The notes under the pieces: generated by a model
What the model was told of the DNA's origin: nothing
Databases searched by the model: none
The model's input: only the letters and a program-made list of their open reading frames with translations
Origin: Catenulispora acidiphila DSM 44928
GTDB lineage: Bacteria; Actinomycetota; Actinomycetes; Streptomycetales; Catenulisporaceae
Length of the DNA stretch: 64,000 bases
Reading direction: 5' to 3'
Assembly: GCF_000024025.1 (NCBI RefSeq)
Contig: NC_013131.1
Coordinates: 7,916,229-7,980,228 of the forward strand
Shown here: positions 1 through 64,000 of the stretch, piece after piece
How the letters are laid out: each line of letters begins with the position of its first letter
How positions within the stretch are numbered: the first letter of the stretch is position 1
Translations under genes and position numbers: made by a program

Positions 1-245
1 TTTCGCAGAATCTCGATTTCCGCGCAAGAAACTCGTAGTCCAAACGGGTGAATAAATGAGCGTCTCACGCTTGGCGTCATGCATTGTTCAAGATATTGTT
101 GGATACATCAAGAAGTGAGGGCGAGACAGACATTACGAATCGCACCGACTGGAATCACGGAAGAACGGGAGCCCACCATCCGCGCCTCACCATGACGGCC
201 GATCCATTCGGCCCGTCGGCCGCCAGCGCCGACCGGCCACAAAGC

Positions 246-277
246 TCCGGCGGCGGGGTTGCACCCCCGCCGCCGGA
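246..277. terminator. GC-rich hairpin near the left edge
   Basis: An inverted repeat of about 14 bp (TCCGGCGGCGGGGT against its complement, with one extra C in the right arm) closes over a 3-nt loop. There is no T tract. It lies just upstream of the small gene at 329, so it could terminate a transcript entering from the left or be a leader hairpin. The first 328 bases hold no convincing gene. Confidence 0.4.
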
Positions 278-328
278 CGAGGCACCGACCACACCCAGCA
301 ACCGTCTGAAGTCAGCAAGGAGCACGTC

Positions 329-553
329 ATGAGCCTTGACGCCATTATCGCGCAGCTGCGCGAGCTGGCCGCGAACGCCACGCGGGCCGCGAAGTCCCCG
401 GCACCGTGCTGCGACGGACACTGTCCGCACGCCTACCGTGCCGAAACCATGGCCGCGCGGTTCACCGAACTGGACGCCGCCATGTCGAATCTCGCACGAC
501 TCCCCCGGGCCTGGGCTTCCCCGTTCGTCCCCGGTACGCGCACCCCGCGCTGA
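329..553 (+). CDS. small hypothetical protein with a Cys/His cluster
   Basis: This 74-aa protein is not one I can assign to a family. The start is supported by AAGGAG seven bases before the ATG. The first half is a predicted amphipathic helix (LDAIIAQLRELAANATRAA). It is followed by CCDGHCPH, a dense Cys/His cluster that could bind a metal, then a second helix (TMAARFTELDAAMSNLARL). No signal peptide or membrane segment is visible. It is the first gene of the plus-strand accessory island and precedes the gene at 735 by about 180 bases with no evident gene between. Similar small proteins are common on actinobacterial plasmids and integrative elements, so a role tied to the island is plausible but unproven. 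Confidence 0.5.
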   Translation: MSLDAIIAQLRELAANATRAAKSPAPCCDGHCPHAYRAETMAARFTELDAAMSNLARLPRAWASPFVPGTRTPR

Positions 554-734
554 ACCGCACCCGGCTGACGACTCACCGCCCCTGAACCAGCCGCCGGACC
601 TCCCTTTCCGCTGACGTCCGGCGGCCACCCCCGCACCAAATCCCTGATCGTCGCGACCGGGCGGAGCCATGCCGAAATCCGGCTGCTTCGGACCGGAGCC
701 CAACGAATTCACACGCCGATATGAGGAGACTCCC

Positions 735-1124
735 ATGACCGCCGAGCAGAACATCCCCGCCCTCGACCCGAATCGCCTTGCGCCGCTGCTGTCCGCCGCC
801 GGGTTCACCACCCGCGAGCTCCCGGGCACCTACGACTTCGGCGCCGAACCGCCGCGCATCCTGCACCACGCGATCACCGAACACGGCCAGTTGGTCGCCG
901 TTCTGGAATGGATCGAGGACCACCGCCGCCCCGCCGCGCTGATCACCGAACTCGCGGTCTACCCGAACGCGAGTGACCTGCTTGTCGCCGAGTGCGGTCC
1001 CATCAGCCGGATCCACGCCCGGGTCTTCGCCGTGACGCTCGCCGCGAACGTCCCCGCGCCGGTCGTCTGCGCAGCAGCGATCGCCGCGACCACCGCCCAG
1101 GTGCCGAACCGCGCCACCCGCTGA
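735..1124 (+). CDS. small protein with one copy of the island's repeat unit
   Basis: The protein has 129 aa. The start at 735 is chosen over an upstream in-frame ATG at 669 because GAGGAG lies five bases before it. The N-terminal third (LDPNRLAPLLSAAGFTTRELPG) resembles the start of the later gene at 5676 (QRRAGEALLAAGWHAASI). The C-terminal part, VFAVTLAANVPAPVVCAAAIAA, matches a unit seen in the proteins at 4333, 4987 and 5676: an aromatic residue, V/L-T, a short linker with P, then a helix of the form vVxAAxxAA. No catalytic motif, signal or membrane segment is seen. It sits 44 bases before the AAA ATPase gene. Function is unknown; it looks like a member of a locally expanded family. Confidence 0.6.
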   Translation: MTAEQNIPALDPNRLAPLLSAAGFTTRELPGTYDFGAEPPRILHHAITEHGQLVAVLEWIEDHRRPAALITELAVYPNASDLLVAECGPISRIHARVFAVTLAANVPAPVVCAAAIAATTAQVPNRATR

Positions 1125-1168
1125 CCTGCGACCTCCGTCAACCTTCGAACAACGGGAGCCACCCCATC

Positions 1169-2461
1169 ATGACCACCGAAGCGGTCCCGGCCGCCAAGAC
1201 CAAAGCGGTACGCGGCCAGCTACGCGCAGCCGTCGCCACCCAACTGGCGACCGCACCGGACGTCGAACACACCGTGACCCAGATCGCGAAGACCCTGGAC
1301 GCGTCCGGCGGAGCTGTAGGTAACGCGCTCATGGCACTCGCAGCCGCCGGACATGCCCAGCTGACCTCCGAAACGCCCCGCCGCTTTCGCGCCACCGCCA
1401 GCACCCCGGCCGCTGCGCAGTTCGCGGTCCTGGTAAGCACTCTGGCCGCTGGGGAAACCGCCACAGCGACGCCCGCTAAAGGCCCTGCTACGGCCACTGT
1501 CACCGCCAGCACCATGCCTACACCGGCGACTGCCGCGCCAGCCCTCACCTCCGTCACTCCGAGCCCGGGTCCCGTGACCAAAAAGCGAGTGAGCCGGAGC
1601 AAGTCCAAGACGGAACCGGTTACGGCTGCGACGAAGGCAGCTCCGCCGGAAACCGCCGTAGCCAGCCCGAAGTCTGTTCTTCGTCCCAACGGCCAGGCCT
1701 ACCATCTTCGGAGCCTGGGCGGGCATCCCGACGTGGAAGTACTCCGCCGCCTGCGAGACGCTGGCGTTCCCGCGCTGCTCTACGGTCCGCCCGGCACCGG
1801 CAAGACCTCCATGGTCGAGGCGGCTTTCACTGACCTGGTCACCGTCTCCGGGGACAACGACACCACCGTGGCCGACCTGGTAGGCGAATACACGCAGAAC
1901 CCTGACGGGACCTACGAGTTTGTCTATGGCCCGCTGGTGGTCGCGATGCGGGAGGGCCGTGCCCTGCTGATCGACGACGCCACGCTTATCCCGGCGAACG
2001 TCCTGGCGGTGCTCTATCCCGCGTTGGACGGTCGTCGCGAGATCTATCTCAAAGCCCACAAGAACGAAGCCGTCACAGCTGCACCCGGCTTCTACGTGAT
2101 CGCTGGACACAACCCGGGCGCTCACGGCGCGGTGCTCACCGAAGCTCTCTCGTCGAGGTTCTGCTTTCAAGTCGAGGTGTCCTCCGACCTTGAGCTTGCC
2201 AAGGACCTGGGCATTCACCCGAAGGCTGTCACCGTCGCGAAGAACCTGCGCAAGCGGCTTGGCACCGGTGACGTGTCCTGGTGCCCGAACCTGCGGGAAC
2301 TGCTCGGATTCCGCACCATCGCCGAAGTCCTGGGCGACGACGTCGCCTTCGCCAACCTCATCGGAGTCGCTCCCATCGAGGACCGCGTAGCCGTGGCCGA
2401 GGCGGTAGCCGCCGCCCTCGGCCGTGAAGTCAACGCCCTGACGCTCGGCGGGCGGATCTAG
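1169..2461 (+). CDS. MoxR-type AAA+ ATPase with N-terminal winged helix
   Basis: The protein has 430 aa. The ATG at 1169 follows GGGAG. Residues about 10-75 resemble a winged helix (TVTQIAKTLDASGGAVGNAL, then a PRRFRA wing). A Thr/Ala/Pro-rich linker runs to about residue 170. The AAA+ core has Walker A GPPGTGKTS near 207, Walker B ALLIDDA near 266, and a sensor-1-like IAGHNPG segment. This is the MoxR/CbbQ/CobS layout. Such ATPases work as rings with a VWA partner to remodel or insert metal into a target, and the VWA gene follows after 87 bases. The added DNA-binding-like domain is unusual for a MoxR protein and is shared with the protein at 39678. The client is unknown; a role in a conflict or plasmid-maintenance system is inference. 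Confidence 0.82.
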   Translation: MTTEAVPAAKTKAVRGQLRAAVATQLATAPDVEHTVTQIAKTLDASGGAVGNALMALAAAGHAQLTSETPRRFRATASTPAAAQFAVLVSTLAAGETATATPAKGPATATVTASTMPTPATAAPALTSVTPSPGPVTKKRVSRSKSKTEPVTAATKAAPPETAVASPKSVLRPNGQAYHLRSLGGHPDVEVLRRLRDAGVPALLYGPPGTGKTSMVEAAFTDLVTVSGDNDTTVADLVGEYTQNPDGTYEFVYGPLVVAMREGRALLIDDATLIPANVLAVLYPALDGRREIYLKAHKNEAVTAAPGFYVIAGHNPGAHGAVLTEALSSRFCFQVEVSSDLELAKDLGIHPKAVTVAKNLRKRLGTGDVSWCPNLRELLGFRTIAEVLGDDVAFANLIGVAPIEDRVAVAEAVAAALGREVNALTLGGRI

Positions 2462-2548
2462 TACGCGGCGGCCGGGCGCACCCAAATTGCACCCGGCCGC
2501 CGCTACCGAACCTACCAACGCACACCACACAGATTAGGGATCCGACCC

Positions 2549-4336
2549 ATGACCGGCACTCCACACATCCACTACGGCGACGCGGCAAGCGCACCGACCG
2601 CGCCCGAACCCCCGAGTCCGACGACCGCCGACGAGCGCCTCATCGAGGCGGCCTGGCTGGCCCTGTCCGCCGATCTCACCGATGCCGTCGGCGACATCTC
2701 CAGCCGTGATGACTTGATCGTGAAAGCAGTTCCGGCGACCGCTATCGGTGCCCCGGCGATGTTCACACCTGCGAAGGCGACCGTGGAGATCGACCGATTG
2801 TGTTTCGGGGGTGTGGACCCCGAGTCGATCCGCGCTCACCTGCCCTCCGACCGTTACCGATACCCGAACGCGTGGGGCGGGTTGGTCCACGAGGCGGCAC
2901 ATGCCAACCACTCGACGTGGACTCCGGCCGATGTACCGACCCTCCCGAGCAACGCCGTAGCGGCGGCGATCCTGCTCGAAGAATCCCGGATCGAGGCCGC
3001 GCACCTGGTGGACCGGCCGCAGGACCGTGTATGGCTCCGGGCCGGGACCGTGAACATCGTGTGGCCGGAGCTGTCCGCGCACGAGGTGACGGACGGCGCT
3101 GTCGCGGGTCGTGCCGCTGCTCTGGTGTTGGCGCGGGTGGACGCCGGTGTCCTCACTCAGCAGGAGACCGAGCCTCTGCGCGCCGCCGCCGAGGCAGCCC
3201 TCGGCCGCGATGTGCTGGCTCAACTTGAGATCATCTGGCGTCGAGCTCACATGCTGGAAGACAACGAGCGCGAGGCGCTCCTCGACCTCGGCGCCGCGTG
3301 GTGCGAGGCGATGGGCGACGAACCCGACGCCCTAGCACCGACCAGCGCAGGCACCTCGTGTTCCTCGGCAAACAGTCCCGCCACGGGCTCCGCCGGGGCG
3401 AGCACGGCCGGTGACCTCGTCAGCGAGGCGATTGTGGCCGCAGTAGAAGAGGTAGCCGCCACCGTGGACGCGGCAGTCAAAACAGCCTCCGCTGGAGACG
3501 CCGCCGAGGCGAATCGCGCAGCTGCCAAGCATGTACACAGCATCAAGGGCGCCCGCGCAGCGAAGCAGGTCTTCGGCCGCGACAGTTCTCGAACTCGCAC
3601 CCGACCCCCGACGCCTGAGGAACGCGGAGCTGCCGCCGCACTGGCCAAACAGCTTCGGGCTGCCTCGTGGCGCAACCGCAGCACCACGCTGGTTTCGGCC
3701 GAGCTTCCGCCCGGCAGGCTGCGCATGCGCGGCGCGATGGTGCGCGATGCGCAGCGCGCCGCCGGAGCGATCCCCACGGCGAAGCCGTTCACGGCCGTGG
3801 TGCGGCGCGCAGTCGATCACCCGCCGCTACGCATGGGGATCGCGGTCGACACCTCCGGATCGATGAGCAGCGCGGAGGGACCACTGGCCTCGGCCGCATG
3901 GATCATCGCAGCCGCCGTCAGCGCCGCCGACCCCAAGTCGCAGACCGCCACTGTGACCTACGGTGACCGCCGCGTGAAGGCGCTCACCAAACCGGGTAAG
4001 GCACCGGCCGGTGTTCCGGTCTTCAAGACCGGCGGCGGCGACGAACGGTTCTGCGAGGCCATCGACGTCCTCGACGCCGGCCTCGGCCTGTCGCAGCCCG
4101 GCACCGCACGACTCGTCGTCATCGTTTCCGACGGCTTCTACTACGTCGACGAGCGCCGCGAGGGAGCCAAACGAGTTACCCAGCTGATCGGCTCCGGCTG
4201 CGCCGTACTCTGGCTGACCCTCACCGGCCGGTCCGACGTCATGCGCGGTGCTACGGAAGTCGTCGTCGCCGACCCCCCGAAGGCGATCGCCGAGATCGGC
4301 CGCGCGGCTGTCAAGGCCCTGGTCGTGGCCCAGTGA
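2549..4336 (+). CDS. VWA-domain protein with N-terminal metallopeptidase-like domain
   Basis: This 595-aa protein is predicted to be cytoplasmic. Residues 114-118 read HEAAH, an HExxH zinc motif, and LLEESRIEA about 26 residues later could supply the third ligand glutamate, as in gluzincins. The C-terminal third is a von Willebrand A fold with the MIDAS motif DTSGS at about 433-437 and later DGFYY. This order, putative peptidase then VWA, is that of the DUF2201 family. An Ala/Ser/Thr-rich spacer (about 265-340) joins the halves. It follows the MoxR-type ATPase, its expected partner. Its stop overlaps the GTG of the next gene by 4 nt, which suggests coupled translation. Whether the peptidase is active cannot be told. 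The arrangement suggests an ATPase-driven, metal-dependent processing machine. Confidence 0.8.
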   Translation: MTGTPHIHYGDAASAPTAPEPPSPTTADERLIEAAWLALSADLTDAVGDISSRDDLIVKAVPATAIGAPAMFTPAKATVEIDRLCFGGVDPESIRAHLPSDRYRYPNAWGGLVHEAAHANHSTWTPADVPTLPSNAVAAAILLEESRIEAAHLVDRPQDRVWLRAGTVNIVWPELSAHEVTDGAVAGRAAALVLARVDAGVLTQQETEPLRAAAEAALGRDVLAQLEIIWRRAHMLEDNEREALLDLGAAWCEAMGDEPDALAPTSAGTSCSSANSPATGSAGASTAGDLVSEAIVAAVEEVAATVDAAVKTASAGDAAEANRAAAKHVHSIKGARAAKQVFGRDSSRTRTRPPTPEERGAAAALAKQLRAASWRNRSTTLVSAELPPGRLRMRGAMVRDAQRAAGAIPTAKPFTAVVRRAVDHPPLRMGIAVDTSGSMSSAEGPLASAAWIIAAAVSAADPKSQTATVTYGDRRVKALTKPGKAPAGVPVFKTGGGDERFCEAIDVLDAGLGLSQPGTARLVVIVSDGFYYVDERREGAKRVTQLIGSGCAVLWLTLTGRSDVMRGATEVVVADPPKAIAEIGRAAVKALVVAQ

Positions 4337-4881
4337 GTACTCACGCAATGCTCCTCGCGGCGCTCACCGAAGAACTCCTTCCCGTCGCCTGGCAGCGCTT
4401 CGACCAGGATTCGTTCGGCCGGCGATCCACCGAGTTCCGGCGCTTGCCACACCGCGCTGTCCTCACGGTCACCGCCAACGCCGTCAATGGAACGAACGTG
4501 CACCTCTTCAGTGGTGAGATCGACGTCCCCTGGCGGGTCACAGCTGACGACCCCGATCCGGTGGTGATTGCCGCAGCTGCAAACGCAGCGCTCGACGAAA
4601 GTAGGAGCCTGGGCGCGCCGCTAACCGATCTCCTCGTTGCAGCCAGTTGGCACCGCGAGGCAGACGAGTTCGGATACGGGGCGGCGGAGCGCCGTTGGGT
4701 GTCGCCTGACGGCCAGCGTGACGCCATCCAGTTCTCGGACGACTGCGAGCGGCTGAACGACTGGCTGATTTCACTCCCACCGACCCGGCTCATGCCTCGG
4801 CGGACCCAGTACGTCACATCGCCGTACACCCCTGCGGCAGTCCTGGCTGCCGTCGCCCTTGGCGACGCGCTCCTGCCCTGA
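4333..4881 (+). CDS. island repeat-unit paralogue 1 (unknown function)
   Basis: The protein has 182 aa. Its GTG start overlaps the VWA stop (GTGA). It carries the island unit in the middle, WRVTADDPDPVVIAAAANAA, and again at the C-terminus, YTPAAVLAAVALGDALLP. Between them lies a hydrophilic stretch with WVSPDGQ and CERLNDWLISLPPTRLMP. The general shape (two alpha/beta units ending in a TPxxVlaAv helix) recalls the DUF317-type proteins of streptomycete conjugative elements, but I cannot confirm that by eye. No signal peptide or catalytic motif is seen. Direct coupling to the VWA gene suggests that it works with the ATPase/VWA pair, perhaps as a client or adaptor; this is inference. Confidence 0.62.
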   Translation: MSTHAMLLAALTEELLPVAWQRFDQDSFGRRSTEFRRLPHRAVLTVTANAVNGTNVHLFSGEIDVPWRVTADDPDPVVIAAAANAALDESRSLGAPLTDLLVAASWHREADEFGYGAAERRWVSPDGQRDAIQFSDDCERLNDWLISLPPTRLMPRRTQYVTSPYTPAAVLAAVALGDALLP

Positions 4882-4986
4882 CACCGACTCCCGGCGGGCG
4901 CGTTGGTGGCTCCCCGCGCTCGCCGGGTCACTCAGGCCTTCTGAATCTCTGAGTCTTCCGCACCTCCTAAACAAGGGTTTTGACAA

Positions 4987-5679
4987 ATGTTCACCAATCC
5001 AACGCACGCCCCGCTCTCAGTGCAGCGCGCCAGAGCCGAGACCATCGGTTCGGTTCTCGCCAAACATGGGTTCGGCTGGAGACCCGAGTCTTGCGACAAC
5101 CATCCCGGCGCCCAAGCAGTCACGCGGTACTCGCGCGGCTACGTCAAGCTGCTGGTTCTATCGCTTGGTCACCGGCACGGCCAGATCGTCGAAATCGCGG
5201 GTGGCCCAAGGCCCAGGAGCTATCCCGCGCGTGGCGGCCACTCGGTCGGCGGACGCCCCTCCTGGCGACTGACCGCCTATGACCCGCCCGCAGAGGCCAT
5301 CGTGGCCGCAGCTCTGGCCGCACGCGACGGGTCGACCGAACTCGGCGTCTTCGAGGTGGCCGGGTGGCACGTCGTGCGTCCCCATACCAGCGACATCAAG
5401 CGACCGCGCGTCGCGACCTACACCCGGCCGGATGGTGCCGTCGTCGCGTCCTTCCACGTCCCGACGTTCACACCCTCCTGCGAACGTTGCGCTTCGCACG
5501 GCGACCACGGGGACGCCGGTGGGTGGCTCGTCACAGGTCTGGGAGTCGTGTGCGACGCCAGCGCCCACACGCCGGGCTCGGTCATCGCCGCCTTCGCGAT
5601 GAGCCTGCCCAGCTCTCAGCTCTTCCCCGGCCGACCCTCGACCCGGCCCGCCAGGCCGACGTTGGAGGAGCCCGAATGA
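4987..5679 (+). CDS. island repeat-unit paralogue 2 (unknown function)
   Basis: The protein has 230 aa. The ATG follows AAGGG at a suitable distance. The unit occurs as WRLTAYDPPAEAIVAAALAA near the middle and as AHTPGSVIAAFAMSLPSSQL near the C-terminus, preceded by GGWLVTGLGVVCD. A CERCASHGDHGD segment has two Cys and two His that may bind a metal. The C-terminal tail is Pro/Arg-rich. The HTPxxVIAAF ending is like DUF317-type plasmid proteins; exact family is unconfirmed. The stop overlaps the ATG of the next gene (ATGA), so both are probably translated together. It is clearly related to the products at 4333 and 5676 but has diverged strongly. Confidence 0.62.
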   Translation: MFTNPTHAPLSVQRARAETIGSVLAKHGFGWRPESCDNHPGAQAVTRYSRGYVKLLVLSLGHRHGQIVEIAGGPRPRSYPARGGHSVGGRPSWRLTAYDPPAEAIVAAALAARDGSTELGVFEVAGWHVVRPHTSDIKRPRVATYTRPDGAVVASFHVPTFTPSCERCASHGDHGDAGGWLVTGLGVVCDASAHTPGSVIAAFAMSLPSSQLFPGRPSTRPARPTLEEPE

Positions 5680-6251
5680 ACGCGAGCCAGTTCGACCTTC
5701 AACGCCGAGCCGGTGAGGCGCTACTGGCCGCCGGCTGGCACGCCGCCTCCATCGCCGTCGCCGCCAAGCCGGGCTCGGCCTGGAACCTGGTCGATCCGAC
5801 TCGCCGGATCAGGGTACGAATGAGCGCTGACCTCGCCGCGTCGATGGCCGAGATCACAGCTGCGAGCCGCCCCAGTGGCAACGACGCAGCCGACTCATGG
5901 CGCCTGACGGTCCACCATGCCCCACCGGCCCGCATCGTTGCCGGTGCTTTGAACGCACCAGCAGCCCTCGTCAGGGCCACCGGCGCCGAGCGACGCGCCA
6001 TTTCACGGGCTCTGGAGAGCTCTGGCATGCGTGCCGACCGTGGACGCCTGACCAGAGCGCTGTCCGGAACCTCCTGCTGGTCCGGCTCGAGTCGCGAAGC
6101 CGAAGCCATCTGGACCGCGCCGTCCCGCACCCGACGCGGCGGTTGGCTGATCAGCACCGCCGCCGTGCTGCTTGAGGCGACCCACGCGATCCCGGCCGCT
6201 GTCCTTGTTCCCCTGATCAACCCGGATCCGCTAGCGGAGGCACAGTCATGA
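5676..6251 (+). CDS. island repeat-unit paralogue 3 (unknown function)
   Basis: The protein has 191 aa. The start at 5676 is set by the ATGA overlap and by GGAGGAG just upstream; an in-frame extension to 5364 would run through the previous gene. It begins with an amphipathic helix (FDLQRRAGEALLAAGWHAAS), then has the unit WRLTVHHAPPARIVAGALNA and a C-terminal version, GGWLISTAAVLLEATHAIP. The GGWLxT segment aligns with GGWLVTGLGV of the previous protein. No enzyme motif is visible. It overlaps the next gene by ATGA as well, so 4987-6565 form a coupled block. Function is unknown. Confidence 0.6.
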   Translation: MNASQFDLQRRAGEALLAAGWHAASIAVAAKPGSAWNLVDPTRRIRVRMSADLAASMAEITAASRPSGNDAADSWRLTVHHAPPARIVAGALNAPAALVRATGAERRAISRALESSGMRADRGRLTRALSGTSCWSGSSREAEAIWTAPSRTRRGGWLISTAAVLLEATHAIPAAVLVPLINPDPLAEAQS

Positions 6252-6565
6252 CCGATCACCCCATCGAGCGAAACCCCGACGACGAGACGATTCTCGCCTA
6301 TCTCGCTGGTGACGACGCCGTCGTCGAAGCGGCGCGCGGGGTCTGGCATCAGTCGAAGCAGTACAACGCGGCGGCCCAGGCGCTCAAGTCCGCTAAGCGG
6401 GATCTTCAGTCAGCGACGGACTCCTTCTCCGCTGCGATCCGAGCCAGCCGCATCCCCGAGAAGAAGGCCCGGCGACTCAGCGCCGCCCTCATGATGCGCC
6501 TCGGCCGTGAGTGGCTTCTGGCAGAAGGCGACGATCCCGCGCACGAATCGTCGACACATGCCTGA
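6248..6565 (+). CDS. small helical hypothetical protein
   Basis: The protein has 105 aa and starts by ATGA overlap with the preceding gene. It is mostly charged helix (AARGVWHQSKQYNAAAQALK, then a Lys/Arg-rich segment) and may form a coiled coil. There is no signal peptide, membrane segment or recognisable domain. Its place at the end of a translationally coupled block that starts with the VWA gene suggests a helper or DNA-associated role in the same island, but this is only context. Confidence 0.55.
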   Translation: MTDHPIERNPDDETILAYLAGDDAVVEAARGVWHQSKQYNAAAQALKSAKRDLQSATDSFSAAIRASRIPEKKARRLSAALMMRLGREWLLAEGDDPAHESSTHA

Positions 6566-6596
6566 CCCGCTTCACCACTACAAAGGAGGCAGCAGA

Positions 6597-6833
6597 ATGC
6601 CCACCACCGCTCCTGACCCCCGCACACCGAACGTCGGCCCGAGCCAGATTCCGCGCGGACCTCTGCCGGGCGCCGCACCAGCCCTACCCCCGGACGCCTG
6701 CGTGAACTTCAACCTGATCGACGGGCGCGTAGCGTGTTTGTCGGTGCCGATCGGAATCACCGAAGCCGACGCCGCCTTCATCCTGGCTGTGATCCAAGCT
6801 CATGTGACGGCCGTTGCCCGTCGCGGTCACTAG
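6597..6833 (+). CDS. small hypothetical protein
   Basis: The protein has 78 aa. The start at 6597 is decided by an excellent Shine-Dalgarno, AAAGGAGG, about seven bases upstream; an in-frame upstream ATG at 6507 lies inside the previous gene and lacks one. The first 35 residues are Pro-rich. The second half (CVNFNLIDGRVACLSVPIGI followed by an A/V-rich helix) looks like a compact alpha/beta unit. I do not recognise the family. It is followed 15 bases later by the ParB-like gene. Confidence 0.55.
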   Translation: MPTTAPDPRTPNVGPSQIPRGPLPGAAPALPPDACVNFNLIDGRVACLSVPIGITEADAAFILAVIQAHVTAVARRGH

Positions 6834-6848
6834 GCCGCCGGCCATCAC

Positions 6849-7313
6849 ATGGCGAAGAAGAAGCAACGGCGAACGAAGTCGTCGGCCACCGGGTCGAACA
6901 AGGAACCGAGCCTGCGGCAGGTGCCGCGACACGAACAGCAATACGCATTGGTCGGAGACACCCTCCTCGACGTCGAGAACGCGTTCCGCCTCCTGCGAAC
7001 AATGCCACGCCGCACCAAGCCGATCGACGTCACAGCCTGGGCACGCCTCTACGGCATGGACGGCAACCCACACTCCCCCGTCCAACTCGGGCCAGCCTTC
7101 GACCGGGCGCATGCGATGTCCACCAACCTCGCACGCCCGCTGATTCTGGCCACCTTTGCCAGCGGACCCATCGAGGCAGAAGACACTCTGCTGATCATCG
7201 ACGGCACCCACCGGCTATACAGGGCCTTCGTCGAGGGGCGGGACCAACTGCCCGCTCTGGTCCTCACGGCGGCCGAAACCTCAGCCATCACCATGGCCCG
7301 CCCAACTAGATAA
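6849..7313 (+). CDS. ParB/sulfiredoxin-fold-like protein
   Basis: The protein has 154 aa. The N-terminus is very basic (MAKKKQRRTKSS), suited to nucleic-acid contact. The C-terminal half contains LLIIDGTHRLYRAFVEGRDQ, the DGxHRlyAa signature of ParB-N/sulfiredoxin-like folds. In chromosome-partition ParB this pocket binds CTP; in many mobile elements stand-alone copies act as nucleases or regulators. Here there is no C-terminal HTH and the protein is short, so it is not a full partition ParB. It belongs to the same plus-strand run as the AAA/VWA genes and supports the plasmid/ICE character of the island. Confidence 0.6.
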   Translation: MAKKKQRRTKSSATGSNKEPSLRQVPRHEQQYALVGDTLLDVENAFRLLRTMPRRTKPIDVTAWARLYGMDGNPHSPVQLGPAFDRAHAMSTNLARPLILATFASGPIEAEDTLLIIDGTHRLYRAFVEGRDQLPALVLTAAETSAITMARPTR

Positions 7314-7537
7314 GCGGGCCGCCCAGGGCCCTGGATCCTGATCGGCCCCGGCAGCCGTCCACCACAGCATGCCAGGTCACTACCCGAGGCCCTGGGACCG
7401 CCGCCCGGTCTTCGACGCCCACTCGACCACCCGCCCGCCTACGACCAGCCCAACAGCGCAACACCGTGCGATCGGCCGCTCATCGGGCGACCGATCGCAC
7501 TTCGTCATGCCCGCGCCCGATCACCGTCGGAGGCTCT

Positions 7538-8332
7538 ATGACAGACCAGCACCAGGACCACGGCAACCTCGCCAACGCCATCCGCGTGGCCCGCATCGGC
7601 GGCACGATCGCCGAACTCGCCGCCGCCGCCATCAGCGCCGACACCCTCTACCACCTCGGCGGCCAACTCGACCTCGGCCCGGCCAGCGCCTGGCTGCTCC
7701 CGGCCGCCCTGGACGTCTACGCCTTCACCGCACTCGCGGTCGCGTACAACCTCCCAGTGGAACACCCCGGCCAGAAGCCGGTCCTCCGCAACGCCCGCCT
7801 GGCCTTCAGCATGAGTCTGGCCTGCAACGCCTTGGACCACTTTCTGAAAAGGGCTGGCCGCTTGGTCGACCCGCTCACGCGTGATCTTCTACTGGTCGCC
7901 GTCGCGAGCCTCCCGCCTCTGATCGTCGAGCGTCTGCTGAACCTTCAAAGCCTTCTGACTCGCAGCCGCGGCCGCAGCGCGCAAAGCGGTCGCGTCGAGG
8001 CAGCCCCTGAGGAAGAGGAGCCCGCTCGCATGGGCGAGGAAGCCCTAGCCCATGCGGCAGCGGCAGAAGAAGAGGCAGAGCCACAGTTGGCCAGACCCCC
8101 CGATCAGGAAGTCGTCTGGACCGGCCGCCCAGACTGGGTCGCCCACGGACGCGAAATCTTCGCCAATCTGAGCACCCAGCTCAGTCGACGGCCCTCCGGC
8201 CGCGAATTCCAGGCCGCCCTAGCAGCTGAAACACGACGCTTGAGCACTTCAGGTCACCTTCCTGCGGGGACCCGGCCGCCTTCGATCAGTTCGGCAAAGC
8301 GCATTCGCGCCGCCATCGAGGCAGACACCTAG
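7538..8332 (+). CDS. DUF2637-like membrane protein (plasmid-transfer type)
   Basis: The protein has 264 aa. The ATG at 7538 follows CGGAGG; an in-frame start at 7466 lacks a site. Four hydrophobic segments occupy about residues 15-130 (around GTIAELAAAAISADTLYHL, SAWLLPAALDVYAFTALAVA, LAFSMSLACNALDHF and LLLVAVASLPPLIVERLL). This LP-A-LDVYAF layout matches DUF2637 proteins of actinobacterial conjugative plasmids, sometimes called spread proteins. The C-terminal 130 residues are acidic, then basic with a WVAHGREIFANLSTQLSRRP segment that may be a DNA-binding helix pair. It is the last gene of the island. A role in conjugation or element maintenance is inferred from family and context. Confidence 0.65.
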   Translation: MTDQHQDHGNLANAIRVARIGGTIAELAAAAISADTLYHLGGQLDLGPASAWLLPAALDVYAFTALAVAYNLPVEHPGQKPVLRNARLAFSMSLACNALDHFLKRAGRLVDPLTRDLLLVAVASLPPLIVERLLNLQSLLTRSRGRSAQSGRVEAAPEEEEPARMGEEALAHAAAAEEEAEPQLARPPDQEVVWTGRPDWVAHGREIFANLSTQLSRRPSGREFQAALAAETRRLSTSGHLPAGTRPPSISSAKRIRAAIEADT

Positions 8333-8714
8333 TACTCCAGCTGACGTTCGTTGTGGTGGGCCGGAGGGGTTGGCAAGACGTGGCGGCTACCGCTATCCAC
8401 CGAGTGGAGCGTCTCGGAGTCGACCGCGACAGTCTAGGCCGGGACCGCGATTAGGACGAGGGGCGTCCGTTGCGGAGAGTTCGAAGACGAACGGTGAAGC
8501 GTTGGCGAGTGGTAGCCAACCGGCTCCGGGCAATTCGGATCCCGATGCTCGGCCAAGAACGCGAACGCGCCTCTGGCGGATGTCAACTCCCGGCACGTGG
8601 TCCACCCATCAGGACCGGCCGGTGCCTCGGCACGCCTGCCCATCTCGCCAACCAACATGGCCTCGAACCGCATGATTTGGTCCCAAAACATCTTAGTGCC
8701 TGTCCGTGAAATCG
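8333..8714. other. stretch without a supported gene
   Basis: Several short frames exist on both strands, but none has a good ribosome site, a recognisable domain or convincing composition. The interval lies between the island's last gene and insertion-sequence debris, so it may hold decayed sequence. I see no tRNA or attachment site. Confidence 0.5.
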
Positions 8715-8835
8715 TCAGGCCGCTTGTGGTAGCGGTCTGGCGAGACGGCGGCTCATCAGCATGATCATACTGATGGTGACCATGGCCTCGTGGTTCTCTG
8801 GGAGTCGTTCGTAGTCACGGACGCAGCGTCGCCCC
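8715..8835 (-). pseudogene. IS5-type transposase, C-terminal remnant
   Basis: Read on the minus strand, these codons give RRCVRDYERLPENHEAM, then a hydrophobic helix and MSRRLARPLPQAA before a stop. This is the ending of IS5-group transposases (the RVRDYERLPxxxEAM block). The rest of the gene is missing. The remnant stops exactly where the IS1182-type element begins, and sequence on that element's far side does not continue the transposase. It was therefore already truncated, or was trimmed by later rearrangement. Confidence 0.72.
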
Positions 8836-8849
8836 TAGGAGCGTGGGTC
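8836..8849 (+). repeat. left terminal inverted repeat of the IS1182-type element
   Basis: TAGGAGCGTGGGTC is the exact inverse of 10549-10562. The next bases also match at one of two positions. Confidence 0.8.
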
Positions 8850-8903
8850 AGTAACGCCAACCCCATCAGAGGTTCGTGATCTTTCGTATGGAAGAGTCTT
8901 GGT

Positions 8904-10405
8904 ATGTCTGGTGGTGATGGTCTGTTCGAGGTTGATCCGGGGGCGGTGTCCGAGCCGAAGGCCGGGCCGCGTCCCCCGGTGAGCAAGAGGTTCCGGGCGT
9001 TCGCCCCCGATCAGATGCTGTTGTTGCCGCCGTCGCTGGATGAGTGGCTGCCGGGGGGCATCTGGCGCGGTTCGTCGCCGAGTTGGTCGACGACTCTTGG
9101 ACTTGGGCCTGATCCTGGCGTCCTATACCGACAAGCGCGGGCAGCCTCCCTACGACCCCAGGCTGATGGTGCGGCTGTTGGTCTGCGGCTACACCACCGG
9201 GGTGCGCTCTTCGCGGGCGATTGAGCGCAAGGGCACCCATGACGTGGCGTTCCGCTATCTGGCGGCAGGGGCCGGCCCTGACTACCGGTCGATATCCCGG
9301 TTCCGCGCCCGGCACCACCTGGAGGCGCTGGCCGACCTGTTCACCCAGGTGCTGCATTTGGCGCAGAGGCTCGGGATGGTGAAGATGGGCCGCATTGCGC
9401 TGGACGGCACGAAGCTTGAGGCGAACGCCTCCAAGCACAAGGCGATGAGCTACAGCAGGCTGCTCGACAAGGAACAGCGGGTCGAGGCCGAGATCGCAGA
9501 ACTGGAGACGGCCGCGGCGGCGCTGCTGGCCGACGCCGCGGCCACCGACGCCGCTGAGGATGAGAAGTTCGGCTCGGATGGCAAGGACACCGACCTGCCG
9601 GCCGAGTTGGACCGGCGGGAGACGCGCCTGGCCAGGTTGCAGGCCGCCCGCGCCCAGATCGAGGCCGAAGGCCAAGGCCGCCGCGCACGCCGAGGAACTG
9701 GCCCGCAGAAAGGCCAAACGGGCCGGGCGCGAACTCGATGTGGACGAGGTCGACCAAGTGCGGGAGCAAGCCGCCGATGCGGCCCGGCCGAAGGACAAGG
9801 CGCAGGCCAACTTCACCGACCCGGCCTCCCGGATCATGAAGAACAGCGACGGCGCCTACATCCAGGCCTACAACGCCCAGGCCGTCGTGGACGATGCGCA
9901 CCAGATCATCACCGCCGCCGACATCACCACCAACCCCGCCGATGCGTTGAACTCCACCGGCAGGCTCGACCAGGCTGCGGCGAACACCGGCATCCACCCC
10001 AAGCAGGCCCTGGTCGACGCGGGGTACTGCTCCGAGGCCAACCTCGCCGCTGCTGCGGCCCGCAAGGACGAGCACGGCACCGACACGTTCATGGCCACCG
10101 GCCGCCTGGCCCACGACCAGCAGGTTCCCGTCGCGCCACGCGGAGGCATCCCGGCCGACGCCACCACCCGGGAACGCATGGCCCGCAAGCTGCGCACCAA
10201 GCCCGGACGCGCCGCCTGCAGTCGACGCAAAGCCATCGTCGAACCCGTATTCGGCCAGATTATGACCTGCCAGAACGGCAGGGAACTCCTGCTGCGCGGC
10301 GAGGCCGGAGCCCGCGGTGAATGGCGCCTGCTCGCCGCCTGCCACAACCTCCGCAAGATCTCCCGGCACGCCGGAACCGCCGGACTGATCGCCGCCCGGG
10401 CCTGA
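8904..10405 (+). pseudogene. IS1182-family transposase with three frameshifts
   Basis: The product would be a DDE transposase of about 500 aa. The N-terminus (FRAFAPDQMLLLPPSLDEWL) is in one frame. A G run near 9053-9058 is one base short, moving HLARFVAELVDD into a second frame. Near 9094 another base is missing and the frame moves again (DLGLILASYTDKRG onward, through the catalytic-core part ALDGTKLEANASKHKAMSY). Near 9668 one extra A shifts it a third time (IEAE to KAAAHAEELARRK), and that frame runs to the stop through FTDPASRIMK, ALVDAGYCSEANL and RRKAIVEPVFGQI. The family-typical order of blocks is intact, so the gene is recent but inactive unless recoded. Long minus-strand frames over it are shadows. 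Confidence 0.85.
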
Positions 10406-10548
10406 CCACCCCGGCCGGATGGCCGCCGACGGGCCTCACCGAGCCCGGTCGACACCCTCGCGAACCGGTTCCGAAGCCACAGGCACCACGACAAGCCGAC
10501 GGACAGCCAGCCAGCCGATCACAAAGCCCCGACGGCTTGTTCAATTCC

Positions 10549-10562
10549 GACCCACGCTCCTA
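10549..10562 (-). repeat. right terminal inverted repeat of the IS1182-type element
   Basis: GACCCACGCTCCTA is the exact inverse of the left end, about 140 bases after the transposase stop. Confidence 0.8.
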
Positions 10563-10694
10563 GCGCTCGACCGGGCACGTCGACAGGCTGAATTCAGTCT
10601 AGGGATTTGGCCCCGTTCGGCCTCCGCGGATTGCGGCCCTCGCCCGTCGAGTGAGTGCACGACAGGCTGGGCGAATATCCAGCTGAGGCGCAAA

Positions 10695-10727
10695 TAGCCC
10701 CAGCTCACAGCCTGTGAGCTGGGGCTA
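10695..10727. terminator. strong terminator after the GH31 gene
   Basis: A perfect 15-bp stem (TAGCCCCAGCTCACA and its complement) closes over the 3-nt loop GCC. It lies 66 bases past the stop of the minus-strand GH31 gene and would end the GH2-GH76-GH43-GH31 transcript. There is no clear T tract, as is common in actinobacteria. Confidence 0.75.
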
Positions 10728-10792
10728 CTAGAACGTGCGCACCAAGGAGTCAACTCATCAGCGTCGCACGCCCTCCCGCAATCCCGTTCCAC

Positions 10793-13700
10793 CTACCCCA
10801 CAATCAAGCTGTCGATGTTCGCCCCATTAGCCGTGGTGACCGTAGCTCGAACAGTGATCGTCGTACTCTGCGGAAGCGTGGCAGTACAAGACACAGTCGC
10901 CCAGCTGTCCCACGCACCAGTGGGCGCCATAGTGAGCGTGGCGACAGTGGTGCCGTTGACCGCGACGGCCATCGGGCGGTTCGTGGTGCCCCCGTTGGCA
11001 TAGCGGATCGAGAGTTGCTTCTTCCCCGCCGCGGCCGCCGTGACCGTCCAGCTGATGCCGGGGCCCGAGGACGATCCGTTGAAGTCGGCATAGCCGGTCC
11101 CGGTGTAGCCGGGGTGGCTGGTGTCGATGATGAACGCGCTGTCGAGATGGGCCGTCTCGGCCTCGTAGACCGTGCCGCCGCTGACGGCGGGGAAGGCGGC
11201 GCCGCTCGGTTCGACCGTCGCGGCGGTGCCGCCGTTCGCGACCACGGCTATCTGCGAGGTGACGACGCTCAGGACCTTCGTAGACGCGTTCCACACGCTG
11301 CCGGCTCCACCCGAGCTGATCAGCGCTGCGGCTTCGCTGGTGAAGGCCGGCAGGGTCGCCCCGCCGTTGACCCGCATCCCCACCGGATTCGCCAATCCGT
11401 GGAAGCGGACGATGTAGCGGCGGCTGGTGGGCGCGCCCGCGTACGTCCCCTGCGGATGGGCGACAGCGACGCGGGTCGCCGCGTCGGTGTAGGTGAGCTG
11501 CGTGGTGCTCTGGGCGCCGCTCCGATAGGACTCGGTCACTCCGTCGTCTTCGATGACTGAGAAGGTGCCGTCGGCCCCCGCGTAGACATCCATCTCAAGC
11601 TGCTGCTTGGTGAAGTAGGCGGCGCTCTGCGCGTACGGGTACTTGGGCAGAATCGCCCCCGCCTTGACGAACAACGGAGTCTCGCCGGTGCGGGTGGTGT
11701 AGGCGAAGTCCCCGGAGTCGGAACCGGTGTGCTTGATGTCGGCCCAGAAGTTGTACCAGGTCGAACCGGCCGGCAGCCAGATCTGCTGGACGGCCCCGCC
11801 GTCGTTGGTGCAGGGCGCGACCAGCAGCGAAGGGCCCCACATGTACTGCAGGTCGTGGGTGTAAGCCTGGGAGCGGCTCTGGTAGTCGATCACCATGGCC
11901 CGAGCCATCGGCATACCGGTTGCGGCGGACTGGTGGGCGAGCGAGTAGATGTAGGGCATCAGGGTGTAGCGCAGCCGGCCGTACCGGGCGAAGTCCGCCT
12001 GCGCCTGCGTGCCCTGGTCGAGCGGCCAGCGTGAGGCGAGCGTGCCCTTCGACGGGACCGTGGCGGAGGTGTGCGGGCGCCAGATCGGCGCGAGGCTGGA
12101 CCACGCGACCGGCCAGTTGCGGTAGAAAGCGTCGGAAATCACGCTGCCGTTGCCGTAGCCGCCGCCGTCGATGTTGGCGAACGGGAAGCCGCCGAGGCCC
12201 GCCGTCAGCATGCCCCTGATCTGGGAGCGCATCTCGTCGTAGGTCGAGGGGATGTCGCCGGTCCAGTAGTGGCCGTAGCGCTGCTGGCCCGCGGTGGCGC
12301 CGCGGCTCCAGGTCCACGGGCGCTTCGCGGAGCCGATGTGGCCGCTGCCGGCCGGGTCCCAGCCTTCTTCGCCGATGCCCTTGTGCAGGTTCAGCAGGTA
12401 GGCGTTCCGCCCTTCGGCCCACGTGTGGCCGTCGGCCATCTTCGCAGGGTACGGGATCCCGCCCATCTCGTCGGTCTCGTCGATCCACAGGCCGTCACAG
12501 GGGTACTTCAGGCTCGGGTTGAGGGCCTTGTCCCAGAAGACCTTCCACACCCAGGCGCGGGTGGCGGGGTAGGACCAGTCGGGGACGGCGTTGTTCTGCG
12601 GCACGCTGGAAATGTCGGCCGACGCGAAGCTGTAGCCGGGGGGCGGCCCCGCCTTCCAGTTCTCCATGAGGTCGGAGTTGTTGCGGTTGTAGTCCAGCGT
12701 CACGGTGACACCGTTGGTGGCGGCCCATTTCGCGTAGCCGGCGGGGTCGGGCCAGCGGACGGAGCTGAACTCGAAATACGAGCCGGACCAGGCGCCGGAG
12801 CCGGCCCGCCACCGGTTGTCGTTGACCTGGTGGTCGAACGGGAAGCCGGCCGCGCGGTGCTGGGTGATCTTCTGACGCCACCAGTTCTCGTCGCTGGTGT
12901 CGGGGAAGCTGTGGTCGGTCATGTGGAGCCCGAAGATGGACCGCTGGGGCAGCCGCGGACGGCCGGTGAGCTGGGTGTAGCGGTCGAAGAGCTGCGTGAA
13001 CTGGGGACCGTTGATCAGGAAGTAGTCGACCTGGGGCCGGATGCCGCTGACGCCGTACCCGGTGGCGGAGAACCCGTACCCGTTGCTGCTGTTGAAGGTG
13101 AAGGTCGTGTCGAAGGTGGTGTTGAAGAACACCCCATACCCCAGGTTGGAGAGGTAGAACGGCACGATGCCCGGCGCCTGTTCCTGAGGGTTGTGAGCGG
13201 CGGCGTTGGCGTCGGCGTAGTTCTCCGAGACCGTGGTACCGGTGCGATCCAGTGACGGCACGCGCCCGAGGATGCCGTGTCCGGCCTTCAGGAAGCGCTC
13301 ACCGGAGGACGAGGGGACGAAGGCCTCGGCCACGACGGTGGAGTTGGTGCCGCTCCACGTGATGCCCCGGGTCGCGTCCTCCTTGGCCAGCAGCGCGCCG
13401 GTGGCCCGGTTGTAGAACTCCAGCCTCAGGGGCTTGCGGTGCAGGACGATGCGCAGACCGTCCGCCGCGGCGGTGTGCATCTCGATCGTGTCCGTGGTGA
13501 CGGTCACGGTCAGGCTGCCGCCCATGGAGGTGTGGTTCGCGGGGACCACCATCTCGTACCGGGTGTCGGAGAAGAAGCTCTCCCCGGAACGGACCGCGTG
13601 CACCCTGACGATCTGGTCTCCGTACGCGGTGATCCTCAGCTGCTGACCGGTCGTGCTGGTCACGGTGATGCTACGGCTGTCAGTGGTGTGCGAGGCGTAG

Positions 13701-13816
13701 TCCGTGAGCTGATCCGCGCTCGCCCCGAAGGCGGGGACCGCGTTCACGGTGCTCACGGCCAGCGCGCCGACGGCCGTGGAAAGGACGGTTCTGCGCTTGA
13801 TCGAATAGTCTTTCAT
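10793..13816 (-). CDS. exported GH31 alpha-glycosidase with C-terminal CBM35/CBM6-like domain
   Basis: The protein has 1007 aa. The ATG at 13816 follows GGGAG; the in-frame extension upstream runs through a tandem repeat and is not credible. The N-terminus has a Tat-like signal (KRRTVLSTAVGALAVS, then AFGA). A GH31 N-terminal beta-sandwich precedes the barrel. The nucleophile Asp is in DGLWIDETDE near residue 445 and the acid/base Asp in WTGDIPS near 520. From about 884 a galactose-binding-fold module begins (VYEAETAHLDS ... ISWTVTAAAAGKKQLSIRYA), typical of CBM35/CBM6. GH31 enzymes release alpha-glucose, alpha-xylose or alpha-galactose; specificity is not clear here. It is the last gene of the operon, 104 bases after GH43, with a 15-bp repeat in the gap. 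Confidence 0.88.
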   Translation of the reverse strand: MKDYSIKRRTVLSTAVGALAVSTVNAVPAFGASADQLTDYASHTTDSRSITVTSTTGQQLRITAYGDQIVRVHAVRSGESFFSDTRYEMVVPANHTSMGGSLTVTVTTDTIEMHTAAADGLRIVLHRKPLRLEFYNRATGALLAKEDATRGITWSGTNSTVVAEAFVPSSSGERFLKAGHGILGRVPSLDRTGTTVSENYADANAAAHNPQEQAPGIVPFYLSNLGYGVFFNTTFDTTFTFNSSNGYGFSATGYGVSGIRPQVDYFLINGPQFTQLFDRYTQLTGRPRLPQRSIFGLHMTDHSFPDTSDENWWRQKITQHRAAGFPFDHQVNDNRWRAGSGAWSGSYFEFSSVRWPDPAGYAKWAATNGVTVTLDYNRNNSDLMENWKAGPPPGYSFASADISSVPQNNAVPDWSYPATRAWVWKVFWDKALNPSLKYPCDGLWIDETDEMGGIPYPAKMADGHTWAEGRNAYLLNLHKGIGEEGWDPAGSGHIGSAKRPWTWSRGATAGQQRYGHYWTGDIPSTYDEMRSQIRGMLTAGLGGFPFANIDGGGYGNGSVISDAFYRNWPVAWSSLAPIWRPHTSATVPSKGTLASRWPLDQGTQAQADFARYGRLRYTLMPYIYSLAHQSAATGMPMARAMVIDYQSRSQAYTHDLQYMWGPSLLVAPCTNDGGAVQQIWLPAGSTWYNFWADIKHTGSDSGDFAYTTRTGETPLFVKAGAILPKYPYAQSAAYFTKQQLEMDVYAGADGTFSVIEDDGVTESYRSGAQSTTQLTYTDAATRVAVAHPQGTYAGAPTSRRYIVRFHGLANPVGMRVNGGATLPAFTSEAAALISSGGAGSVWNASTKVLSVVTSQIAVVANGGTAATVEPSGAAFPAVSGGTVYEAETAHLDSAFIIDTSHPGYTGTGYADFNGSSSGPGISWTVTAAAAGKKQLSIRYANGGTTNRPMAVAVNGTTVATLTMAPTGAWDSWATVSCTATLPQSTTITVRATVTTANGANIDSLIVG

Positions 13817-13825
13817 CACGTCTCC

Positions 13826-13885
13826 CATAGAGTCGGATCCCATAGAGCCGGATCCCGTAGAGTCGGATCCCGTAGAGTCGGAAGG
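13826..13885. repeat. 15-bp tandem repeat, four copies, before the GH31 gene
   Basis: The unit CATAGAGTCGGATCC occurs at 13826-13840, with variants at 13841-13855, 13856-13870 and 13871-13885 that differ by one to four bases. It fills most of the GH43-GH31 gap and lies 10 bases upstream of the GH31 start codon, next to the ribosome site. Copy number could vary and so alter spacing or mRNA structure. Confidence 0.85.
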
Positions 13886-13920
13886 ACTGTTGAGCAGAGG
13901 TGGCGAAGCCGTGGCCCCGG

Positions 13921-15402
13921 TCAGGAGACGCGCCAAACCTGGTTCGCCCCGCCGTTGCCGGTCCATTGGTCCAAAGCCGTGCCCGCGACGGTGGAGTTCT
14001 TCGGGATGTCGACGACGAGGCCGCTGTTGAGGTTTCTGACGATGTACGAGGTGTTCGACGACGAGGCGTAGTCGCCGACGGCGTCGAAAGCCCACAGCTG
14101 GTCGGCCGCGCTGGAACACGGCCACTGGATGAGCGCGCCTCCCGCGCTCGTGGAGGCCCCCGAGACGGTCAGGCACTCGCCGCTCTCAGCGCTGACGACG
14201 GTGAAGACGTTGCCGGAGGCGCGGTGCAGGTTCCAGCTCTGGTTCGCACCGCCGGTGGCGGGCCACTGGTCGATCGCGGCGCCGTCGTTCTTGGACGCCT
14301 TGGCCACATCGACGACCTGGTTGTCGGCACCGCTGGCGAGGACGTGGGCAGCCGCGCTGGGGACTGAGGAGCCGGCCGTCCAGGTGCCCGCGGACACGTC
14401 CAACGACCAGGAATTGAACCATCCGACATTCAGCGTCGTGCCCGAGACGGTGATCGGCAGCCAGACGAGCGGCGAGTTGCCCAGGTCGGAGGAATTCCAG
14501 CGGTCGCCGGCGTAGATGAACGTGGTGCCCGACGAACCGCTGACCGGGATGATGTTCGCGGTCTGGGTGTTGTAGGTCGAGGTGCCCGCCGGTGCGAAGT
14601 CGGTGAACGACGTCCACGGCCCGCTCAGCGAGGTGGCGCCGGCGTACACGTTGTCGTTCGTCTTCCACCCCGACAGGTGGGAGGCGAGCAGGTAGTAGCG
14701 GCCGCCGGACTTCATCATCGCCGGTGCCTCGAGGTCGGGGAAGAGGGCGACGTTCGAGGCCACCGAGAGGTAGTCGGCGGAGAGACGGTCGATGCGCAGG
14801 CCGTGCTGAGGGTCCCTGGACATCAGGTAGGCAGTGCCGTCGGTGTCCTGGTAAAGGCCCTCATCCTTGCTCTGGAAGCCCAGCGGCTGGAAGCTGCCGC
14901 GATACGTGTAGGGGCCGCAAGGCGTGGAACTGGTCGCGACGCCAACCTTCGCCTCGGAGTAGGAAGGACTGTCGATGTGCATGTACATCACGTATTGGCG
15001 GGTCGAGGCGTTGTAGATCACCTTGGGCCGCTCGACGATGCGGTTCGGGCCCAGATCGCCGCTCGCCTGCTTGGACAGGGCACTGCTGTGATACGTCCAG
15101 GTCTGCAGATCGGTCGAGCTGTAACAGGGGATCGCACGGAACGACGTGTCCGAGGAACTCTCCCCCTTCTTGTCCTCACCGAACGCGTACCAGGTGCTTC
15201 CGGACTTGACGATCCCCAACCCGTGCATCTGCAGCGCGTTGCCGTTCTGGTCCTTCCACGCCGCACCGGGGCTGAACGTGCTCGCCGACGCGGCGTGGGT
15301 GATCGGAACCGGTCCCACGACCGCCGCGGACAGGAGAAGCGCTCCCGTCAGGCCCGTCAGGATCCGGGAGGCCATCGTCTTCTTCAGCCTCGCCACGGTC
15401 AT
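13921..15402 (-). CDS. exported GH43 (exo-beta-1,3-galactanase-like) with ricin-type lectin domain
   Basis: The protein has 493 aa. The ATG at 15402 shares its A with the stop of the upstream GH76 gene (TGATG), so translation is probably coupled. A Sec signal covers about residues 1-38 (ILTGLTGALLLSAAVVG). The five-bladed-propeller domain has segments characteristic of the galactanase branch of GH43 (subfamily 24 type): HGLGIVKSGSTWYAFGE, NRIVERPKVIYNASTRQYVM, SKDEGLYQDTDGTAYL. That branch releases galactose from beta-1,3-galactan cores of arabinogalactan. Residues about 365-493 are a beta-trefoil with three repeats (NQSWNLH, ADQLWAF, NQVWRVS). Subfamily assignment is by eye and needs a profile search. 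Confidence 0.82.
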   Translation of the reverse strand: MTVARLKKTMASRILTGLTGALLLSAAVVGPVPITHAASASTFSPGAAWKDQNGNALQMHGLGIVKSGSTWYAFGEDKKGESSSDTSFRAIPCYSSTDLQTWTYHSSALSKQASGDLGPNRIVERPKVIYNASTRQYVMYMHIDSPSYSEAKVGVATSSTPCGPYTYRGSFQPLGFQSKDEGLYQDTDGTAYLMSRDPQHGLRIDRLSADYLSVASNVALFPDLEAPAMMKSGGRYYLLASHLSGWKTNDNVYAGATSLSGPWTSFTDFAPAGTSTYNTQTANIIPVSGSSGTTFIYAGDRWNSSDLGNSPLVWLPITVSGTTLNVGWFNSWSLDVSAGTWTAGSSVPSAAAHVLASGADNQVVDVAKASKNDGAAIDQWPATGGANQSWNLHRASGNVFTVVSAESGECLTVSGASTSAGGALIQWPCSSAADQLWAFDAVGDYASSSNTSYIVRNLNSGLVVDIPKNSTVAGTALDQWTGNGGANQVWRVS

Positions 15403-16841
15403 CAAGGCAGAATCCACTTCTGATTGGCGCCGCCGTTGCAGTCCCAGATCTGGAGCTGAGTGCCGTTCGTGGTGCTGGAGTGCGGAACGTCGAGGCACTT
15501 GCCGGTCGCGGGATTGGCCACAGCGCCGTTGGCGGACGTCCAATTCTGGTTGGCGCCGCCGTTGCAGCTCCACAGCTCCACGAGCGTTCCGTTGGCGGTG
15601 CGGGCGCCGGTGATGTCAAGGCAGAGGCCCTGAACACGCAGCGTCTGACCCACGACCGTCCACTGCTGGGTCGATCCACCGTTGCAGTCCCACAGCTGGG
15701 CCTTCGTTCCCGGCGTCGACGATCCCTTGGGGTCGTCCAGACACTTGCCGGCGATCCCCGATTTCATCGCGCCGGCCGGCGTTCCGGCTCCCGGCAGGGC
15801 CGCGACGAGTGCGTCCTCGGCGCTCGCCGTGGAGCTGGAGGACAGCTGTCGGATCGGCCCGGCCCAGGACACGCCGAACCCCGTGGCGGAGGTGTCGTGC
15901 GCCTCGATCGAGCCGGCCTGGGCGGTGAACCACGCGTCGTAGGCGCTGGTGCCGGCGGCTGAGGCCAGGGTCCGCAAGCCGCGCACGAAGATGCCCTTGA
16001 AGGAGACCTGGTCCTGGTTGCAGTTCGTCGGCTCGCAAGACTCGGTGAAGACGCCGTTCTGCGACAGGCTGGACGTCGCCGCGTCGGCGATCTGGCGGGC
16101 CGTGGTGAGGAGACTGGTGTCCCCGGTGGCCTGGGACAGCGCCGCCAGGCCGCCCAGTACGACGCCCTGGTTGTAGGACCAGGCGATGCCGTTGTTGTTC
16201 TTGCAGGAGCTGCTGAGGCCGTCGTTGACCAGGTGCGAGCTGTTGATCATGCCGCTGCCGCTGAACCAGCTCCACTCCTGCTTCGCCCAGCCCAGGTACT
16301 GGGTGTCGCCGGGGATGCGGTTGTGGAGGTCGGCGGTCAGTTCGAGGAAGAGTTCGTTGGGGATGGCGTTCTTGTATCCCTTGGCCTTGCTCCACCAGAC
16401 CCCGCCGCCGCAGGTCGAATCCCAATAGCCGTGGATGTAGTCGGCATCGGTGCGGGCCATCTGCAGGTAGGCGGAGTTGCCGGTGATGTCGTAGGCCTGG
16501 ACCCAGGCCAGGGCCCACCAGCCGGTGTCGTCCATGTACTCGTTCTCGAAGTTCGAGGACTGGTGTTTGGCGAACGCCCCGGACATCGCGTAGGCGTACG
16601 AGCTGTCACCCGTCGTCTGCTGGTAGGTCTCGATCGTGCTCAGGGCCACCGCGGAGTTCCACCAGCCCGTGCCTATCTGGCCGGTCGTGGAGTCATAGGA
16701 CTTCATCAGCGCGGCGGCGCCAATGGCGGCGGGCGAGGCCGCCGAAGCGGTGCCGGCTGCTCCGATCAGCACCGAGACGGCGAGGGCGGCGGCTGTCACG
16801 ACCGCGCCGAGAATTCGGGTCTTTCCTGTTCGCGCTTTCAT
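15402..16841 (-). CDS. exported GH76 alpha-1,6-mannanase-like enzyme with ricin-type domain
   Basis: The protein has 479 aa. The signal peptide is MKARTGKTRILGAVVTAAAL onward to TASAA. The (alpha/alpha)6 barrel has the catalytic Asp pair of GH76 at residues 104-105 (EYMDDTGWWALAW), plus CGGGVWWSK and GIAWSYNQGVVLGGL. GH76 enzymes cut alpha-1,6-mannan backbones of fungal cell walls or mycobacterial lipomannan. The C-terminus, from about residue 350, is a beta-trefoil with three QxW repeats (TQQWTV, NQNWTS, NQKWIL). The start lies 8 bases after the GH2 stop and the stop overlaps the GH43 start, so the gene sits inside a tight operon. A second, differently built GH76 is encoded at 27326. Confidence 0.87.
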   Translation of the reverse strand: MKARTGKTRILGAVVTAAALAVSVLIGAAGTASAASPAAIGAAALMKSYDSTTGQIGTGWWNSAVALSTIETYQQTTGDSSYAYAMSGAFAKHQSSNFENEYMDDTGWWALAWVQAYDITGNSAYLQMARTDADYIHGYWDSTCGGGVWWSKAKGYKNAIPNELFLELTADLHNRIPGDTQYLGWAKQEWSWFSGSGMINSSHLVNDGLSSSCKNNNGIAWSYNQGVVLGGLAALSQATGDTSLLTTARQIADAATSSLSQNGVFTESCEPTNCNQDQVSFKGIFVRGLRTLASAAGTSAYDAWFTAQAGSIEAHDTSATGFGVSWAGPIRQLSSSSTASAEDALVAALPGAGTPAGAMKSGIAGKCLDDPKGSSTPGTKAQLWDCNGGSTQQWTVVGQTLRVQGLCLDITGARTANGTLVELWSCNGGANQNWTSANGAVANPATGKCLDVPHSSTTNGTQLQIWDCNGGANQKWILP

Positions 16842-16849
16842 GGGGGGCC

Positions 16850-18973
16850 TCATGTCAGGGTCCAGGTGACGGTGTCGGTGTAGGTGGTGCCTGCGATGGA
16901 GGCTGAGGCGGTGATGGTGTTGGCCCCCGGGCGCAGTTTCACGCCGGTCCATCTGAAGACGCGGTTCGAACTGCTCTGCCGGCCCAGCGACACCCCGTTG
17001 AGGACCACGGTGACGCTCGATGCGTTGGAGTAGACCTTCACCTCGGTCGTGGCGTCGGTCCGGGAGGTCCAGCGGCGGCTGGTGATGTACAGGCTCGGCG
17101 CCGTGGCCCAGTTGGCCTTGTACCAATAGAAGGCGTCCTTGCGGGTGGCCCGGTCGCGGGTGACCAGTCCCTTGTCGTTGATGCCGGGCTGGCCGCCTTC
17201 GTTGCGGGAGTCCGAGGCGAAGTCGAACATCGTCCAGACGTACGTGCCCCAGACGAAGGGCCGGGCGGCGAGCTGCGTCCACGACGCCTCGTGCACAAGC
17301 GCCTGGTACTCCTCCGGGTGGAACTGCCCTCCCGCGCTGGGTTTCGCCGGGTTGAGGGCGTGCTGCGTGGTGTTCGCGCCGGCGCCGTACTCGGAGAGGG
17401 CGAAGGTGCGATTCGGCTCGCTCTTGTGCAAGCTGTCGGCCCACGGGCCCAGGTCGTTGTAAGAGCCGCCGTACCAGCCGTAGTACTTGTTGAATCCGGT
17501 GGTGTCGGCGTGCCCTGCGACTTTGGCGTCGTCGCCGAGGTCGTTGGCGTAGGTGCTGATGCGATCCGGGTCCTCGCTCCGCACCAGCGCCGCGAGGCTC
17601 GCCAGCAGGTTGTTGGCGGCGGTGTCGTCCGAGCCCTGCTCGTTGCCGATACTCCAGAAGACGATCGAGGGGTGGTTGTAGTTCTGCCGGATCAGTTCGC
17701 GGAGCTGGTTCTCCGTGCTCGTGGTGAAGGCGGCGGAGTCCGTGGTGGCGTTGACCAGGGGGACCTCCGCCCAGACCACCACGCCGGTGGAGTCCGCGAG
17801 GTCATAGTCCTTCTGGTCGTGCTGGTAGTGCGCCATTCTGACGGTGGTGGCGCCGATCTCCTTGATGAGGGCGAAGTCCTGAGCGTGGTCGGCATCGCTG
17901 ACCGCCCAGCCCTCGATGGCGCGGTCCTGATGCAGGTTGACGCCGTGCAGTCCCAGGCGGCTGCCGTTGAGGTAAAAGCCGGTCTTGGTGTTGAGGCTGA
18001 AACTGCGCAGCCCCAGCGGTTCGGTGACCGCGTCGGTGACCGTCCCGGTGGCCGCGTCACGGATCTCGACGGTGGCGCTGTATAAGTGGGGGTCGGCCAG
18101 GCCGTTCCAGCGGCGCGGGCTGGCGATGGTCAGCGTCTGCACGACGTCCACACCGGACGCGGCGCCGATCCTCTGCGGCGCGCTGCTCCGGTCGGCCACG
18201 ATCGTGCCGGCGGCGTCGGCGACCACGGCGCGCACCACCACGGAACGGCTGGTGGAGTCGTTGTTGTACACCTTCGCGGTCACGTCGACCTTCGCCGAGG
18301 AGGCCGTGACGCTGCGCTGACGCAGATAGATTCCGGGCCCGGCGTAGTCGAGCATCCGTATGCCGAGCTTGTCGATCGCGTAGAGGCTGACGTTGCGGTA
18401 GATCCCGCCCTGGAAGGTGTAGTCGGCGCTGAGCGGCGCTATATCAGGGTTGTACGCGTTGGTGACCTTTACGGCCAGCACGCTCTGCCGGCCGGGTGTC
18501 AGGGCGGCCGTGGCGCCGAACCGGAACCGGGAGTAGCCGCCCTGGTGCTGGCCCAGGTGGGTGCCGTCGATCCAGACGTCGGCGACCTGATTGGCGCCGG
18601 CGAACTGCAGGAAGAGCATCTTCCCCGACAGGTTCGCCGGCACCGTGATGTGCCTGCGGTACCAACCGACGCCCCGGTAGTAGTTCCCGCCGCCGTCCGC
18701 GCCGTCGGCGGCGTTCCAGGTATGCGGGACGCTCAGCGCGGTCCACGCGGCGTCGTCGAAGCCCGGCGCCTGTGCGCCGGCGACGTCGCCCTTATGGAAT
18801 CGCCACCCTGAGTCGAGGCTGAGCCAGGTGCGGGGCGCCGGTGGAACGTAGGTCTGTGCGGGCGCCGGAGAGGACGCGGCAGCACTCTGAGACGCGTCAT
18901 CGATGGCGAACACGGCCAGCGCACCGCCTGCCACGGTGCCGAGCAGCTGCCGTCGGCTGGGGGGTTCGTTCAT
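16850..18973 (-). CDS. exported GH2 beta-galactosidase-like enzyme
   Basis: The protein has 707 aa. I chose the ATG at 18973 because GGAAGG is correctly spaced to it; the ATG at 18979 is too close. The N-terminus has a Tat-type motif (PSRRQLLGTVAGGALAVFA). Order: sugar-binding domain (WRFHKGDVAGA, GVGWYRRHITVP, VWIDGTHLGQHQGGYSRF), Ig-like domain, TIM barrel (LGLHGVNLHQDRAIEGWAVS), then a C-terminal Ig-like domain. The acid/base Glu is in SIGNEQG near 446 and the nucleophile Glu in LSEYGAG near 527. It is most like bacterial beta-galactosidases. It is the first gene of the minus operon; its promoter faces the ABC-transporter operon across a shared control region. Confidence 0.88.
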   Translation of the reverse strand: MNEPPSRRQLLGTVAGGALAVFAIDDASQSAAASSPAPAQTYVPPAPRTWLSLDSGWRFHKGDVAGAQAPGFDDAAWTALSVPHTWNAADGADGGGNYYRGVGWYRRHITVPANLSGKMLFLQFAGANQVADVWIDGTHLGQHQGGYSRFRFGATAALTPGRQSVLAVKVTNAYNPDIAPLSADYTFQGGIYRNVSLYAIDKLGIRMLDYAGPGIYLRQRSVTASSAKVDVTAKVYNNDSTSRSVVVRAVVADAAGTIVADRSSAPQRIGAASGVDVVQTLTIASPRRWNGLADPHLYSATVEIRDAATGTVTDAVTEPLGLRSFSLNTKTGFYLNGSRLGLHGVNLHQDRAIEGWAVSDADHAQDFALIKEIGATTVRMAHYQHDQKDYDLADSTGVVVWAEVPLVNATTDSAAFTTSTENQLRELIRQNYNHPSIVFWSIGNEQGSDDTAANNLLASLAALVRSEDPDRISTYANDLGDDAKVAGHADTTGFNKYYGWYGGSYNDLGPWADSLHKSEPNRTFALSEYGAGANTTQHALNPAKPSAGGQFHPEEYQALVHEASWTQLAARPFVWGTYVWTMFDFASDSRNEGGQPGINDKGLVTRDRATRKDAFYWYKANWATAPSLYITSRRWTSRTDATTEVKVYSNASSVTVVLNGVSLGRQSSSNRVFRWTGVKLRPGANTITASASIAGTTYTDTVTWTLT

Positions 18974-19061
18974 TGGCATGCCTTCCCGGTGAGGTGGGAG
19001 ATGCTGTTTCGAACCGCACAGAAGCGAACACCGTGCAGCGAAACCCAGGCCTCTGTTAGGA

Positions 19062-19077
19062 GTTCATATATGTGAAC
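19062..19077. promoter_or_regulatory. operator-like inverted repeat 1
   Basis: GTTCATATATGTGAAC is symmetric at seven of eight base pairs and shares its GTTCA/TGAAC outer arms with the perfect palindrome at 19188. It lies 89 bases upstream of the GH2 start codon. A lone half site, ATATGAAC, follows at 19089-19096. Confidence 0.6.
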
Positions 19078-19187
19078 GGCTCTCGCCTATATGAACAAGC
19101 TAGCCGTGAGGTTAAACCTGGGCACCCCTTGAGTCAACCCTGGCGCAAAGCCAGAAACCGGCCTGCTACCTGGCGATTTGACCTTCG

Positions 19188-19209
19188 CTGGTTCACGTAC
19201 GTGAACCAG
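19188..19209. promoter_or_regulatory. operator 2: perfect 22-bp palindrome
   Basis: The core GTTCACGTACGTGAAC (19191-19206) is flanked symmetrically by CTG and CAG, giving 22 bp of perfect dyad symmetry with no spacer. It has the same outer half sites as 19062. This is almost certainly a binding site for a dimeric regulator (LacI, GntR or similar). No regulator gene lies inside this locus, so the protein is encoded elsewhere. Confidence 0.72.
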
Positions 19210-19558
19210 TGGGCTGACGGCCGTCCCTCAATGTTCGGTCGCGTTCGGGCGTTCTGCCTGCGGATTCGCGTCCTGACTCGCCTGGGGGAAAATGTTCCAT
19301 TGCCTTGAGTCTTGACCGCAGAAGAAACAGGACAGCACACTGTGCTCCAACCCCTTTGGTGAACGAGGGGTTGCGCCCGGCAACGAACCGGCAACACCAG
19401 CGCGCCCCCCAACCTCCCGGGTGCGCTTGGAAAGAGTGCGCCGGCCACGGCGGCCACCTGTAGCCGTCGGCCACCGGGCTGCCTGGCCGGTCCGGGCGCC
19501 CGGTGGCTGACTCCATTCCCCTCATCCGACCCCTCACCGACGAAGGGCCTCTTCCGCC

Positions 19559-20818
19559 ATGCCCGAAATCTCCGGAAACGGAAGCACTTCACATATTCCC
19601 GCTCCCTCGCGTCGCAACGTCCTGACCGCGTTCGCCGCGGCCGGCGCCGCCGCGCCGCTCCTGGCGGCCTGTTCCAGCCCGAGCAGCCCGGGTGCCGGCA
19701 CCACAGCCAAGGCACCGGCCTCGCTCGGCGGCACCCCTTCGGCCCCGGTCACCCTCAACATCCTGGACGTGGCCGGCAACCTGGCCCTGACCAAGCCGAT
19801 GATCGAGGCTTTCAAGACCGCGCACCCCGAGGTCGTCAGCCATCTCACTTACAGCACCGGAACCGCGCCCCAGCTCGCGTCGAAGGTTCAGGCGCAGCAG
19901 CAGGCCGGCAACGTGCAGATCCATCTGGTGCTCACCGGCACCGACGGCCTGGCCGCCGGCATCCAGAACGGCCTGTGGACCGGCCTGAAGCCTTATTACG
20001 ACACGTTCTTCCCGGGCCTGATGACCGACTACCAGCCGGCCGCCGCCGCGATGACGTCGCTGGCGCAGGACCAGGGCATCGAACTGACCTGGTACCCCTC
20101 GGGCCCGCTGCTGGAGTACGACCCCGCGAAGGTTGCGAGCCCGCCCGCCACCACGGACGCCCTGCTGGACTGGGCGAAGGCCAACTCCGGGAAGTTTCAG
20201 TACGCACGGCCCGCCAACTCCGGCCCCGGCCGCACCTTCCTGATGGGCCTGCCCTACCTGCTGGGCGACTCCGACCCCACCGACCCGGTCAACGGGTGGT
20301 CCAGGACGTGGGCCTACCTGACGGAGTTGGGCAAGCACGTCGACTCCTACCCGTCCGGGACGACCGCCGTGATGAAGAACCTCGCGGCCGGCTCCGTCCA
20401 CCTGGTCGCCACCACGACCGGCTGGTACATCAACCCTCGGGCCCTGGGCACCGTGCCGCCCTCCATGAAGGTCGCCAAGTTCACGTCCTTTACCTGGGTG
20501 AGCGACGCCCACTACGGGGTCGTGCCCAAGGGGGTGTCGGCCGACGTCCTGACCGCGGTCCTCCGCCTGCTCGCCTGGATGCTCACCCCCGAGCAGCAGG
20601 CCTTCGCCTACGACGCCGGCTACTTCTACCCGGGCCCGGCCGTCAAGAACGTCCCGCTGAGCAAGGCCCCTGCCGACTCGCAGAAGGTCATCGCCCAGTT
20701 CGGCGAGCCGCAGTTCGACGCCTGGATGGACCAGTTCCCGATCAAGAACTCGCTGCCGGCCGCCACCCAGGTCACCGCCTTCGACCTGTGGGATCGGAAG
20801 ATCGGCTCGACGAAGTGA
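19559..20818 (+). CDS. ABC-transporter substrate-binding lipoprotein
   Basis: The protein has 419 aa. The N-terminus combines a Tat-like RRNVLTAFAAAGAAAP with a lipobox, LLAACS, so it is probably a Tat-exported lipoprotein. The mature part follows the family-1/spermidine-binding layout (VTLNILDVAGNLALTKPMIEAFKTAHP; later TWYPSGPLLEYDPAKVASPP). It is the first gene of the rightward operon, next to an ATPase and two permeases of the PotABC type. That transporter class usually imports polyamines, iron, thiamine or sulfate-like ligands, so its presence in a glycan locus is unusual; a phosphorylated, charged or small-sugar product is possible. Start-codon choice is fair: AAGGG lies about 12 bases upstream. 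Confidence 0.82.
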   Translation: MPEISGNGSTSHIPAPSRRNVLTAFAAAGAAAPLLAACSSPSSPGAGTTAKAPASLGGTPSAPVTLNILDVAGNLALTKPMIEAFKTAHPEVVSHLTYSTGTAPQLASKVQAQQQAGNVQIHLVLTGTDGLAAGIQNGLWTGLKPYYDTFFPGLMTDYQPAAAAMTSLAQDQGIELTWYPSGPLLEYDPAKVASPPATTDALLDWAKANSGKFQYARPANSGPGRTFLMGLPYLLGDSDPTDPVNGWSRTWAYLTELGKHVDSYPSGTTAVMKNLAAGSVHLVATTTGWYINPRALGTVPPSMKVAKFTSFTWVSDAHYGVVPKGVSADVLTAVLRLLAWMLTPEQQAFAYDAGYFYPGPAVKNVPLSKAPADSQKVIAQFGEPQFDAWMDQFPIKNSLPAATQVTAFDLWDRKIGSTK

Positions 20819-20823
20819 CGACG

Positions 20824-21999
20824 ATGGAATCGAGCACTCCCGCCGCGCCCGGCCCGGGGCCCGGCAGTCCGCCGGCCGCCGGCCGGCGGCCCGACTCGCA
20901 GCTCAGGGAACTGACTCTGCGAGGCGTCACCCGCGACTACGGCGAGCACACCGCGCTGCACCCGCTGGACCTGACCGTGCACGGCGGCGAGTTCGTCGCG
21001 CTGCTGGGCCCGTCGGGCTGCGGCAAGACCACCGCCCTGAACTGCCTGGCCGGCCTGCTGCCGCTGAGCGGCGGCGAGATCGCCCTGGACGGCCGGCGCG
21101 TGGACACCCTGCCGCCGGAGAAGCGCGGCTTCGGCATGGTGTTCCAGAACTACGCGCTCTTCCCGCACCTCACGGTCCGGGCCAACGTCGGCTTCGGACT
21201 CAAGATGCGCAAGACGGGAAAGGCCGAGATCGGCCGCCGGGTCGACGCGGTGCTGCGGCTGGTCCGGCTCACCGAGCAGGCCCACAAGCACCCCGGCCAG
21301 CTCTCCGGGGGCCAGCAGCAGCGCGTCGCGATCGCCCGCGCCATCGTCCTGGAACCGCCGCTGGTCCTGATGGACGAGCCGCTGTCCAACCTGGACGCGG
21401 CGCTGCGGCTTCAGATGCGCGGCGAGATCCGGCGCATCCACCAGGAATTCGGCCTCACCACGGTGTACGTGACCCACGACCAGGAGGAGGCGCTGTCGCT
21501 GGCCGACCGGCTCGTGGTGCTGCGCGAGGGCCGGGTCAGCCAGATCGGCACCCCGGCCGACCTGTACGAGACCCCCGCCGACCCGCATGTCGCGGCCTTC
21601 ATGGGCTATCGCAACCTGCTGCGTCTGGAAGCGGTGACCGCCGACTCGCAAGGAGTTCTCGCTCGCGGGCGCGGCCTCGAACTGCGCGGGACGCCGGTCG
21701 CCGACCGGGTCCTGGATCTGCGCGAGCCGGTCGTGGTGGCCATCCGCCCCGAGAACGTCCATCTCGCCGAGGGCGGGGCCCCCGCGGACCTGACGGCCGT
21801 CGCCGAGATCGTCGAGTACCACGGGCGGCAGTTCCATGTGGAAGCCCGTACGGACGGGGGCGACCGCGTCTATTTCAAGACCGCCACCCGGGTGCACCCG
21901 AACGACCCGGTCTCCCTCACGATCCCCGCCGACCGGGCCCTGGTCTTCCGGGACCCGCAGGGGGCGGACCTGAGCGCGAACCAGGGGGCGGGCACATGA
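20824..21999 (+). CDS. ABC-transporter ATPase, PotA/CysA type
   Basis: The protein has 391 aa. The ATG at 20824 is used; a GTG at 20815 overlaps the previous stop and is equally possible. After a Pro/Gly-rich start come Walker [10 protein letters not shown], the Q-loop FQNYALFPH, the signature [14 protein letters not shown], Walker B LVLMDEP and the H-loop VTHDQEEA. The last 110 residues form a TOBE/OB-type regulatory domain ([15 protein letters not shown]). It should power the two permeases that follow by ATGA overlap. This operon has its own ATPase, whereas most actinobacterial sugar importers (including the one at 54794-57869) rely on a shared MsiK-type subunit. Confidence 0.9.
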
Positions 22000-22919
22000 G
22001 CGCCCTCGCGCCGCCCGGCCCCGAGGCGACCCGGCCCGCGCCGCCCCGCAACGCCCTGCGACACCGGCTGGCCGAGCGCGGCGTCGACCGGACCCTGCTG
22101 CTGCTCGTGCCCGGCCTGCTGGCCTCGGCCGCGCTGTTCTGCTACCCGTTCCTGTACGGGCTGCAGATCTCCTTCCAGCCGAAGACGGGCGGCTTCTTCG
22201 GCTCCTACCGCGCCTTCTTCGGCAACTCCTTCGCGGTCGGCTCCATCGGCATCACCTTCAAGCTCGCGCTGCCCGCCGCGATCATCAACGTCGGCGCGGC
22301 CGTCCCGATCTCGTACCGGATGCGCAAGGAGTTCCGGGGCAAGCGGCTCCTTCTCGCGCTGCTCGTCGTCCCGATCACGCTGGGCACGGTGCTGACCGCC
22401 GAAGGCATCGTGGAGTTCTTCGGCCCGGTCGGCTGGTTCAACCAGACCCTGCACGCGCTCGGCCTGGCCGCCTCGCCGGTGAAGCTCACCTACGACTACT
22501 GGGGCGTGCTGCTGTCGCTGATCATCAGCGGCTTCCCGTTCGCCTTCCTGCTCACCAACTCCTACCTCTCGGGAATCCACCCGGCCCTGGAGCGGGCCGC
22601 CGCCACGCTCGGCGCGGACTGGCGGCAACGCTTCCGGCACATCACCTTCCCGCTGCTGCTGCCCGGGCTGATGACGACGTTCTGCCTGACGTTCGTGCTG
22701 GCCTTCGCGGTGTTCCCGTCGGCGATGATGGTCGGCGACCCCGACGGCAGGACCCATGTCATCTCCGTCGAGGCCTACGAGACGGCCCTGGAGCACTTCA
22801 ACTACTCCGAGGGCTCGGCGATCGCCATGGTGATGACCGCCCTGATGCTGGCCGTGGTCGGCGTCGCGATGGGACTGCGCTCCCGCCTCTACCGGGGATC
22901 CACAGGGGGCAAAGGATGA
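21996..22919 (+). CDS. ABC-transporter permease 1 (PotB type)
   Basis: The protein has 307 aa with six predicted membrane helices, starting with LLLLVPGLLASAALFCYPFL. The EAA-loop region reads ERAAATLGADWRQRFRHITFPLLLPG, the usual docking site for the ATPase. The ATG overlaps the ATPase stop (ATGA), and the stop overlaps the next permease (ATGA), so all three subunits should be made in fixed ratio. It probably forms a heterodimeric channel with the next gene product. The substrate is unknown (see the binding protein at 19559). Confidence 0.87.
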   Translation: MSALAPPGPEATRPAPPRNALRHRLAERGVDRTLLLLVPGLLASAALFCYPFLYGLQISFQPKTGGFFGSYRAFFGNSFAVGSIGITFKLALPAAIINVGAAVPISYRMRKEFRGKRLLLALLVVPITLGTVLTAEGIVEFFGPVGWFNQTLHALGLAASPVKLTYDYWGVLLSLIISGFPFAFLLTNSYLSGIHPALERAAATLGADWRQRFRHITFPLLLPGLMTTFCLTFVLAFAVFPSAMMVGDPDGRTHVISVEAYETALEHFNYSEGSAIAMVMTALMLAVVGVAMGLRSRLYRGSTGGKG

Positions 22920-23803
22920 CCGTCCAGGCGACGCCGGCGACTTCGGCGACGAAGGTTCCCCCTCCCACCGCTCCGCGAGCGCGCCGCGGCATCACGCTGC
23001 GGCCGGGCGCCTGGCTGGTCTGGGGTGTCCTCGCAGTCTTCTTCCTCGGCGTGTTCGGCGTCGTGGGCTCCGTGGTCCTTGACTCCTTCGGCCAGACCTG
23101 GTTCTCCGGGTGGGCGCCGCACGGTTACACCACGTCCTGGTACGGCAAGGCTTGGAGCGAGTTCAACCTCGGGCAGGTCATGACCGTCACCATCGAGGTC
23201 TCGGTGCTGGTCGTGGCCATCTCCCTGCTGGTCGGGGTGCCCGCCGCCTATGCGCTGGCCCGCCGTGACTTCCCGGGCAAACGCGTGGTCTCCACGATTT
23301 TCGTGCTGCCGATCCTGGTGCCGCCGATCGCCTATGGCATCCCCTTGGCCACCGTGCTGTACAAGGTCCACCTGGCCGGATCGCTCACCGGCGTGGTGCT
23401 GGCCAACCTCGTGCCGTCCATCCCGTTCGTGATCTTCACCATGACCCCGTTCATCGAGCAGCTCGACCCCCGGCTGGAAGCCGCGGCCCGGATGTGCGGC
23501 GCGTCCACGCGCTCGGTCTTCCTCCGCGTCCTCGGCCCGCTGCTGCTGCCCGGGATGCTCGCCGCGGGGATCCTCGTCCTGGTCCGCACCTTCGGCATGT
23601 TCGAGCTGACCTTCCTCACCTCGGGCCCCGACAGCCAGACGCTGATCGTGGCCCTGTTCTCGGCGGTGTTCTCCGCCGGCATCCGAAGCCCCCAGTCCAT
23701 CGACGCCATGGCCGTCGTCTACACGGCGTCGATGGCGGTGCTGCTGCTGGTCGCCCTGCGGTTCGTCAACCCCACGCAACTGGTGGCCCGCAGCTCGAAC
23801 TGA
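22916..23803 (+). CDS. ABC-transporter permease 2 (PotC type)
   Basis: The protein has 295 aa with six predicted membrane helices; the first follows a short basic N-terminus (GAWLVWGVLAVFFLGVFGVV). The EAA loop is EAAARMCGASTRSVFLRVLG. It completes the four-gene importer. The next gene, GH27, starts 50 bases on after a good AGGAAGGA site, so transport and hydrolysis are probably co-transcribed. Confidence 0.87.
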   Translation: MTVQATPATSATKVPPPTAPRARRGITLRPGAWLVWGVLAVFFLGVFGVVGSVVLDSFGQTWFSGWAPHGYTTSWYGKAWSEFNLGQVMTVTIEVSVLVVAISLLVGVPAAYALARRDFPGKRVVSTIFVLPILVPPIAYGIPLATVLYKVHLAGSLTGVVLANLVPSIPFVIFTMTPFIEQLDPRLEAAARMCGASTRSVFLRVLGPLLLPGMLAAGILVLVRTFGMFELTFLTSGPDSQTLIVALFSAVFSAGIRSPQSIDAMAVVYTASMAVLLLVALRFVNPTQLVARSSN

Positions 23804-23853
23804 TCCCTCACCCCCTGATCCGTCACCCCCACCGGAAAAAGGAAGGATCGCCC

Positions 23854-25623
23854 ATGAACCCGCCGATCACTTTGCGGCCACCCGGCACCGGAGGCATCCG
23901 GCGCCGCGCTTGGTGGTCCCTGCTCGCGGTCACCGCCCTGCTGGCCTCCCTGCTGTACGGGGCCGCGTTCTCCACCGCACCGTCGGCTCACGCGGAGTCC
24001 AACGGCGCCGCGGTGTCACCCCAGTCGGGGTGGAGCAGTTGGAGCTTCATCCGCAAGAACCCGACCGAGGCGGCCATCGAGGCGCAGGCCGCCGCGATGG
24101 CCTCCACCGGCCTGGTCAGCCACGGTTTCTCCCTCATCAACATCGACGACTTCTACTACCTGAGCCCCGGGTCGCACGTCGACTCCTACGGGCGCTGGGT
24201 GGTGGACACCGCCAAGTTCCCGCACGGTATGAAGGCGGTCGCGGACTACGTGCACGGCAAGGGTGAGAAGTTCGGCATGTACCTGACGCCGGGCATCCCG
24301 GTGGCGGCGTACAACCAGAACACCCCGATCCAGGGCACGTCGTACCACGCCCGCGACATCGTCTCCGACACCACGGACTACGAGAAGAACTACAACTTCG
24401 CCAACGGCGCGATGTACTTCATCGACTACGCCAAGAACCCCGCCGCGGCGCAGGCGTTCGTCAACTCGTGGGCGAATCTGCTCGCCTCCTACGGCGTGGA
24501 CTACCTCAAGATGGACGGCGTCGGCACGTCCGACAAGGCCGACGTGCAGCACTGGTCCCAGGCGCTCGCCCAGTCCGGGCGCACCATCCAGTTCGAGCTG
24601 TCCAACTCCCTGGACATCAACCAGGGCCCGTTCTGGAAGCAGTACGCCAACGGCTGGCGGGTCGGCGGCGACGTGGAGTGCTACTGCAGCACCCTGACCA
24701 ACTGGAGCAACGTCTCCAAGCGGTTCAACACCCTGCCGGCGTGGGTGCAGTACGACAGCCCCGGCGGCTGGGGCGACCCGGACTCGGTCGAGGTCGGCAA
24801 CGGCTCGCAGGACGGTCTGACCCCCGACGAGCGGCGCACCCAGCTCAGTCTGTGGGCCATCTCCGCGGCACCGCTGACCCTGGGGACCGACCTGACCCAC
24901 ATGGACTCCGGCGATCTGGCTCTGCTGACCGACGACGAGGTGCTCGGCGTCGACCGTGCCGGACACCCCGCGCACCCGGTCGCGCAGGGCGCAACGCAGC
25001 AGACCTGGTGGGCGTACAACGGCGACGGCACCTACACCGTCGGCCTGTTCAACCTCGCCGGCTCGGCCGCCAACGTCACCGCGAACTGGTCCGACCTCGG
25101 CTTCACCGGCGGCGCCGCGGTCCGCGACCTGTGGAGCCGCACCAACCTGGGCTCCTCGTCCGGGAAGTTCACCGCCTCCGTGCCCGCCCACGGCTCCCGG
25201 CTGCTGCGCGTCACCCCGGCCTCCGGGCACGGAACGATCGGGGCGCCCATGGTCAGCAAGCTCTCCGGGCGCTGCGCGGACTCCCCGCAGGGCACCACGT
25301 ACAACGCCGTCCAGGTGCAGGTCTGGACCTGCAACGGCGGCCCCAACCAGAACGTCACCTACAACTCCTCGTCGAAGACGCTGGTGCTGGAAGGCAAGTG
25401 CTTCGACGCGCACAACAACCAGAAGACCGCCGGGACGCACGTCGAGATCTACGACTGCAACGGCGGCGCCAACCAGCAATGGACCAAGAACAGCAACGGC
25501 ACCATCACCGGCGTCCAGTCCGGCCTGTGCCTCGACGTCACCGGCGCCACCAACCCCAACGGGTCGGGCCTGGAGCTGTGGACGTGCAACGGCGGCCAGA
25601 ACCAGCAGTGGACGCTCGGGTGA
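23854..25623 (+). CDS. exported GH27 glycosidase with ricin-type lectin domain
   Basis: The protein has 589 aa. The ATG at 23854 follows AGGAAGGA. A long signal sequence has basic residues then WWSLLAVTALLASLLYGAAF and APSAHA. The GH27 barrel has SGWSSWSFI, INIDDFYYL, the nucleophile Asp in YLKMDGVG near 221 and the acid/base Asp in GGWGDPDSVEVG near 308. A beta-sandwich follows. From about 463 there is a beta-trefoil; its first QxW repeat is degenerate (NQNVTY), while the others are NQQWTK and NQQWTL. GH27 contains alpha-galactosidases, isomaltodextranases and beta-L-arabinopyranosidases; with a galactanase-like GH43 nearby, alpha-galactosidase or arabinopyranosidase are the likeliest. A second GH27 follows directly. 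Confidence 0.86.
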   Translation: MNPPITLRPPGTGGIRRRAWWSLLAVTALLASLLYGAAFSTAPSAHAESNGAAVSPQSGWSSWSFIRKNPTEAAIEAQAAAMASTGLVSHGFSLINIDDFYYLSPGSHVDSYGRWVVDTAKFPHGMKAVADYVHGKGEKFGMYLTPGIPVAAYNQNTPIQGTSYHARDIVSDTTDYEKNYNFANGAMYFIDYAKNPAAAQAFVNSWANLLASYGVDYLKMDGVGTSDKADVQHWSQALAQSGRTIQFELSNSLDINQGPFWKQYANGWRVGGDVECYCSTLTNWSNVSKRFNTLPAWVQYDSPGGWGDPDSVEVGNGSQDGLTPDERRTQLSLWAISAAPLTLGTDLTHMDSGDLALLTDDEVLGVDRAGHPAHPVAQGATQQTWWAYNGDGTYTVGLFNLAGSAANVTANWSDLGFTGGAAVRDLWSRTNLGSSSGKFTASVPAHGSRLLRVTPASGHGTIGAPMVSKLSGRCADSPQGTTYNAVQVQVWTCNGGPNQNVTYNSSSKTLVLEGKCFDAHNNQKTAGTHVEIYDCNGGANQQWTKNSNGTITGVQSGLCLDVTGATNPNGSGLELWTCNGGQNQQWTLG

Positions 25624-25683
25624 GGCGGCGGTAGCCGTCGTCCCTGATGAAACGAGCAGATCGTGAAAGGCAAGGAGACGAAG

Positions 25684-27009
25684 ATGAGATCCCGATGGAT
25701 GACGCTGGCGGTAGCCGCCGTCAGCGCCGGGGTGGTGGCGTCGCTGACGCTGGTGCCCACGGCCCAGGCGGAGGACAACGGGCTGGCCAAGACCCCGCTG
25801 ATGGGCTGGAGCGGCTGGGGGTTCCTGCAGCGGGACCCCTCCGCGGCGAAGTTCAAGGCGCAGGTCGACGCCCTGGTGTCGAGCGGCCTGAAGGCCGACG
25901 GCTACGTGTACGCCAACATGGACGACTTCTGGTACAAGTGCCCGGGAAGCCAGGGCCCTGACGTCGATGCGAACGGCCGCTGGGTGACCGACACCACGCA
26001 CTTCCCCGGCAGCGGCGGCAAGGACGGCATGCAGGTCCTGGCGGACTATGTGCACAGCAAGGGGCTGAAGTTCGGCCTCTACGTGACCCCCGGCATCTCC
26101 GCCCAGGCCGTGGCGAAGAAGACAAAGATCCTGGGCAGCTCGCACACCGCCGACCAGATCGTCAGCGGCAGCTCGGCCAGCAACTTCAACTGCAAGGGCA
26201 TGAAGAACATCGACTTCAGCAAGCCCGGTGCGCAGCAGTTCATCAACTCCTGGGCGGACGAGTTCGCCTCGTGGGGCGTGGACTACCTGAAGCTGGACGG
26301 CGTCGGTTCGTCCAAGACCGCGGACGTCAAGGCCTGGTCGTCCGCGCTCAAGCAGACCGGCCGGCCGATCGCGCTGAACCTGTCCGCCAGCCTGTCCGCC
26401 AGCAGCACCTGGTCCTCGCTGGCCAACTCCTGGCGCATCGACGGCGACATCGGCGCCAGCCCCCGGGGTTCCAGCTTCCCGCTGACCAGTTGGACCAACG
26501 TCTCCAAGCGGTTCAACGACGCGGCCAAGTACCAGCCCTACGCCGGCAGCGGCGGCTGGAACGACCTCGACTCCCTGGGCGTCGGCAACGGCGGCAACGA
26601 CGGGCTCACCTCGCCGGAGCGGCAGACCAATGTGGCGCTGTGGGCGCTGGCCAGCTCGCAGTACATGCTCGGCGCGGACCTCACCCACCTGGACTCCGCC
26701 GACAAGGCCCTGCTGACCAACAAGAAGGTGATCGCGATCGACCAGGACGGCATCGCCGCCAAGCGGATCAGCGACAGCGGCAACGAGCAGGTCTTCGCCA
26801 AGAAGGAGAAGAACGGCACCTGGCAGATCGGGATCTTCAACACCGACACCTCCTCCAGCCACACCTTCAGCCTGCCGCTGTCCAAGCTCGGGATCTCCGG
26901 TTCGGCGAAGCTCACCGACGTCCTGAGCGGCAAGGACCTCGGCACCCACAGCACGTACACCACCGGCGTCGCGGCCGGCGGAGTCGCCTTCACCACCGTG
27001 ACTCCCTGA
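25684..27009 (+). CDS. exported GH27 glycosidase without lectin domain
   Basis: The protein has 441 aa. The ATG at 25684 follows AAGGAG; a GTG at 25663 would put that site inside the gene. The signal peptide ends near PTAQA. Catalytic segments: MGWSGWGFL, ANMDDFWYKC, nucleophile Asp in YLKLDGVGSS near 204, acid/base Asp in GGWNDLDSLGVGNG near 294. It is a paralogue of the preceding GH27 but lacks the beta-trefoil and has a Leu where most relatives have the Pro of NDPD. The two enzymes may attack different linkages or the same linkage in soluble and bound substrate. A terminator-like hairpin follows. Confidence 0.86.
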   Translation: MRSRWMTLAVAAVSAGVVASLTLVPTAQAEDNGLAKTPLMGWSGWGFLQRDPSAAKFKAQVDALVSSGLKADGYVYANMDDFWYKCPGSQGPDVDANGRWVTDTTHFPGSGGKDGMQVLADYVHSKGLKFGLYVTPGISAQAVAKKTKILGSSHTADQIVSGSSASNFNCKGMKNIDFSKPGAQQFINSWADEFASWGVDYLKLDGVGSSKTADVKAWSSALKQTGRPIALNLSASLSASSTWSSLANSWRIDGDIGASPRGSSFPLTSWTNVSKRFNDAAKYQPYAGSGGWNDLDSLGVGNGGNDGLTSPERQTNVALWALASSQYMLGADLTHLDSADKALLTNKKVIAIDQDGIAAKRISDSGNEQVFAKKEKNGTWQIGIFNTDTSSSHTFSLPLSKLGISGSAKLTDVLSGKDLGTHSTYTTGVAAGGVAFTTVTP

Positions 27010-27024
27010 CCCCGGAACGCTCCC

Positions 27025-27060
27025 GGCGTCCCCGACCGGCGTGGCCGGTCCGGGGACGCC
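27025..27060. terminator. hairpin after the second GH27 gene
   Basis: GGCGTCCCCG-ACCGG pairs with CCGGTCCGGGGACGCC with a single bulged base and a 5-nt loop. It starts 16 bases after the stop codon. Confidence 0.65.
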
Positions 27061-27065
27061 AGGAG

Positions 27066-27245
27066 CCAGAACTGATCAGGAGGAGCCTGGACGGCAAGAA
27101 CTACTTCACCGTCAAGGCCAATCAGGTGGACGCCACCACCTGGAAGAACGCCGTGGACCACCCGTTCTTCATCATCTACGACCTGGCGATCGGCGGCAGC
27201 TTCCCCGACGCCTTCGGCGGCGGACCCAGCCCGCCGGTCGGGTCG
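27066..27245 (+). pseudogene. orphan GH16 C-terminal fragment
   Basis: In the frame of the codon at 27066 the sequence reads RRSLDGKNYFTVKANQVD, then TWKNAVDHPFFIIYDLAIGG and SFPDAFGGGP. This is the last strand set of GH16 beta-glucanase-like enzymes (the DHPFFIIxxLAIGG block). The N-terminal catalytic part with the ExDxxE motif is absent, there is no good start, and the reading soon turns into random sequence before the GH76 gene. It is best read as the remains of a GH16 gene lost by deletion between the second GH27 and GH76. Confidence 0.7.
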
Positions 27246-27325
27246 GGCGGCCGCGCACCCGCGGCGCCGCACCCCCTTGTGTCGCGCCGGCCCGCCACCA
27301 CACTCGACAGAACGGCATCGTCATC

Positions 27326-28870
27326 ATGAAAAGAAAGACAGCACTGGCAGCGACCTGTACCGCCCTCCTGCTCGGCGTGACCGGCGCCGTGATGCTGGCG
27401 CCCTCGGCCGTGGCCACCGCCAGCCTGCCCTCCGCGACCACGGTCTACCAGGACTGGAACAAGGCCTTCCTGGTGCAGGCCAACGGTGAGACCTTCTATA
27501 ACAGCGAGCTGAAGAGCAAAGGCATCAAGCGCTCCACCATGTGGATCGCCGCCCTGGACATCCAGGTCGCCCAGGACCGCTACGACCTCACGCACTCGGC
27601 AGCCGACCGGCAGGTGGCCGTGGACCTGGTCACCACCTACATCAAGCACGAGGGCACCGACTGGGCCTCCTGGGACGGCTGGAACGACGACCTCGCGTGG
27701 GACATCACAACGGTTCTGCGCGGCTACCAGCAGAGCGGGAACACCGCTTGGCTGACCGTCGCCGAGGACCAGTTCGCCAAGACCTACAACCGGGGATGGT
27801 CCTCGGCCGGCGGCGGCGGGATCTGGGAGCACGACACCAGCGGGAGCAAGTGCGCGCTCAGCAACGACCCGATGATCAGCATCGCCTCGACGCTGTACCA
27901 GATCACCGGCGACCAGGCGTACCTGACCAAGGCGAAGGCGATCTACGCCTGGATGCGCAGCAAGGTCGTGAACACCTCGACCGGCGTGGTCAACGAGTGC
28001 GTGAGCATCCCGAAGGGGAAGAGCGGCCCGACCACCCTGCTGAAGTCGGACAACGCCTACAACGCGGGTTCCTGGATCGAGGCGGCCGACAACCTCTACC
28101 GGATCACCGGCGACACCCAGTACCGCGACGACGCGCAGCGCACCGCCGACCACTTCCTCAACCACGTCCCCATCGTGGCGAACAGCCAGGGCAACAGCAC
28201 GTCCTACCAGTACTGGCTCTTCAAGGGCATCGGCGACTTCTGCACTGACGCCAACCTGTGCAGCCGCTACGACGCGTGGATGCGGTCCAACGCCGCGAAG
28301 GCGTGGAGCGAGCGCGACAGCGACAACGTCACCTGGAACAACTGGAACAAGAAGACTGACGAGCCGAACGCGGATGCCTTCGAGATGATCGGCATGGTCG
28401 CGGTCTTCCAGGCGCTGCCCGACACCGCCGCCTCCCCCTTCAAGGGGACGTACGAGATCAAGAACGTGCACAGCGGCCTGTCGCTGGGCGCGAAGGGTGA
28501 CTCCACCGCCGCGTCGGCACCCATCGTGCAGAACAAGGACACCAAGGACGCCAGCGCCTCGTGGTCGTTCGTCCAGGAGAGCAACGGCTACTACGAGATC
28601 AAGAACGTTCGCAGCGGGCTGATCCTGGCGGTCAGCGGGACCCTCGGCAAGCCGGGCTCCCTGGTCGTGCAGTCGCCGGCGGCCGGCATCCGCTCGGGCG
28701 AGGACCAGTGGATGCCCGTCAAGAACTCCGACGGCACCTGGTCGTTCTCCAACCGCAACAGCAAGCTGGCCCTGGACAACTACACCGGGAGCACCGCGGC
28801 CGGCAACCAGTACGGCCAGTGGACGCCGACCGACGGCTCCGATCAGCGTTTCGACCTGATCTCCCGCTGA
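27326..28870 (+). CDS. exported GH76 alpha-1,6-mannanase-like enzyme with RICIN-like domain
   Basis: The protein has 514 aa. The signal is KRKTALAATCTALLLGVTGA, ending near AVATA. The GH76 Asp pair is at residues 121-122 (DGWNDDLAWDITTVL), with GGGIWEHD and SDNAYNAGSWIEAADNL as further barrel segments. From about 375 the protein has a beta-trefoil of the RICIN_2 kind (YEIKNVHSGLSLGAKGDS, then YYEIKNVRSGLILAVSG), different from the QxW type on the GH76 at 15402. The two GH76 enzymes are therefore not a simple duplication. The ribosome site is weak. It probably cuts alpha-1,6-linked mannan outside the cell. Confidence 0.86.
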   Translation: MKRKTALAATCTALLLGVTGAVMLAPSAVATASLPSATTVYQDWNKAFLVQANGETFYNSELKSKGIKRSTMWIAALDIQVAQDRYDLTHSAADRQVAVDLVTTYIKHEGTDWASWDGWNDDLAWDITTVLRGYQQSGNTAWLTVAEDQFAKTYNRGWSSAGGGGIWEHDTSGSKCALSNDPMISIASTLYQITGDQAYLTKAKAIYAWMRSKVVNTSTGVVNECVSIPKGKSGPTTLLKSDNAYNAGSWIEAADNLYRITGDTQYRDDAQRTADHFLNHVPIVANSQGNSTSYQYWLFKGIGDFCTDANLCSRYDAWMRSNAAKAWSERDSDNVTWNNWNKKTDEPNADAFEMIGMVAVFQALPDTAASPFKGTYEIKNVHSGLSLGAKGDSTAASAPIVQNKDTKDASASWSFVQESNGYYEIKNVRSGLILAVSGTLGKPGSLVVQSPAAGIRSGEDQWMPVKNSDGTWSFSNRNSKLALDNYTGSTAAGNQYGQWTPTDGSDQRFDLISR

Positions 28871-28893
28871 GCCGTCCGCCATCGCGGTCCCCC

Positions 28894-28910
28894 AAGCGCC
28901 GGCGGCGCTT
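28894..28910. terminator. small hairpin after the GH76 gene
   Basis: AAGCGCC pairs perfectly with GGCGCTT over a GGC loop, followed by TCGCCC. It lies 24 bases after the stop and may end or attenuate the upstream transcript. Confidence 0.5.
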
Positions 28911-29051
28911 TCGCCCAGAGCCGCCGACGCCTCGCCCGGCCCCGGCTGGTGCCGTTCGCTCCGGGCCCCCACCGCCACACCCCCACCTCCAGAACCGCGG
29001 ACACGCGCGGCAGTCAGCCGTGGTCCCGTTTCCGGAGAAACGGAGACACCC

Positions 29052-30683
29052 ATGAACATCACACGACGTACTCTCGGAGTCGGAGCGCTCTCAGCCCTCG
29101 CACTGCCCCTGGTCGACCAGGGCCTGGCCCGGGCCGCCGGATCCGGCGCCCACGACGCGGCGGCGCCGGCCGCGACCGGGCAGGCCGCGCCGGCGAAGGC
29201 GGCCGCTTCGGCCGTCGTGCCCTACCCGACGGCCCCGTACCTGACCAAGAGCACCGCCTACACGCTGAGCGTGAACTCGCAGGCGATCGACGTGCGCAAG
29301 CACTTCGACTACTCGATCGCGCAGTTCTCGTACTCTGGGACGGCGACCTTCACGATCACGGCGTCGGAGACCATCACCTCCTACAACATCAGCCCCCACA
29401 GTTACGGCGTCAAAGCCACCAAAAGCGGGAAGACCCTCACCTTCTCGCTCACCCAGACCCAGTCGCGGTATCTGGTGATCAAGGTCAACGGCTTGGAGAA
29501 CCTCGTCATCGCGGCCGACCCCCTGGAGGCCGGCATCCCGGTGCCCAACGGCGGCAGCGTGAAGAACATCCTGGACTACTCGGGGATCGACAGAACGGGC
29601 AACACGCTCATGACGTCGAAGATCCAGAAGGCCATCGACGACGCGGCGGCCCGCAGCGGCGGCGGCACGGTCTACGTTCCCGCCGGCGTCTACAAGTTCA
29701 CGCAGATCGAGCTGAAGAGCCACGTCACCGTCTACCTCGCCGCCGGTGCGGTGCTGCGCGGCTCGTCCAAGGTGGGCGACTACGACTTCAGCGGCAAACA
29801 CTTCCACGCGGCGAACGTCCGCATCGTCGGCGCCGCCAACGCCTCGATCAAGGGCCGGGGGACCATCGACTCCAACGGCAGTGTGCTGACGTCCGGACCG
29901 AGCGGGTCCAACCGCGAGAACATCATCGCCTCGCTGAAGAACTCGCAGGGAACGAAGCCGGACACGCTGGTCTTCGAGGGCATCACGCTGCGGGACGGCA
30001 CGACCTGGAACTTCAACCTCAAGGACTCGACCCACGTCACGATCACCAACGTGAAGATCTTCAACAACGTCCACTGGATCCACGGGGACGGCTTCGACCT
30101 GGTCAACGTCTCCCATGCCGTGGTGGACCAGTGCCTGGCCTGCACCGGCGACGACGCGTTCGACGCGAAGAGCTCCTCGACGGAGCCGATGACGGACCTG
30201 GTGTATCAGAACTCTGTCGCCTACACCCAGGCCGCCGGCACCAAGCTCGGCATGCAGGGCGCGGGCGCCATGAGCGACATCTGGTTCAAGAACATCGACG
30301 TGATCCAGGGATACCGCGGGGTCAGCGTCTCCCACGACGAGGGCGGCGGTGCCTGGAGCGGCATCCACTTCACCGACATCCGCACCGAGAAGATCTACAA
30401 CAACGGCACGTCCGGCGAGTTCCGGACCGCGCCGATCCTCATCTGGACCGCGGAGTACTCGGGGTCGACCAGCGGGCCGATCACCGGCGTGGAACTGGTC
30501 CGGGTCAGCTTCGAGAACATCAACGGCTTCCACTCGATCATCCAAGGAGAGAACAGCAAGAGCAAGGTCTCCAACGTCAGCTTCACGGATCTGACGATCA
30601 ACGGACGGCCGGTCAAGAAGGCCTCCGACGGCCTGATCGACATCAACGCGAACACCTCCGACATCACGTTCGCCGTCTCCTAG
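29052..30683 (+). CDS. exported right-handed beta-helix glycosidase (GH28/GH49-like)
   Basis: The protein has 543 aa. The N-terminus has a Tat-type ITRRTLGVGALSALALP and an Ala/Pro-rich linker. A beta-sandwich (about 55-160) precedes a parallel beta-helix: ILDYSGIDRTGNTLMTSKIQ, GGGTVYVPAGVYKF, then repeated TNVKIF, VYQNSV and IWFKNIDV coils. CTGDDAFDAK near residue 365 resembles the catalytic Asp pair of polygalacturonases (GH28) and of dextranases (GH49), and GYRGVSVSHDEGGG occupies a late active-site coil. An N-terminal beta-sandwich before the helix is more like GH49 than GH28, but neither is certain by eye. It stands alone between two hairpins, so it may be a separate transcription unit. 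Confidence 0.72.
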   Translation: MNITRRTLGVGALSALALPLVDQGLARAAGSGAHDAAAPAATGQAAPAKAAASAVVPYPTAPYLTKSTAYTLSVNSQAIDVRKHFDYSIAQFSYSGTATFTITASETITSYNISPHSYGVKATKSGKTLTFSLTQTQSRYLVIKVNGLENLVIAADPLEAGIPVPNGGSVKNILDYSGIDRTGNTLMTSKIQKAIDDAAARSGGGTVYVPAGVYKFTQIELKSHVTVYLAAGAVLRGSSKVGDYDFSGKHFHAANVRIVGAANASIKGRGTIDSNGSVLTSGPSGSNRENIIASLKNSQGTKPDTLVFEGITLRDGTTWNFNLKDSTHVTITNVKIFNNVHWIHGDGFDLVNVSHAVVDQCLACTGDDAFDAKSSSTEPMTDLVYQNSVAYTQAAGTKLGMQGAGAMSDIWFKNIDVIQGYRGVSVSHDEGGGAWSGIHFTDIRTEKIYNNGTSGEFRTAPILIWTAEYSGSTSGPITGVELVRVSFENINGFHSIIQGENSKSKVSNVSFTDLTINGRPVKKASDGLIDINANTSDITFAVS

Positions 30684-30692
30684 GGCACCGCT

Positions 30693-30730
30693 CCGCGGGC
30701 CCGCCGGCCTGCCGGCCGGCGGGCCCGCGG
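30693..30730. terminator. perfect 16-bp hairpin after the beta-helix gene
   Basis: A 16-bp stem (CCGCGGGCCCGCCGGC and its complement) closes over a 6-nt loop and begins 10 bases after the stop. It is the strongest terminator-like structure of the locus. Confidence 0.8.
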
Positions 30731-30806
30731 TTCCCGGGCGGACCGATTCCGCCCCGTCCGATGGCTTGAGCCCGGAGTGACTTGGGCCGGGCTCTGCCAT
30801 CCGGAT

Positions 30807-30822
30807 GTTCATATCCATGTCC
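30807..30822. promoter_or_regulatory. possible weak operator half site before GH3
   Basis: GTTCATAT here equals the left half of the operator at 19062, but the right half is not conserved. It lies 37 bases before the GH3 start codon. It may be chance. Confidence 0.25.
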
Positions 30823-30858
30823 ACCGTTCTCATATGCGATCAGGGAGAAACCCCCGCC

Positions 30859-33660
30859 ATGCGTGTGCGTCCACTACCGCTGACGAAATCAAGAGCTTTC
30901 GTCGCCCTCACCGCTCTGAGTCTCGGCGCCGCCGGGCTCCTGAGCGCCGAACTCCCCGCCTCCGCCGCCCCCGCGGCGTCGGCCACGTGTCCCTGGGTCG
31001 GGTCGAACGCCCCGGTGGCCAGCCGTGTCAGCCAGCTGATGGCCAAGATGAGCCTGTCGCAGGAAATCTCCATGATGACCGGCACCAAGGGGTCGAGCTT
31101 CGTGGGGGAGACCCCGGCGATCGGCTCGCTGTGCATCCCCGCCATGAACCTGGAGGACGGGCCGGCCGGCGTCGCCGACGGCATGACCGGCGTCACCCAG
31201 CTGCCCGCCCCGGTGAGCGCGGCCGCCACCTGGGACACCGGCGCGGAATCCGCCTACGGCAAGGTGATCGGCTCCGAGGAGGCCGCCAAGGGCTCCACCG
31301 TCGATCTCGGGCCGACGATCAACATCGTGCGGGACCCGCGCTGGGGCCGGGCCTTCGAGTCGATCGGCGAGGACCCGTACCTCAACGGCGTTCTCGGCGC
31401 CGCGGAGATCCGCGGAGTGCAGTCGACCGGTGAGATGGCGCAGGTGAAGCACCTGGCCGCCTACAACCAGGAGACCCACCGCAACACCTCCAGCGACAAC
31501 GTGATCGTCGACCAGCGCACGCTGGAGGAGATCTACCTGCCGGCGTTCGACACGTCGGTGGGCTCGGGCGCGGCTTCGTCGGTCATGTGCTCGTACAGCA
31601 CGATCAACGGGACCTACGCCTGCCAGAACCCGAACATCATGAACGATGTCATCCACAAGCAGTTCGGCTCCAACGCGTTCATCACCTCGGACTGGGGCGC
31701 CCTGCACACGACGGCCGGCGGCGCGAACGCCGGGCTGGACCAGGACATGCCCGGTGATGACGGCTACTACGGTGGCGCGCTGCAGACAGCCGTCAACAAC
31801 GGCCAGGTCAGCAAGGCGACGATCGACGCCGCGGTCCGCCGCGTCCTGACCCAGATGTTCGGCTTCGGCATGTTCGACAACGTCTCCAGCGGCTCGCCGC
31901 GCGCGACGGTGACGTCCTCGGCGCACACCGCCACCGCCCGGCAGATCGCCGACCAGGGCACCGTGCTGCTGAAGAACGCCAACAACCAGCTGCCGCTGAC
32001 CTCCTCGACGAAGTCCATCGCCGTGATCGGTGCGGACGCCTCCACCAGCGTTCGCAGCGCCGGTGGCGGTAGCGCGTCGGTCAAGGCCGGCAGTGTGGTC
32101 AGCCCGCTGGCCGGGATCACCTCGCGGGCCGGCAGCGGGGTGACGGTGACCTACAACGACGGCTCCTCCTCCAGCTCGGCCGCGACGGCCGCCGGCAAGG
32201 CGAACGTGGCAGTGGTCTTCGTCAGCAAGTCCGAGAGCGAGGGCGGCGACCTGTCGAACATCGACCTGGCCAGCTCGGACAACGCGCTGATCTCGGCGGT
32301 CGCCAAGGCCAACCCGCACACCGTGGTGGTGCTGAACACCGGCTCCGCGGTCACCATGCCGTGGCTGTCCTCGGTCTCCGGCGTCTTCGAGGCCTGGTAC
32401 TCCGGCCAGGAGGACGGCAACGCGATCGCCGACCTGCTGTTCGGCGACGTCGACCCGTCGGGGCACCTGCCGGTGACCTTCCCGACGTCGCTCAGCCAGG
32501 TGCCGGCGAACACCGCCGCCCAGTGGCCGGGCGCCAACAACAAGGTGGAGTACTCCGAGGGCCTGCAGGTCGGCTACCGGCACTACGACGCGACCAACCA
32601 GACCCCTTTGTTCCCCTTCGGCTTCGGCCTGTCGTACACGTCCTTCAGCTTCAGCAACCTCACTGTCGGCTCGCTGACCAAGGGCGGCTCCGCCACCGTC
32701 ACCGCGAAGGTGACCAACACCGGCAGCCGTGCCGGCTCCGAGGTCGCCCAGCTCTACGTCGTGGACCCGTCGTCCTCCGGTGAGCCGTCGAAGCAGCTCC
32801 AGGGCTTCGGCAAGGTCACCCTGGCCGCCGGCGCCAGCACCACGGTCAGCTTCCCCGTCACCGAGGAGAACCTCCGGCACTGGAACACCGGGTCCAACGC
32901 CTGGACCACGGATACCGGCGCCTACGGCATCCGCGTCGGCGACTCGGCGGCGAACATCCCGCTGAGCGGCACCCTGAACGTCACCTCGGCCCAGCTCGGC
33001 CAGCCGGTGACGGTCACCAACCCGGGCCCGCAGGCCACCATCGCGGGCGCGACGGTCTCCGTGCCGGTCACCGCGAAGGACTCGACCGGCGGCCAGACGC
33101 CGGCGTTCAGCGCCACCGGGCTCCCGGCCGGCCTGAGCATCTCCGCCTCGGGCACCATCACCGGCACGCCCACCAGCGCGGGCACCACGACCGTGGACGT
33201 GACGGCGAAGGACGGCAACGGCGCCACCGCGACGACCTCGTTCGTGTGGACCGTCTCGCCCTCCACCGCCGGGGTGCCCACCGTCCCGTACGTCGGTCAG
33301 GGCGGCAAGTGCCTCGACCTGGCGGCGGACGACAACACCAACGGCGCCAAGGTCGAGATCTACACCTGCAACAACACCAGCGGCCAGTCCTGGAGCCACC
33401 TCGCCGACGGCACCCTCCGGTCCGCCGGCAAGTGCATGGACGTCAAGGGCGCCGGAACAGCCAACGGCACCCTCGTCCAGATCTACGACTGCAACGGCAC
33501 CGGTGCACAGGTCTGGAAGAGCGGCTCCAACGGCTCGTTGATAAACCCGGCCTCCGGCAAGTGCCTCGACGACCCGAAGTCCTCGACCACTGACGGCACC
33601 CAGCTGCAGATCTGGGACTGCAACGGCAATTCGAACCAGTCTTGGGTCCCGAGGGCTTGA
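30859..33660 (+). CDS. exported GH3 beta-glycosidase with Ig-like and ricin-type domains
   Basis: The protein has 933 aa. The ATG at 30859 follows AGGGAG; earlier in-frame ATGs lie in the promoter region. The Sec signal is LTKSRAFVALTALSLGAAGL to PASAA. The GH3 N-domain contains DLGPTINIVRDPRWGRAFES and KHLAAYNQ; the nucleophile Asp is in FITSDWGA near 278. The C-domain (about 370-560) and a fibronectin-III-like domain follow. A putative Ig domain sits at about 715-805 (GQTPAFSATGLPAGLSISAS) and a beta-trefoil from about 810 (GGKCLDLAADDNTNGAKVEI). GH3 enzymes release terminal beta-glucose, xylose or related sugars. It ends the plus-strand glycan locus and is bounded by hairpins on both sides. 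Confidence 0.88.
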   Translation: MRVRPLPLTKSRAFVALTALSLGAAGLLSAELPASAAPAASATCPWVGSNAPVASRVSQLMAKMSLSQEISMMTGTKGSSFVGETPAIGSLCIPAMNLEDGPAGVADGMTGVTQLPAPVSAAATWDTGAESAYGKVIGSEEAAKGSTVDLGPTINIVRDPRWGRAFESIGEDPYLNGVLGAAEIRGVQSTGEMAQVKHLAAYNQETHRNTSSDNVIVDQRTLEEIYLPAFDTSVGSGAASSVMCSYSTINGTYACQNPNIMNDVIHKQFGSNAFITSDWGALHTTAGGANAGLDQDMPGDDGYYGGALQTAVNNGQVSKATIDAAVRRVLTQMFGFGMFDNVSSGSPRATVTSSAHTATARQIADQGTVLLKNANNQLPLTSSTKSIAVIGADASTSVRSAGGGSASVKAGSVVSPLAGITSRAGSGVTVTYNDGSSSSSAATAAGKANVAVVFVSKSESEGGDLSNIDLASSDNALISAVAKANPHTVVVLNTGSAVTMPWLSSVSGVFEAWYSGQEDGNAIADLLFGDVDPSGHLPVTFPTSLSQVPANTAAQWPGANNKVEYSEGLQVGYRHYDATNQTPLFPFGFGLSYTSFSFSNLTVGSLTKGGSATVTAKVTNTGSRAGSEVAQLYVVDPSSSGEPSKQLQGFGKVTLAAGASTTVSFPVTEENLRHWNTGSNAWTTDTGAYGIRVGDSAANIPLSGTLNVTSAQLGQPVTVTNPGPQATIAGATVSVPVTAKDSTGGQTPAFSATGLPAGLSISASGTITGTPTSAGTTTVDVTAKDGNGATATTSFVWTVSPSTAGVPTVPYVGQGGKCLDLAADDNTNGAKVEIYTCNNTSGQSWSHLADGTLRSAGKCMDVKGAGTANGTLVQIYDCNGTGAQVWKSGSNGSLINPASGKCLDDPKSSTTDGTQLQIWDCNGNSNQSWVPRA

Positions 33661-33707
33661 TCTCGAGCCCGACCGCTGAGTCCGTCATCGAGTCCTGAAA
33701 CGCCAGA

Positions 33708-33743
33708 CGCGGCCCGCCCGGGGGATTCCCGAAGCGGGCCGCG
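33708..33743. terminator. hairpin after the GH3 gene
   Basis: CGCGGCCCGC pairs perfectly with GCGGGCCGCG over a 16-nt loop, 48 bases past the GH3 stop. It also lies downstream of the minus-strand gene at 33847 and may serve both directions. Confidence 0.65.
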
Positions 33744-33846
33744 CCTGCGACTATCGACTGCTTGCGATGTTACTGGGGCATCTGGAACTCGTGGTTGAAG
33801 AAGCCCAGCTCCAACGGAATGTCATCGAGACGTACGACATGGCTCA

Positions 33847-34143
33847 TTACCTCGATCCACCCGAGCCGCGCATGACCTGGGCTGCGTCCTCGATGTGTTT
33901 CTGGACCGCAGCGGCCGCAGCATCTGGCGCCAGCTTCGCCTCGTGCATCGCCAGGCAGGACAGCGCCGCACGCAGTCCTTGGAGGTGCCCGCGCCACTCG
34001 TGCCGTTCGGCGTCCGTCTCCGGCCGCAACGAATCGGGATCGGTGCCGACCAACACGGACATGACCAGCAAGATGCCGTAGCTTTCGCTGAAGCCCTCCT
34101 TCGACAGGAGCCGAAGGACAGTGCGCTTCGGTGTATCAGTCAT
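33847..34143 (-). CDS. 98-aa hypothetical protein of the peptide-modification cassette
   Basis: The protein has 98 aa. Its ATG overlaps the end of the methyltransferase gene by 8 nt, so it belongs to the same operon. It is all-helical in appearance (RTVLRLLSKEGFSESYGILL, ERHEWRGHLQGLRAALSCLA, a final helix with VQKHIEDAAQVM), with no signal or membrane segment. I do not recognise a family. It is too short and too helical for an RRE domain or a leader peptidase. A chaperone-like or immunity role in the cassette is only a guess. Confidence 0.6.
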   Translation of the reverse strand: MTDTPKRTVLRLLSKEGFSESYGILLVMSVLVGTDPDSLRPETDAERHEWRGHLQGLRAALSCLAMHEAKLAPDAAAAAVQKHIEDAAQVMRGSGGSR

Positions 34144-34900
34144 CGGCGACTCCGCTCCTCAGGTCACCCGCATCGTCGCGGATGAAGATGGTCATGTCCT
34201 CGTCCTCGTCTCTCGGACGGACGAGGGTGAAGCCCGCGGCAGCCGCGAACGACTCCTGCTCACCGATCGTCAGCACACGTCGACGGATAACGTCCGTTGC
34301 AGGTTCTCGGTCCTCGAAGTCCCAATGCCGAGTCAAAATCAACACTTCGGCCGCCGGATCCCGGGTGTACGTAGTGGTGACGTTCGCGGACCGTCCCGAG
34401 ACCCGAGTCCGCGAAGTCCGGGACCTGTCCAGCGGAGGAAACGCAGTGAGCGTTCGAATGACCAGCACGCCTCCTGGAACGCAGTGGCCAGCGAAGGTCG
34501 CGAACGCCGCCTCAATATCGTCCGGCGCGGTGAGGTACGCCAGGGCGTTGCCGATGCAGGTCACGACTTCGAAGGACCGTCCCAGCCGTATCGTGCGCAT
34601 GTCGCCGACATACGTCTCCAACTGAGGGCGGCGCTCTCTCGAAATCTCGATCATCCCTGGCAGCAGGTCGACACCGGCCGACTTCGAGTACTTGCAAGCG
34701 AGCTGCTCCAATACCGCGCCGGTGCCACACCCGACGTCCAGCAGCGAATCAGCACCAGCCGGGCCGTGACGGTCGGCCAAGGCCACGATGGCAGCCGCGG
34801 TGTCGACGGCTTCGGCGTCAGCCATCTCGGCATACAACGCGGGCTCTCGATAGAGCAGCGACGCCTCTTCCAAGGCTTCTACCTTGCAGGAATCTGTCAC
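34136..34900 (-). CDS. class I SAM-dependent methyltransferase
   Basis: The protein has 254 aa. The GTG start overlaps the upstream stop (GTGA). Motif I is LLDVGCGTGAVLEQLA near residues 53-68, followed by AGVDLLPGMIEIS (motif II region) and CIGNALAYLTAPDDIEAAF. This is a small-molecule-type methyltransferase fold like those that act on amines or carboxylates in natural-product clusters. In this cassette it could methylate the product of the adjacent asparagine-synthetase-like enzyme and the 46-aa peptide. It is not a radical-SAM enzyme: no CxxxCxxC motif is present. The substrate is inferred from neighbourhood only. Confidence 0.8.
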   Translation of the reverse strand: MTDSCKVEALEEASLLYREPALYAEMADAEAVDTAAAIVALADRHGPAGADSLLDVGCGTGAVLEQLACKYSKSAGVDLLPGMIEISRERRPQLETYVGDMRTIRLGRSFEVVTCIGNALAYLTAPDDIEAAFATFAGHCVPGGVLVIRTLTAFPPLDRSRTSRTRVSGRSANVTTTYTRDPAAEVLILTRHWDFEDREPATDVIRRRVLTIGEQESFAAAAGFTLVRPRDEDEDMTIFIRDDAGDLRSGVADD

Positions 34901-36354
34901 AGTTCACCCCATACCAGACGCAGCCCATGCTCCAGACGCAAGACATCCGCCAGCCGAGAGTCGACCGCTGTCCCAGACTGTGCAGCACAAGTCGCTGCCT
35001 GAAGGACTGCTGGCTCGACCATGCCCAGCTCTGCCAGCAGCAGGCCGCGCTTGAGGTAGTCATCGAGAAGAGGGAGGCCGAATCTTCGCATCCCGATCTC
35101 CATGATCGGGCGGAAGGTCTCCGGGGACGACCGGTAGGCGACCCGCTTCGGGATCCGCAGGGCGAGACGCTCTCGCAACACGCGCTTACCGATGACCAGT
35201 TCTTCAGGGAGCTGACGACAGAACCGGGTCAGTGCGGGATCAGCCAACGGCGCGATCTGCCAGATCCCTGCAGCCAGCAGGCCCGGAGCGTGCGAGGCGA
35301 GCGCCATCAGCGTCGGTGTGTAGAGGTGCGCTGGAGGTGCGAGGTCGGCCTCGATATCTGGGACCGCGGCGCGTGCTTTGGCACTGAGCCACTCAGGAAG
35401 GAACTCCTCGGTGGGTGTCGCCTGGGCTTCGGCGGGGCACGCCATCAGCTCGTCGCCGCCAAACCCCGTCGCCATGGCGCGCACGCCATATGACCTGGCA
35501 GCCGCAGCGAGCGCGTCGAAGCTCTCGCAATAGTACGAACTGGCAGGGTTGTGCAGCTCGTACCGGCGACCGGCGCCAAACGGCGGATGCAGCACGGCGT
35601 GGATCGGGGTGTCCGTCAGCTTCAGCGTCTCGGCAATCGCCTCGCGCCGAGCCGTCTGGGCGATCCCCTCTTGGCCCGGCATGACCAGTCCGAAGCTCCG
35701 GACACGATGCTCGAAGAGCCCGGCGAGTTCGGCAGCCACTAGTGCCGAGTCGGCGCCGCCGGATAGTTCGACGCCGTCGGTAGGTCGTTGTTCGAGGTGC
35801 CGGCCGAGCAGGTCGCCGATAACTGCTACCGGATCGACGTCGCGCCTCAGGGCACGGCGGTGCACCGGCCGCTCGACCGGATCCGGGTACCGGACTTGAA
35901 TGCCCGCCGGACCGGCGCTGATTCGGGCACGCTCAGTCAGACACACGATGTCGGCGAACACCGTGTCCGCGCTGAAGCGGTGACGGCGGGTCAGCAGCCG
36001 AATCAGGCCTCTGTCGTTCAAGGCACCGTACGGCAGGCTGTCCATCAGGTCACTGATGCGCCAGCTCCCCGTGATCCGGTTGTTCCGGTGCCGGAGGTAA
36101 ATGGGGGCTCGCCCGAGCGGCCCTGCCTCCACGGTTACCGTGCGGCCATCAGTATCCAGGCGGACGAAGTCAGGCTCCTCACACCGCTCAGCGACGGACA
36201 AACGCAGACGTGGGCCGTCGATGACCGCAACCGACTCCAGCGCCGGATGGACGAAGGGCCGGACCCAGCCGGCAGGCCCGATCCACTGGTCTCCGTCACG
36301 GCTCCAAGTTCGCGAGCCGTCCGCGACGACCGAGATGTCGAAGCTGAGCATCAT
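34897..36354 (-). CDS. asparagine-synthetase-like ATP-dependent amide-forming enzyme
   Basis: The protein has 485 aa. Start is the ATG at 36354, or 36351, which is better spaced from AAGGA. The N-terminal third has an AsnB-like beta fold (DFVRLDTDGRTVTVEAGPLG, RITGSWRISDLMD) but lacks the Met-Cys start of a working glutaminase. The synthetase domain has the PP-loop VELSGGADSALVAAELAG near residue 193 and a downstream ATGFGGDELMACP block. Asparagine synthetases without the Cys are typical of beta-lactam synthetase, carbapenam synthetase and lasso-peptide cyclases, which adenylate a carboxylate and form a lactam. The small peptide gene lies 87 bases upstream, so a peptide substrate is plausible. 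It is coupled to the methyltransferase. Confidence 0.83.
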   Translation of the reverse strand: MMLSFDISVVADGSRTWSRDGDQWIGPAGWVRPFVHPALESVAVIDGPRLRLSVAERCEEPDFVRLDTDGRTVTVEAGPLGRAPIYLRHRNNRITGSWRISDLMDSLPYGALNDRGLIRLLTRRHRFSADTVFADIVCLTERARISAGPAGIQVRYPDPVERPVHRRALRRDVDPVAVIGDLLGRHLEQRPTDGVELSGGADSALVAAELAGLFEHRVRSFGLVMPGQEGIAQTARREAIAETLKLTDTPIHAVLHPPFGAGRRYELHNPASSYYCESFDALAAAARSYGVRAMATGFGGDELMACPAEAQATPTEEFLPEWLSAKARAAVPDIEADLAPPAHLYTPTLMALASHAPGLLAAGIWQIAPLADPALTRFCRQLPEELVIGKRVLRERLALRIPKRVAYRSSPETFRPIMEIGMRRFGLPLLDDYLKRGLLLAELGMVEPAVLQAATCAAQSGTAVDSRLADVLRLEHGLRLVWGEL

Positions 36355-36441
36355 GTTCCTTGCACGTTGGCGGTAGGGAAGCCGCGCCCGGGACGAGGAT
36401 CGGACGAGATGGGTCCCGACACGGGCGCGGCGGTCAGTGGA

Positions 36442-36582
36442 TCAGGCCTGGACGCTGCAGTGGTCGCCCTTGTCCTCGCCGTCGGCGTCGCCCGGCGCCT
36501 TCTCCGCGAGCGCCTGGGACTGGGTCGGGACGGCAGTGGCGAGCGGCCCGTCGAAGAGCTCGTCGATGATCGTGAGGTCCAC
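36442..36582 (-). CDS. 46-aa candidate precursor peptide
   Basis: This short gene starts at a GTG preceded by an ideal AGAGGAGA site; a longer in-frame reading to an ATG at 36639 is rejected because it runs through the palindrome upstream. The N-terminal part, DLTIIDELFDGPLATAVPTQ, looks like a RiPP leader (acidic, amphipathic, with a conserved-looking LFDGPL). The C-terminal part is very acidic and Gly-rich (APGDADGEDKGDHCSVQA), with a single Cys and a single Lys. Asp/Glu side chains there are possible substrates for the asparagine-synthetase-like enzyme encoded next. It lacks the Thr at -2 and YxxP motif of lasso leaders, and there is no lasso protease or RRE gene. I believe it is a real gene, but product class is unknown. 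Confidence 0.68.
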   Translation of the reverse strand: MDLTIIDELFDGPLATAVPTQSQALAEKAPGDADGEDKGDHCSVQA

Positions 36583-36607
36583 GGTGTTCTCCTCTGTCTG
36601 CTGGCAA

Positions 36608-36634
36608 CATTCCGGCGCGATCTGCGCCGGAATG
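36608..36634. promoter_or_regulatory. perfect 11-bp inverted repeat before the peptide gene
   Basis: CATTCCGGCGC and its exact complement are separated by GATCT. It lies 26 bases upstream of the peptide start codon, in the gap to the divergent XRE regulator. It may be that regulator's operator or a leader hairpin. Direct repeats CGATCCCT at 36673 and 36684 nearby could be a second site. Confidence 0.6.
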
Positions 36635-36713
36635 AGCACACCGCGTTACTTCACGAGGAACAATGACCTAGACCGATCCCTAGGCGATCCCTTTTCCGAC
36701 AAGGGTGGGCATC

Positions 36714-38003
36714 ATGGCCGATGAGCTCCGAGACGACATGCGAACGGCCCGACGCGGCTCTGGACTGACGTTCGCCGTGTTCGCGCGGCAGGCGGGATAC
36801 GCCGAGAGCTACCTACGCAACGTGGAGAACGGGACCAAACCCCTCACCAGCGACGTCGCCAAAGCCTACGATCGTGTGCTGGCGACCGGCGGCGAATTCA
36901 GCATTGCGGTCGACGGTCCGAGCCGACAAAAGGCACCATGGAACCGTCAGGAGACATTCACCATCCTGGTGGACATGGCAACAGGAGGCGGCGTGGACCG
37001 TCGGAGCTTCGTCACGACTACAGGTGCAGCACTGACCTCGCTGGTCGGTCATTGGTCAAGCATTCTCACCGGACAAGCCACACCGGCCGCGCTAAGCGAC
37101 ACTCCAGCAGATGCCGCCCCTAGGTTGTTCGGCCACATCGAGGAACGTCTCGAACACTTGAGACACCTCGATGACGAGTTCGACAGCGGTGAAATGGCGC
37201 GCATGGCACGCAACGAACTGGCTCTGCTGACGCGGCTTCTCAAGGCCGGTGGTTTGGACGAGACCACCGAGAACCGCGCCTATTCGCTCGCCGCAGAAGC
37301 CTCGCGACAGGTGGCATGGAACCTTTTCGACAGCAAGCAGCACGCCGCAGCCGAGCGGTACTACGAGACGGCCCTACGCGCCTCCGCTGAGGCCACGGAT
37401 GTGCTGACCGGTGCCTACGCGATGTCCTTCATGGCCATCCAGCACTACACCGCCGGCGATCCGAACGACGCTGTGAAGCTCTTGGACAACGCCGAGCAGA
37501 CCGCCGGCAGCAGGGCCACGCCGCGCATGCGCGCGATGCTTGCCGCACGCAAAGCCAGAGCTCTTTCGAAAACCGGCGACCGACGAGGATGTGCGCGAGC
37601 CCTCACGGCTGCCAGAGACCTGCTCGACCTCGGCCCTTCAGAAGACGATCCCGACTACCTGTACTGGGTCACGCAGGGCGAAATCGAGATGATCGCTGGT
37701 TCCTCAGCCCTGGAGCTGAACGATCCCGCCCGCGCAGTGCGCTGCTTCGACGCCGCGGTCAGGGCCGACTATCCCGGCGACGTGCAGTATCCCAAGAGCC
37801 ATGCCATCTACCTCGCTCGCGCTGCCGAGGCACACCTGGCCTTGCACGACTTGGACGCTGCGGTGGTCCAAGCCCGCCACGCCGGCAGGTGCCTGGGCTC
37901 GGTGGACTCAGCACGGTCGTCCTCAACGCTGGCCGGGCTGCGCCGTCAGCTGAGCGAGCATCGTGGACATCCCGCCGTGCGGGCATTCCTACAGGAGGCC
38001 TAG
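36714..38003 (+). CDS. XRE-family regulator with TPR-like sensor domain
   Basis: The protein has 429 aa. The ATG at 36714 is preferred to a GTG at 36705. Residues about 5-65 form a helix-turn-helix (LTFAVFARQAGYAESYLRNV, then NGTKPLTSDVAKAYDRVL). The rest is built of tetratricopeptide-like helix pairs (AAERYYETALRASAEATDVL, DPARAVRCFDAAVRADYPGD, AEAHLALHDLDAAVVQARHA). This is a common streptomycete layout, and the fold resembles peptide-sensing RRNPP regulators. It is divergent from the peptide cassette, with a palindrome between them, so it probably controls that operon; sensing a peptide is speculative. Its 3' end overlaps the convergent HAD gene by 15 bases. Confidence 0.83.
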   Translation: MADELRDDMRTARRGSGLTFAVFARQAGYAESYLRNVENGTKPLTSDVAKAYDRVLATGGEFSIAVDGPSRQKAPWNRQETFTILVDMATGGGVDRRSFVTTTGAALTSLVGHWSSILTGQATPAALSDTPADAAPRLFGHIEERLEHLRHLDDEFDSGEMARMARNELALLTRLLKAGGLDETTENRAYSLAAEASRQVAWNLFDSKQHAAAERYYETALRASAEATDVLTGAYAMSFMAIQHYTAGDPNDAVKLLDNAEQTAGSRATPRMRAMLAARKARALSKTGDRRGCARALTAARDLLDLGPSEDDPDYLYWVTQGEIEMIAGSSALELNDPARAVRCFDAAVRADYPGDVQYPKSHAIYLARAAEAHLALHDLDAAVVQARHAGRCLGSVDSARSSSTLAGLRRQLSEHRGHPAVRAFLQEA

Positions 38004-38612
38004 CCCCAGCAGCGTCCGCAAGCGAGCCGAAAGCTCTCGTTCATCGAGCGCGAACACGATCGTCATCCCCAAATCAACCGCCGCCTGAAGGTTCTCTTCG
38101 GAGTCATCAACGAAGACGCACTCCTCAGCGGGCAGACCGAGCTTGTCCAGGACAAGCTGGAACACAGCGGGGTCCGGCTTGCGCAGCCCGTGATTCTGCG
38201 ACAGCACCACCTCATCGAAGTTGCCCAGCAAGTCAAAACCCGCGTACGGGTCGTAGGGCGTACGGCCTAGCGAGTTGGACAGCACCGCCGTCTTGTACCC
38301 GGCCGCACGCGCTTGCCGGGCAACCTTGAGCACCTCATGAGCCGGGAACGCGTCGTAGAGGTAGCGGGACATCAGATCGTCAGGCGCGACGCCCATCAAC
38401 GCGGCGAAGCCCGAGTTCCAGTCGGTCTGGCTGATCTCGCCGAGCTCCAGGCGCGTGAACAGGTCCCTCCCCCGGGGATCGGCCCAGGCGCGAAGGAACG
38501 TCCCGCGGGCGATCTTCTCCCGATCCTCGAAGCACTCGATGACCTCGACCATGTTCGACGTCAGGACACCGAAGAAGTCGAAGATGAGGCCGTTGAAGCG
38601 TCGCGCAACCAT
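37989..38612 (-). CDS. HAD-superfamily hydrolase
   Basis: The protein has 207 aa. The ATG at 38612 is chosen; a GTG three codons upstream is possible. Motif I is IFDFFGVLT, so the nucleophile Asp is present but the second Asp of DxD is replaced by Phe, as in variant-3 subfamily IA proteins (often DFGGV). Motif II is AVLSNSLG, motif III Lys is in GLRKPDPAVF, and motif IV is CVFVDDSEENL. It should be a cytoplasmic phosphatase-like or dehalogenase-like enzyme; the missing second Asp usually lowers phosphatase activity. It converges on the XRE gene. Any link to the peptide cassette is unclear. Confidence 0.82.
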   Translation of the reverse strand: MVARRFNGLIFDFFGVLTSNMVEVIECFEDREKIARGTFLRAWADPRGRDLFTRLELGEISQTDWNSGFAALMGVAPDDLMSRYLYDAFPAHEVLKVARQARAAGYKTAVLSNSLGRTPYDPYAGFDLLGNFDEVVLSQNHGLRKPDPAVFQLVLDKLGLPAEECVFVDDSEENLQAAVDLGMTIVFALDERELSARLRTLLGLGLL

Positions 38613-38782
38613 GCTCCACACCCTACGGGGACGACCATGCCACCGGCAGGGTCGCGAGCAAACGACAACAGCGAATTCCGCATCAAGAAGAAGGCTGCAA
38701 CGCGCTTGTCGAGACAGGTTGTAGCCTGCATAATGTTAAGCAGCGGGCAACCAGTCCGCCCAGGATTACCCGTTGGAGGTCT

Positions 38783-38953
38783 GTGCTCGAAGTTGTAGTG
38801 GTGCCCGCGATCGTATCCATCACAGGATGGGGCGGTCGCATTTTTGCTGTCTTCGTGATCCTGCGCAAGGACTGGACTCCTGAACAGAAAGCCCAGGTCC
38901 TTCGAGCGCTCGGGACAGTCATCGGCACGCGGCGGGGTGATGCCGGCAAGTAG
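38783..38953 (+). CDS. 56-aa small membrane protein
   Basis: A GTG preceded by GGAGG (only three bases away) opens a short frame. It encodes a hydrophobic segment (VVVPAIVSITGWGGRIFAVF) followed by a soluble amphipathic end (LRKDWTPEQKAQVLRALG) and a TAG stop. The transition from membrane helix to basic/acidic helix is typical of genuine small membrane proteins in actinobacteria. It fills an otherwise empty interval of nearly 500 bases (38613-39096). No family is recognised and the tight Shine-Dalgarno spacing is a concern. Confidence 0.5.
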   Translation: MLEVVVVPAIVSITGWGGRIFAVFVILRKDWTPEQKAQVLRALGTVIGTRRGDAGK

Positions 38954-39096
38954 AGCTTGAGCGCCGCGAGGCGGAAGCTTGAACGGCGTCTCGCCTCGCG
39001 GCCCTGTATCGCAGCCCCACACATATGCCAAGACGCAACACTTGGACTGAAACCCATTTGAGTACTTGCCGAAGTACCGCTTTGCCTTTCCCAGAT

Positions 39097-39663
39097 TCAC
39101 CGATACCGCTGCCATGGAATGACAGCGACCACAGTCTTCCCGCGATCAGGTTCGACGAATACCAAGGGAGCGGACCCGCAGAGCGCTGTCACGATAGCGA
39201 GCCCGCGTCCAGACTCACTCGCCTCACCTACATCGCGCGGTCGAACTGCCTCGGGCGGCACCGGCGCCGGATCCCATACTTCGATAGCCAACCGATCGAC
39301 GAAGAGCTTCAGAACGAGACGGCACGTGGAAGTACCCTCCGACGCCGTCGCATGTTTGAACGCGTTGGCAACCAGTTCGGACGCGACAAGGGCAGCATCA
39401 TCAGCCAGTTCAGACGCCGACCATCGCAGCAGCATGTCGACGACGTGCCGCCGAGCCCAGCCGGCAGCACTCGCGGTGGCGGCGAAATGTTGTGCCCTCG
39501 CCGCGAGAAGACGCGGACGGCCGATAGCAGACTCCTGCGAAATCTGCGACGGTTCAGAACGCCGTTGCGGGCCGCCAGCCTGAGACAGCGGCTTCGGCTT
39601 CGGCCGCACCGATGCGCCCGTCACGGGGATAGGAGGTGGATCGGACAGTGGGGAGCAAGACAT
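39097..39663 (-). CDS. HATPase_c_2 anti-sigma/RsbW-type ATP-binding protein
   Basis: The protein has about 188 aa. The start is uncertain (ATG 39663 or GTG 39672). After an unstructured 55-residue N-terminus come the GHKL ATP-binding motifs: ELVANAFKHA (N box), LAIEVWDPAPVPPE (G1 box), and GRGLAIVTALC (G2 box). This fold is found in anti-sigma kinases of the RsbW/SpoIIAB type, of which actinobacteria have many copies. Its partner sigma factor or antagonist is not in the window. It follows the winged-helix gene by about 15 bases and is probably co-transcribed with it. Confidence 0.8.
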   Translation of the reverse strand: MSCSPLSDPPPIPVTGASVRPKPKPLSQAGGPQRRSEPSQISQESAIGRPRLLAARAQHFAATASAAGWARRHVVDMLLRWSASELADDAALVASELVANAFKHATASEGTSTCRLVLKLFVDRLAIEVWDPAPVPPEAVRPRDVGEASESGRGLAIVTALCGSAPLVFVEPDRGKTVVAVIPWQRYR

Positions 39664-39677
39664 GGCACACACCCCCG

Positions 39678-40349
39678 CTACCGACCGGCACCAGAGTCGG
39701 ATCCAACATGGCGATAGCGCTTGGGCGCCTCACAAACTCTGACGGCCGTCCCAGCCCTGACCTGACGCTCGAGTGCGTTGGCGATAGCCCCCGCTGAACG
39801 GCCCGAGAGCATGTGGCTGATCATCGTCGGGGTGTAGTCGATCTCCGGGTGACCCGCCAAGACCTGCTGGACGAGGTCCCCCAGCCCGCCCCGGGCCAAT
39901 CGCAGCGGCGGTCCCGAAGTTTCGGGTTCATTCGCCGATGCCGACGGATTCTGGGGTTCGACAGTTACGTCTGCACACGGCTGATCGACGACAGCCTGGC
40001 CTTCGAAAACTTCTTCAGGTCCGCCCGCGCTATCGCCCTCGCCCGCGCCAGGAGCGCTGGAAACACCCGCAACAGCGCCAGCATCTCTGGCGGAAAGTAA
40101 TGAGCCCAGCCAGGGCATAGAGGACCACAGATCCGGCTCCCGGAACCCACCGCTTTCTCGGATGCTGCGCGTCGCAGCACCCGCTTGTTCCAACGCCACT
40201 AGGGTTTTGCTGACGGTCGACTTACTCACTCCTGCCGACTCGCTGAGCGAGGCGACCGTCGCTTCGGCGACGTCGAACAGCGCGCTGGCGACGGAGCGTG
40301 CCGCGGCCGAGAGTTCGACCGGGAGGTTAGCGTTAGCCACGTTTTGCAC
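39678..40349 (-). CDS. protein with two winged-helix-like domains
   Basis: The protein has 223 aa. The N-terminal domain (about 10-75) reads like a MarR/GntR winged helix: ATVASLSESAGVSKSTVSKT, then LVALEQAGAATRS. The middle is acidic and disordered. The C-terminal domain (about 150-215) has YTPTMISHMLSGRSAGAIAN followed by ALERQVRAGTAVRV and PKRYRHV. This second module closely resembles the N-terminus of the AAA ATPase at 1169 (SGGAVGNALMALAAAGHAQL then PRRFRA). No ligand-binding domain is present. It is probably a DNA-binding regulator; the target is unknown. The 226 bases beyond it to 40575 hold nothing I can identify. Confidence 0.72.
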   Translation of the reverse strand: MQNVANANLPVELSAAARSVASALFDVAEATVASLSESAGVSKSTVSKTLVALEQAGAATRSIRESGGFREPDLWSSMPWLGSLLSARDAGAVAGVSSAPGAGEGDSAGGPEEVFEGQAVVDQPCADVTVEPQNPSASANEPETSGPPLRLARGGLGDLVQQVLAGHPEIDYTPTMISHMLSGRSAGAIANALERQVRAGTAVRVCEAPKRYRHVGSDSGAGR

Positions 40350-40575
40350 CCTTCGTCAGTGGATACGCCGCCGTTGAGGGCAGCTCTTCCATAGACGCTC
40401 TATCCGGGCGCAATGTGAAGCGCTCGGCCGAGGATCCAGCATTTATAGGGCAAGATTCACCGCGATGGATGACAACCTTCTACCATTAGCGACACTTGGG
40501 TGCAGAGGGCGGCAAGGGAAGGTCAGCCCGGTGGTCCGCACGCTAAAGGCAGCTTTGTGATGGCAGCCCAACAGG

Positions 40576-43383
40576 TCAAACGTTACGAGTCAATGTCCGT
40601 ACGAGCGCCCTGGTGGATGCATCGACCACGAGCTCGACCGCTTCGAAGCGGGTCTCCAGAAGATTGAAGGTCCGTCGCACCGCGTCGTGCCGCCCCAGCC
40701 GTGCCTGCCCACGCATGATCCGGCGGTAGAGGTCCTCGTTGAAGAGGTCGTGCTCCAGCAGCTGGTTGAGGATGGCAAGTCCGCGGTCGGGGTCGGTTCG
40801 GCCGACGATGCGGGCGAGGTCGCCGGCTGCATCGCGGTAGCGGCGCAGCCGGTCCTCGCGATGCTCCAGCAGCCAGTCGCCGCGGATGCTCTCGTCCAGT
40901 GGTCCGCGGTACAGCGCGCATGCTGCTTCGAGGTGTGCGGTCTTCTCTGCGTCGTCGGCGGCTCGGGAAGCGCGGCCGACGAGCTGGTCGAAGCAGGCGA
41001 GATCGGTGAGGATGAGGGTCCGGTTGAGCGTGATGAAGCCGGAGGCGCGATCCGAGGAGATGAACTCCGAGTCGTGCCCGACGGCATCGGCCAGAGCCTT
41101 CTTGGTCTGATACAGCCGGGTGTCGAACCGTGTCCTGCGCTTCTTCTCCGCGTTCTTGCCGTCGGCCTGGTCGTCCGTCCACAGAGCTTCGATGATCTCG
41201 GCTCGCCGAACGGGGCGCTCCCGGAGGGCGAGGTAGAGAAGAAGTGTCCTGTGGCTCGGGTTGAAGCATCCAGTGACGTCTCGGCCGTCGATCTCGGCGG
41301 TAAAGGGACCGATGACCTTCAAGAGGAGAACACCCTGGTCGACGTGCGCTCGGGCCACGACCGGGACTGTATCGTCGGGCGTCGCCGCTGACGGCACGAC
41401 CGATTCGTCCTGACGCGAGGCCTCAACCGGCGGCTCGCCATCGGCTTCGGTATCGGTGAACGGTTCGCGAGTGGCGGGCGACTCAGCAGCAGTGCCCAGA
41501 GCAGAGAGAATCTGTTCGGCCTCGTCCATCGTGATGCCGAAGGCCGATGCGTCACGCAGCAACTCGGCGTCGGGACCCGTGGCTGTCAGGAGGCGGTCAG
41601 CGCCGATTGTGACGGAAGTACCTGCGGCCCACGGCCCGAGCAGCACGAGATGAGTGTCGACCTTGCCGCCGGCACGGGCGATCGCCTCCAGCCGGTGCCG
41701 TTCGCCGGCTTCGAGATGGACCAGCAGGATGCGGGGGCGGAAGGGCTCCACGTTATCGAAGCGACGGACGTCAGCAGCGTTCGCCTGTCCATACTCTGCG
41801 ACCTCCGCCGCTCGCGCCGACTGCTCACGCTCAGCGTCGTCCAGCAACGTGGTCAAGGAGTCGAAAACCGTCAGCCGATCGGAATCGGCGGTCAGGGCGC
41901 CAGGGCCCAGCAGCACCGACAGCGCCTGGACCGTAGTCTGGACTTCGACGGCCTGATCAATGGCCCTCGGACCACCGGCCGCCAGTGCGCTGACCAGCAA
42001 AGACCGCGCAGCGTCGGCCGCCCCGTCTCCGGTCAACCCAAGTCCTGCTGTCGTGACGGAAGCCAACGGAATCGGGGAGTTGCCACAGATCGCCACGTGG
42101 ACGTCATCAGGGGCATCGGCGCCGTCCAAGACAGCCCGAAGGCTCGGCGCGAACTCTGGAGTGGTGAGTGGGGTACCGGGTTCGGACTTCAACGACCACA
42201 GGGCGTCCTCGGTCACCGAGGCGGATTCGGGCTCGCTGGGCAGCGGTTCGTCATCGGCGAACGGGTCGTCGCCAAAGTCCTCGTCATCCTGGAAGAGACC
42301 CTTCCCCGGGGCGCACACCGTCGCGTGGTGTGCACGCAACAGCTCTGCGCGAACGGGCTCGAGGAGCGGTGCGAGAGGTTCGGAATCGCCCGGGGCATCG
42401 ACCGGCTGGATCCGGCTCCTGGCACGCGTGCGAAGGCGCGCCAACGCGAGCGCGGCGGCGACACCGGAAGCGAGGCTGACGGGAACCACTCCGCCACCAG
42501 GCAGTCGGACCGCTGCACGATCGCGCGGTGCGATCCGCTGCGCGGGGATCGGGTGTTCAGCCCGGGATGGAATTGCCGAAGCTGCCGGAGAGCCACCCGC
42601 AGCGATCAGAGATGGCGTCTCTACTGGCTCCGGGACCAGCACGGTACCTGCGTTGCTCGGCCTTGTGGTTGACACCGCCGGAGCCGGTACCGCCGAGGCA
42701 GGCGCTACGACGTTCTCGGGGAGACGCAGCTGCCAGCCCGGCTGGATCAGCTGCGGATCGGACAGCACGCCACCATCAGGCTGGACCCGGCCGACGTTCA
42801 GGCTATAGATGTCGTGCCAGCGCTCAGGTTCACCGAGGTGCAGCGCCGCGATATCCCACAAGGTGTCGCCAGATCGAACGACATAGTCATCTCCGCTCGC
42901 CGATCGGGCGCCTGGGACGGCCGGCGCAACGGAGGCAATCTTGGCTGTGGGGCTGAGAACGTAGCCCGTTGCCTTCGCCGCAGCCGCCGCGGTGTCGGCT
43001 GCGCGCGGCGCGAGCAGCGCGATAGTGAAGGCCGCGATCAAGCCTCGGGCCAGAGCGCCGCCCGGTCCCCAAGCTGCGCCTCGACGGACCGGCTCGCGAC
43101 GCCTCAGGATTCTGACGATGTCGACGAACGTCCCAGGAACCTGGACGAGCAGCTGCACAACGAGCACAGCCCAGCAAGCCCACAGCAGATAGACGATGAT
43201 CGTGATGAAGACGTGGATGTCGAACCGTGCCGACAGAGCAGGCACGATCTCATGCAAGCCCGGGAACTGCTTCGGAACAGGACTTCCGATATAGGTCAGC
43301 AGCAACCACGGAACGCCACAGGACAGCCCGGCGGTAAGGGCCAGAGAGAAAGCCGCCTTGGAAAGGCGTGCGATCAGGTTCAC
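40576..43383 (-). CDS. LysM-BTAD membrane protein of the Tad locus
   Basis: The protein has 935 aa. The GTG at 43383 overlaps the upstream stop (GTGA), and this fixes the start against a longer reading. The first 135 residues hold three membrane helices (LSKAAFSLALTAGLSCGVPW, FITIIVYLLWACWAVLVVQL, ARGLIAAFTIALLAP). A LysM domain follows (DDYVVRSGDTLWDIAALHLG), then a long Ala/Pro/acidic region, and at the C-terminus an OmpR-like winged helix plus a BTAD repeat domain (LLYLALRERPVRRAEIIEAL, FDQLVGRASRAADDAEKTAH). This combination recurs at the end of actinobacterial Tad loci. It could link cell-wall binding to transcription, although the membrane anchor makes free DNA binding questionable. Confidence 0.82.
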   Translation of the reverse strand: MNLIARLSKAAFSLALTAGLSCGVPWLLLTYIGSPVPKQFPGLHEIVPALSARFDIHVFITIIVYLLWACWAVLVVQLLVQVPGTFVDIVRILRRREPVRRGAAWGPGGALARGLIAAFTIALLAPRAADTAAAAAKATGYVLSPTAKIASVAPAVPGARSASGDDYVVRSGDTLWDIAALHLGEPERWHDIYSLNVGRVQPDGGVLSDPQLIQPGWQLRLPENVVAPASAVPAPAVSTTRPSNAGTVLVPEPVETPSLIAAGGSPAASAIPSRAEHPIPAQRIAPRDRAAVRLPGGGVVPVSLASGVAAALALARLRTRARSRIQPVDAPGDSEPLAPLLEPVRAELLRAHHATVCAPGKGLFQDDEDFGDDPFADDEPLPSEPESASVTEDALWSLKSEPGTPLTTPEFAPSLRAVLDGADAPDDVHVAICGNSPIPLASVTTAGLGLTGDGAADAARSLLVSALAAGGPRAIDQAVEVQTTVQALSVLLGPGALTADSDRLTVFDSLTTLLDDAEREQSARAAEVAEYGQANAADVRRFDNVEPFRPRILLVHLEAGERHRLEAIARAGGKVDTHLVLLGPWAAGTSVTIGADRLLTATGPDAELLRDASAFGITMDEAEQILSALGTAAESPATREPFTDTEADGEPPVEASRQDESVVPSAATPDDTVPVVARAHVDQGVLLLKVIGPFTAEIDGRDVTGCFNPSHRTLLLYLALRERPVRRAEIIEALWTDDQADGKNAEKKRRTRFDTRLYQTKKALADAVGHDSEFISSDRASGFITLNRTLILTDLACFDQLVGRASRAADDAEKTAHLEAACALYRGPLDESIRGDWLLEHREDRLRRYRDAAGDLARIVGRTDPDRGLAILNQLLEHDLFNEDLYRRIMRGQARLGRHDAVRRTFNLLETRFEAVELVVDASTRALVRTLTRNV

Positions 43384-43805
43384 TGGAGGCTCCCAGGCTC
43401 GGGAGTCACGGTCGCCGTAGCGGTCATGGCGAAGGAGTCGATCCCCACGGCCCACAGGAACTGGGTCTTCACGGTGCGGGTGACGGTCACCGTCACTTCA
43501 GGCCCAGCGTCACCACCCACGTGAGTAACGCGGTTGGCCGCCCCGACCTGCCTGATGCTGATCACGGCATGGTCGCCTGTGGCCGCCATGAAGTCAGCGG
43601 CGGCGCTTCTAGCTGCAGGCTCGTCCAGCACAATCACGTGGTCCCGATGTAGCGCCTCGATATCAATGGCTTGCGAAGCCGCTCGGCCGGCGGACATGGC
43701 CTCGTCCAGAGCGTCGGCCCGAGCAGCCACCGCTCCCCCGCCATCGGTCACCAGACCGATCACCATCATCAGCACCCCGACGAGCAGCGTGACGAACACG
43801 GTCAT
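43380..43805 (-). CDS. TadG/TadE-like pilus accessory membrane protein
   Basis: The protein has 141 aa. The start is fixed by the TGATG overlap with the upstream gene and by GGAGG. One N-terminal membrane helix (MTVFVTLLVGVLMMVIGLVT) is followed by an extracytoplasmic part (AARADALDEAMSAGRAASQA, then TVTVTRTVKTQFLWAVGIDS). This is the pattern of minor pseudopilin-like TadG proteins. It lies between a TadE-like gene and the LysM-BTAD gene, with overlaps on both sides. Confidence 0.72.
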   Translation of the reverse strand: MTVFVTLLVGVLMMVIGLVTDGGGAVAARADALDEAMSAGRAASQAIDIEALHRDHVIVLDEPAARSAAADFMAATGDHAVISIRQVGAANRVTHVGGDAGPEVTVTVTRTVKTQFLWAVGIDSFAMTATATVTPEPGSLQ

Positions 43806-44281
43806 CAGGAGCCTCCAGCCGTTGCTTGGCGGTACTGGTCGATCGGAGACGTCGACGACTTCGTGATGCTGGTGCGGAGCGGAAGTAGGCCCACACTGGC
43901 CAAGTCGCCCAGGTCGGCCCGACAGGTCACTGTCACCTTGACCACGCCGCCAGGCCGGAAAACAGCGGTGTCGACCACGACCTTCGGTTGCGGGCACGAC
44001 ACCCCGGCGGAAGCGAGCGACCGAGCAGCCTCGGCCTTGGCCGCCGCGGCAGCTCCGGCCGGACCGCGAGTGAGCGATGCGGCACGGGCAGCGGCGCCGG
44101 CGGCTGTATCGACGTCGAGCCGTGCGGATTCCAGACGTCCCGCGGCAACAGCCACCAACAGGACCAACACCAGGATCGGCGTGACAATGACGGTCTCCAG
44201 CGTGGCAAAGCCGCTGTCGGCTTCACCGCACCGCCGGTATCGACGCGATGCTGCCGCGTCAGCCACGATGGCCGCCTTCAT
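43805..44281 (-). CDS. TadE-like minor pseudopilin
   Basis: The protein has about 158 aa. The start is uncertain; ATG 44281 overlaps the previous gene by 23 nt, and a GTG at 44302 is possible. The signature is a basic N-terminus, then DSGFATLETVIVTPILVLVL, the TadE/pilin-like E-containing membrane segment. The exported part has two Cys residues (SCPQPK, VTCRAD), which may form a disulfide. It ends in the TGATG overlap with the next gene. Together with the genes on either side it forms the minor-pilin group of the Tad operon. Confidence 0.75.
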   Translation of the reverse strand: MKAAIVADAAASRRYRRCGEADSGFATLETVIVTPILVLVLLVAVAAGRLESARLDVDTAAGAAARAASLTRGPAGAAAAAKAEAARSLASAGVSCPQPKVVVDTAVFRPGGVVKVTVTCRADLGDLASVGLLPLRTSITKSSTSPIDQYRQATAGGS

Positions 44282-44750
44282 CGAACGCTTCAACCGGGCC
44301 ACTCGAAACGACGCTGATCGTCGTCGGCCAGAACGGCACGAAGTGCGGGGCGTTCGCATGGAGCGCGACAGTGACCTCGTTCGATGCCCGCGTGACGTTC
44401 ACGCGGGCATCGCTGAGGGATCCGTCACCGACCACCTTCAATACGCGGTCGGCTTGGACCTGTCCGAATCCGGCGGTCCCGTACTCAGTGCGAGCCACGG
44501 CCACGGCGCGGTCGGCCGCCATCTTCGCGACTTGCTGCGCGTGGTAGTACGCCCCGGCCTGAATGATCAGCATCAAGACGAAGACCACCAGCGGCACGCA
44601 GATCGTCGCCTGAACCGAGTTGGAACCCCGGTCATCGCGAGCTGCGACGAGTGATCGGCTCAGAAATGCAGGGACTGCGCCTTCGCGAACACCAACTGGT
44701 AGATGACGGCGCCGATAGTCACTGCCATGGTCGCGTACACAGCGGTCCAC
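44259..44750 (-). CDS. TadE-like minor pseudopilin with an unclear start
   Basis: The core is AARDDRGSNSVQATICVPLV plus VFVLMLIIQAGAYYHAQQVA, a TadE-type segment in which the usual Glu of the VE pair is replaced by Gln. The nearest standard start giving a full domain is a GTG at 44750, which overlaps the Flp gene by 91 bases. A CTG at 44663, sharing bases with the Flp stop, would give the usual short N-terminus before DRGS and may be the true start. The C-terminus is soluble and exported. Coordinates at the 5' end are therefore provisional. Confidence 0.7.
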   Translation of the reverse strand: MDRCVRDHGSDYRRRHLPVGVREGAVPAFLSRSLVAARDDRGSNSVQATICVPLVVFVLMLIIQAGAYYHAQQVAKMAADRAVAVARTEYGTAGFGQVQADRVLKVVGDGSLSDARVNVTRASNEVTVALHANAPHFVPFWPTTISVVSSGPVEAFDEGGHRG

Positions 44751-44866
44751 AACACGTTCTCCACCGAGACGGAACCCCTGTCCTCGCGCAGCCGCTCGGC
44801 GGCTTCTTGGCGCCGGCTCCACAGAGCAGACATGCGGGCGGTAGCGTGCTTCAGCAGGTCTTCCAT
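44660..44866 (-). CDS. Flp-type/TadE-like small pilin
   Basis: The protein has 68 aa. It starts at an ATG after AGAGGT. A basic, helical N-terminus (KHATARMSALWSRRQEAAER) precedes DRGSVSVENVLWTAVYATMA and one membrane helix ending in QLVFAKAQSLHF. The V-S-V-E-N block resembles the E+5-containing membrane start of type IV/Flp pilins. In Tad systems this small protein is normally the main fibre subunit. The leader is unusually long, and no clear prepilin-peptidase Gly cleavage site other than DRG is seen. Confidence 0.72.
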   Translation of the reverse strand: MEDLLKHATARMSALWSRRQEAAERLREDRGSVSVENVLWTAVYATMAVTIGAVIYQLVFAKAQSLHF

Positions 44867-44939
44867 TAGCGGTACCTCTTTCTGATGGCGCGGAGCCGCA
44901 ACGCGGCCCGGTTTTCAACATGGTGTGGACACCCACCCC

Positions 44940-45833
44940 TCAGATCTGCTTCGCCGCAGCCGCAAGCGCGGCGTATGTCAGGAAGCAGACGAATGACATC
45001 CCCAGCAGACCGCCGGGCATCGCCAAACGCTCGCTGTCGGCTTCGACAGCCTCGGTCTGCGCGGCGAACTCCCGTTCCCGCATCGAGCGGGCCTTCGCGG
45101 CGATCGACGACTTTACTTTCGCGCCTTCAGCACCGGCCAACGTGCACGCTGCGGCCAACTCGCACAGCTCTCGGATTCCCAACCGCTTGCCAAGGGCGTC
45201 GAGATGCGGCCAGGCAGGCTCGCGCGCGAGCCGGGAATCGGTAATCGAGTCACGGATCGCCCGAAAGACCGGACCGTGGCCGTCCGCGGCGGCGACCAAC
45301 GCCTGCTCGATTCCCGCCCCACCGGCAAGAGTCGTGGCGGCCTGGTCCAGAAACGTCCGGACTGCCACCCGGCCGGCGGTCCGGAACTCCTCGGCCTCGG
45401 CAGCCAGCGCGAGATCCGGAACAAAGAACAGCACTGCGGCCAGGACGCCCGCGGCCAGGGCGGGAATCGTCAGCGGAAGGTCGAGGCCCACGATCGTGAG
45501 CGTGGCGAACGATGCCGCAGGCAGCAGCACTCCGATCACGGCGCACCCGGCCTTCTGTGCCAAGAACGGCAGGACCTCCCGGTCCAGCAATACGAGATTG
45601 GCCCGGGCTCCCGCCTGAGGCAGCCCCGCACGCGTGAGAGTCTCAGCAGCCCGGCTGCCGAGCCGAGTAGCGAACGACGTGTCCGGAGCCCTCACACCAC
45701 CTTGACTCGGCGGAGAAGACATCGGGATCCGAGCCATCTGCTCCGCGAGGCTCAGTTTCGGCGGTAGCAGGCCGGCGAGGAGAAGCCACAGCCCAGCTCC
45801 ACCGGCAGCCGCAGCGATCACGAGCAAAAGCAT
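44940..45833 (-). CDS. tadC: TadC-like inner-membrane platform protein
   Basis: The protein has 297 aa. Its ATG follows the TadB stop directly (TAGATG). It has an N-terminal membrane helix (LLLVIAAAAGGAGLWLLLAG), a second hydrophobic pair around CAVIGVLLPAASFATLTIVG and IPALAAGVLAAVLFFVPDLA, a T2SF-type cytoplasmic domain (FLDQAATTLAGGAGIEQALV) and a C-terminal helix (GLLGMSFVCFLTYAALAAAA). TadB and TadC together anchor the pilus assembly ATPase in the membrane. A 73-base gap precedes the Flp gene, so pilin could have its own translation control. Confidence 0.85.
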   Translation of the reverse strand: MLLLVIAAAAGGAGLWLLLAGLLPPKLSLAEQMARIPMSSPPSQGGVRAPDTSFATRLGSRAAETLTRAGLPQAGARANLVLLDREVLPFLAQKAGCAVIGVLLPAASFATLTIVGLDLPLTIPALAAGVLAAVLFFVPDLALAAEAEEFRTAGRVAVRTFLDQAATTLAGGAGIEQALVAAADGHGPVFRAIRDSITDSRLAREPAWPHLDALGKRLGIRELCELAAACTLAGAEGAKVKSSIAAKARSMREREFAAQTEAVEADSERLAMPGGLLGMSFVCFLTYAALAAAAKQI

Positions 45834-46706
45834 CTACGCCTCCTCCCATCCGTTGGGGTCGAGAAGTCGCGGCATTGCTTTGGGCCTGAGGATGATCTGG
45901 ATCCAGCACAAAGCGCCCGCGAACATCGCGACCACGACGGCCATCACCATCTGTCCACCAACGGTGTCGTAGGGCCGCAGAAACTTGGGATAGAAGACGC
46001 ACAGTCCCAAAGCCATGAGCGTGAAGATCACGGTGATAGCCCGCTGAGACGTCCGGTGCTTTGCCCTCTCGGCGTGCACCCGCACCGCAAGACTCACCTG
46101 CGCTCGCGCGGCGGCGGCGAGCTCCCCCAGCAACTCGGCGAGGTTCTTCGCCTGGAACTTCTGGGCATGGATCAACGACACGATCACTTGGTCGGCGGTG
46201 GCGTCGCCGAGCTGGGCAGCGAGGGCCCGCATCGCATCGGCGAAGGGACGCCGCGCACGGAGATCCGAACCCAGAGCAGCCAGCGGTCCAGCAATCGCTT
46301 CCGGCGCCACGGTCGTCGAAGCCAGGACCGCTTGCTCCAAGCCGGCTGCCGACGACAAGACGTCCCGAAGCATCTCGGCCCAGACCGCGACGGCCTCGAC
46401 CCGTGCCGTCCGGTCAGCTTCATGGACATCGTGGCCCATCACGATCGGCGCGAACCACATCGCCAAGCCGATCGCGGCGGCGGCTACCGGCCATCCTGAA
46501 AGCACGCCGACGACGCAGCCGACGCCGATCGCGACGGCCAGCTTGCGGCGCTGGACGAGCACCGGCCGCGGGTCCAGCCGCGCCAGCCAACCGGCCCATG
46601 ACTCGCTCGAGGCGGGCGGTCGGTACGCGAGGAACAGCAGCGCGCCGCCCGCGATCAGCATGAGAAGCGCTCCGACCACCGTGAAGAACAGCGTCACGTT
46701 GTCCAT
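45834..46706 (-). CDS. tadB: TadB-like inner-membrane platform protein
   Basis: The protein has 290 aa. The ATG at 46706 is four bases after the TadA stop; the frame extends upstream only through the TadA gene. The N-terminal helix is VTLFFTVVGALLMLIAGGAL. The T2SF domain has VWAEMLRDVLSSAAGLEQAV and ADQVIVSLIHAQKFQAKNLA, followed by two C-terminal helices (AITVIFTLMALGLCVFYPKF, MVMAVVVAMFAGALCWIQII). It is the expected partner of TadC. Confidence 0.86.
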   Translation of the reverse strand: MDNVTLFFTVVGALLMLIAGGALLFLAYRPPASSESWAGWLARLDPRPVLVQRRKLAVAIGVGCVVGVLSGWPVAAAAIGLAMWFAPIVMGHDVHEADRTARVEAVAVWAEMLRDVLSSAAGLEQAVLASTTVAPEAIAGPLAALGSDLRARRPFADAMRALAAQLGDATADQVIVSLIHAQKFQAKNLAELLGELAAAARAQVSLAVRVHAERAKHRTSQRAITVIFTLMALGLCVFYPKFLRPYDTVGGQMVMAVVVAMFAGALCWIQIILRPKAMPRLLDPNGWEEA

Positions 46707-46710
46707 CGGG

Positions 46711-48081
46711 TCACCACTCCCTCGGGAGGGCTGCTCTGAGAACATCCGGGTCGAGCCCCGCCGCTGCGAGCTTTCTTGCACGCTTATCCGAGATGACACC
46801 CGTCGCGCGAGCCCGGTTGTCACCATCGGGCTCGAACACTTCGTTCGTGACCAGGTTCTCCCCGTCGGCATCGCTGACCTCCCGGACGGAGGAAATGACG
46901 CGGGTGATGCCGTCGGTCGTGTAGTCCAGCTGCACGATCAAGTCCACCGCGGAGGCGATATACAGGTTGACCTCCGTCACCCCGGGCCTGGACGGTGCCT
47001 CGGCGGCGTAGGTCGCCAGCTTCACGAATACCTCGCGCGAATCGGAGGCATGGATCGTTGCCATCGACCCATCCGAGCCCTGGGACATCGCCTTGAACAT
47101 CTGCACTACTTCTTCGCCCCGGACCTCCCCGACGATCACACGGTCGGGAGCCTGGCGCAGCGCGGCGCGTGTCAGCACCGCCAGACTGATCTCGCCCTCG
47201 CCCTCGATGTTGCCGGGGCGCGATTGGAGCGAGCGCACCTCGGGGTGGGCTTGGGCGTCAGCGTCGAGGTTCAACTCGCGGCTGTCCTCAATCGTGATCA
47301 GCGATTCGGCAGGGCTGATCTGTGACGCCAGCGCGCGCAAAAGCGTGGTCTTACCGGTTCCTGGTCCGCCTGCGATGAGGATGTTCATACGGGCCTTCAC
47401 CGCCGCGGACAAAAACGCGGCGAGGTCTTCGTCGACGACTCCGAGGTCGAGCATCGTGGTCATGGTGGCCGTGGGATACCGGTGGATTCGGATACTTACG
47501 GTCGGCCGCCGAGACACCCAGGCGACCGCGTTCATGCGTGAGCCGTCCGGCAACTGGGCGTCCACGATTGGCGAGCCGCGGTCGAACCGTCGCTCGTCCT
47601 CGCCCGACCGAGCGGCGACCATCCGGATCAGGTCGACCAACTCGTCATCGCTTGCCGCGACCGGCCACTCGCCACGGACCCGCCGGTTTCCAGTCAGCCG
47701 CAGGAACACCTTGTCATGACCCAGGATGTTGATGTTCTCGACATCGTCCAGCTCCAGGTACGGCTGAAATCCTCCGAGCCCGAACAGGTGGTTGCGAGCA
47801 CGTCGAGCCAAATCGGCCTCAGCCTCGGCGGTCGGCATCGGCCGACCGGCGGAGAGCTCGGCGTGCGCGATCGCCTCCAGCTCCTCGGCGAGAATCACTT
47901 CGGCGATCTGGTCCCGCCGCTCGGCGTCCACCACCCGACCAGTGGCTGACTCTTCCACGCGAATCTGGGCCGTCATCCTGGCCGTGACCGCCTTGACCAG
48001 GGTTTCTGGCGTCAGTAGTCCTGGACCCTTCGCAAGCGGCTGTGCCGGAAGATACGGCACCGAGACAGCATCGACGGTCAT
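46711..48081 (-). CDS. tadA: TadA/CpaF-type pilus assembly ATPase
   Basis: The protein has 456 aa. Its ATG overlaps the upstream stop (ATGA). The N-domain ends near LFGLGGFQPYLELDDVENIN. The motor has Walker A AGGPGTGKTTLLRAL near 238, an Asp box (LITIEDSRELNLD), a Walker B-like RVIVGEVRGEEVVQMF and a His-box region (QGSDGSMATIHASD). It is the secretion-superfamily ATPase that drives pilin polymerisation, located at the cytoplasmic face of the membrane. It is the best-conserved gene of the operon and the firmest evidence for a Tad system. Confidence 0.92.
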   Translation of the reverse strand: MTVDAVSVPYLPAQPLAKGPGLLTPETLVKAVTARMTAQIRVEESATGRVVDAERRDQIAEVILAEELEAIAHAELSAGRPMPTAEAEADLARRARNHLFGLGGFQPYLELDDVENINILGHDKVFLRLTGNRRVRGEWPVAASDDELVDLIRMVAARSGEDERRFDRGSPIVDAQLPDGSRMNAVAWVSRRPTVSIRIHRYPTATMTTMLDLGVVDEDLAAFLSAAVKARMNILIAGGPGTGKTTLLRALASQISPAESLITIEDSRELNLDADAQAHPEVRSLQSRPGNIEGEGEISLAVLTRAALRQAPDRVIVGEVRGEEVVQMFKAMSQGSDGSMATIHASDSREVFVKLATYAAEAPSRPGVTEVNLYIASAVDLIVQLDYTTDGITRVISSVREVSDADGENLVTNEVFEPDGDNRARATGVISDKRARKLAAAGLDPDVLRAALPREW

Positions 48082-48842
48082 CGCACGGCCTCCGGGCCAT
48101 CCGATGCCGAAGCCGTCACGACCTCGCGCTCACGTGACACCGTCGTCCAGGCCAATTCCTCGGCCACGCGAACCGTAGTTCCCCCGAAAGCCCTGCGTGA
48201 TCGACGGTCCGCGAGCCGTGAGAACAGCGAGGCGTTCGGGTTGATCAGTGGTAGCACTCCCGCCGTCGGCAGACCGGCCACCGTTTCGGCGTCTCCTTCG
48301 CGGAGATCGCCGATGAACAGCACTCTGACATTCCGGTTCGTCAGACGTAGGTCGGAGGCAGCCGCAGCGACCCGGGCCGCCTGCTCGGGCACAGCCCTAG
48401 CCACCACCAGTAGCGACGCCAGGCTTCCTAGCAGATCCGCCGTGCTCGATTCCCTGGGGTCGATCTCGCCCAGGTCTACCAGCACAGCGTCACGCTCATC
48501 ACGCAGCACTTTCAGCAACGGCTTCAGCGCGGCCACTGCCTGGCGTGCTGGCTCTCGTTCGGCAGGTGCAGTCACCGTTGGCACCGCAGACCCGCCCACA
48601 GGGCGGGCGTGACCGGCCAACGCAGACGGTTGAGGGTCCAACCGGGATGCCGCTGCGAGCGACCGCAAACCCGGGTCCGCCGCCATTCCGTAGCGCCACG
48701 CAACGTCTCCGCCACGCGCGTCCAGCTCGATGACGGTCGGCGTCGTGAGATGCGCCGGCCAGCATCCGGCAATCGCCAAAGTCGTTGTGGTGACCCCAGG
48801 CGAAGACTTCAGCGAGCACAAGCCGATCAGCATGAGACTCAC
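48078..48842 (-). CDS. TadZ/CpaE-like MinD-family protein
   Basis: The protein has 254 aa. The GTG start overlaps the upstream stop (GTGA). The P-loop is deviant: CSLKSSPGVTTTTLAIAG carries the Lys early and Thr-rich end, as in MinD/ParA-like proteins. VIELDARGGDVAWRYG and RDAVLVDLGEIDPRESSTAD correspond to the switch regions. In Tad loci such proteins place the apparatus in the cell. It is located directly before the ATPase gene and is coupled to it. Confidence 0.78.
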   Translation of the reverse strand: MSLMLIGLCSLKSSPGVTTTTLAIAGCWPAHLTTPTVIELDARGGDVAWRYGMAADPGLRSLAAASRLDPQPSALAGHARPVGGSAVPTVTAPAEREPARQAVAALKPLLKVLRDERDAVLVDLGEIDPRESSTADLLGSLASLLVVARAVPEQAARVAAAASDLRLTNRNVRVLFIGDLREGDAETVAGLPTAGVLPLINPNASLFSRLADRRSRRAFGGTTVRVAEELAWTTVSREREVVTASASDGPEAVR

Positions 48843-49507
48843 CCCCCGGCCGGCAGAAGGACGAGAGACAGCGACCCAGGGGTAGCCGAGCTGACTGCCT
48901 TTGCCGAATTCTGGTCGGCCAACACACTCACCACGACGTCGCCCGAGTCAGTCGGCGTGGACACCTCGGTAACCGCCGCCAAGCTCGCGACCACTTGTGC
49001 CGCGGCACCTGCCGCTGATGCGGGTGCGACGACCTCCACACGCGCGCCCGCAACTAGATGTGGCGGGTATGCTCCAGCCTTCATCTGGGTGGTGGCCACG
49101 CCGTAGCCGGCAGGCGGATACGACGCGGCGCCAATCAGCTGCCACGTCAGGACTTCGTCCGGCACAAGCGGAACGGCTGCAGGCTGTCCAACCACTTGCT
49201 TCTCCTCATCGGCGAACGCCACGTGCGCCAAGGTTCCGGGGGCGATGTCGACCACCTTCAAGTCATCGGCGCTGATCACCTGACCGACTTGAACGGGAGC
49301 ACCGACGACAAGTACCGGAACCCGACCGCCGACCTTCACGAACGCGACCGCGCCCACCACGACCGCCCCCAGCACGAGCATCGAACCTGCCACCACGTAG
49401 GGCACACGTCGACGACGACCAGCAGCGACCGCACGCACCGCATCATGCGGCGATCTGGCCGTGGGTACGCGCGATGAAGCGCGCGAAGGCATTTTGAGAC
49501 GCGACAT
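48839..49507 (-). CDS. SAF-domain protein, CpaB/RcpC-like
   Basis: The protein has 222 aa. A basic N-terminus precedes one membrane helix (VPYVVAGSMLVLGAVVVGAV). The SAF domain follows (VLVVGAPVQVGQVISADDLK, GQPAAVPLVPDEVLTWQLIG). CpaB-like proteins are periplasmic/cell-wall components of Tad machines. The rest has ARVEVVAPASAAGAAAQVVA and a final SLVLLPAGG. It is coupled to the TadZ-like gene by GTGA and follows the secreted protein gene by 57 bases. Confidence 0.78.
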   Translation of the reverse strand: MSRLKMPSRASSRVPTARSPHDAVRAVAAGRRRRVPYVVAGSMLVLGAVVVGAVAFVKVGGRVPVLVVGAPVQVGQVISADDLKVVDIAPGTLAHVAFADEEKQVVGQPAAVPLVPDEVLTWQLIGAASYPPAGYGVATTQMKAGAYPPHLVAGARVEVVAPASAAGAAAQVVASLAAVTEVSTPTDSGDVVVSVLADQNSAKAVSSATPGSLSLVLLPAGG

Positions 49508-49564
49508 GGCAACAAGACCTCGAAGACGAGAGAGAACAGGTGAAGTGAGAAGCAGAGCTGATGT

Positions 49565-50455
49565 TCAGGGCTGAACGCGCATTACCAGCGCCTGAATCTC
49601 TGAGACCCGCAGCCGCAGCGACGAGGAGGCGGTGAGTTCGGGCTCAGTGTCGGCCAGGCCGGTCGTGGTGGACCAGGCCACCTTCCAGTGCGTCGTCACC
49701 GATACCGGGAAGTATCCGCCGGGGGCTGATGACGACGGTGCGGTGTAGGTGTACCCGCAGTCCGGCGACCGCTCCGGAGGCTTCGGCTCTCGCGGTGCCG
49801 GGTAGGGCGTACCCGCGCTCCGGCACGTCACAGACCCACCGTCGCCCATCGACCATGCGGCGAACTCGGGCGTCGCGGTCATCGTCAGAGAGACTCCGCC
49901 TGCTGAGACCGAAACCGACTTCGGCACCCATTCCGACGACGGAATCCACGCCCATACGGGAACGCCAACGAACTCGGTGGACGCAGCGTCTGGAGACAAC
50001 GACAGCTGCGGCGCCGGGATTCTCATCGCTTTGGAAGCCTCGTCTACCAGAGCACGAACATCCGTGACAGGTGCCGCTGCTGAGACCGGCGTGAATTTGA
50101 GCGGTAGCCCAACTTGCCCCGCGCCTTTCGGACACTCCTGCTCCTGAACCGACATCTCTGTCGGTCCCCCACTGGTCTGCATCGAGGCCGGGATGGGATA
50201 CGTGAAGTCCTGCTTGTAGTAGCAGGTCGGCGGGGATGGCGCAGGCGAAGAGCTGTGAGCTGCCGACGCCGCCGGTTGCCCGCCTTGCTTCACGCTCAGG
50301 TGCGCAAGGCACGTCGGAGTGAGCGACTGCTGGCATCGGGCATCAGTTGTCACCGTCTTCGGGCTGGCAGGAAGCACGTCGTCCGCGGTCGCAACAGCAC
50401 TACCCACGAGGGGGCACGCCAAAGCGAGGCACGCCGTTCCGAGCCGCCTCAGCAC
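49565..50455 (-). CDS. exported protein of the Tad locus, unknown function
   Basis: The protein has 296 aa. The GTG at 50455 overlaps the end of the lipoprotein gene by seven bases and puts a typical signal peptide at the start (RRLGTACLALACPLVGSAVA). The mature part has two or three Cys pairs (DARCQQSLTPTCLAHLS, PTCYYKQDFTYPIP, QECPKGAGQVG) and an Ig-like beta-rich end (FPVSVTTHWKVAWSTTTGLA). I do not recognise a family. Proteins of this form often sit at the head of actinobacterial Tad operons and may be surface-exposed parts of the apparatus. Confidence 0.68.
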   Translation of the reverse strand: MLRRLGTACLALACPLVGSAVATADDVLPASPKTVTTDARCQQSLTPTCLAHLSVKQGGQPAASAAHSSSPAPSPPTCYYKQDFTYPIPASMQTSGGPTEMSVQEQECPKGAGQVGLPLKFTPVSAAAPVTDVRALVDEASKAMRIPAPQLSLSPDAASTEFVGVPVWAWIPSSEWVPKSVSVSAGGVSLTMTATPEFAAWSMGDGGSVTCRSAGTPYPAPREPKPPERSPDCGYTYTAPSSSAPGGYFPVSVTTHWKVAWSTTTGLADTEPELTASSSLRLRVSEIQALVMRVQP

Positions 50456-50991
50456 GATCCCGCCTGGCCGGTGGCGAGAGTGGAAACCTTCCACACGCCA
50501 CCCTTCACAACAAGCCCTGCATCAATGAGATGGCGGCCACCAGGCGTTGAATCCTCCAGCGCACCGGTCGCGGCTACGTACTTCAGGAAGTGCGAGAGGT
50601 CGGCGCAATCGACCACTTCGGCGGTGGCAGCCACACCAGCACCAGACACGGACTTGATCACAGGGTTCAGAACAGGTGCGCCCTTCCCGATCCACCCGTT
50701 GTGGCCGTCTACCGCGAGCGAGTTTTCCAGGTCCTGGAGCGCCTCACCTGTCGCGTGATTCACCGAGACCGGATTCCGCCAGTTCGCGGTCAGCAGATCC
50801 TTTTGGTAGTCACTCCACATGCCCGTATACCCGGCCAACACCGCTGCCCGTGTCGAGGCCTGGGAGCCGCTGGACGGATCCGACGACGAGGGTGCTACCG
50901 GCAGCGTGGTCTTCGAGCCGTGCGCGCACCCGGACACGAGCGCGCAGACGGCCGCAGCCGACACAAGCGCCTTCTTAGCAGCTACACGCAC
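50449..50991 (-). CDS. lipoprotein at the head of the Tad operon
   Basis: The protein has 180 aa. The GTG at 50991 follows AGGGG. The signal KKALVSAAAVCALVSGC ends in a lipobox, VSGC. After a Ser/Pro linker the mature domain (TRAAVLAGYTGMWSDYQKDL, ending GGVWKVSTLATGQAGSC) resembles the NTF2-like fold of small actinobacterial lipoproteins. It is the first gene of the run that ends at 40576, so the operon promoter should lie in 50992-51180, which is relatively A/T-rich for this genome. Confidence 0.72.
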   Translation of the reverse strand: MRVAAKKALVSAAAVCALVSGCAHGSKTTLPVAPSSSDPSSGSQASTRAAVLAGYTGMWSDYQKDLLTANWRNPVSVNHATGEALQDLENSLAVDGHNGWIGKGAPVLNPVIKSVSGAGVAATAEVVDCADLSHFLKYVAATGALEDSTPGGRHLIDAGLVVKGGVWKVSTLATGQAGSC

Positions 50992-51324
50992 CTCTGACCC
51001 CTTATCCAGCAACAGACAGGAGGCCATTTCATCTCACGACTGACCCGTCAGAGAAGCAGACACTCAGGGTATTGCGAAAATGCCAAAAAAACTTTACCGG
51101 TCGGCAGCACCCGTAACAGAATGACACCCTTCGGGACATTACTGCCCCCGCAGTATTCCGGATCGAGCTTTATATATGGGCGACGCGACTCTCGTACGCT
51201 CGGTCAAGCGGCCATGGCGAGAGGCGGTCATGGAAGGTGACTCCCCTTCACGACTCGACGACCGCCTCGGCATCACCTCCGAACAAGATCGCCGTCCGCG
51301 GCGCCCCCACACCCAGCACCCGAT
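50992..51324. other. intergenic region upstream of the Tad operon
   Basis: No gene is supported here. The bases 51070-51180 are A/T-rich compared with neighbours (AAAAAAACTTTACC; CTTTATATATGGG) and probably carry the leftward Tad promoter, but I could not define boxes. Confidence 0.45.
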
Positions 51325-51456
51325 CTATAACCCCAAATCGCGGACTACGATCTCCCTCATGATTTCGGTGGCGCCCCCGTAGATGGTGGAGATTTGTGAG
51401 TCCAGGTAGTCGTGGGCGATGCGGTATTCGAGCATGTATCCGTACACGCCGTGCAG
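51325..51456 (-). pseudogene. acyl-CoA dehydrogenase C-terminal relic
   Basis: On the minus strand the codons read LHGVYGYMLEYRIAHDYLDS, then QISTIYGGATEIMREIVVRD and LGL before a TAG stop. This is the C-terminal signature of acyl-CoA dehydrogenases (the IYGGxTEIM block). The frame breaks down upstream of 51456 and there is no start. It is a fragment of about 43 codons left between the Tad operon and the aldo-keto reductase gene. Confidence 0.78.
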
Positions 51457-51528
51457 TCCCGCGCACGGTACCGGCCGTAGCCATCATGTGCGGTGCGGCT
51501 GATCCAGATCAGTAAGCAGCCCGGAGAA

Positions 51529-52545
51529 TCAAACCTCTGCGACGGTCAGTCGGTCAATCAAGGCGAGCTCGTCCTGGCTGAACGTCGTGTTCGCGACGGC
51601 TGCGACGTTTTCCTCCAGCTGCTTTACCGACGAGGCGCCGATGAGTGCAGAGGTCATGCGCGGGTCGCGCAGCACCCAGGACGTCGCCATCTGCGCGAGT
51701 GTCTGGCCGCGGTCAGAAGCCAGCTGGTCCAGCCGATTGAGTCGCGCGATCAGCTCAGGGGTTACGCGCTCGGCCTTCAGGAAGCGCCCCAGCGACGCCC
51801 GCGAGCCGGCCGGGATGTTACCGCCGAGGTAGCGCGAAGTGAGCAAGCCCTGAGCCAGAGGCGAGAACGCAATGCAACCCACGCCCTCTTCGGCCGTGGC
51901 GTCCAGGAGGTGGCCGTCCTCGATCCAGCGGTTGAGCATGGAATAGGACGGCTGGTGGATCAGGAGCCGGACACCCATCTCGCGGAGGATCCGCGCGGCC
52001 TCGCGCGTCTGCTCCGGCTCATAGCGGGAGATGCCGACGTACAGCGCCTTGCCCTGCTGCACCGCCGCCGCGAGCGCGCCCATCGTCTCCTCGAGCGGAG
52101 TCTCGGGGTCGAAGCGGTGCGAGTAGAAGATGTCGACATAGTCCAGGCCCATGCGCTGCAGCGACTGGTCCAGTGAGGCCAGCAGGTATTTGCGCGAGCC
52201 CCATATACCGTATGGCCCTGGCCACATGTCATACCCGGCCTTGGTCGAGATCACCAGCTCGTCGCGGTAGGGCCGGAAGTCCTGGGTGAACAGCTCGCCG
52301 AAGTTGATTTCGGCCGAGCCGTAGGGCGGGCCGTAGTTGTTCGCCAGGTCGAAATGGGTCACGCCGAGGTCGAAAGCCCGGCGCAGAATGGCGCGCTGGC
52401 TGTCCAGGGTGCGGTCGTCGCCGAAGTTGTGCCACATGCCCAGGGAGACCTCAGGCAGCTTCAGGCCGCTGGCGCCGGTGCGTCGGTAGGGCATGCGGCC
52501 GTCGTAGCGGTTCTCGGCGGCCAGGTAGTGCGACGTGATGTTCAC
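51529..52545 (-). CDS. aldo-keto reductase (glyceraldehyde-3-phosphate reductase/YghZ-like)
   Basis: The protein has 338 aa with a full TIM-barrel AKR. The catalytic Asp and Tyr are in HFDLANNYGPPYGSAE, the Lys in VISTKAGYDMWPGPYG, and the His in DYVDIFYSHRFDPETP. The NADPH-binding end has SALIGASSVKQLEENV. The GYDMWPGPYGxWGSRKYL block is that of the AKR14/YghZ group, which reduces L-glyceraldehyde-3-phosphate and other aldehydes. It starts 173 bases after the sugar operon, beyond a terminator, so it may have its own promoter; a GATCGATAGGT sequence near 52574 is shared with the operator region at 63883. Confidence 0.87.
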   Translation of the reverse strand: MNITSHYLAAENRYDGRMPYRRTGASGLKLPEVSLGMWHNFGDDRTLDSQRAILRRAFDLGVTHFDLANNYGPPYGSAEINFGELFTQDFRPYRDELVISTKAGYDMWPGPYGIWGSRKYLLASLDQSLQRMGLDYVDIFYSHRFDPETPLEETMGALAAAVQQGKALYVGISRYEPEQTREAARILREMGVRLLIHQPSYSMLNRWIEDGHLLDATAEEGVGCIAFSPLAQGLLTSRYLGGNIPAGSRASLGRFLKAERVTPELIARLNRLDQLASDRGQTLAQMATSWVLRDPRMTSALIGASSVKQLEENVAAVANTTFSQDELALIDRLTVAEV

Positions 52546-52676
52546 GGCTCTCGTTGCCTCTCGTACGCGGGCCGATCGATAGGTGACCAGTCAAAACTGC
52601 GACGGACGAGAGTCGTACATCGTGCGGCCGTATCACGTTGCCGCGCCAATCGGGCGCACTCATACCGTCTGCCTTC

Positions 52677-52702
52677 GCCCGAGCCCGCGCAAGGGCTCGG
52701 GC
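52677..52702. terminator. terminator after the sugar-uptake operon
   Basis: GCCCGAGCCC pairs perfectly with GGGCTCGGGC over a 6-nt loop. It begins 16 bases past the stop of the 680-aa protein gene (minus strand). Confidence 0.75.
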
Positions 52703-52718
52703 GCCTCAGTGGCTGTCG

Positions 52719-54761
52719 TCAGTCCAGAATCGCACCGTAGCGTTCTGCCATGCGCAGCCACAGGCTCAGATGCCAGTCCTGGTCGTTCGCCAGCGGGTCG
52801 GCCAGGTGTGCAGCTCGACCGTCGACGGTGCTGGGCATGATGAACGCGCAGGTGGCCGAGCCGTCGTCGAAGTAGTTGGCCATGTTTGCGCGGAGGATCG
52901 TCAGCGCGATCGCGTCGGTGTGCGCTGACCGTAGCGGTGCGGGCAGACGGTACAGGACGGTCGAGGTCAGCGCGCTCCAGTGGTGCGGGAAAATGTCACC
53001 CCACAACCGCTCGATGCCGAACCAGTAACCATCCCAATGTCGGATGGCTATGTCTTTCAGTCGCGCATGCGGCTGCGGTCCGCCGAAGCTCAGCAGCCAG
53101 GGCAGGCGCTGCTGAATAGCGGTGAGCATGGACGCATCGTTGCTGAGACGGTAGGCGTCGATCAACAGATTGATCAGTGGCGCGACGATCGACTGCTCGT
53201 AGTTGACCTCGTGGTTGGGTAGGGCATGGCCGGCCTCTGCGAAGTGCCGAGCGCTCTCCACCACGGCGTCCGACATGGACTGAGACCTCTGAAGTTGCCC
53301 GTCCGCTTCCAAAGCGGTGATCACGTCGATACAGGCCTCAGAGAAGCCGATGGCGAGAAATCGGTCGCCGCCGAGAGCGAAGGCTCGTTCGATGACCCGG
53401 GCCGCAAGGTCCAGGTGATGTGGATCGCCGTTGTCGTTGTAGCGGTCGATGAAGAACTGCGCCAGCCACGGCGAGTCATACAGGCGCGCAGGGGTGGCTT
53501 GGTCCTGAGAACCGCGACGTGGCGCGGCTGACGAGTCCAGCAGGAATGACTCTGCCATCAGGGCCCAGCCTGAGAGGAGTTCATCCACGGATTCCTCGAC
53601 CCATCCGCGACGACGCGCCTGCTGCAGAAGGATGGCCATGCCGATCCGCTCGGATCCGTCGGTCCAATCCGACCATCCATTGGTGGCTTGCGTCAGCTTG
53701 ACCCGCGTGTCGACCGGCACGAGTCCGAACTGCAGCGAACCGGGCCTTTCCGGGGTCCTCTGGTGGGCGAGGATATAGCGCGCCCGGGCTTTGACCACGT
53801 GCTCCACCGGACGGTGGAACGAGACCTCAGTGCGCGCCTGGCCGATGTGCAGAGCGAAGACTCCCGGCTCGCGCGAGGTCACGCGGCTCCCATGTCCGTC
53901 CTCGATGACCTCGACGTTTGCGTGCGGGCTTGTCACCTGATCGGTGGCGTTGCGTATGACGATGTCGGTCCCGACCGGCGCGGATACCGTCGAGAGCTCG
54001 GCGGCCGGTCGCGTCGTTGCCAAGAACGCATCGACGCTGTCGTGAAAGCCCACCTCCCAACGGAGCACGTATTCGCCGCCGGCCGGCAGCGTAATGGTCG
54101 GCTGGCCTCCGAAAGCGGTGGAGTTGCGGGCGAAGTCCGTCGGCTGCAGCACGATGTGGCCGCGGATGTTCGACAAGGTGTACTGGTTGCGCGACTCGAT
54201 GGAGTACGAGGACAGCGAACCCTCGCGCACCACGAGGCCGAGCACGCGCCCGACGCCGTCCATCGGCTGGGCGAACGCCCACGCCCAGCTCCCACCGGTG
54301 AAGACGTGCGCATGGACCGCGGTGCGCAGGGACTCCGCAGCGCTGGCGTAGACGTCTGCGAACGGAGTCTGAATCCCGATGCCTGTGATGGTCACCGCTT
54401 CGCTACCGGTATTGCGAAAGGCATAGGTCTCGATGAGTGAGTTCTCAGTTGTTCGGGTGACGGTCAGTTCGAGGCCGTCGACGAGCTCGTGGAGCGCGTG
54501 GAGTTCCGTCGGCGTGATCGTCACAGACTGCGGCGCGTTCCAGCGGTGCGTCCCGCGGTCAGACAGTACATGGCCGCTGCCCCACTGATGTTCTAGGGAG
54601 TGCCATATTTGGCGCTCGTCCAGAAGGTATTGGCGGTCGGGACTATCTTGGTCGAAGAACTGCATCGGCGCAGTGGTGATCGGGTCGATGGCGACGTGTC
54701 CGTTGGCCAGAGGCAGCAAAAGTGGGTGATGGGTGGGGCTGCTGGGTGCGTCAGTGAGCAC
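52719..54761 (-). CDS. unclassified cytoplasmic enzyme, beta-sandwich plus (alpha/alpha) barrel
   Basis: The protein has 680 aa and no signal peptide. The first 330 residues look all-beta (SVTITPTELHALHELVDGLE, YAFRNTGSEAVTITGIGIQT, GEYVLRWEVGFHDSVDAF). From about 340 the sequence is helical, with the features of a six-hairpin barrel: NGWSDWTDGSERIGMAILLQ, YDSPWLAQFFIDRYNDNGDP, NYEQSIVAPLINLLIDAYRL, GYWFGIERLWGDIFPHHWSA. Acidic residues beside aromatic ones in WSDWTDGSER and NHEVNYEQS are possible catalytic sites. I cannot match it to a named family; GH154-like or polysaccharide-lyase-like folds are alternatives. It is the last gene of the LacI-controlled ABC operon, so it probably cleaves the imported oligosaccharide. 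Confidence 0.75.
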   Translation of the reverse strand: MLTDAPSSPTHHPLLLPLANGHVAIDPITTAPMQFFDQDSPDRQYLLDERQIWHSLEHQWGSGHVLSDRGTHRWNAPQSVTITPTELHALHELVDGLELTVTRTTENSLIETYAFRNTGSEAVTITGIGIQTPFADVYASAAESLRTAVHAHVFTGGSWAWAFAQPMDGVGRVLGLVVREGSLSSYSIESRNQYTLSNIRGHIVLQPTDFARNSTAFGGQPTITLPAGGEYVLRWEVGFHDSVDAFLATTRPAAELSTVSAPVGTDIVIRNATDQVTSPHANVEVIEDGHGSRVTSREPGVFALHIGQARTEVSFHRPVEHVVKARARYILAHQRTPERPGSLQFGLVPVDTRVKLTQATNGWSDWTDGSERIGMAILLQQARRRGWVEESVDELLSGWALMAESFLLDSSAAPRRGSQDQATPARLYDSPWLAQFFIDRYNDNGDPHHLDLAARVIERAFALGGDRFLAIGFSEACIDVITALEADGQLQRSQSMSDAVVESARHFAEAGHALPNHEVNYEQSIVAPLINLLIDAYRLSNDASMLTAIQQRLPWLLSFGGPQPHARLKDIAIRHWDGYWFGIERLWGDIFPHHWSALTSTVLYRLPAPLRSAHTDAIALTILRANMANYFDDGSATCAFIMPSTVDGRAAHLADPLANDQDWHLSLWLRMAERYGAILD

Positions 54762-54793
54762 GGTCTTCCTTGTTTCAGATGTAGGTCAGGTGG

Positions 54794-55609
54794 CTACTTC
54801 ACGGCCCCGCCGAACGCGCCGGCGGCGATGCGCCGCTGCGCGAGCACGAGCAGGATGATCGCGGGCACCGACGCGATGACGGACGTCGCCAGCACCGGGC
54901 CCCAGTTCTGCACCGCGGCGCTGAGATAGGAGTAGATGCCGAGCGTGATCGGGCGCACGCTGTTCGTCGTGGTCAGGGTGAGCGCGAAGATGAAGTCGCT
55001 CCAGGCGAACAGGAAACTGAAGAGTCCAGCGGTGATCACGGCATTGCGGCTGATCGGCAGTACAACGGAGATGAACGCCCGGAAATGGGACGCGCCATCG
55101 ATTCGCGCTGCCTCGATCAGGGCTAGTGGGATCGCCTCCATGAACGTGCGCAGGATCAGCACGGCAAAGGGCACCGAGGTGGTGGCGTCAGCGAGAACGA
55201 GTCCGGGAATGTTGTTGAGCAAGCCGAGGCTCGCATACGCCGGGTAGAGCGAGTTTGCGATCACGACGCCGGGGATCATCTGCGCGATCAGCAATGCGAC
55301 GGTGATCAGCCGACTTCCCCGGACCCGGAACATCGCCAGGCTGTAAGCAGCCGGTGCGGCAATCACGAGCGTGAGAGCGACGGTGCCCAGGCCGATCAGC
55401 AGGCTGGTACCCAGATTGCCGAGCTGTTCCGAAAACGCCCTGCTGTAGGCAGCGACAGTGGGATGATCCGGCACCAGCGAGGTGTTGGCCGCGCTGGCTC
55501 CGCTCTGCAGCGAGGCATTGACCATCCAGTAGACGGGGAACAGCATCATCGCCGTGAAGAAGATACCGAGGGCGGTGTACAGGTATTTGCCGAGATGTGT
55601 GCGCTTCAT
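54794..55609 (-). CDS. sugar ABC permease, MalG/CUT1 type
   Basis: The protein has 271 aa with six membrane helices. It begins with the first helix GIFFTAMMLFPVYWMVNASL. The EAA loop is EAARIDGASHFRAFISVVLP and the end is AQRRIAAGAFGGAVK, a classic C-terminus for CUT1 second permeases (AGLTAGAVKG). It pairs with the MalF-type permease 12 bases upstream. No ATPase is encoded in this operon, as is usual for actinobacterial CUT1 importers that use the shared MsiK subunit. Confidence 0.9.
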   Translation of the reverse strand: MKRTHLGKYLYTALGIFFTAMMLFPVYWMVNASLQSGASAANTSLVPDHPTVAAYSRAFSEQLGNLGTSLLIGLGTVALTLVIAAPAAYSLAMFRVRGSRLITVALLIAQMIPGVVIANSLYPAYASLGLLNNIPGLVLADATTSVPFAVLILRTFMEAIPLALIEAARIDGASHFRAFISVVLPISRNAVITAGLFSFLFAWSDFIFALTLTTTNSVRPITLGIYSYLSAAVQNWGPVLATSVIASVPAIILLVLAQRRIAAGAFGGAVK

Positions 55610-55621
55610 GGCGACTGCCTC

Positions 55622-56596
55622 CTAGGCGCCGGTCTGCGCACGCTGGCTGCGCAGGTAGAACATGGTGAAGACCAGAGAGATCACGATCAGAATGTTGCTC
55701 AGTGCGGCACCCTGGCCGAACTGGAATTGAGTGAAGGACTGCTGATATGACTCGGTCGCGAGGGTCTGGGTGGCGTTGGCAGGCCCACCACCGGTAAGCC
55801 CGAGGATGATGTCCAGCACCTTGAGGGTGTAGACCACGCCGAGCATGAGCACGATCCCGATGACCGGCCGCAAATTCGGCAGCGTGATGTACCAGAAGGC
55901 CTTCCACCCAGTCGCCCCGTCGAGCGCGCCGGCCTCGTACTGTTCTGCGGGGATGGCCTGGAGCCCGCTGTACAGAATGGTCAGGTTGAACGGGATGCCG
56001 AGCCAGATGTTGACGATCATCACCGCCAGCAGAGCGACGCTCGGGCTGCTGAGCCAGGGAATCGGCGTGTGGATGAGGTGTAGGTTCAGCAGGGTCTGGT
56101 TGAGGACACCGCTGTCCTGATCGAGGATCCACTTCCACACCGCGCTCGAGGCGATCAGCGGGATTAGCCACGGAAGCAGGAACAACGAGCGCAGCACGCC
56201 GTTGAGCGGGAACTTGCGCTTGAAGAAGACTGCCAGCGCCAAGCCCAGTACGAACTGGCCCGTGATGGACCCGATCGTGAACACCGCGGTGTTGGTCAGC
56301 GCCGTGGTGAAGATGCCGCTGTGAAAGACCTGGGAGTAGTTGGCGAATCCCACCCAGGGCGCGACGCCGGTGTAGAACGTCGAAGTGGAGTAGTCCTGGA
56401 ACCCCATCTCGACGTTCTTCACGATCGGGTAGCCAAAGAACAGCAGGAGGTAGGCCAGCACTGGCGCAAGGAAGTACCACGGTGTGAGAGCGCTCCGCAG
56501 AGCGCGTCTGCGCGAGCGCGGGGGGCGACCTGCCCCAGCGTATGAGCCGCCGTTGAATTCGTTCACGGCCTGAGGGACGCGATTGACGATGGTCAT
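55622..56596 (-). CDS. sugar ABC permease, MalF/CUT1 type
   Basis: The protein has 324 aa. After a hydrophilic N-terminus with an Arg-rich stretch (PPRSRRRALRSALTPWYFLA) come six membrane helices. The EAA loop reads YEAGALDGATGWKAFWYITL. It should form the channel with the next gene product and dock to the lipoprotein encoded 59 bases upstream. The order binding protein, MalF, MalG is the standard CUT1 order. Confidence 0.9.
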   Translation of the reverse strand: MTIVNRVPQAVNEFNGGSYAGAGRPPRSRRRALRSALTPWYFLAPVLAYLLLFFGYPIVKNVEMGFQDYSTSTFYTGVAPWVGFANYSQVFHSGIFTTALTNTAVFTIGSITGQFVLGLALAVFFKRKFPLNGVLRSLFLLPWLIPLIASSAVWKWILDQDSGVLNQTLLNLHLIHTPIPWLSSPSVALLAVMIVNIWLGIPFNLTILYSGLQAIPAEQYEAGALDGATGWKAFWYITLPNLRPVIGIVLMLGVVYTLKVLDIILGLTGGGPANATQTLATESYQQSFTQFQFGQGAALSNILIVISLVFTMFYLRSQRAQTGA

Positions 56597-56654
56597 AGTC
56601 CTATCTGACTTTTCGGATTGAACGCCGAAGCGGGCCGCACCACGCGCTGCTGGA

Positions 56655-57869
56655 CTACTTGCTGATCTGCGACTGCGCCTGCTGAAGTGCGGCCTGGGGC
56701 GACGCCTCGCCCGTGATGGCCGCCTGCACCGCTGTGTAGATCGCCGTTTCCGTCGCGGGCCACTTCGCGCCCAACTGCGCCGTGCGAGAGCGGCCGTCGG
56801 CCACGATGCTCACGAAGGACGCCAGCTCCGGATTGGATGAGGCGAACTTGGCTGCGGCATCCGTTCGCGAGGGGACCGCGTCCTCATTGGCCGCTTTCGT
56901 CGCCTCGTTCTGGTCGTTGGTCAGGCAGCTCACGAACTGTGCGGCCTTTTTCATCGACGCGGAGTGCCCGGTGTTGGGAACGCTGAACGTCTCCCCACCC
57001 AGCGGCGAAACCACGGTCTGGCCGGCCTCGCGCGTCGGGATGCTCACGCTGGCCCAGTGCACACCGGCCTTGTCCAGCGCCGGAATCTGCCAGGGACCAT
57101 TGATCATCATGGCCGCCTTGCCGGCGATGAACTGGTCGTTCACATCCGCCTGTGTCCAGTTGACCACGCTCTTGGATGCGGAACCGCTGCTGACGAGACC
57201 GGTGAGGTACTGCAGGGCCTGCGCCGTCTGGGGGGTGGCGATGTTCGTCTCGTCCCCGCCGTTGCTCCACATGAACGGCAGGAACGTCCACGTGCCCTCG
57301 CCGGTGTTGGCAGCGCTGAACGCGAAGCCATAACGGCCGGGCTTCGTCAGCTGCTTGGCGTCCGCGGCCAGCTCGTCCCAGGTCTTCGGCGGCGTGATAC
57401 CCGCCTGCGACAGGATGTCCTTGTTGTAGAACAGCGAGATCGAGTTCAGCACGGGTGGCACTGCGTACAGCTTGCCGTTGTACGAGCCCGCAGACACGGC
57501 TCCCTTGGCGAATCCGTCTCCGGTGATCCCGAATTGCGACAGTGGCGCGAGAGCTCCGGAGGCCGCTATCTGCTGCACGTTCGGGTTGTCGAGCATCAGA
57601 ACGTCGGGCATCGTCTTCGAGGAGACCTGCTGCAGCACCTTGGCGATCAGACCGTTCGATGCCACGTGCACGATGTTGATCTTGACGCCCAGCTGCGAGG
57701 CGCACGAGTCGTAGATCGCCTTCATCTGGCCGGCCTGCGGTTCCGCGTAGTAGTCCTGGACCGTCAGAGAGTCCGAACTGCCGCCCCCTGAGCTTGAGGA
57801 ACAGCCGCTGAGGCCCGCCGCGACGATACCGGCAGCGACGAGCGTCGCCGCCCAGCGCGAGTGTTTCAT
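56655..57869 (-). CDS. sugar-binding lipoprotein of a CUT1 importer
   Basis: The protein has 404 aa. Two adjacent ATGs exist; 57869 is better spaced from GGGAG than 57872. The signal KHSRWAATLVAAGIVAAGLS leads to a lipobox, LSGC. The mature protein has the family-1 layout: LTVQDYYAEPQAGQMKAIYD, MPDVLMLDNPNVQQIAASGA, YAVPPVLNSISLFYNKDILS and PKTWDELAADAKQLTKPGRY, with FIAGKAAMMINGPW late in the chain. It binds an unknown oligosaccharide. It is the first gene of the operon, with a LacI-type palindrome about 50 bases before the start codon. Confidence 0.9.
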   Translation of the reverse strand: MKHSRWAATLVAAGIVAAGLSGCSSSSGGGSSDSLTVQDYYAEPQAGQMKAIYDSCASQLGVKINIVHVASNGLIAKVLQQVSSKTMPDVLMLDNPNVQQIAASGALAPLSQFGITGDGFAKGAVSAGSYNGKLYAVPPVLNSISLFYNKDILSQAGITPPKTWDELAADAKQLTKPGRYGFAFSAANTGEGTWTFLPFMWSNGGDETNIATPQTAQALQYLTGLVSSGSASKSVVNWTQADVNDQFIAGKAAMMINGPWQIPALDKAGVHWASVSIPTREAGQTVVSPLGGETFSVPNTGHSASMKKAAQFVSCLTNDQNEATKAANEDAVPSRTDAAAKFASSNPELASFVSIVADGRSRTAQLGAKWPATETAIYTAVQAAITGEASPQAALQQAQSQISK

Positions 57870-57918
57870 CATGAGCTCCCTTTGCCGTGATGTTGCTCGT
57901 CGGTGCGATGGAATGTGC

Positions 57919-57940
57919 GTCATCGATTCGTATCGATGAC
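57919..57940. promoter_or_regulatory. LacI-type operator before the binding-protein gene
   Basis: The core ATCGATTCGTATCGAT (57922-57937) extends to a 22-bp near-palindrome with 20 of 22 positions symmetric and a central CG, as expected for LacI-family operators. It differs from the palindrome at 63983-63998 at one base of 16. The adjacent LacI gene (58302-59306) is the likely regulator. Confidence 0.78.
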
Positions 57941-58168
57941 TTCTAGGGCCGTGAGCGTAGCATCGGCGATTCCGTCTGGCAACGCTCCGGAAACACGAAG
58001 GTGGCCCGCACTTCACCCTTGAGGGCGCCCGATCGTCCTGCTCGGACAACGCCACAGCGACATGCCACTTGAAGTGCATGTTTGGGGTGATCGCCAGCCC
58101 GCTGGCACCTAAATCCGCATGCTCGGCTGACGTCGACAGGGTCCGTCTGCGGCGGCAGCAAAGCCGGG

Positions 58169-58194
58169 CGTAACGCTAGCGCCGCAGCGTTACG
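58169..58194. terminator. hairpin between the LacI gene and the ABC operon
   Basis: CGTAACGCT pairs perfectly with AGCGTTACG over an 8-nt loop, 108 bases past the LacI stop. It could end the LacI transcript before the ABC operon promoter. Two copies of CGTACG follow at 58202 and 58210. Confidence 0.5.
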
Positions 58195-58301
58195 GGCAAC
58201 ACGTACGTGCGTACGCCAGCCGCCGAAAGACCCATCGACGCCAGAATGACCCGGGTTGTACTGCTGGCACGGACACCAACGTGACCGATTCGTCGATACG
58301 T

Positions 58302-59306
58302 CTAGCGAGACAGTTGACGGACACTTCCCAGGTTCGTTATTTCGGCGGGGAGCAGAACAGACTGAGGATCGGCGCCTTCGATGGAGTCGACAGCGAAGCG
58401 GACGGCATACTGCGCCATTTGGGTGAGTTGAAGCTCCACGTAGTCAATCGGCGGCCGGGCGTGCATAGCGAGCTGACTCGGCGCGATCGCGATGATGGAA
58501 ACGTCATCCGGGATCGACCGCCCGAGGCCGGCGAGGATCTGAGGGATCAGCGCTGTAGCCGGTTCGTATTGCAAGATCACGCCGGTGACCTCGGGCGCTG
58601 ACCGAAACGCCGATTCCACCTCGTCGGCGAAGCCGTCCAACGACTCGGTGGTCGGGGGCGCGACCAGCCTCACTCCTCGACGCAAGGCTGCCTCGCGTGC
58701 TCCTTCGAGCGTGCGAACGGCATACCCCGCTTGAAGCTTATAGGCGCTCGGCGGCGGCCCGAAGAAGGCGATCACTCGGTGGCCGAGGTCCGCTAGGCGG
58801 TCCACCGTAGCCCGACCCGCGCCGAAGAAGTCGAGGTCGACCCAGTTGAGATGCTGTGACTCGGTCGGCCGGCCGACGAGCACCATGGGAAACGACAACG
58901 TGCGCAACTTCTCCACCCGCGGGTCTTCCAAGAGCACGTCGGTGAGGATCACGGCGTCCGCGACCGAGGACCGTGCCAGGCTGACCATGTCCTTCGGCTC
59001 TGCCCCGGTCGTCTTGAGCAACAGGTCGTAGCCCTGGTCTTCGGCTGCCTGGGCAAGCGCGTATACGAGTGCCCCCTGCACCTCCGCATAGGCATGTGTC
59101 CGCGCGGGCCCGACGAGCGCAAGTGTGTTCGAATGAGAGCTCCGCAGAGCGCGCGCCCGCGAGTTGGGCTCCCAGTTCAGCTCCTTAGCTGCGGCGAGGA
59201 CTTTGCGGCGTGTCGCCTCCCCAATTGGCCGCTTTCCCGTCATCACATACGAAACGGTGCTGGGGGACACCCCCGCGAGGGCGGCAACATCGTTCATCGT
59301 CGCCAT
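58302..59306 (-). CDS. LacI-family transcriptional regulator
   Basis: The protein has 334 aa. The ATG at 59306 follows AAGG; upstream in-frame starts are less well placed. The HTH is TMNDVAALAGVSPSTVSYVM and the hinge-helix region NSRARALRSSHSNTLALVGP. The effector domain is of the periplasmic-binding type (DAVILTDVLLEDPRVEKLRT, HRVIAFFGPPPSAYKLQAGY, ATALIPQILAGLGRSIPDDV, PPIDYVELQLTQMAQYAVRF). It probably represses the importer operon and the exported enzymes through the ATCGAT-type palindromes, and lets go on binding a sugar. It is encoded immediately upstream of the operon it should control. Confidence 0.9.
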   Translation of the reverse strand: MATMNDVAALAGVSPSTVSYVMTGKRPIGEATRRKVLAAAKELNWEPNSRARALRSSHSNTLALVGPARTHAYAEVQGALVYALAQAAEDQGYDLLLKTTGAEPKDMVSLARSSVADAVILTDVLLEDPRVEKLRTLSFPMVLVGRPTESQHLNWVDLDFFGAGRATVDRLADLGHRVIAFFGPPPSAYKLQAGYAVRTLEGAREAALRRGVRLVAPPTTESLDGFADEVESAFRSAPEVTGVILQYEPATALIPQILAGLGRSIPDDVSIIAIAPSQLAMHARPPIDYVELQLTQMAQYAVRFAVDSIEGADPQSVLLPAEITNLGSVRQLSR

Positions 59307-59706
59307 GCGCGACCTTCCCCTAAAGTGCTGATCCGCCAAGATACATCATGACCTGGTGCGTCTTTTGCGGCGTACGCCCGACATGACAGAGGGTCGCCTT
59401 CATTGACGAGGCAGGACGTCTCGGCCTTCGCCACGGACCCAGTCCTCTGAGACTGTAGGGCGCGGTATGGCCTTTGGGCCAGCCGCCGGCGGCAGGGGTA
59501 TTGGTGAGCTGGTGAACGAGACTGCGGCAGGGTCCAGGTCGGTGTCGCTTCGCCTGTCTTCGGCGTTTCGACTACCGACCTGGACTTGCCCCGGAATTCG
59601 TCTGACGACGACGCCACAGGCACCGGACTGCCGCGATGAGCGGAGCCACTGGTCCGGTGACGTATGCGAAGGGCCTAACCCGCCTTAGCCAGGCAAAGGG
59701 GTCAGG
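59307..59706. other. intergenic region without a supported gene
   Basis: These 400 bases lie between the LacI start and the GH16 stop. Short frames exist on both strands, but none has a ribosome site plus plausible sequence. The LacI promoter should lie near its right-hand start; no strong hairpin was found after the GH16 gene. Confidence 0.5.
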
Positions 59707-61593
59707 TCAGGTCGCAGGCACTGTGATCGGACCAGTCGCCGGAAGTAGCTGCACGTTGTCGAACGCGAGCCACTGTGCCGAAAGAGCGTCGGAGTAGAAA
59801 CCAACCGTGATCTTCCCGTCGGTGACGTGGATCCCGTTGATGGACACCTTCCTATACTTCGACTCCGCTGTGACGTTCTGGTGCACCGCCGACCCGCCGA
59901 ACCCCTTGGCCTCGAGGTAGCAGGCATTCTGGCCGCCGCTGGATCGCACGTAGGCCGAGAGGTTGTAGGTGCCGTTCGGCAGCGTGATGTCCTGGCCCGT
60001 GTAGACCACGTAGTTCGAAGCCTTGTAGTGGACCGCGTTCCATCCGTTGGAGTAGTCGGAACCGTACTCGAGGTACGAGGCGTCGTCGTCCGAGCCGGTG
60101 GGCGACCAGACGTACCAACCCGCGATGTCGGCGATCGTGTTCGCCCCCAGGCCGAAGGAGGCGGCGTTGTCGTCAAAGCCGGCGTTCACGACCCGGTTTC
60201 CGGAGACCACGTCGGCGCTGTTGGGCAGTGCTATGTAGTCGATGTTGACGCCGCTGGCATTGCCGGTTTGTTCGCTGATGATCGCGATCGTGTTGCCGGC
60301 TCCTCCGGGCAGCGTGATCGACTGGGTATTGTTCGCCCAGGTGTTCCAGTCCGCGGTGCCGGTGAAGGTCACGTCCCTGACCTTCGTGCCGTTGACATAG
60401 AGGCCGAGCACTCGGTTGGTTGGAGCACCGCTGATCGGTCCGGCGGAGTAGCGGATCGTCAGGGTCTTGGTTGCCGTCGCCGAGGTGTTGACGGTTGTGG
60501 TCAGGGTCGCGCCGACGCTTGCGGCGAAGCCGTCGACGAACCCAGTGCCGGTGTAGCCCGTGTGGTTGGTGTTGACGCCCGCTCCCCCGGACAGCGCCTG
60601 GCTCTCGGCCTGGTAGGTGACGTTGGGCAGCTGGTAGCAGCGTACGTAGTCGATCTGTAGGTAGTCGGGCAGGTTGTTGGGGGTCGTCTGCCATTTGACG
60701 ATCCCGGTCTGGATCATCAGGAACTCGGGGTAGAACGAGATGAACGCGTTGGTGTTGCTGATGGTGTTGGTCACGACGCCGTCCTGGTAGAAGACCAGCT
60801 TGGTCGGCGTCCACTCAAGCCCGTAGGTGTGCCAGCCCTGCGGATCGCTGTTGGTGGTCGTCAGGTGCGGTCCCGTGAAGCCGGTGCCGCCGGTGCCGTA
60901 GCCTCCCCAGAATTCGCTGTTGTTGACAGAGGTGCCGCTGGCGCCCCATTCAGTGATGTCCACCTCGCTGCCACGCCCGTCGGCGCCGTTGACGTCCGTG
61001 CCGTGCAGCGACGGCGTGCCCGAAGTTGTTGAAGACGAGTCGTTGTAGTGCGGGAGCATCCAGAACGCGTGGTAGCCGCCGATGCCGGTGTGTTCGGGAG
61101 CCGAGGGAGTCGCCGAGGCGGCATGTCTGAAGCGGGTCTCGACGTAGCCGTACTGGAACTCGAACTTGCCCTTCGTGGACAGGAACCCGGTCTGGTACGG
61201 CAGGGTCACGCCGTCAATGACGGTGGAAGTGGCGTCGGTCTTGATCCACGCGTAGCCGTCGTGCGCGGTGACGTAGCTGGGGTTGTACGCGCTGACATCG
61301 ACGAAGAACCGGGTGTTGGGCATCGTGTCCGGCCAGTTGAAGCCCCACTTGCTGGTGTCGATGCTCGTGCCGCTGAACTCGTCGTTCCAGACCAACACAT
61401 AGTCGCTGCTGGGCGGTCCTGAGGCGGCAGCCGTGGTGATGGTCGGTGCGACCGCGGCGCCAGCCGAAGCACCCGAAGGCTGACCAGCCGCGGCGCGGGG
61501 CGCAGCGATGAGCCCGACGGCGGCAGTAACGCTTGCGGTTGTAAGGAATTGACGGCGCGACCAGGGTGCAGCGTCGTTGGAACTAGATGACAC
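59707..61593 (-). CDS. exported GH16 endo-glycanase with two carbohydrate-binding-type modules
   Basis: The protein has 628 aa. The GTG at 61593 follows AGGAGA. A Tat signal is visible (SRRQFLTTASVTAAVGLIAA). The GH16 domain spans about 60-325: VLVWNDEFSGTSIDTSKWGF, the catalytic motif EVDITE near residue 213 (nucleophile, assisting Asp, acid/base) and GWHTYGLEWTPTKLVFYQDG. From about 330 a CBM6/35-like domain follows (VTYQAESQALSGGAGVNTNH, DYIALP). A third beta-sandwich (about 465-628: NRVVNAGFDD, IAGWYVWSPTGSDDDASYLE) resembles galactan-binding modules. Substrate could be beta-1,3-glucan or a galactan. An ATCGATTCG half site lies 70 bases upstream, which may bring it under the LacI regulator. 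Confidence 0.86.
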   Translation of the reverse strand: MSSSSNDAAPWSRRQFLTTASVTAAVGLIAAPRAAAGQPSGASAGAAVAPTITTAAASGPPSSDYVLVWNDEFSGTSIDTSKWGFNWPDTMPNTRFFVDVSAYNPSYVTAHDGYAWIKTDATSTVIDGVTLPYQTGFLSTKGKFEFQYGYVETRFRHAASATPSAPEHTGIGGYHAFWMLPHYNDSSSTTSGTPSLHGTDVNGADGRGSEVDITEWGASGTSVNNSEFWGGYGTGGTGFTGPHLTTTNSDPQGWHTYGLEWTPTKLVFYQDGVVTNTISNTNAFISFYPEFLMIQTGIVKWQTTPNNLPDYLQIDYVRCYQLPNVTYQAESQALSGGAGVNTNHTGYTGTGFVDGFAASVGATLTTTVNTSATATKTLTIRYSAGPISGAPTNRVLGLYVNGTKVRDVTFTGTADWNTWANNTQSITLPGGAGNTIAIISEQTGNASGVNIDYIALPNSADVVSGNRVVNAGFDDNAASFGLGANTIADIAGWYVWSPTGSDDDASYLEYGSDYSNGWNAVHYKASNYVVYTGQDITLPNGTYNLSAYVRSSGGQNACYLEAKGFGGSAVHQNVTAESKYRKVSINGIHVTDGKITVGFYSDALSAQWLAFDNVQLLPATGPITVPAT

Positions 61594-62042
61594 GTTGTCT
61601 CCTCAAACGTTCGAATGAGTGTTGAGAGCGCGCAGGTGGTAGCAGCAATGGCTTGCCGGGCGATCGATTCGGTCGCGGAAGTCAGCCTGCGAGCCTCGGC
61701 TGCAGGGACCCGCCGGATCGGGGCGAGAGTGGTGCCGGCTTTGCTCGGCCCATCGGCGAACCAGCAAGACTCGCCGATGGGCTGAGGGTCTCTCCATATC
61801 CAGCAGCCGCTGCGGTACAGGGCTGTGATCGGATGAGTTTCGAGGACACATCCGGGCCGGTGTGCCTGCGGTCCACGCTGGCCGCGCCGTGTGTGCCTTG
61901 CGCGGATCCCGCGTGGCGCTTCGACGGGGTGCCTGTGGTCGGTCCCCGTGACGCTGACATGCATGACAGATTCGGTTTCAGTCGAGATGCCATCAGCACC
62001 AGGATTTGCTGCTTTTCCAGCGCTTGTCGCCGGCGGGCTGTA
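61594..62042. other. intergenic region between GH5 and GH16
   Basis: No gene is supported in these 449 bases. The GH16 promoter must lie in the left part. ATCGATTCG at 61663-61671 equals one half of the LacI-type operator; the other half is not conserved. No convincing terminator was found after GH5. Confidence 0.5.
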
Positions 62043-63488
62043 TTACTGGCGCGCCCACTTCTGATTGCTGCCGCCGTTGCAGGTCCACAGCTCGATCGCT
62101 GTGCCGTTAGAGGTTCCGCCCTTGGTGACGTCGAGGCAGAGACCGGACTGAACAGCGGTGACAGTGCCGTTGCTATTCATCGTCCACTGTTGGTTCGTGC
62201 CGCCGTTGCAGTCCCAGATGATGACCGGTGTGCCGGGCGCAGTACCAGCGTTGGCGGCATCGAGGCACTTGTTGCCGTAGACGACAAGGGACTTGGCAGA
62301 ATTCAACGTCCAGGACTGGTTGCTGCCGCCGTTGCAGTCCCAGATCTCAGTTTGAGTGCCGTTGGTGGTGGAGGCGTTCGGCACATCCAGGCACCGGTTG
62401 GATGCGGTTGCTCGAAGCACCGCGGTACTGACGGCGCCGGAGTTTCCGCCTCCCCATCCGTACTGGATCCTGTCGAGACCAGACCGGTTGGTCACGCTCA
62501 GCGAGAGGTTCGTTCCGCTCCCGCTGACCGAGGTGATCGCGCAGGATGCGTTCTCGCACGGCCCTGGACCCACGCTCTGGTCGGCCTGCTTCACGCCCGT
62601 CCAGAGGATGGATCCTATGCCCAGCTTGCGGACCGTATCGGTGATCCCGTACAGGTAGGAGACATCATTGTTGCCGTCTCTGGCACCGTCGTAATAGGCG
62701 CCGGTGTTCATCGCCACTCCGAACTCCGTCAGCACAGCGCGACTCGCGTAGCCGCACATGTTGTTCTCGAAGTTCGTGACCCAAGCAGCCTCGGTCGTGT
62801 GCGAGTTCCCGAACATGCCGTAGATGTGGATGGACAGCAAGGTCCCCGCGAGTCGGGAATCAGCTCCTTCAGCACACAGGGACTCGTCGTCCCAAGTGCC
62901 CGGGACTATCACGCGGCCCCGCGGCAGATTGGGGTAGTGCGCAAGCCAGTCAGCCTCGAAGTTGGTCAGGTCGGTGGCGCTGTACGCGTAGGGCTCGTTC
63001 ATGATGTCGAAGTAGAAGTTGCTCTTCGACCCGTACTTGTTGATGACCGTGTTCCACATGGCGTAGAACGACGCCGTGTCGCTGACCTTGCCGTTCTGGA
63101 GCCACGGAGCGATGACGACGTTCATACCCAAGTCGCTTGCGGCGTCCAGGGCCGCCGTGTAGCTGTTCCACCATGATCCGGAGGTCGTCGCGGCGTTGAT
63201 CCCCATGCGCACCGTGTTGGCCCCGATGGCCTGGAAGCCCTTGAGGATCGCCGTGGACTTCGCGTACACGGTCGCGTAGTTGTCCGACGCCGACAGCCCG
63301 ACTGGGATGTTCGGGCCGGTGATGAAGTTGTCGTCCGGATCGGCCCAGTTCACCCCATGGAACTGCGACGTGGTGGCGTAGGCGGGGGAAGCGGCCATGG
63401 AGGTCAGGCCAACCGACCCGATCAACAGGGCGAAGGCTAGCGCGATCGTCATCGGCAGCCTCCGCCGGCGAGGCGCGTTTGTGTCCAA
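62043..63488 (-). CDS. exported GH5 endo-glycanase with ricin-type lectin domain
   Basis: The protein has 481 aa. The start is decided by GGAGG six bases before a TTG at 63488; the ATG at 63521 has no site. The signal is RRRRLPMTIALAFALLIGSV to SPAYA. The GH5 barrel has FHGVNWADPDDNFITGP, acid/base Glu in YFDIMNEPYAYS near 163, HIYGMF, and nucleophile Glu in AVLTEFGVAMN near 253. A loop rich in Cys (GPCENASCAI) precedes a C-terminal beta-trefoil with three QxW repeats (NQSWTL, NQQWTM, NQKWAR). It is a cellulase-superfamily endo-enzyme; the GH5 subfamily is not clear. It is the outermost enzyme gene of the LacI-linked locus in the window. Confidence 0.87.
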   Translation of the reverse strand: MDTNAPRRRRLPMTIALAFALLIGSVGLTSMAASPAYATTSQFHGVNWADPDDNFITGPNIPVGLSASDNYATVYAKSTAILKGFQAIGANTVRMGINAATTSGSWWNSYTAALDAASDLGMNVVIAPWLQNGKVSDTASFYAMWNTVINKYGSKSNFYFDIMNEPYAYSATDLTNFEADWLAHYPNLPRGRVIVPGTWDDESLCAEGADSRLAGTLLSIHIYGMFGNSHTTEAAWVTNFENNMCGYASRAVLTEFGVAMNTGAYYDGARDGNNDVSYLYGITDTVRKLGIGSILWTGVKQADQSVGPGPCENASCAITSVSGSGTNLSLSVTNRSGLDRIQYGWGGGNSGAVSTAVLRATASNRCLDVPNASTTNGTQTEIWDCNGGSNQSWTLNSAKSLVVYGNKCLDAANAGTAPGTPVIIWDCNGGTNQQWTMNSNGTVTAVQSGLCLDVTKGGTSNGTAIELWTCNGGSNQKWARQ

Positions 63489-63882
63489 CTTCTTCCTCCA
63501 GTCGAGACAGGCGCCCGCCAACAGGCGGGCTGCATGCGGGAGTCGACCAGCCAGGCGTGGAGATCGTGGATGGGCTCGTTGGCCGTAAGCGGCGGCGAGG
63601 GCATCAGCTTGGCTGGCTTGCAGTCGGCGACTCTAGGAGCCCTCTGATTGGTAGTCAAGGATTTTGTGCGAATCAGTGTTTGATCTAGTCCCTTTTAGTT
63701 GGCATCCACGCCTATCCCAGGTGCGGGGGAAGCCTCCTCTCCCCGCGTCCGAGCCCAGGGACACACGGCCAGAGCCGGCGGAGTCGCCTTTGGTGGTTAC
63801 GGAGGGTCGAACACGGCCACGAACTCCGAGGCAGGCGCCACTGGTGTCGGCTTCCACGACGATGTATCCAACCGCTCTAGAT

Positions 63883-63900
63883 GATCGATAGGTTTCGATC
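63883..63900. promoter_or_regulatory. possible LacI-type operator, imperfect
   Basis: GATCGATAGGTTTCGATC has six-base symmetric arms, GATCGA and TCGATC, around an asymmetric centre. The segment GATCGATAGGT also occurs near 52574 upstream of the aldo-keto reductase gene. Confidence 0.45.
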
Positions 63901-63982
63901 CGACAATCCCTCTCGTTCATCGCTTGTTACGGGCTCTTCACAGCTGCGCTCCCCGGTGCTACCGTTCCGGATCAACCAATCC

Positions 63983-63998
63983 ATCGATTCGAATCGAT
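63983..63998. promoter_or_regulatory. LacI-type operator, perfect 16-bp palindrome
   Basis: ATCGATTCGAATCGAT is perfectly symmetric and matches 15 of 16 bases of the site before the binding-protein gene (57922-57937). It lies about 495 bases upstream of GH5, so it may instead control a gene beyond the window edge. Confidence 0.72.
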
Positions 63999-64000
63999 CA

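Follow-up and report, generated by a model that had tools for sequence, protein, structure and literature searches.

A putative ribosomal peptide cassette in Catenulispora acidiphila pairs an AsnB-fold ligase with a short peptide carrying an invariant Lys-Asp pair

Results

Gene content of the locus

The window analysed here is a stretch of 64,000 nucleotides from the genome of the soil bacterium Catenulispora acidiphila DSM 44928. Positions 33847-36582 hold, on the minus strand, a cassette of four genes, which encode a 46-aa peptide, an AsnB-fold ligase, a methyltransferase and a 98-aa protein (Table 1). All four had been described in the initial annotation, and the coordinates bear out its observation that the last three are joined by overlaps: 4 nt between the ligase and methyltransferase genes, and 8 nt between the genes for the methyltransferase and the 98-aa protein. 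A divergent NsdA-type regulator, which it omitted, also belongs to the neighbourhood; divergent genes similar to this regulator lie upstream in many GDHC-type loci.

Table 1. Features of the cassette and its flank, numbered from the first letter of the window.
Feature	Position	Strand	Remarks
Precursor peptide gene, 46 aa	36442..36582	-	GTG start, preceded by cagAGGAGAacacc
Precursor sequence VDLTIIDELFDGPLATAVPTQSQALAEKAPGDADGEDKGDHCSVQA	36442..36582	-	Leader-like part LFxxxxxxxV.P; C-terminal part K-x5-D and GDHC
Lys28-Asp34 codons (KAPGDAD)	36481..36501	-	Invariant K-x5-D segment, proposed macrolactam ring
AsnB-fold ligase, 485 aa	34897..36354	-	PP-loop SGGADS, TGFGGDE, K390; PF00733
Class I SAM methyltransferase	34136..34900	-	Methyltransf_25, E 2e-15
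98-aa protein, no family match	33847..34143	-	Accessory
HTH-TPR regulator, NsdA family, divergent	36714..38003	+	NF053720, 260 bits against a cut-off of 75

Peptide, ligase and methyltransferase stand as members of the cassette. Among GDHC-type cassettes, those of Streptomyces, Kribbella and two further full-cassette genomes have a methyltransferase homologue immediately after the ligase gene. The 98-aa protein does not belong to the core: among the loci compared, the single match to its ORF came from the other Catenulispora locus of that kind (67% identity), and hence we regard it as accessory. Partner genes vary among the cassettes (methyltransferase, GNAT or ABC transporter), and only the ligase and the peptide are common to all cassette types in the neighbours compared. 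The earlier statement that a transporter is absent is correct for the window cassette, but some related cassettes have one.

The ligase

The ligase scores 43 bits with PF00733, for which the cut-off is 21, and has a weak NAD_synthase match besides. The PP-loop SGGADS is present, as had been noted, and so is the lack of an N-terminal Cys; the protein begins MMLSF and therefore has no Cys2. Indeed, the glutaminase Cys2, which serves as the N-terminal nucleophile of asparagine synthetase B, was found in 0/39 cassette ligases compared, unlike in that enzyme. The three other AsnB-type proteins of the window genome all hold MCG. The PP-loop Asp and Ser are kept in 39/39 cassette ligases, and Lys390, which aligns with the Lys of AsnB and of lasso cyclases, is present in 35/39 and replaced by Arg in three more. 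Five invariant residues are specific to the family (Q233, R236, R237, W365 and E412), a signature that the 11 lasso cyclases in the comparison lack.

In a phylogenetic tree of 39 cassette ligases, 11 lasso cyclases (all actinobacterial, none of the albusnodin type) and three AsnB proteins, the cassette ligases form one clade of their own with a support of 100/100; the 11 lasso cyclases make up a separate, fully supported clade. An AlphaFold model of moderate confidence (pLDDT 78.6) has TsnB9 as its top fold match, and beta-lactam synthetase, carbapenam synthetase and AsnB are matched as well, although identity to the ligase is only 11-16% in the structural alignments ranked 1-21, AsnB included. 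By sequence, the PDB yielded only a weak NAD synthetase match and two weak regulator matches.

The precursor peptide and its Lys-Asp pair

A short ORF homologous or analogous to the 46-aa peptide lies upstream of most ligase relatives. When it was chosen blind to motif, as the nearest upstream ORF of 28-75 aa with a ribosome site at loci with an intact ligase start, 76 of the 84 distinct loci gave a peptide whose last 36 residues contain K-x5-D. The eight misses comprise a frameshifted locus (L027), two where another ORF is nearer (L005, L084), two with no ORF passing the ribosome-site rule that nevertheless have a K-x5-D peptide (L042, L139), and L051, L088 (masked) and L090 (none found). A search by the motif itself, which unlike the blind choice demands K-x5-D by design, placed such a peptide near the ligase in 80/84 distinct loci. 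Among background short ORFs, K-x5-D occurs in 105/6987 (1.5%), and among those with a strong ribosome site in 16/177, with the cassette peptides themselves contained in both sets. The genome-contig scan relied on two short patterns, and the searches at class and phylum level, together with two of the family searches, scored 3-10 candidates in each genome, so that the frequencies are lower bounds.

Peptides from 21 representative lineages were then compared; 11 of these were chosen without the motif (all 11 have it), eight came from a listing that required K-x5-D or a loose leader motif, and two (Bradyrhizobium and R. leguminosarum Vaf-108) were chosen by eye from a motif-flagged listing. K-x5-D is the sole residue-spacing-residue pattern found in 21/21, against 16/21 for the runner-up and a shuffle maximum of 13. 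The actinobacterial peptides are homologous, so that their agreement in K-x5-D is not fully independent; the rhizobial and Xanthomonas peptides carry it even though they are otherwise unlike the window peptide. The stretch that begins at Lys and runs to the C-terminus measures 13-19 residues in 21/21 representatives. The position preceding Lys is variable (E, D, R, P, H, T, K, I or M), and thus no fixed cleavage site is visible.

Conservation around the pair was examined with the Lys and Asp codons left out. In the Streptomyces GDHC group of 25 loci, the core is a single protein sequence in three DNA forms, and the 16 codons preceding Lys amount to 11 protein sequences. In the GNAT group (33 loci, 31 DNA forms), pS and pN are 0.48 and 0.32 for the core codons, and 0.48 and 0.44 for the codons preceding Lys; by these values, the GNAT-group core besides Lys and Asp appears only mildly constrained. 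Our confidence in the readings below rests on the Lys/Asp pair and not on pN/pS ratios.

The initial annotation had made its reading depend on the 46-aa frame being conserved beside AsnB-like homologues, and on these homologues not belonging to a known non-peptide pathway. The frame recurs in both Actinomycetota and Proteobacteria, and no such pathway turned up. As far as sequence comparison goes, the 46-aa peptide is a genuine conserved partner of the ligase.

Discussion

At this locus, a conserved short precursor gene with a conserved C-terminal core adjoins a modifying-type enzyme, and the recurrence of the Lys-Asp pair beside relatives of the ligase, in many actinomycetes and in root-nodule bacteria, suggests a family of ribosomal peptide natural products that has so far gone unrecognised. 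Judged by gene conservation, the case for a RiPP cassette is strong. Our main reading, to which we assign a probability of roughly 0.6, is that the cassette is separate from the lasso systems compared here, and that its ligase forms a macrolactam between the side chains of Lys28 and Asp34, with the methyltransferase tailoring the product.

The 46-aa peptide would be the precursor, its first ~27 residues (with LFxxxxxxxV.P) acting as a leader and its C-terminal part as the modified segment. At the expense of ATP, the ligase would activate Asp34 by adenylation of its side-chain carboxylate, and the side-chain amine of Lys28 would displace AMP, giving a seven-residue Lys-Asp macrolactam on the precursor. 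With the ring closed on the precursor, no leader protease would be needed to free an N-terminus. The methyltransferase would act afterwards, probably inside the GDHC segment, which is conserved, and trimming of the product would fall to an unlinked protease. Other cassettes of the family have either a GNAT acetyltransferase or an ABC transporter where the methyltransferase stands here. The Asp/Glu-rich end of the peptide had been put forward as the substrate, and of this claim we retain the invariant Lys and the Asp six residues on, as the other acids vary between peptides; that the peptide is the substrate, and that Lys and Asp are the residues bonded, is something we infer.

Lasso cyclases are AsnB-type enzymes known to tie ribosomal peptides, once a dedicated protease has freed the N-terminus. 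Like the window cassette, lasso clusters (C proteins, NF033535) place an AsnB-derived ligase without the glutaminase Cys beside a short precursor gene, and Asp is the likely electrophile. The exact bond might accordingly be a lasso-like one: an unlinked or unknown protease would cleave immediately N-terminal to the invariant Lys, whose alpha-amine the ligase would then join to Asp, leaving a seven-residue ring and a tail of 6-12 residues that may be threaded. The tree and weak matches to NF033535 and NF033561 make the ligase a cousin of the lasso cyclases, and the length from Lys to the end would suit a lasso core with a seven-residue ring. However, the ligases have their own clade and signature residues, the residue preceding Lys is unconserved, and an alpha-amine would not require a fixed Lys at position 1, whereas Lys is invariant here six residues before Asp.

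The protease argues in the same direction. PF13471, the family of the lasso leader protease (B/B2, Transglut_core3), did not match any protein of the complete window genome, so that its absence, previously noted for the locus, holds genome-wide; it is likewise absent from ten other cassette genomes, making 11/30, but it is present somewhere in 19/30, as a lasso-like route would allow. The initial annotation also saw neither an RRE nor a lasso leader motif, and we agree on both: no PqqD-type match (B1/PqqD-like) was found in five cassette and neighbour proteins, and the lasso leader motif, YxxPxLxxxG...T at -2, was not seen in the cassette peptides when their sequences were read by eye. As a positive control, the leader pattern was applied to 12 loci in which a lasso cyclase has PF13471 at its side; it flagged eight peptides in 7/12, and one of these eight holds K-x5-D. 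Ligase scores against NF033535 and NF033561 lie far below cut-off; ten genomes also lacked an NF033535 match above cut-off, and hence this cut-off alone is a weak test. Membership in the lasso family was thus rejected on protease family, ligase tree, NCBIfam scores and leader motif, and we consider a lasso-like bond unlikely.

The albusnodin/triculamin/lariocidin-type lasso clusters (NF033561) deserve separate mention because they, like relatives of the window cassette, combine a cyclase with a GNAT. Nevertheless, the best score of the cassette ligases against NF033561 is 39.5 bits, compared with a cut-off of 300. According to PMC11451635, the lariocidin cluster has both a GNAT gene, which would favour the lasso-like bond, and B1B2. 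A link to triculamin was suggested by a YDT-type precursor in Streptomyces triculaminicus (L057) and was dropped, as the sequence given for triculamin in PMC13192320, cyc(SKKSKPGD)GIRGKGVRG, differs.

Returning to the side-chain macrolactam, the invariant K-x5-D is compatible with a side-chain ester or amide of the graspetide kind. Graspetides, which are side-chain macrolactams and macrolactones made by ATP-grasp ligases, resemble our proposal in that a side chain-side chain isopeptide is made on the precursor; they differ in their enzyme, as the cassette ligase belongs to the AsnB/PP-loop superfamily and has no ATP-grasp match.

The invariant Lys could also have a role in recognition or cleavage instead of bonding. 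On one such reading, Asp would be modified with another nucleophile (ammonia, a hydroxylamine-like compound or a small amine) or would form an aspartimide, with Lys kept for recognition. Only Asp and Lys are invariant, which leaves the role of Lys unfixed by sequence, and TsnB9, the top fold match, is titled a hydroxyamidotransferase. We find this reading rather improbable, in that none of the 39 ligases has the glutaminase Cys to supply ammonia, and recognition alone would hardly account for an exact six-residue Lys-Asp spacing across phyla.

Still less probable is a bond from Lys to a second acid (at Lys+12 in many peptides, and at Lys+10 in Streptomyces and Kribbella), or a pair of bonds. 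K-x11-D and D-x5-D each occur in 12/21 lineages, but the spacing differs in Streptomyces and Kribbella, and the Mesorhizobium, Bradyrhizobium, Xanthomonas and R. leguminosarum Vaf-108 representatives have no second Asp after K-x5-D. Beta-lactam synthetase, carbapenam synthetase and TsnB9 share with the ligase the overall fold, the PP-loop chemistry and a degenerate N-terminal domain, and they act on small molecules, whereas the conserved partner here is a ribosomal peptide. That our ligase, too, uses a small molecule, the peptide being a regulator or an unrelated small protein, is scarcely credible when, among the neighbours compared, ligase and peptide are what all cassette types share and a single residue pair of the peptide is preserved exactly across phyla.

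If the Lys28-Asp34 macrolactam is real, a sister family of the lasso cyclases would tie a Lys side chain to Asp without the N-terminus step, which amounts to a second and simpler macrolactam route, using a single enzyme and marked by a short motif that can be recognised. On a broader view, to which we give even odds, the cassettes would constitute a new RiPP class, in which non-lasso AsnB-superfamily ligases build a seven-residue Lys(i)-Asp(i+6) side-chain macrolactam on the uncut precursor; its range would take in Actinomycetota, rhizobial plasmids and a Xanthomonas plasmid, and it would have diversified by swapping methyltransferase, acetyltransferase, phosphotransferase or transporter partners. 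It would explain some of the genes that carry an "asparagine synthase-related" annotation in Streptomyces and rhizobia, and could supply candidate bioactive peptides. For genome mining, the rule would be a PF00733 relative with QxxRR and E412 and an upstream ORF with K-x5-D. The key prediction is that the peptide becomes lighter by 18 Da, with the change located between Lys28 and Asp34.

A description of such a system was not found in the open-access literature searched, and an earlier one is possible in subscription papers, which mostly lay outside this search; a rhizobial PNAS paper deals with AsnC/AsnB only. As for anti-phage defence, PADLOC gave only a match of the methyltransferase to a mads_2 model and of the regulator to an HTH and a capH model. 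Phage records gave no match, and three viral-contig candidates proved not to be relatives. In one Rhizobium cassette, the peptide gene adjoins nif genes and a quorum-sensing synthase.

Gene content of the cassette

The initial annotation described four consecutive ORFs, the last three joined by overlaps. ORF coordinates bear this out: the AsnB-like and methyltransferase genes overlap by 4 nt, and the methyltransferase and 98-aa genes by 8 nt. The good ribosome site ascribed to the 46-aa peptide gene is likewise clear.

Features of the cassette and its flanks (window positions)
Feature	Position	Strand	Basis
46-aa peptide, 485-aa AsnB-like protein, 254-aa methyltransferase, 98-aa protein	36582 down to 33847	-	consecutive ORFs
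Methyltransferase	34136-34900	-	
NsdA-family regulator	from 36714	divergent from cassette	family match
ORF adjoining the cassette	30805-33660	+	

The best NCBIfam match of the methyltransferase is the daptide methyltransferase (44 bits versus a cut-off of 175). It also matches the PADLOC defence model mads_2 (50.5 bits), which probably reflects the general methyltransferase fold. The end of the adjoining ORF presumably resembles a ricin-type lectin domain, with its repeated QxW-like segments.

Distribution of the ligase

Genome contigs of an 84,980-species collection, searched with two short patterns only, yielded 52 loci with ligase relatives. Whole-genome searches were positive in 14 of 394 genomes at class level, 2 of 396 at phylum level and 5 of 14 at family level (the window genome being counted in all three), and in 4/35, 14/200 and 8/150 genomes of three other families. 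Among 72,556 plasmid records 47 were positive, namely 43 from rhizobia and Aminobacter, three from Streptomyces and one from Xanthomonas; 12 of the 47 were examined. Once duplicates were removed, the fetched loci numbered 97, of which 84 retained the ligase start and at least 300 nt upstream and were usable for the peptide count. In six loci (L049, L055, L071, L073, L074 and L116) the ligase is matched only in part, next to a methyltransferase or acetyltransferase (GNAT) homologue, which may reflect cassette decay or assembly faults.

The peptide is conserved beside the ligase

A short upstream ORF with K-x5-D (Lys, then Asp six residues later) near its end was found in 80 of the 84 loci; the exceptions were L051, L090, L088 (masked) and L027, which has a frameshift in its peptide gene. 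Because this count itself searched for the motif, it was repeated blind, on the closest upstream ORF that had 28-75 aa and a ribosome site, whatever its motif. In 76 of the 84 loci this ORF has K-x5-D within its final 36 residues. Conservation of the 46-aa frame beside AsnB-like homologues thus holds by either count, and the peptide is a genuine partner of the ligase. The L027 frameshift (upstream of 8001), beside an open ligase frame, is either decay or a sequencing error.

The peptides fall into several types. GDHC occurs in the window, Streptomyces, Kribbella and two further genera, with a GDYC variant in C. pinistramenti; YDT occurs in Streptomyces, Spongiactinospora, Actinomadura, Catenulispora rubra and others; DQG, KYDEI and others complete the set. 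Every residue-spacing-residue combination (spacing 0-14) was scanned in the last 30 residues of 21 representatives, 11 of them chosen without the motif. K-x5-D is present in all 21 lineages, and no second pattern is common to all, the runner-up being G-x2-D (16/21); in 200 rounds of shuffled tails no pattern exceeded 13/21. The background frequency of K-x5-D is 105 in 6987 short ORFs of the fetched DNA, cassette peptides included.

The leader motif LFxxxxxxxV.P is common to most actinobacterial peptides, so their agreement in K-x5-D is partly a matter of descent. The peptides of Mesorhizobium, Bradyrhizobium, Xanthomonas and one R. leguminosarum are dissimilar to them, while the usual Rhizobium peptide retains something resembling the leader motif; the proteobacterial peptides are the more independent witnesses of the Lys-Asp pair. 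In Streptomyces locus L046 (upstream of 7332) the leader has DLITG three times in tandem, versus once in other Streptomyces peptides, and the C-terminal part is unaltered.

Comparison of the two Catenulispora loci gave dN/dS values of 0.48 (peptide, 44 codons only), 0.23 (ligase) and 0.28 (methyltransferase). With the Lys and Asp codons left out of the core counts, the core of the 25 Streptomyces GDHC loci comes in three DNA forms with a single protein sequence, against 11 protein sequences for the 16 codons preceding Lys. The GNAT group has pS 0.48 and pN 0.32 in the core, and 0.48 and 0.44 in the 16 codons before it. The Streptomyces core is thus fixed, and that of the GNAT group only mildly constrained outside the Lys-Asp pair.

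The ligases form a separate clade

The AlphaFold model of the window ligase (mean pLDDT 78.6) matches TsnB9, beta-lactam synthetase, carbapenam synthetase and AsnB, with TM-scores of 0.43-0.63 among the first 21 matches. Against the asparagine synthase family PF00733 the protein scores 43 bits; models for the lasso cyclase, the albusnodin/ikarugamycin cyclase and AsnB all gave scores far under their curated cut-offs. A 53-row tree shows three clades: the 39 cassette ligases (100/100, stem 1.51), 11 actinobacterial lasso cyclases (100/98) and AsnB; the ligase of L147 has a very long branch and its placement is unsure. The lasso cyclases came from 12 loci fetched as neighbours of genes for the lasso leader protease, PF13471, with control locus L175 omitted.

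The PP-loop Asp and Ser are present in all 39 cassette ligases, and the position aligned with the Lys of AsnB and lasso cyclases is K in 35, R in three and E in one. Q233, R236, R237, W365 and E412 occur in 39/39 cassette ligases, 0/11 lasso cyclases and 0/3 AsnB; D248 is also invariant in the 39, yet is present in one lasso cyclase.

A Lys-Asp macrolactam as the probable product

The cassette very likely represents a RiPP family (probability about 0.9). A macrolactam between Lys28 and Asp34 is the best single explanation, and a reasonably probable one, as it accounts for the invariance of Lys and Asp, for the superfamily of the enzyme and for the lack of the protease; E412 or its neighbourhood would deprotonate the Lys. 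The main alternative is a lasso-like product with an N-terminal Lys. Segment lengths suit it, and proteases other than PF13471 could serve; however, the absence of a lasso protease claimed for the window proved to extend, for PF13471, to the complete genome (one contig of 10,467,782 bases, 0 matches), which removes the standard lasso route there. Four other cassette-bearing Catenulispora genomes likewise gave 0 matches; over 30 cassette genomes, PF13471 is absent from 11 and has at least one match in each of the other 19. The residue directly before the invariant Lys is variable, which argues against fixed cleavage at that point. No description of the peptide-ligase family was found in the open-access literature searched, subscription literature falling mostly outside that scope.

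Partner genes vary around the peptide-ligase pair

In cassettes of the GDHC type the gene directly after the ligase encodes a methyltransferase, and those of the YDT, KYDEI and related types have a GNAT gene that follows or faces the ligase. The three scanned loci of DQG type (L127, L128 and L054) each carry an ABC transporter downstream, and an ATP-binding cassette protein is annotated in plasmid loci L138 and L148. Among the rhizobial loci, L140 and L147 have both a phosphotransferase and a GNAT gene next to the ligase, L142 has a phosphotransferase there, and L139 has a GNAT gene upstream. The neighbours scanned in L121 include a regulator, with neither methyltransferase nor GNAT found. On the ligase tree, the methyltransferase type occupies one side of a branch (94/93), and the GNAT type and a third type need two changes each. 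Tailoring, transfer and export genes are exchanged while the peptide-ligase pair stays constant, a pattern expected for a peptide natural product.

On plasmid pRL10 of Rhizobium johnstonii 3841 (L144, 4508-6116), an acyl-homoserine-lactone (AHL) synthase and nifHDK flank a cassette peptide and a ligase relative. The ligase gene may be damaged, since its annotated CDS is short (366 aa) and the match extends beyond the end of that CDS. Two further small ORFs sit between the regulator and peptide genes in L025, L026, L029, L031, L034, L036 and other loci: a conserved hydrophobic 37-aa ORF (VNRLAAAVGRYAGPLLIITISGSVGFVLGVAAASTPT type), upstream of the peptide in 13 Streptomyces loci by pattern, and a 58-73-aa ORF (MDGVLRIDTYEGADLPPGS type) in eight loci, annotated by NCBI in L137. 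Both are possibly immunity or export helpers.
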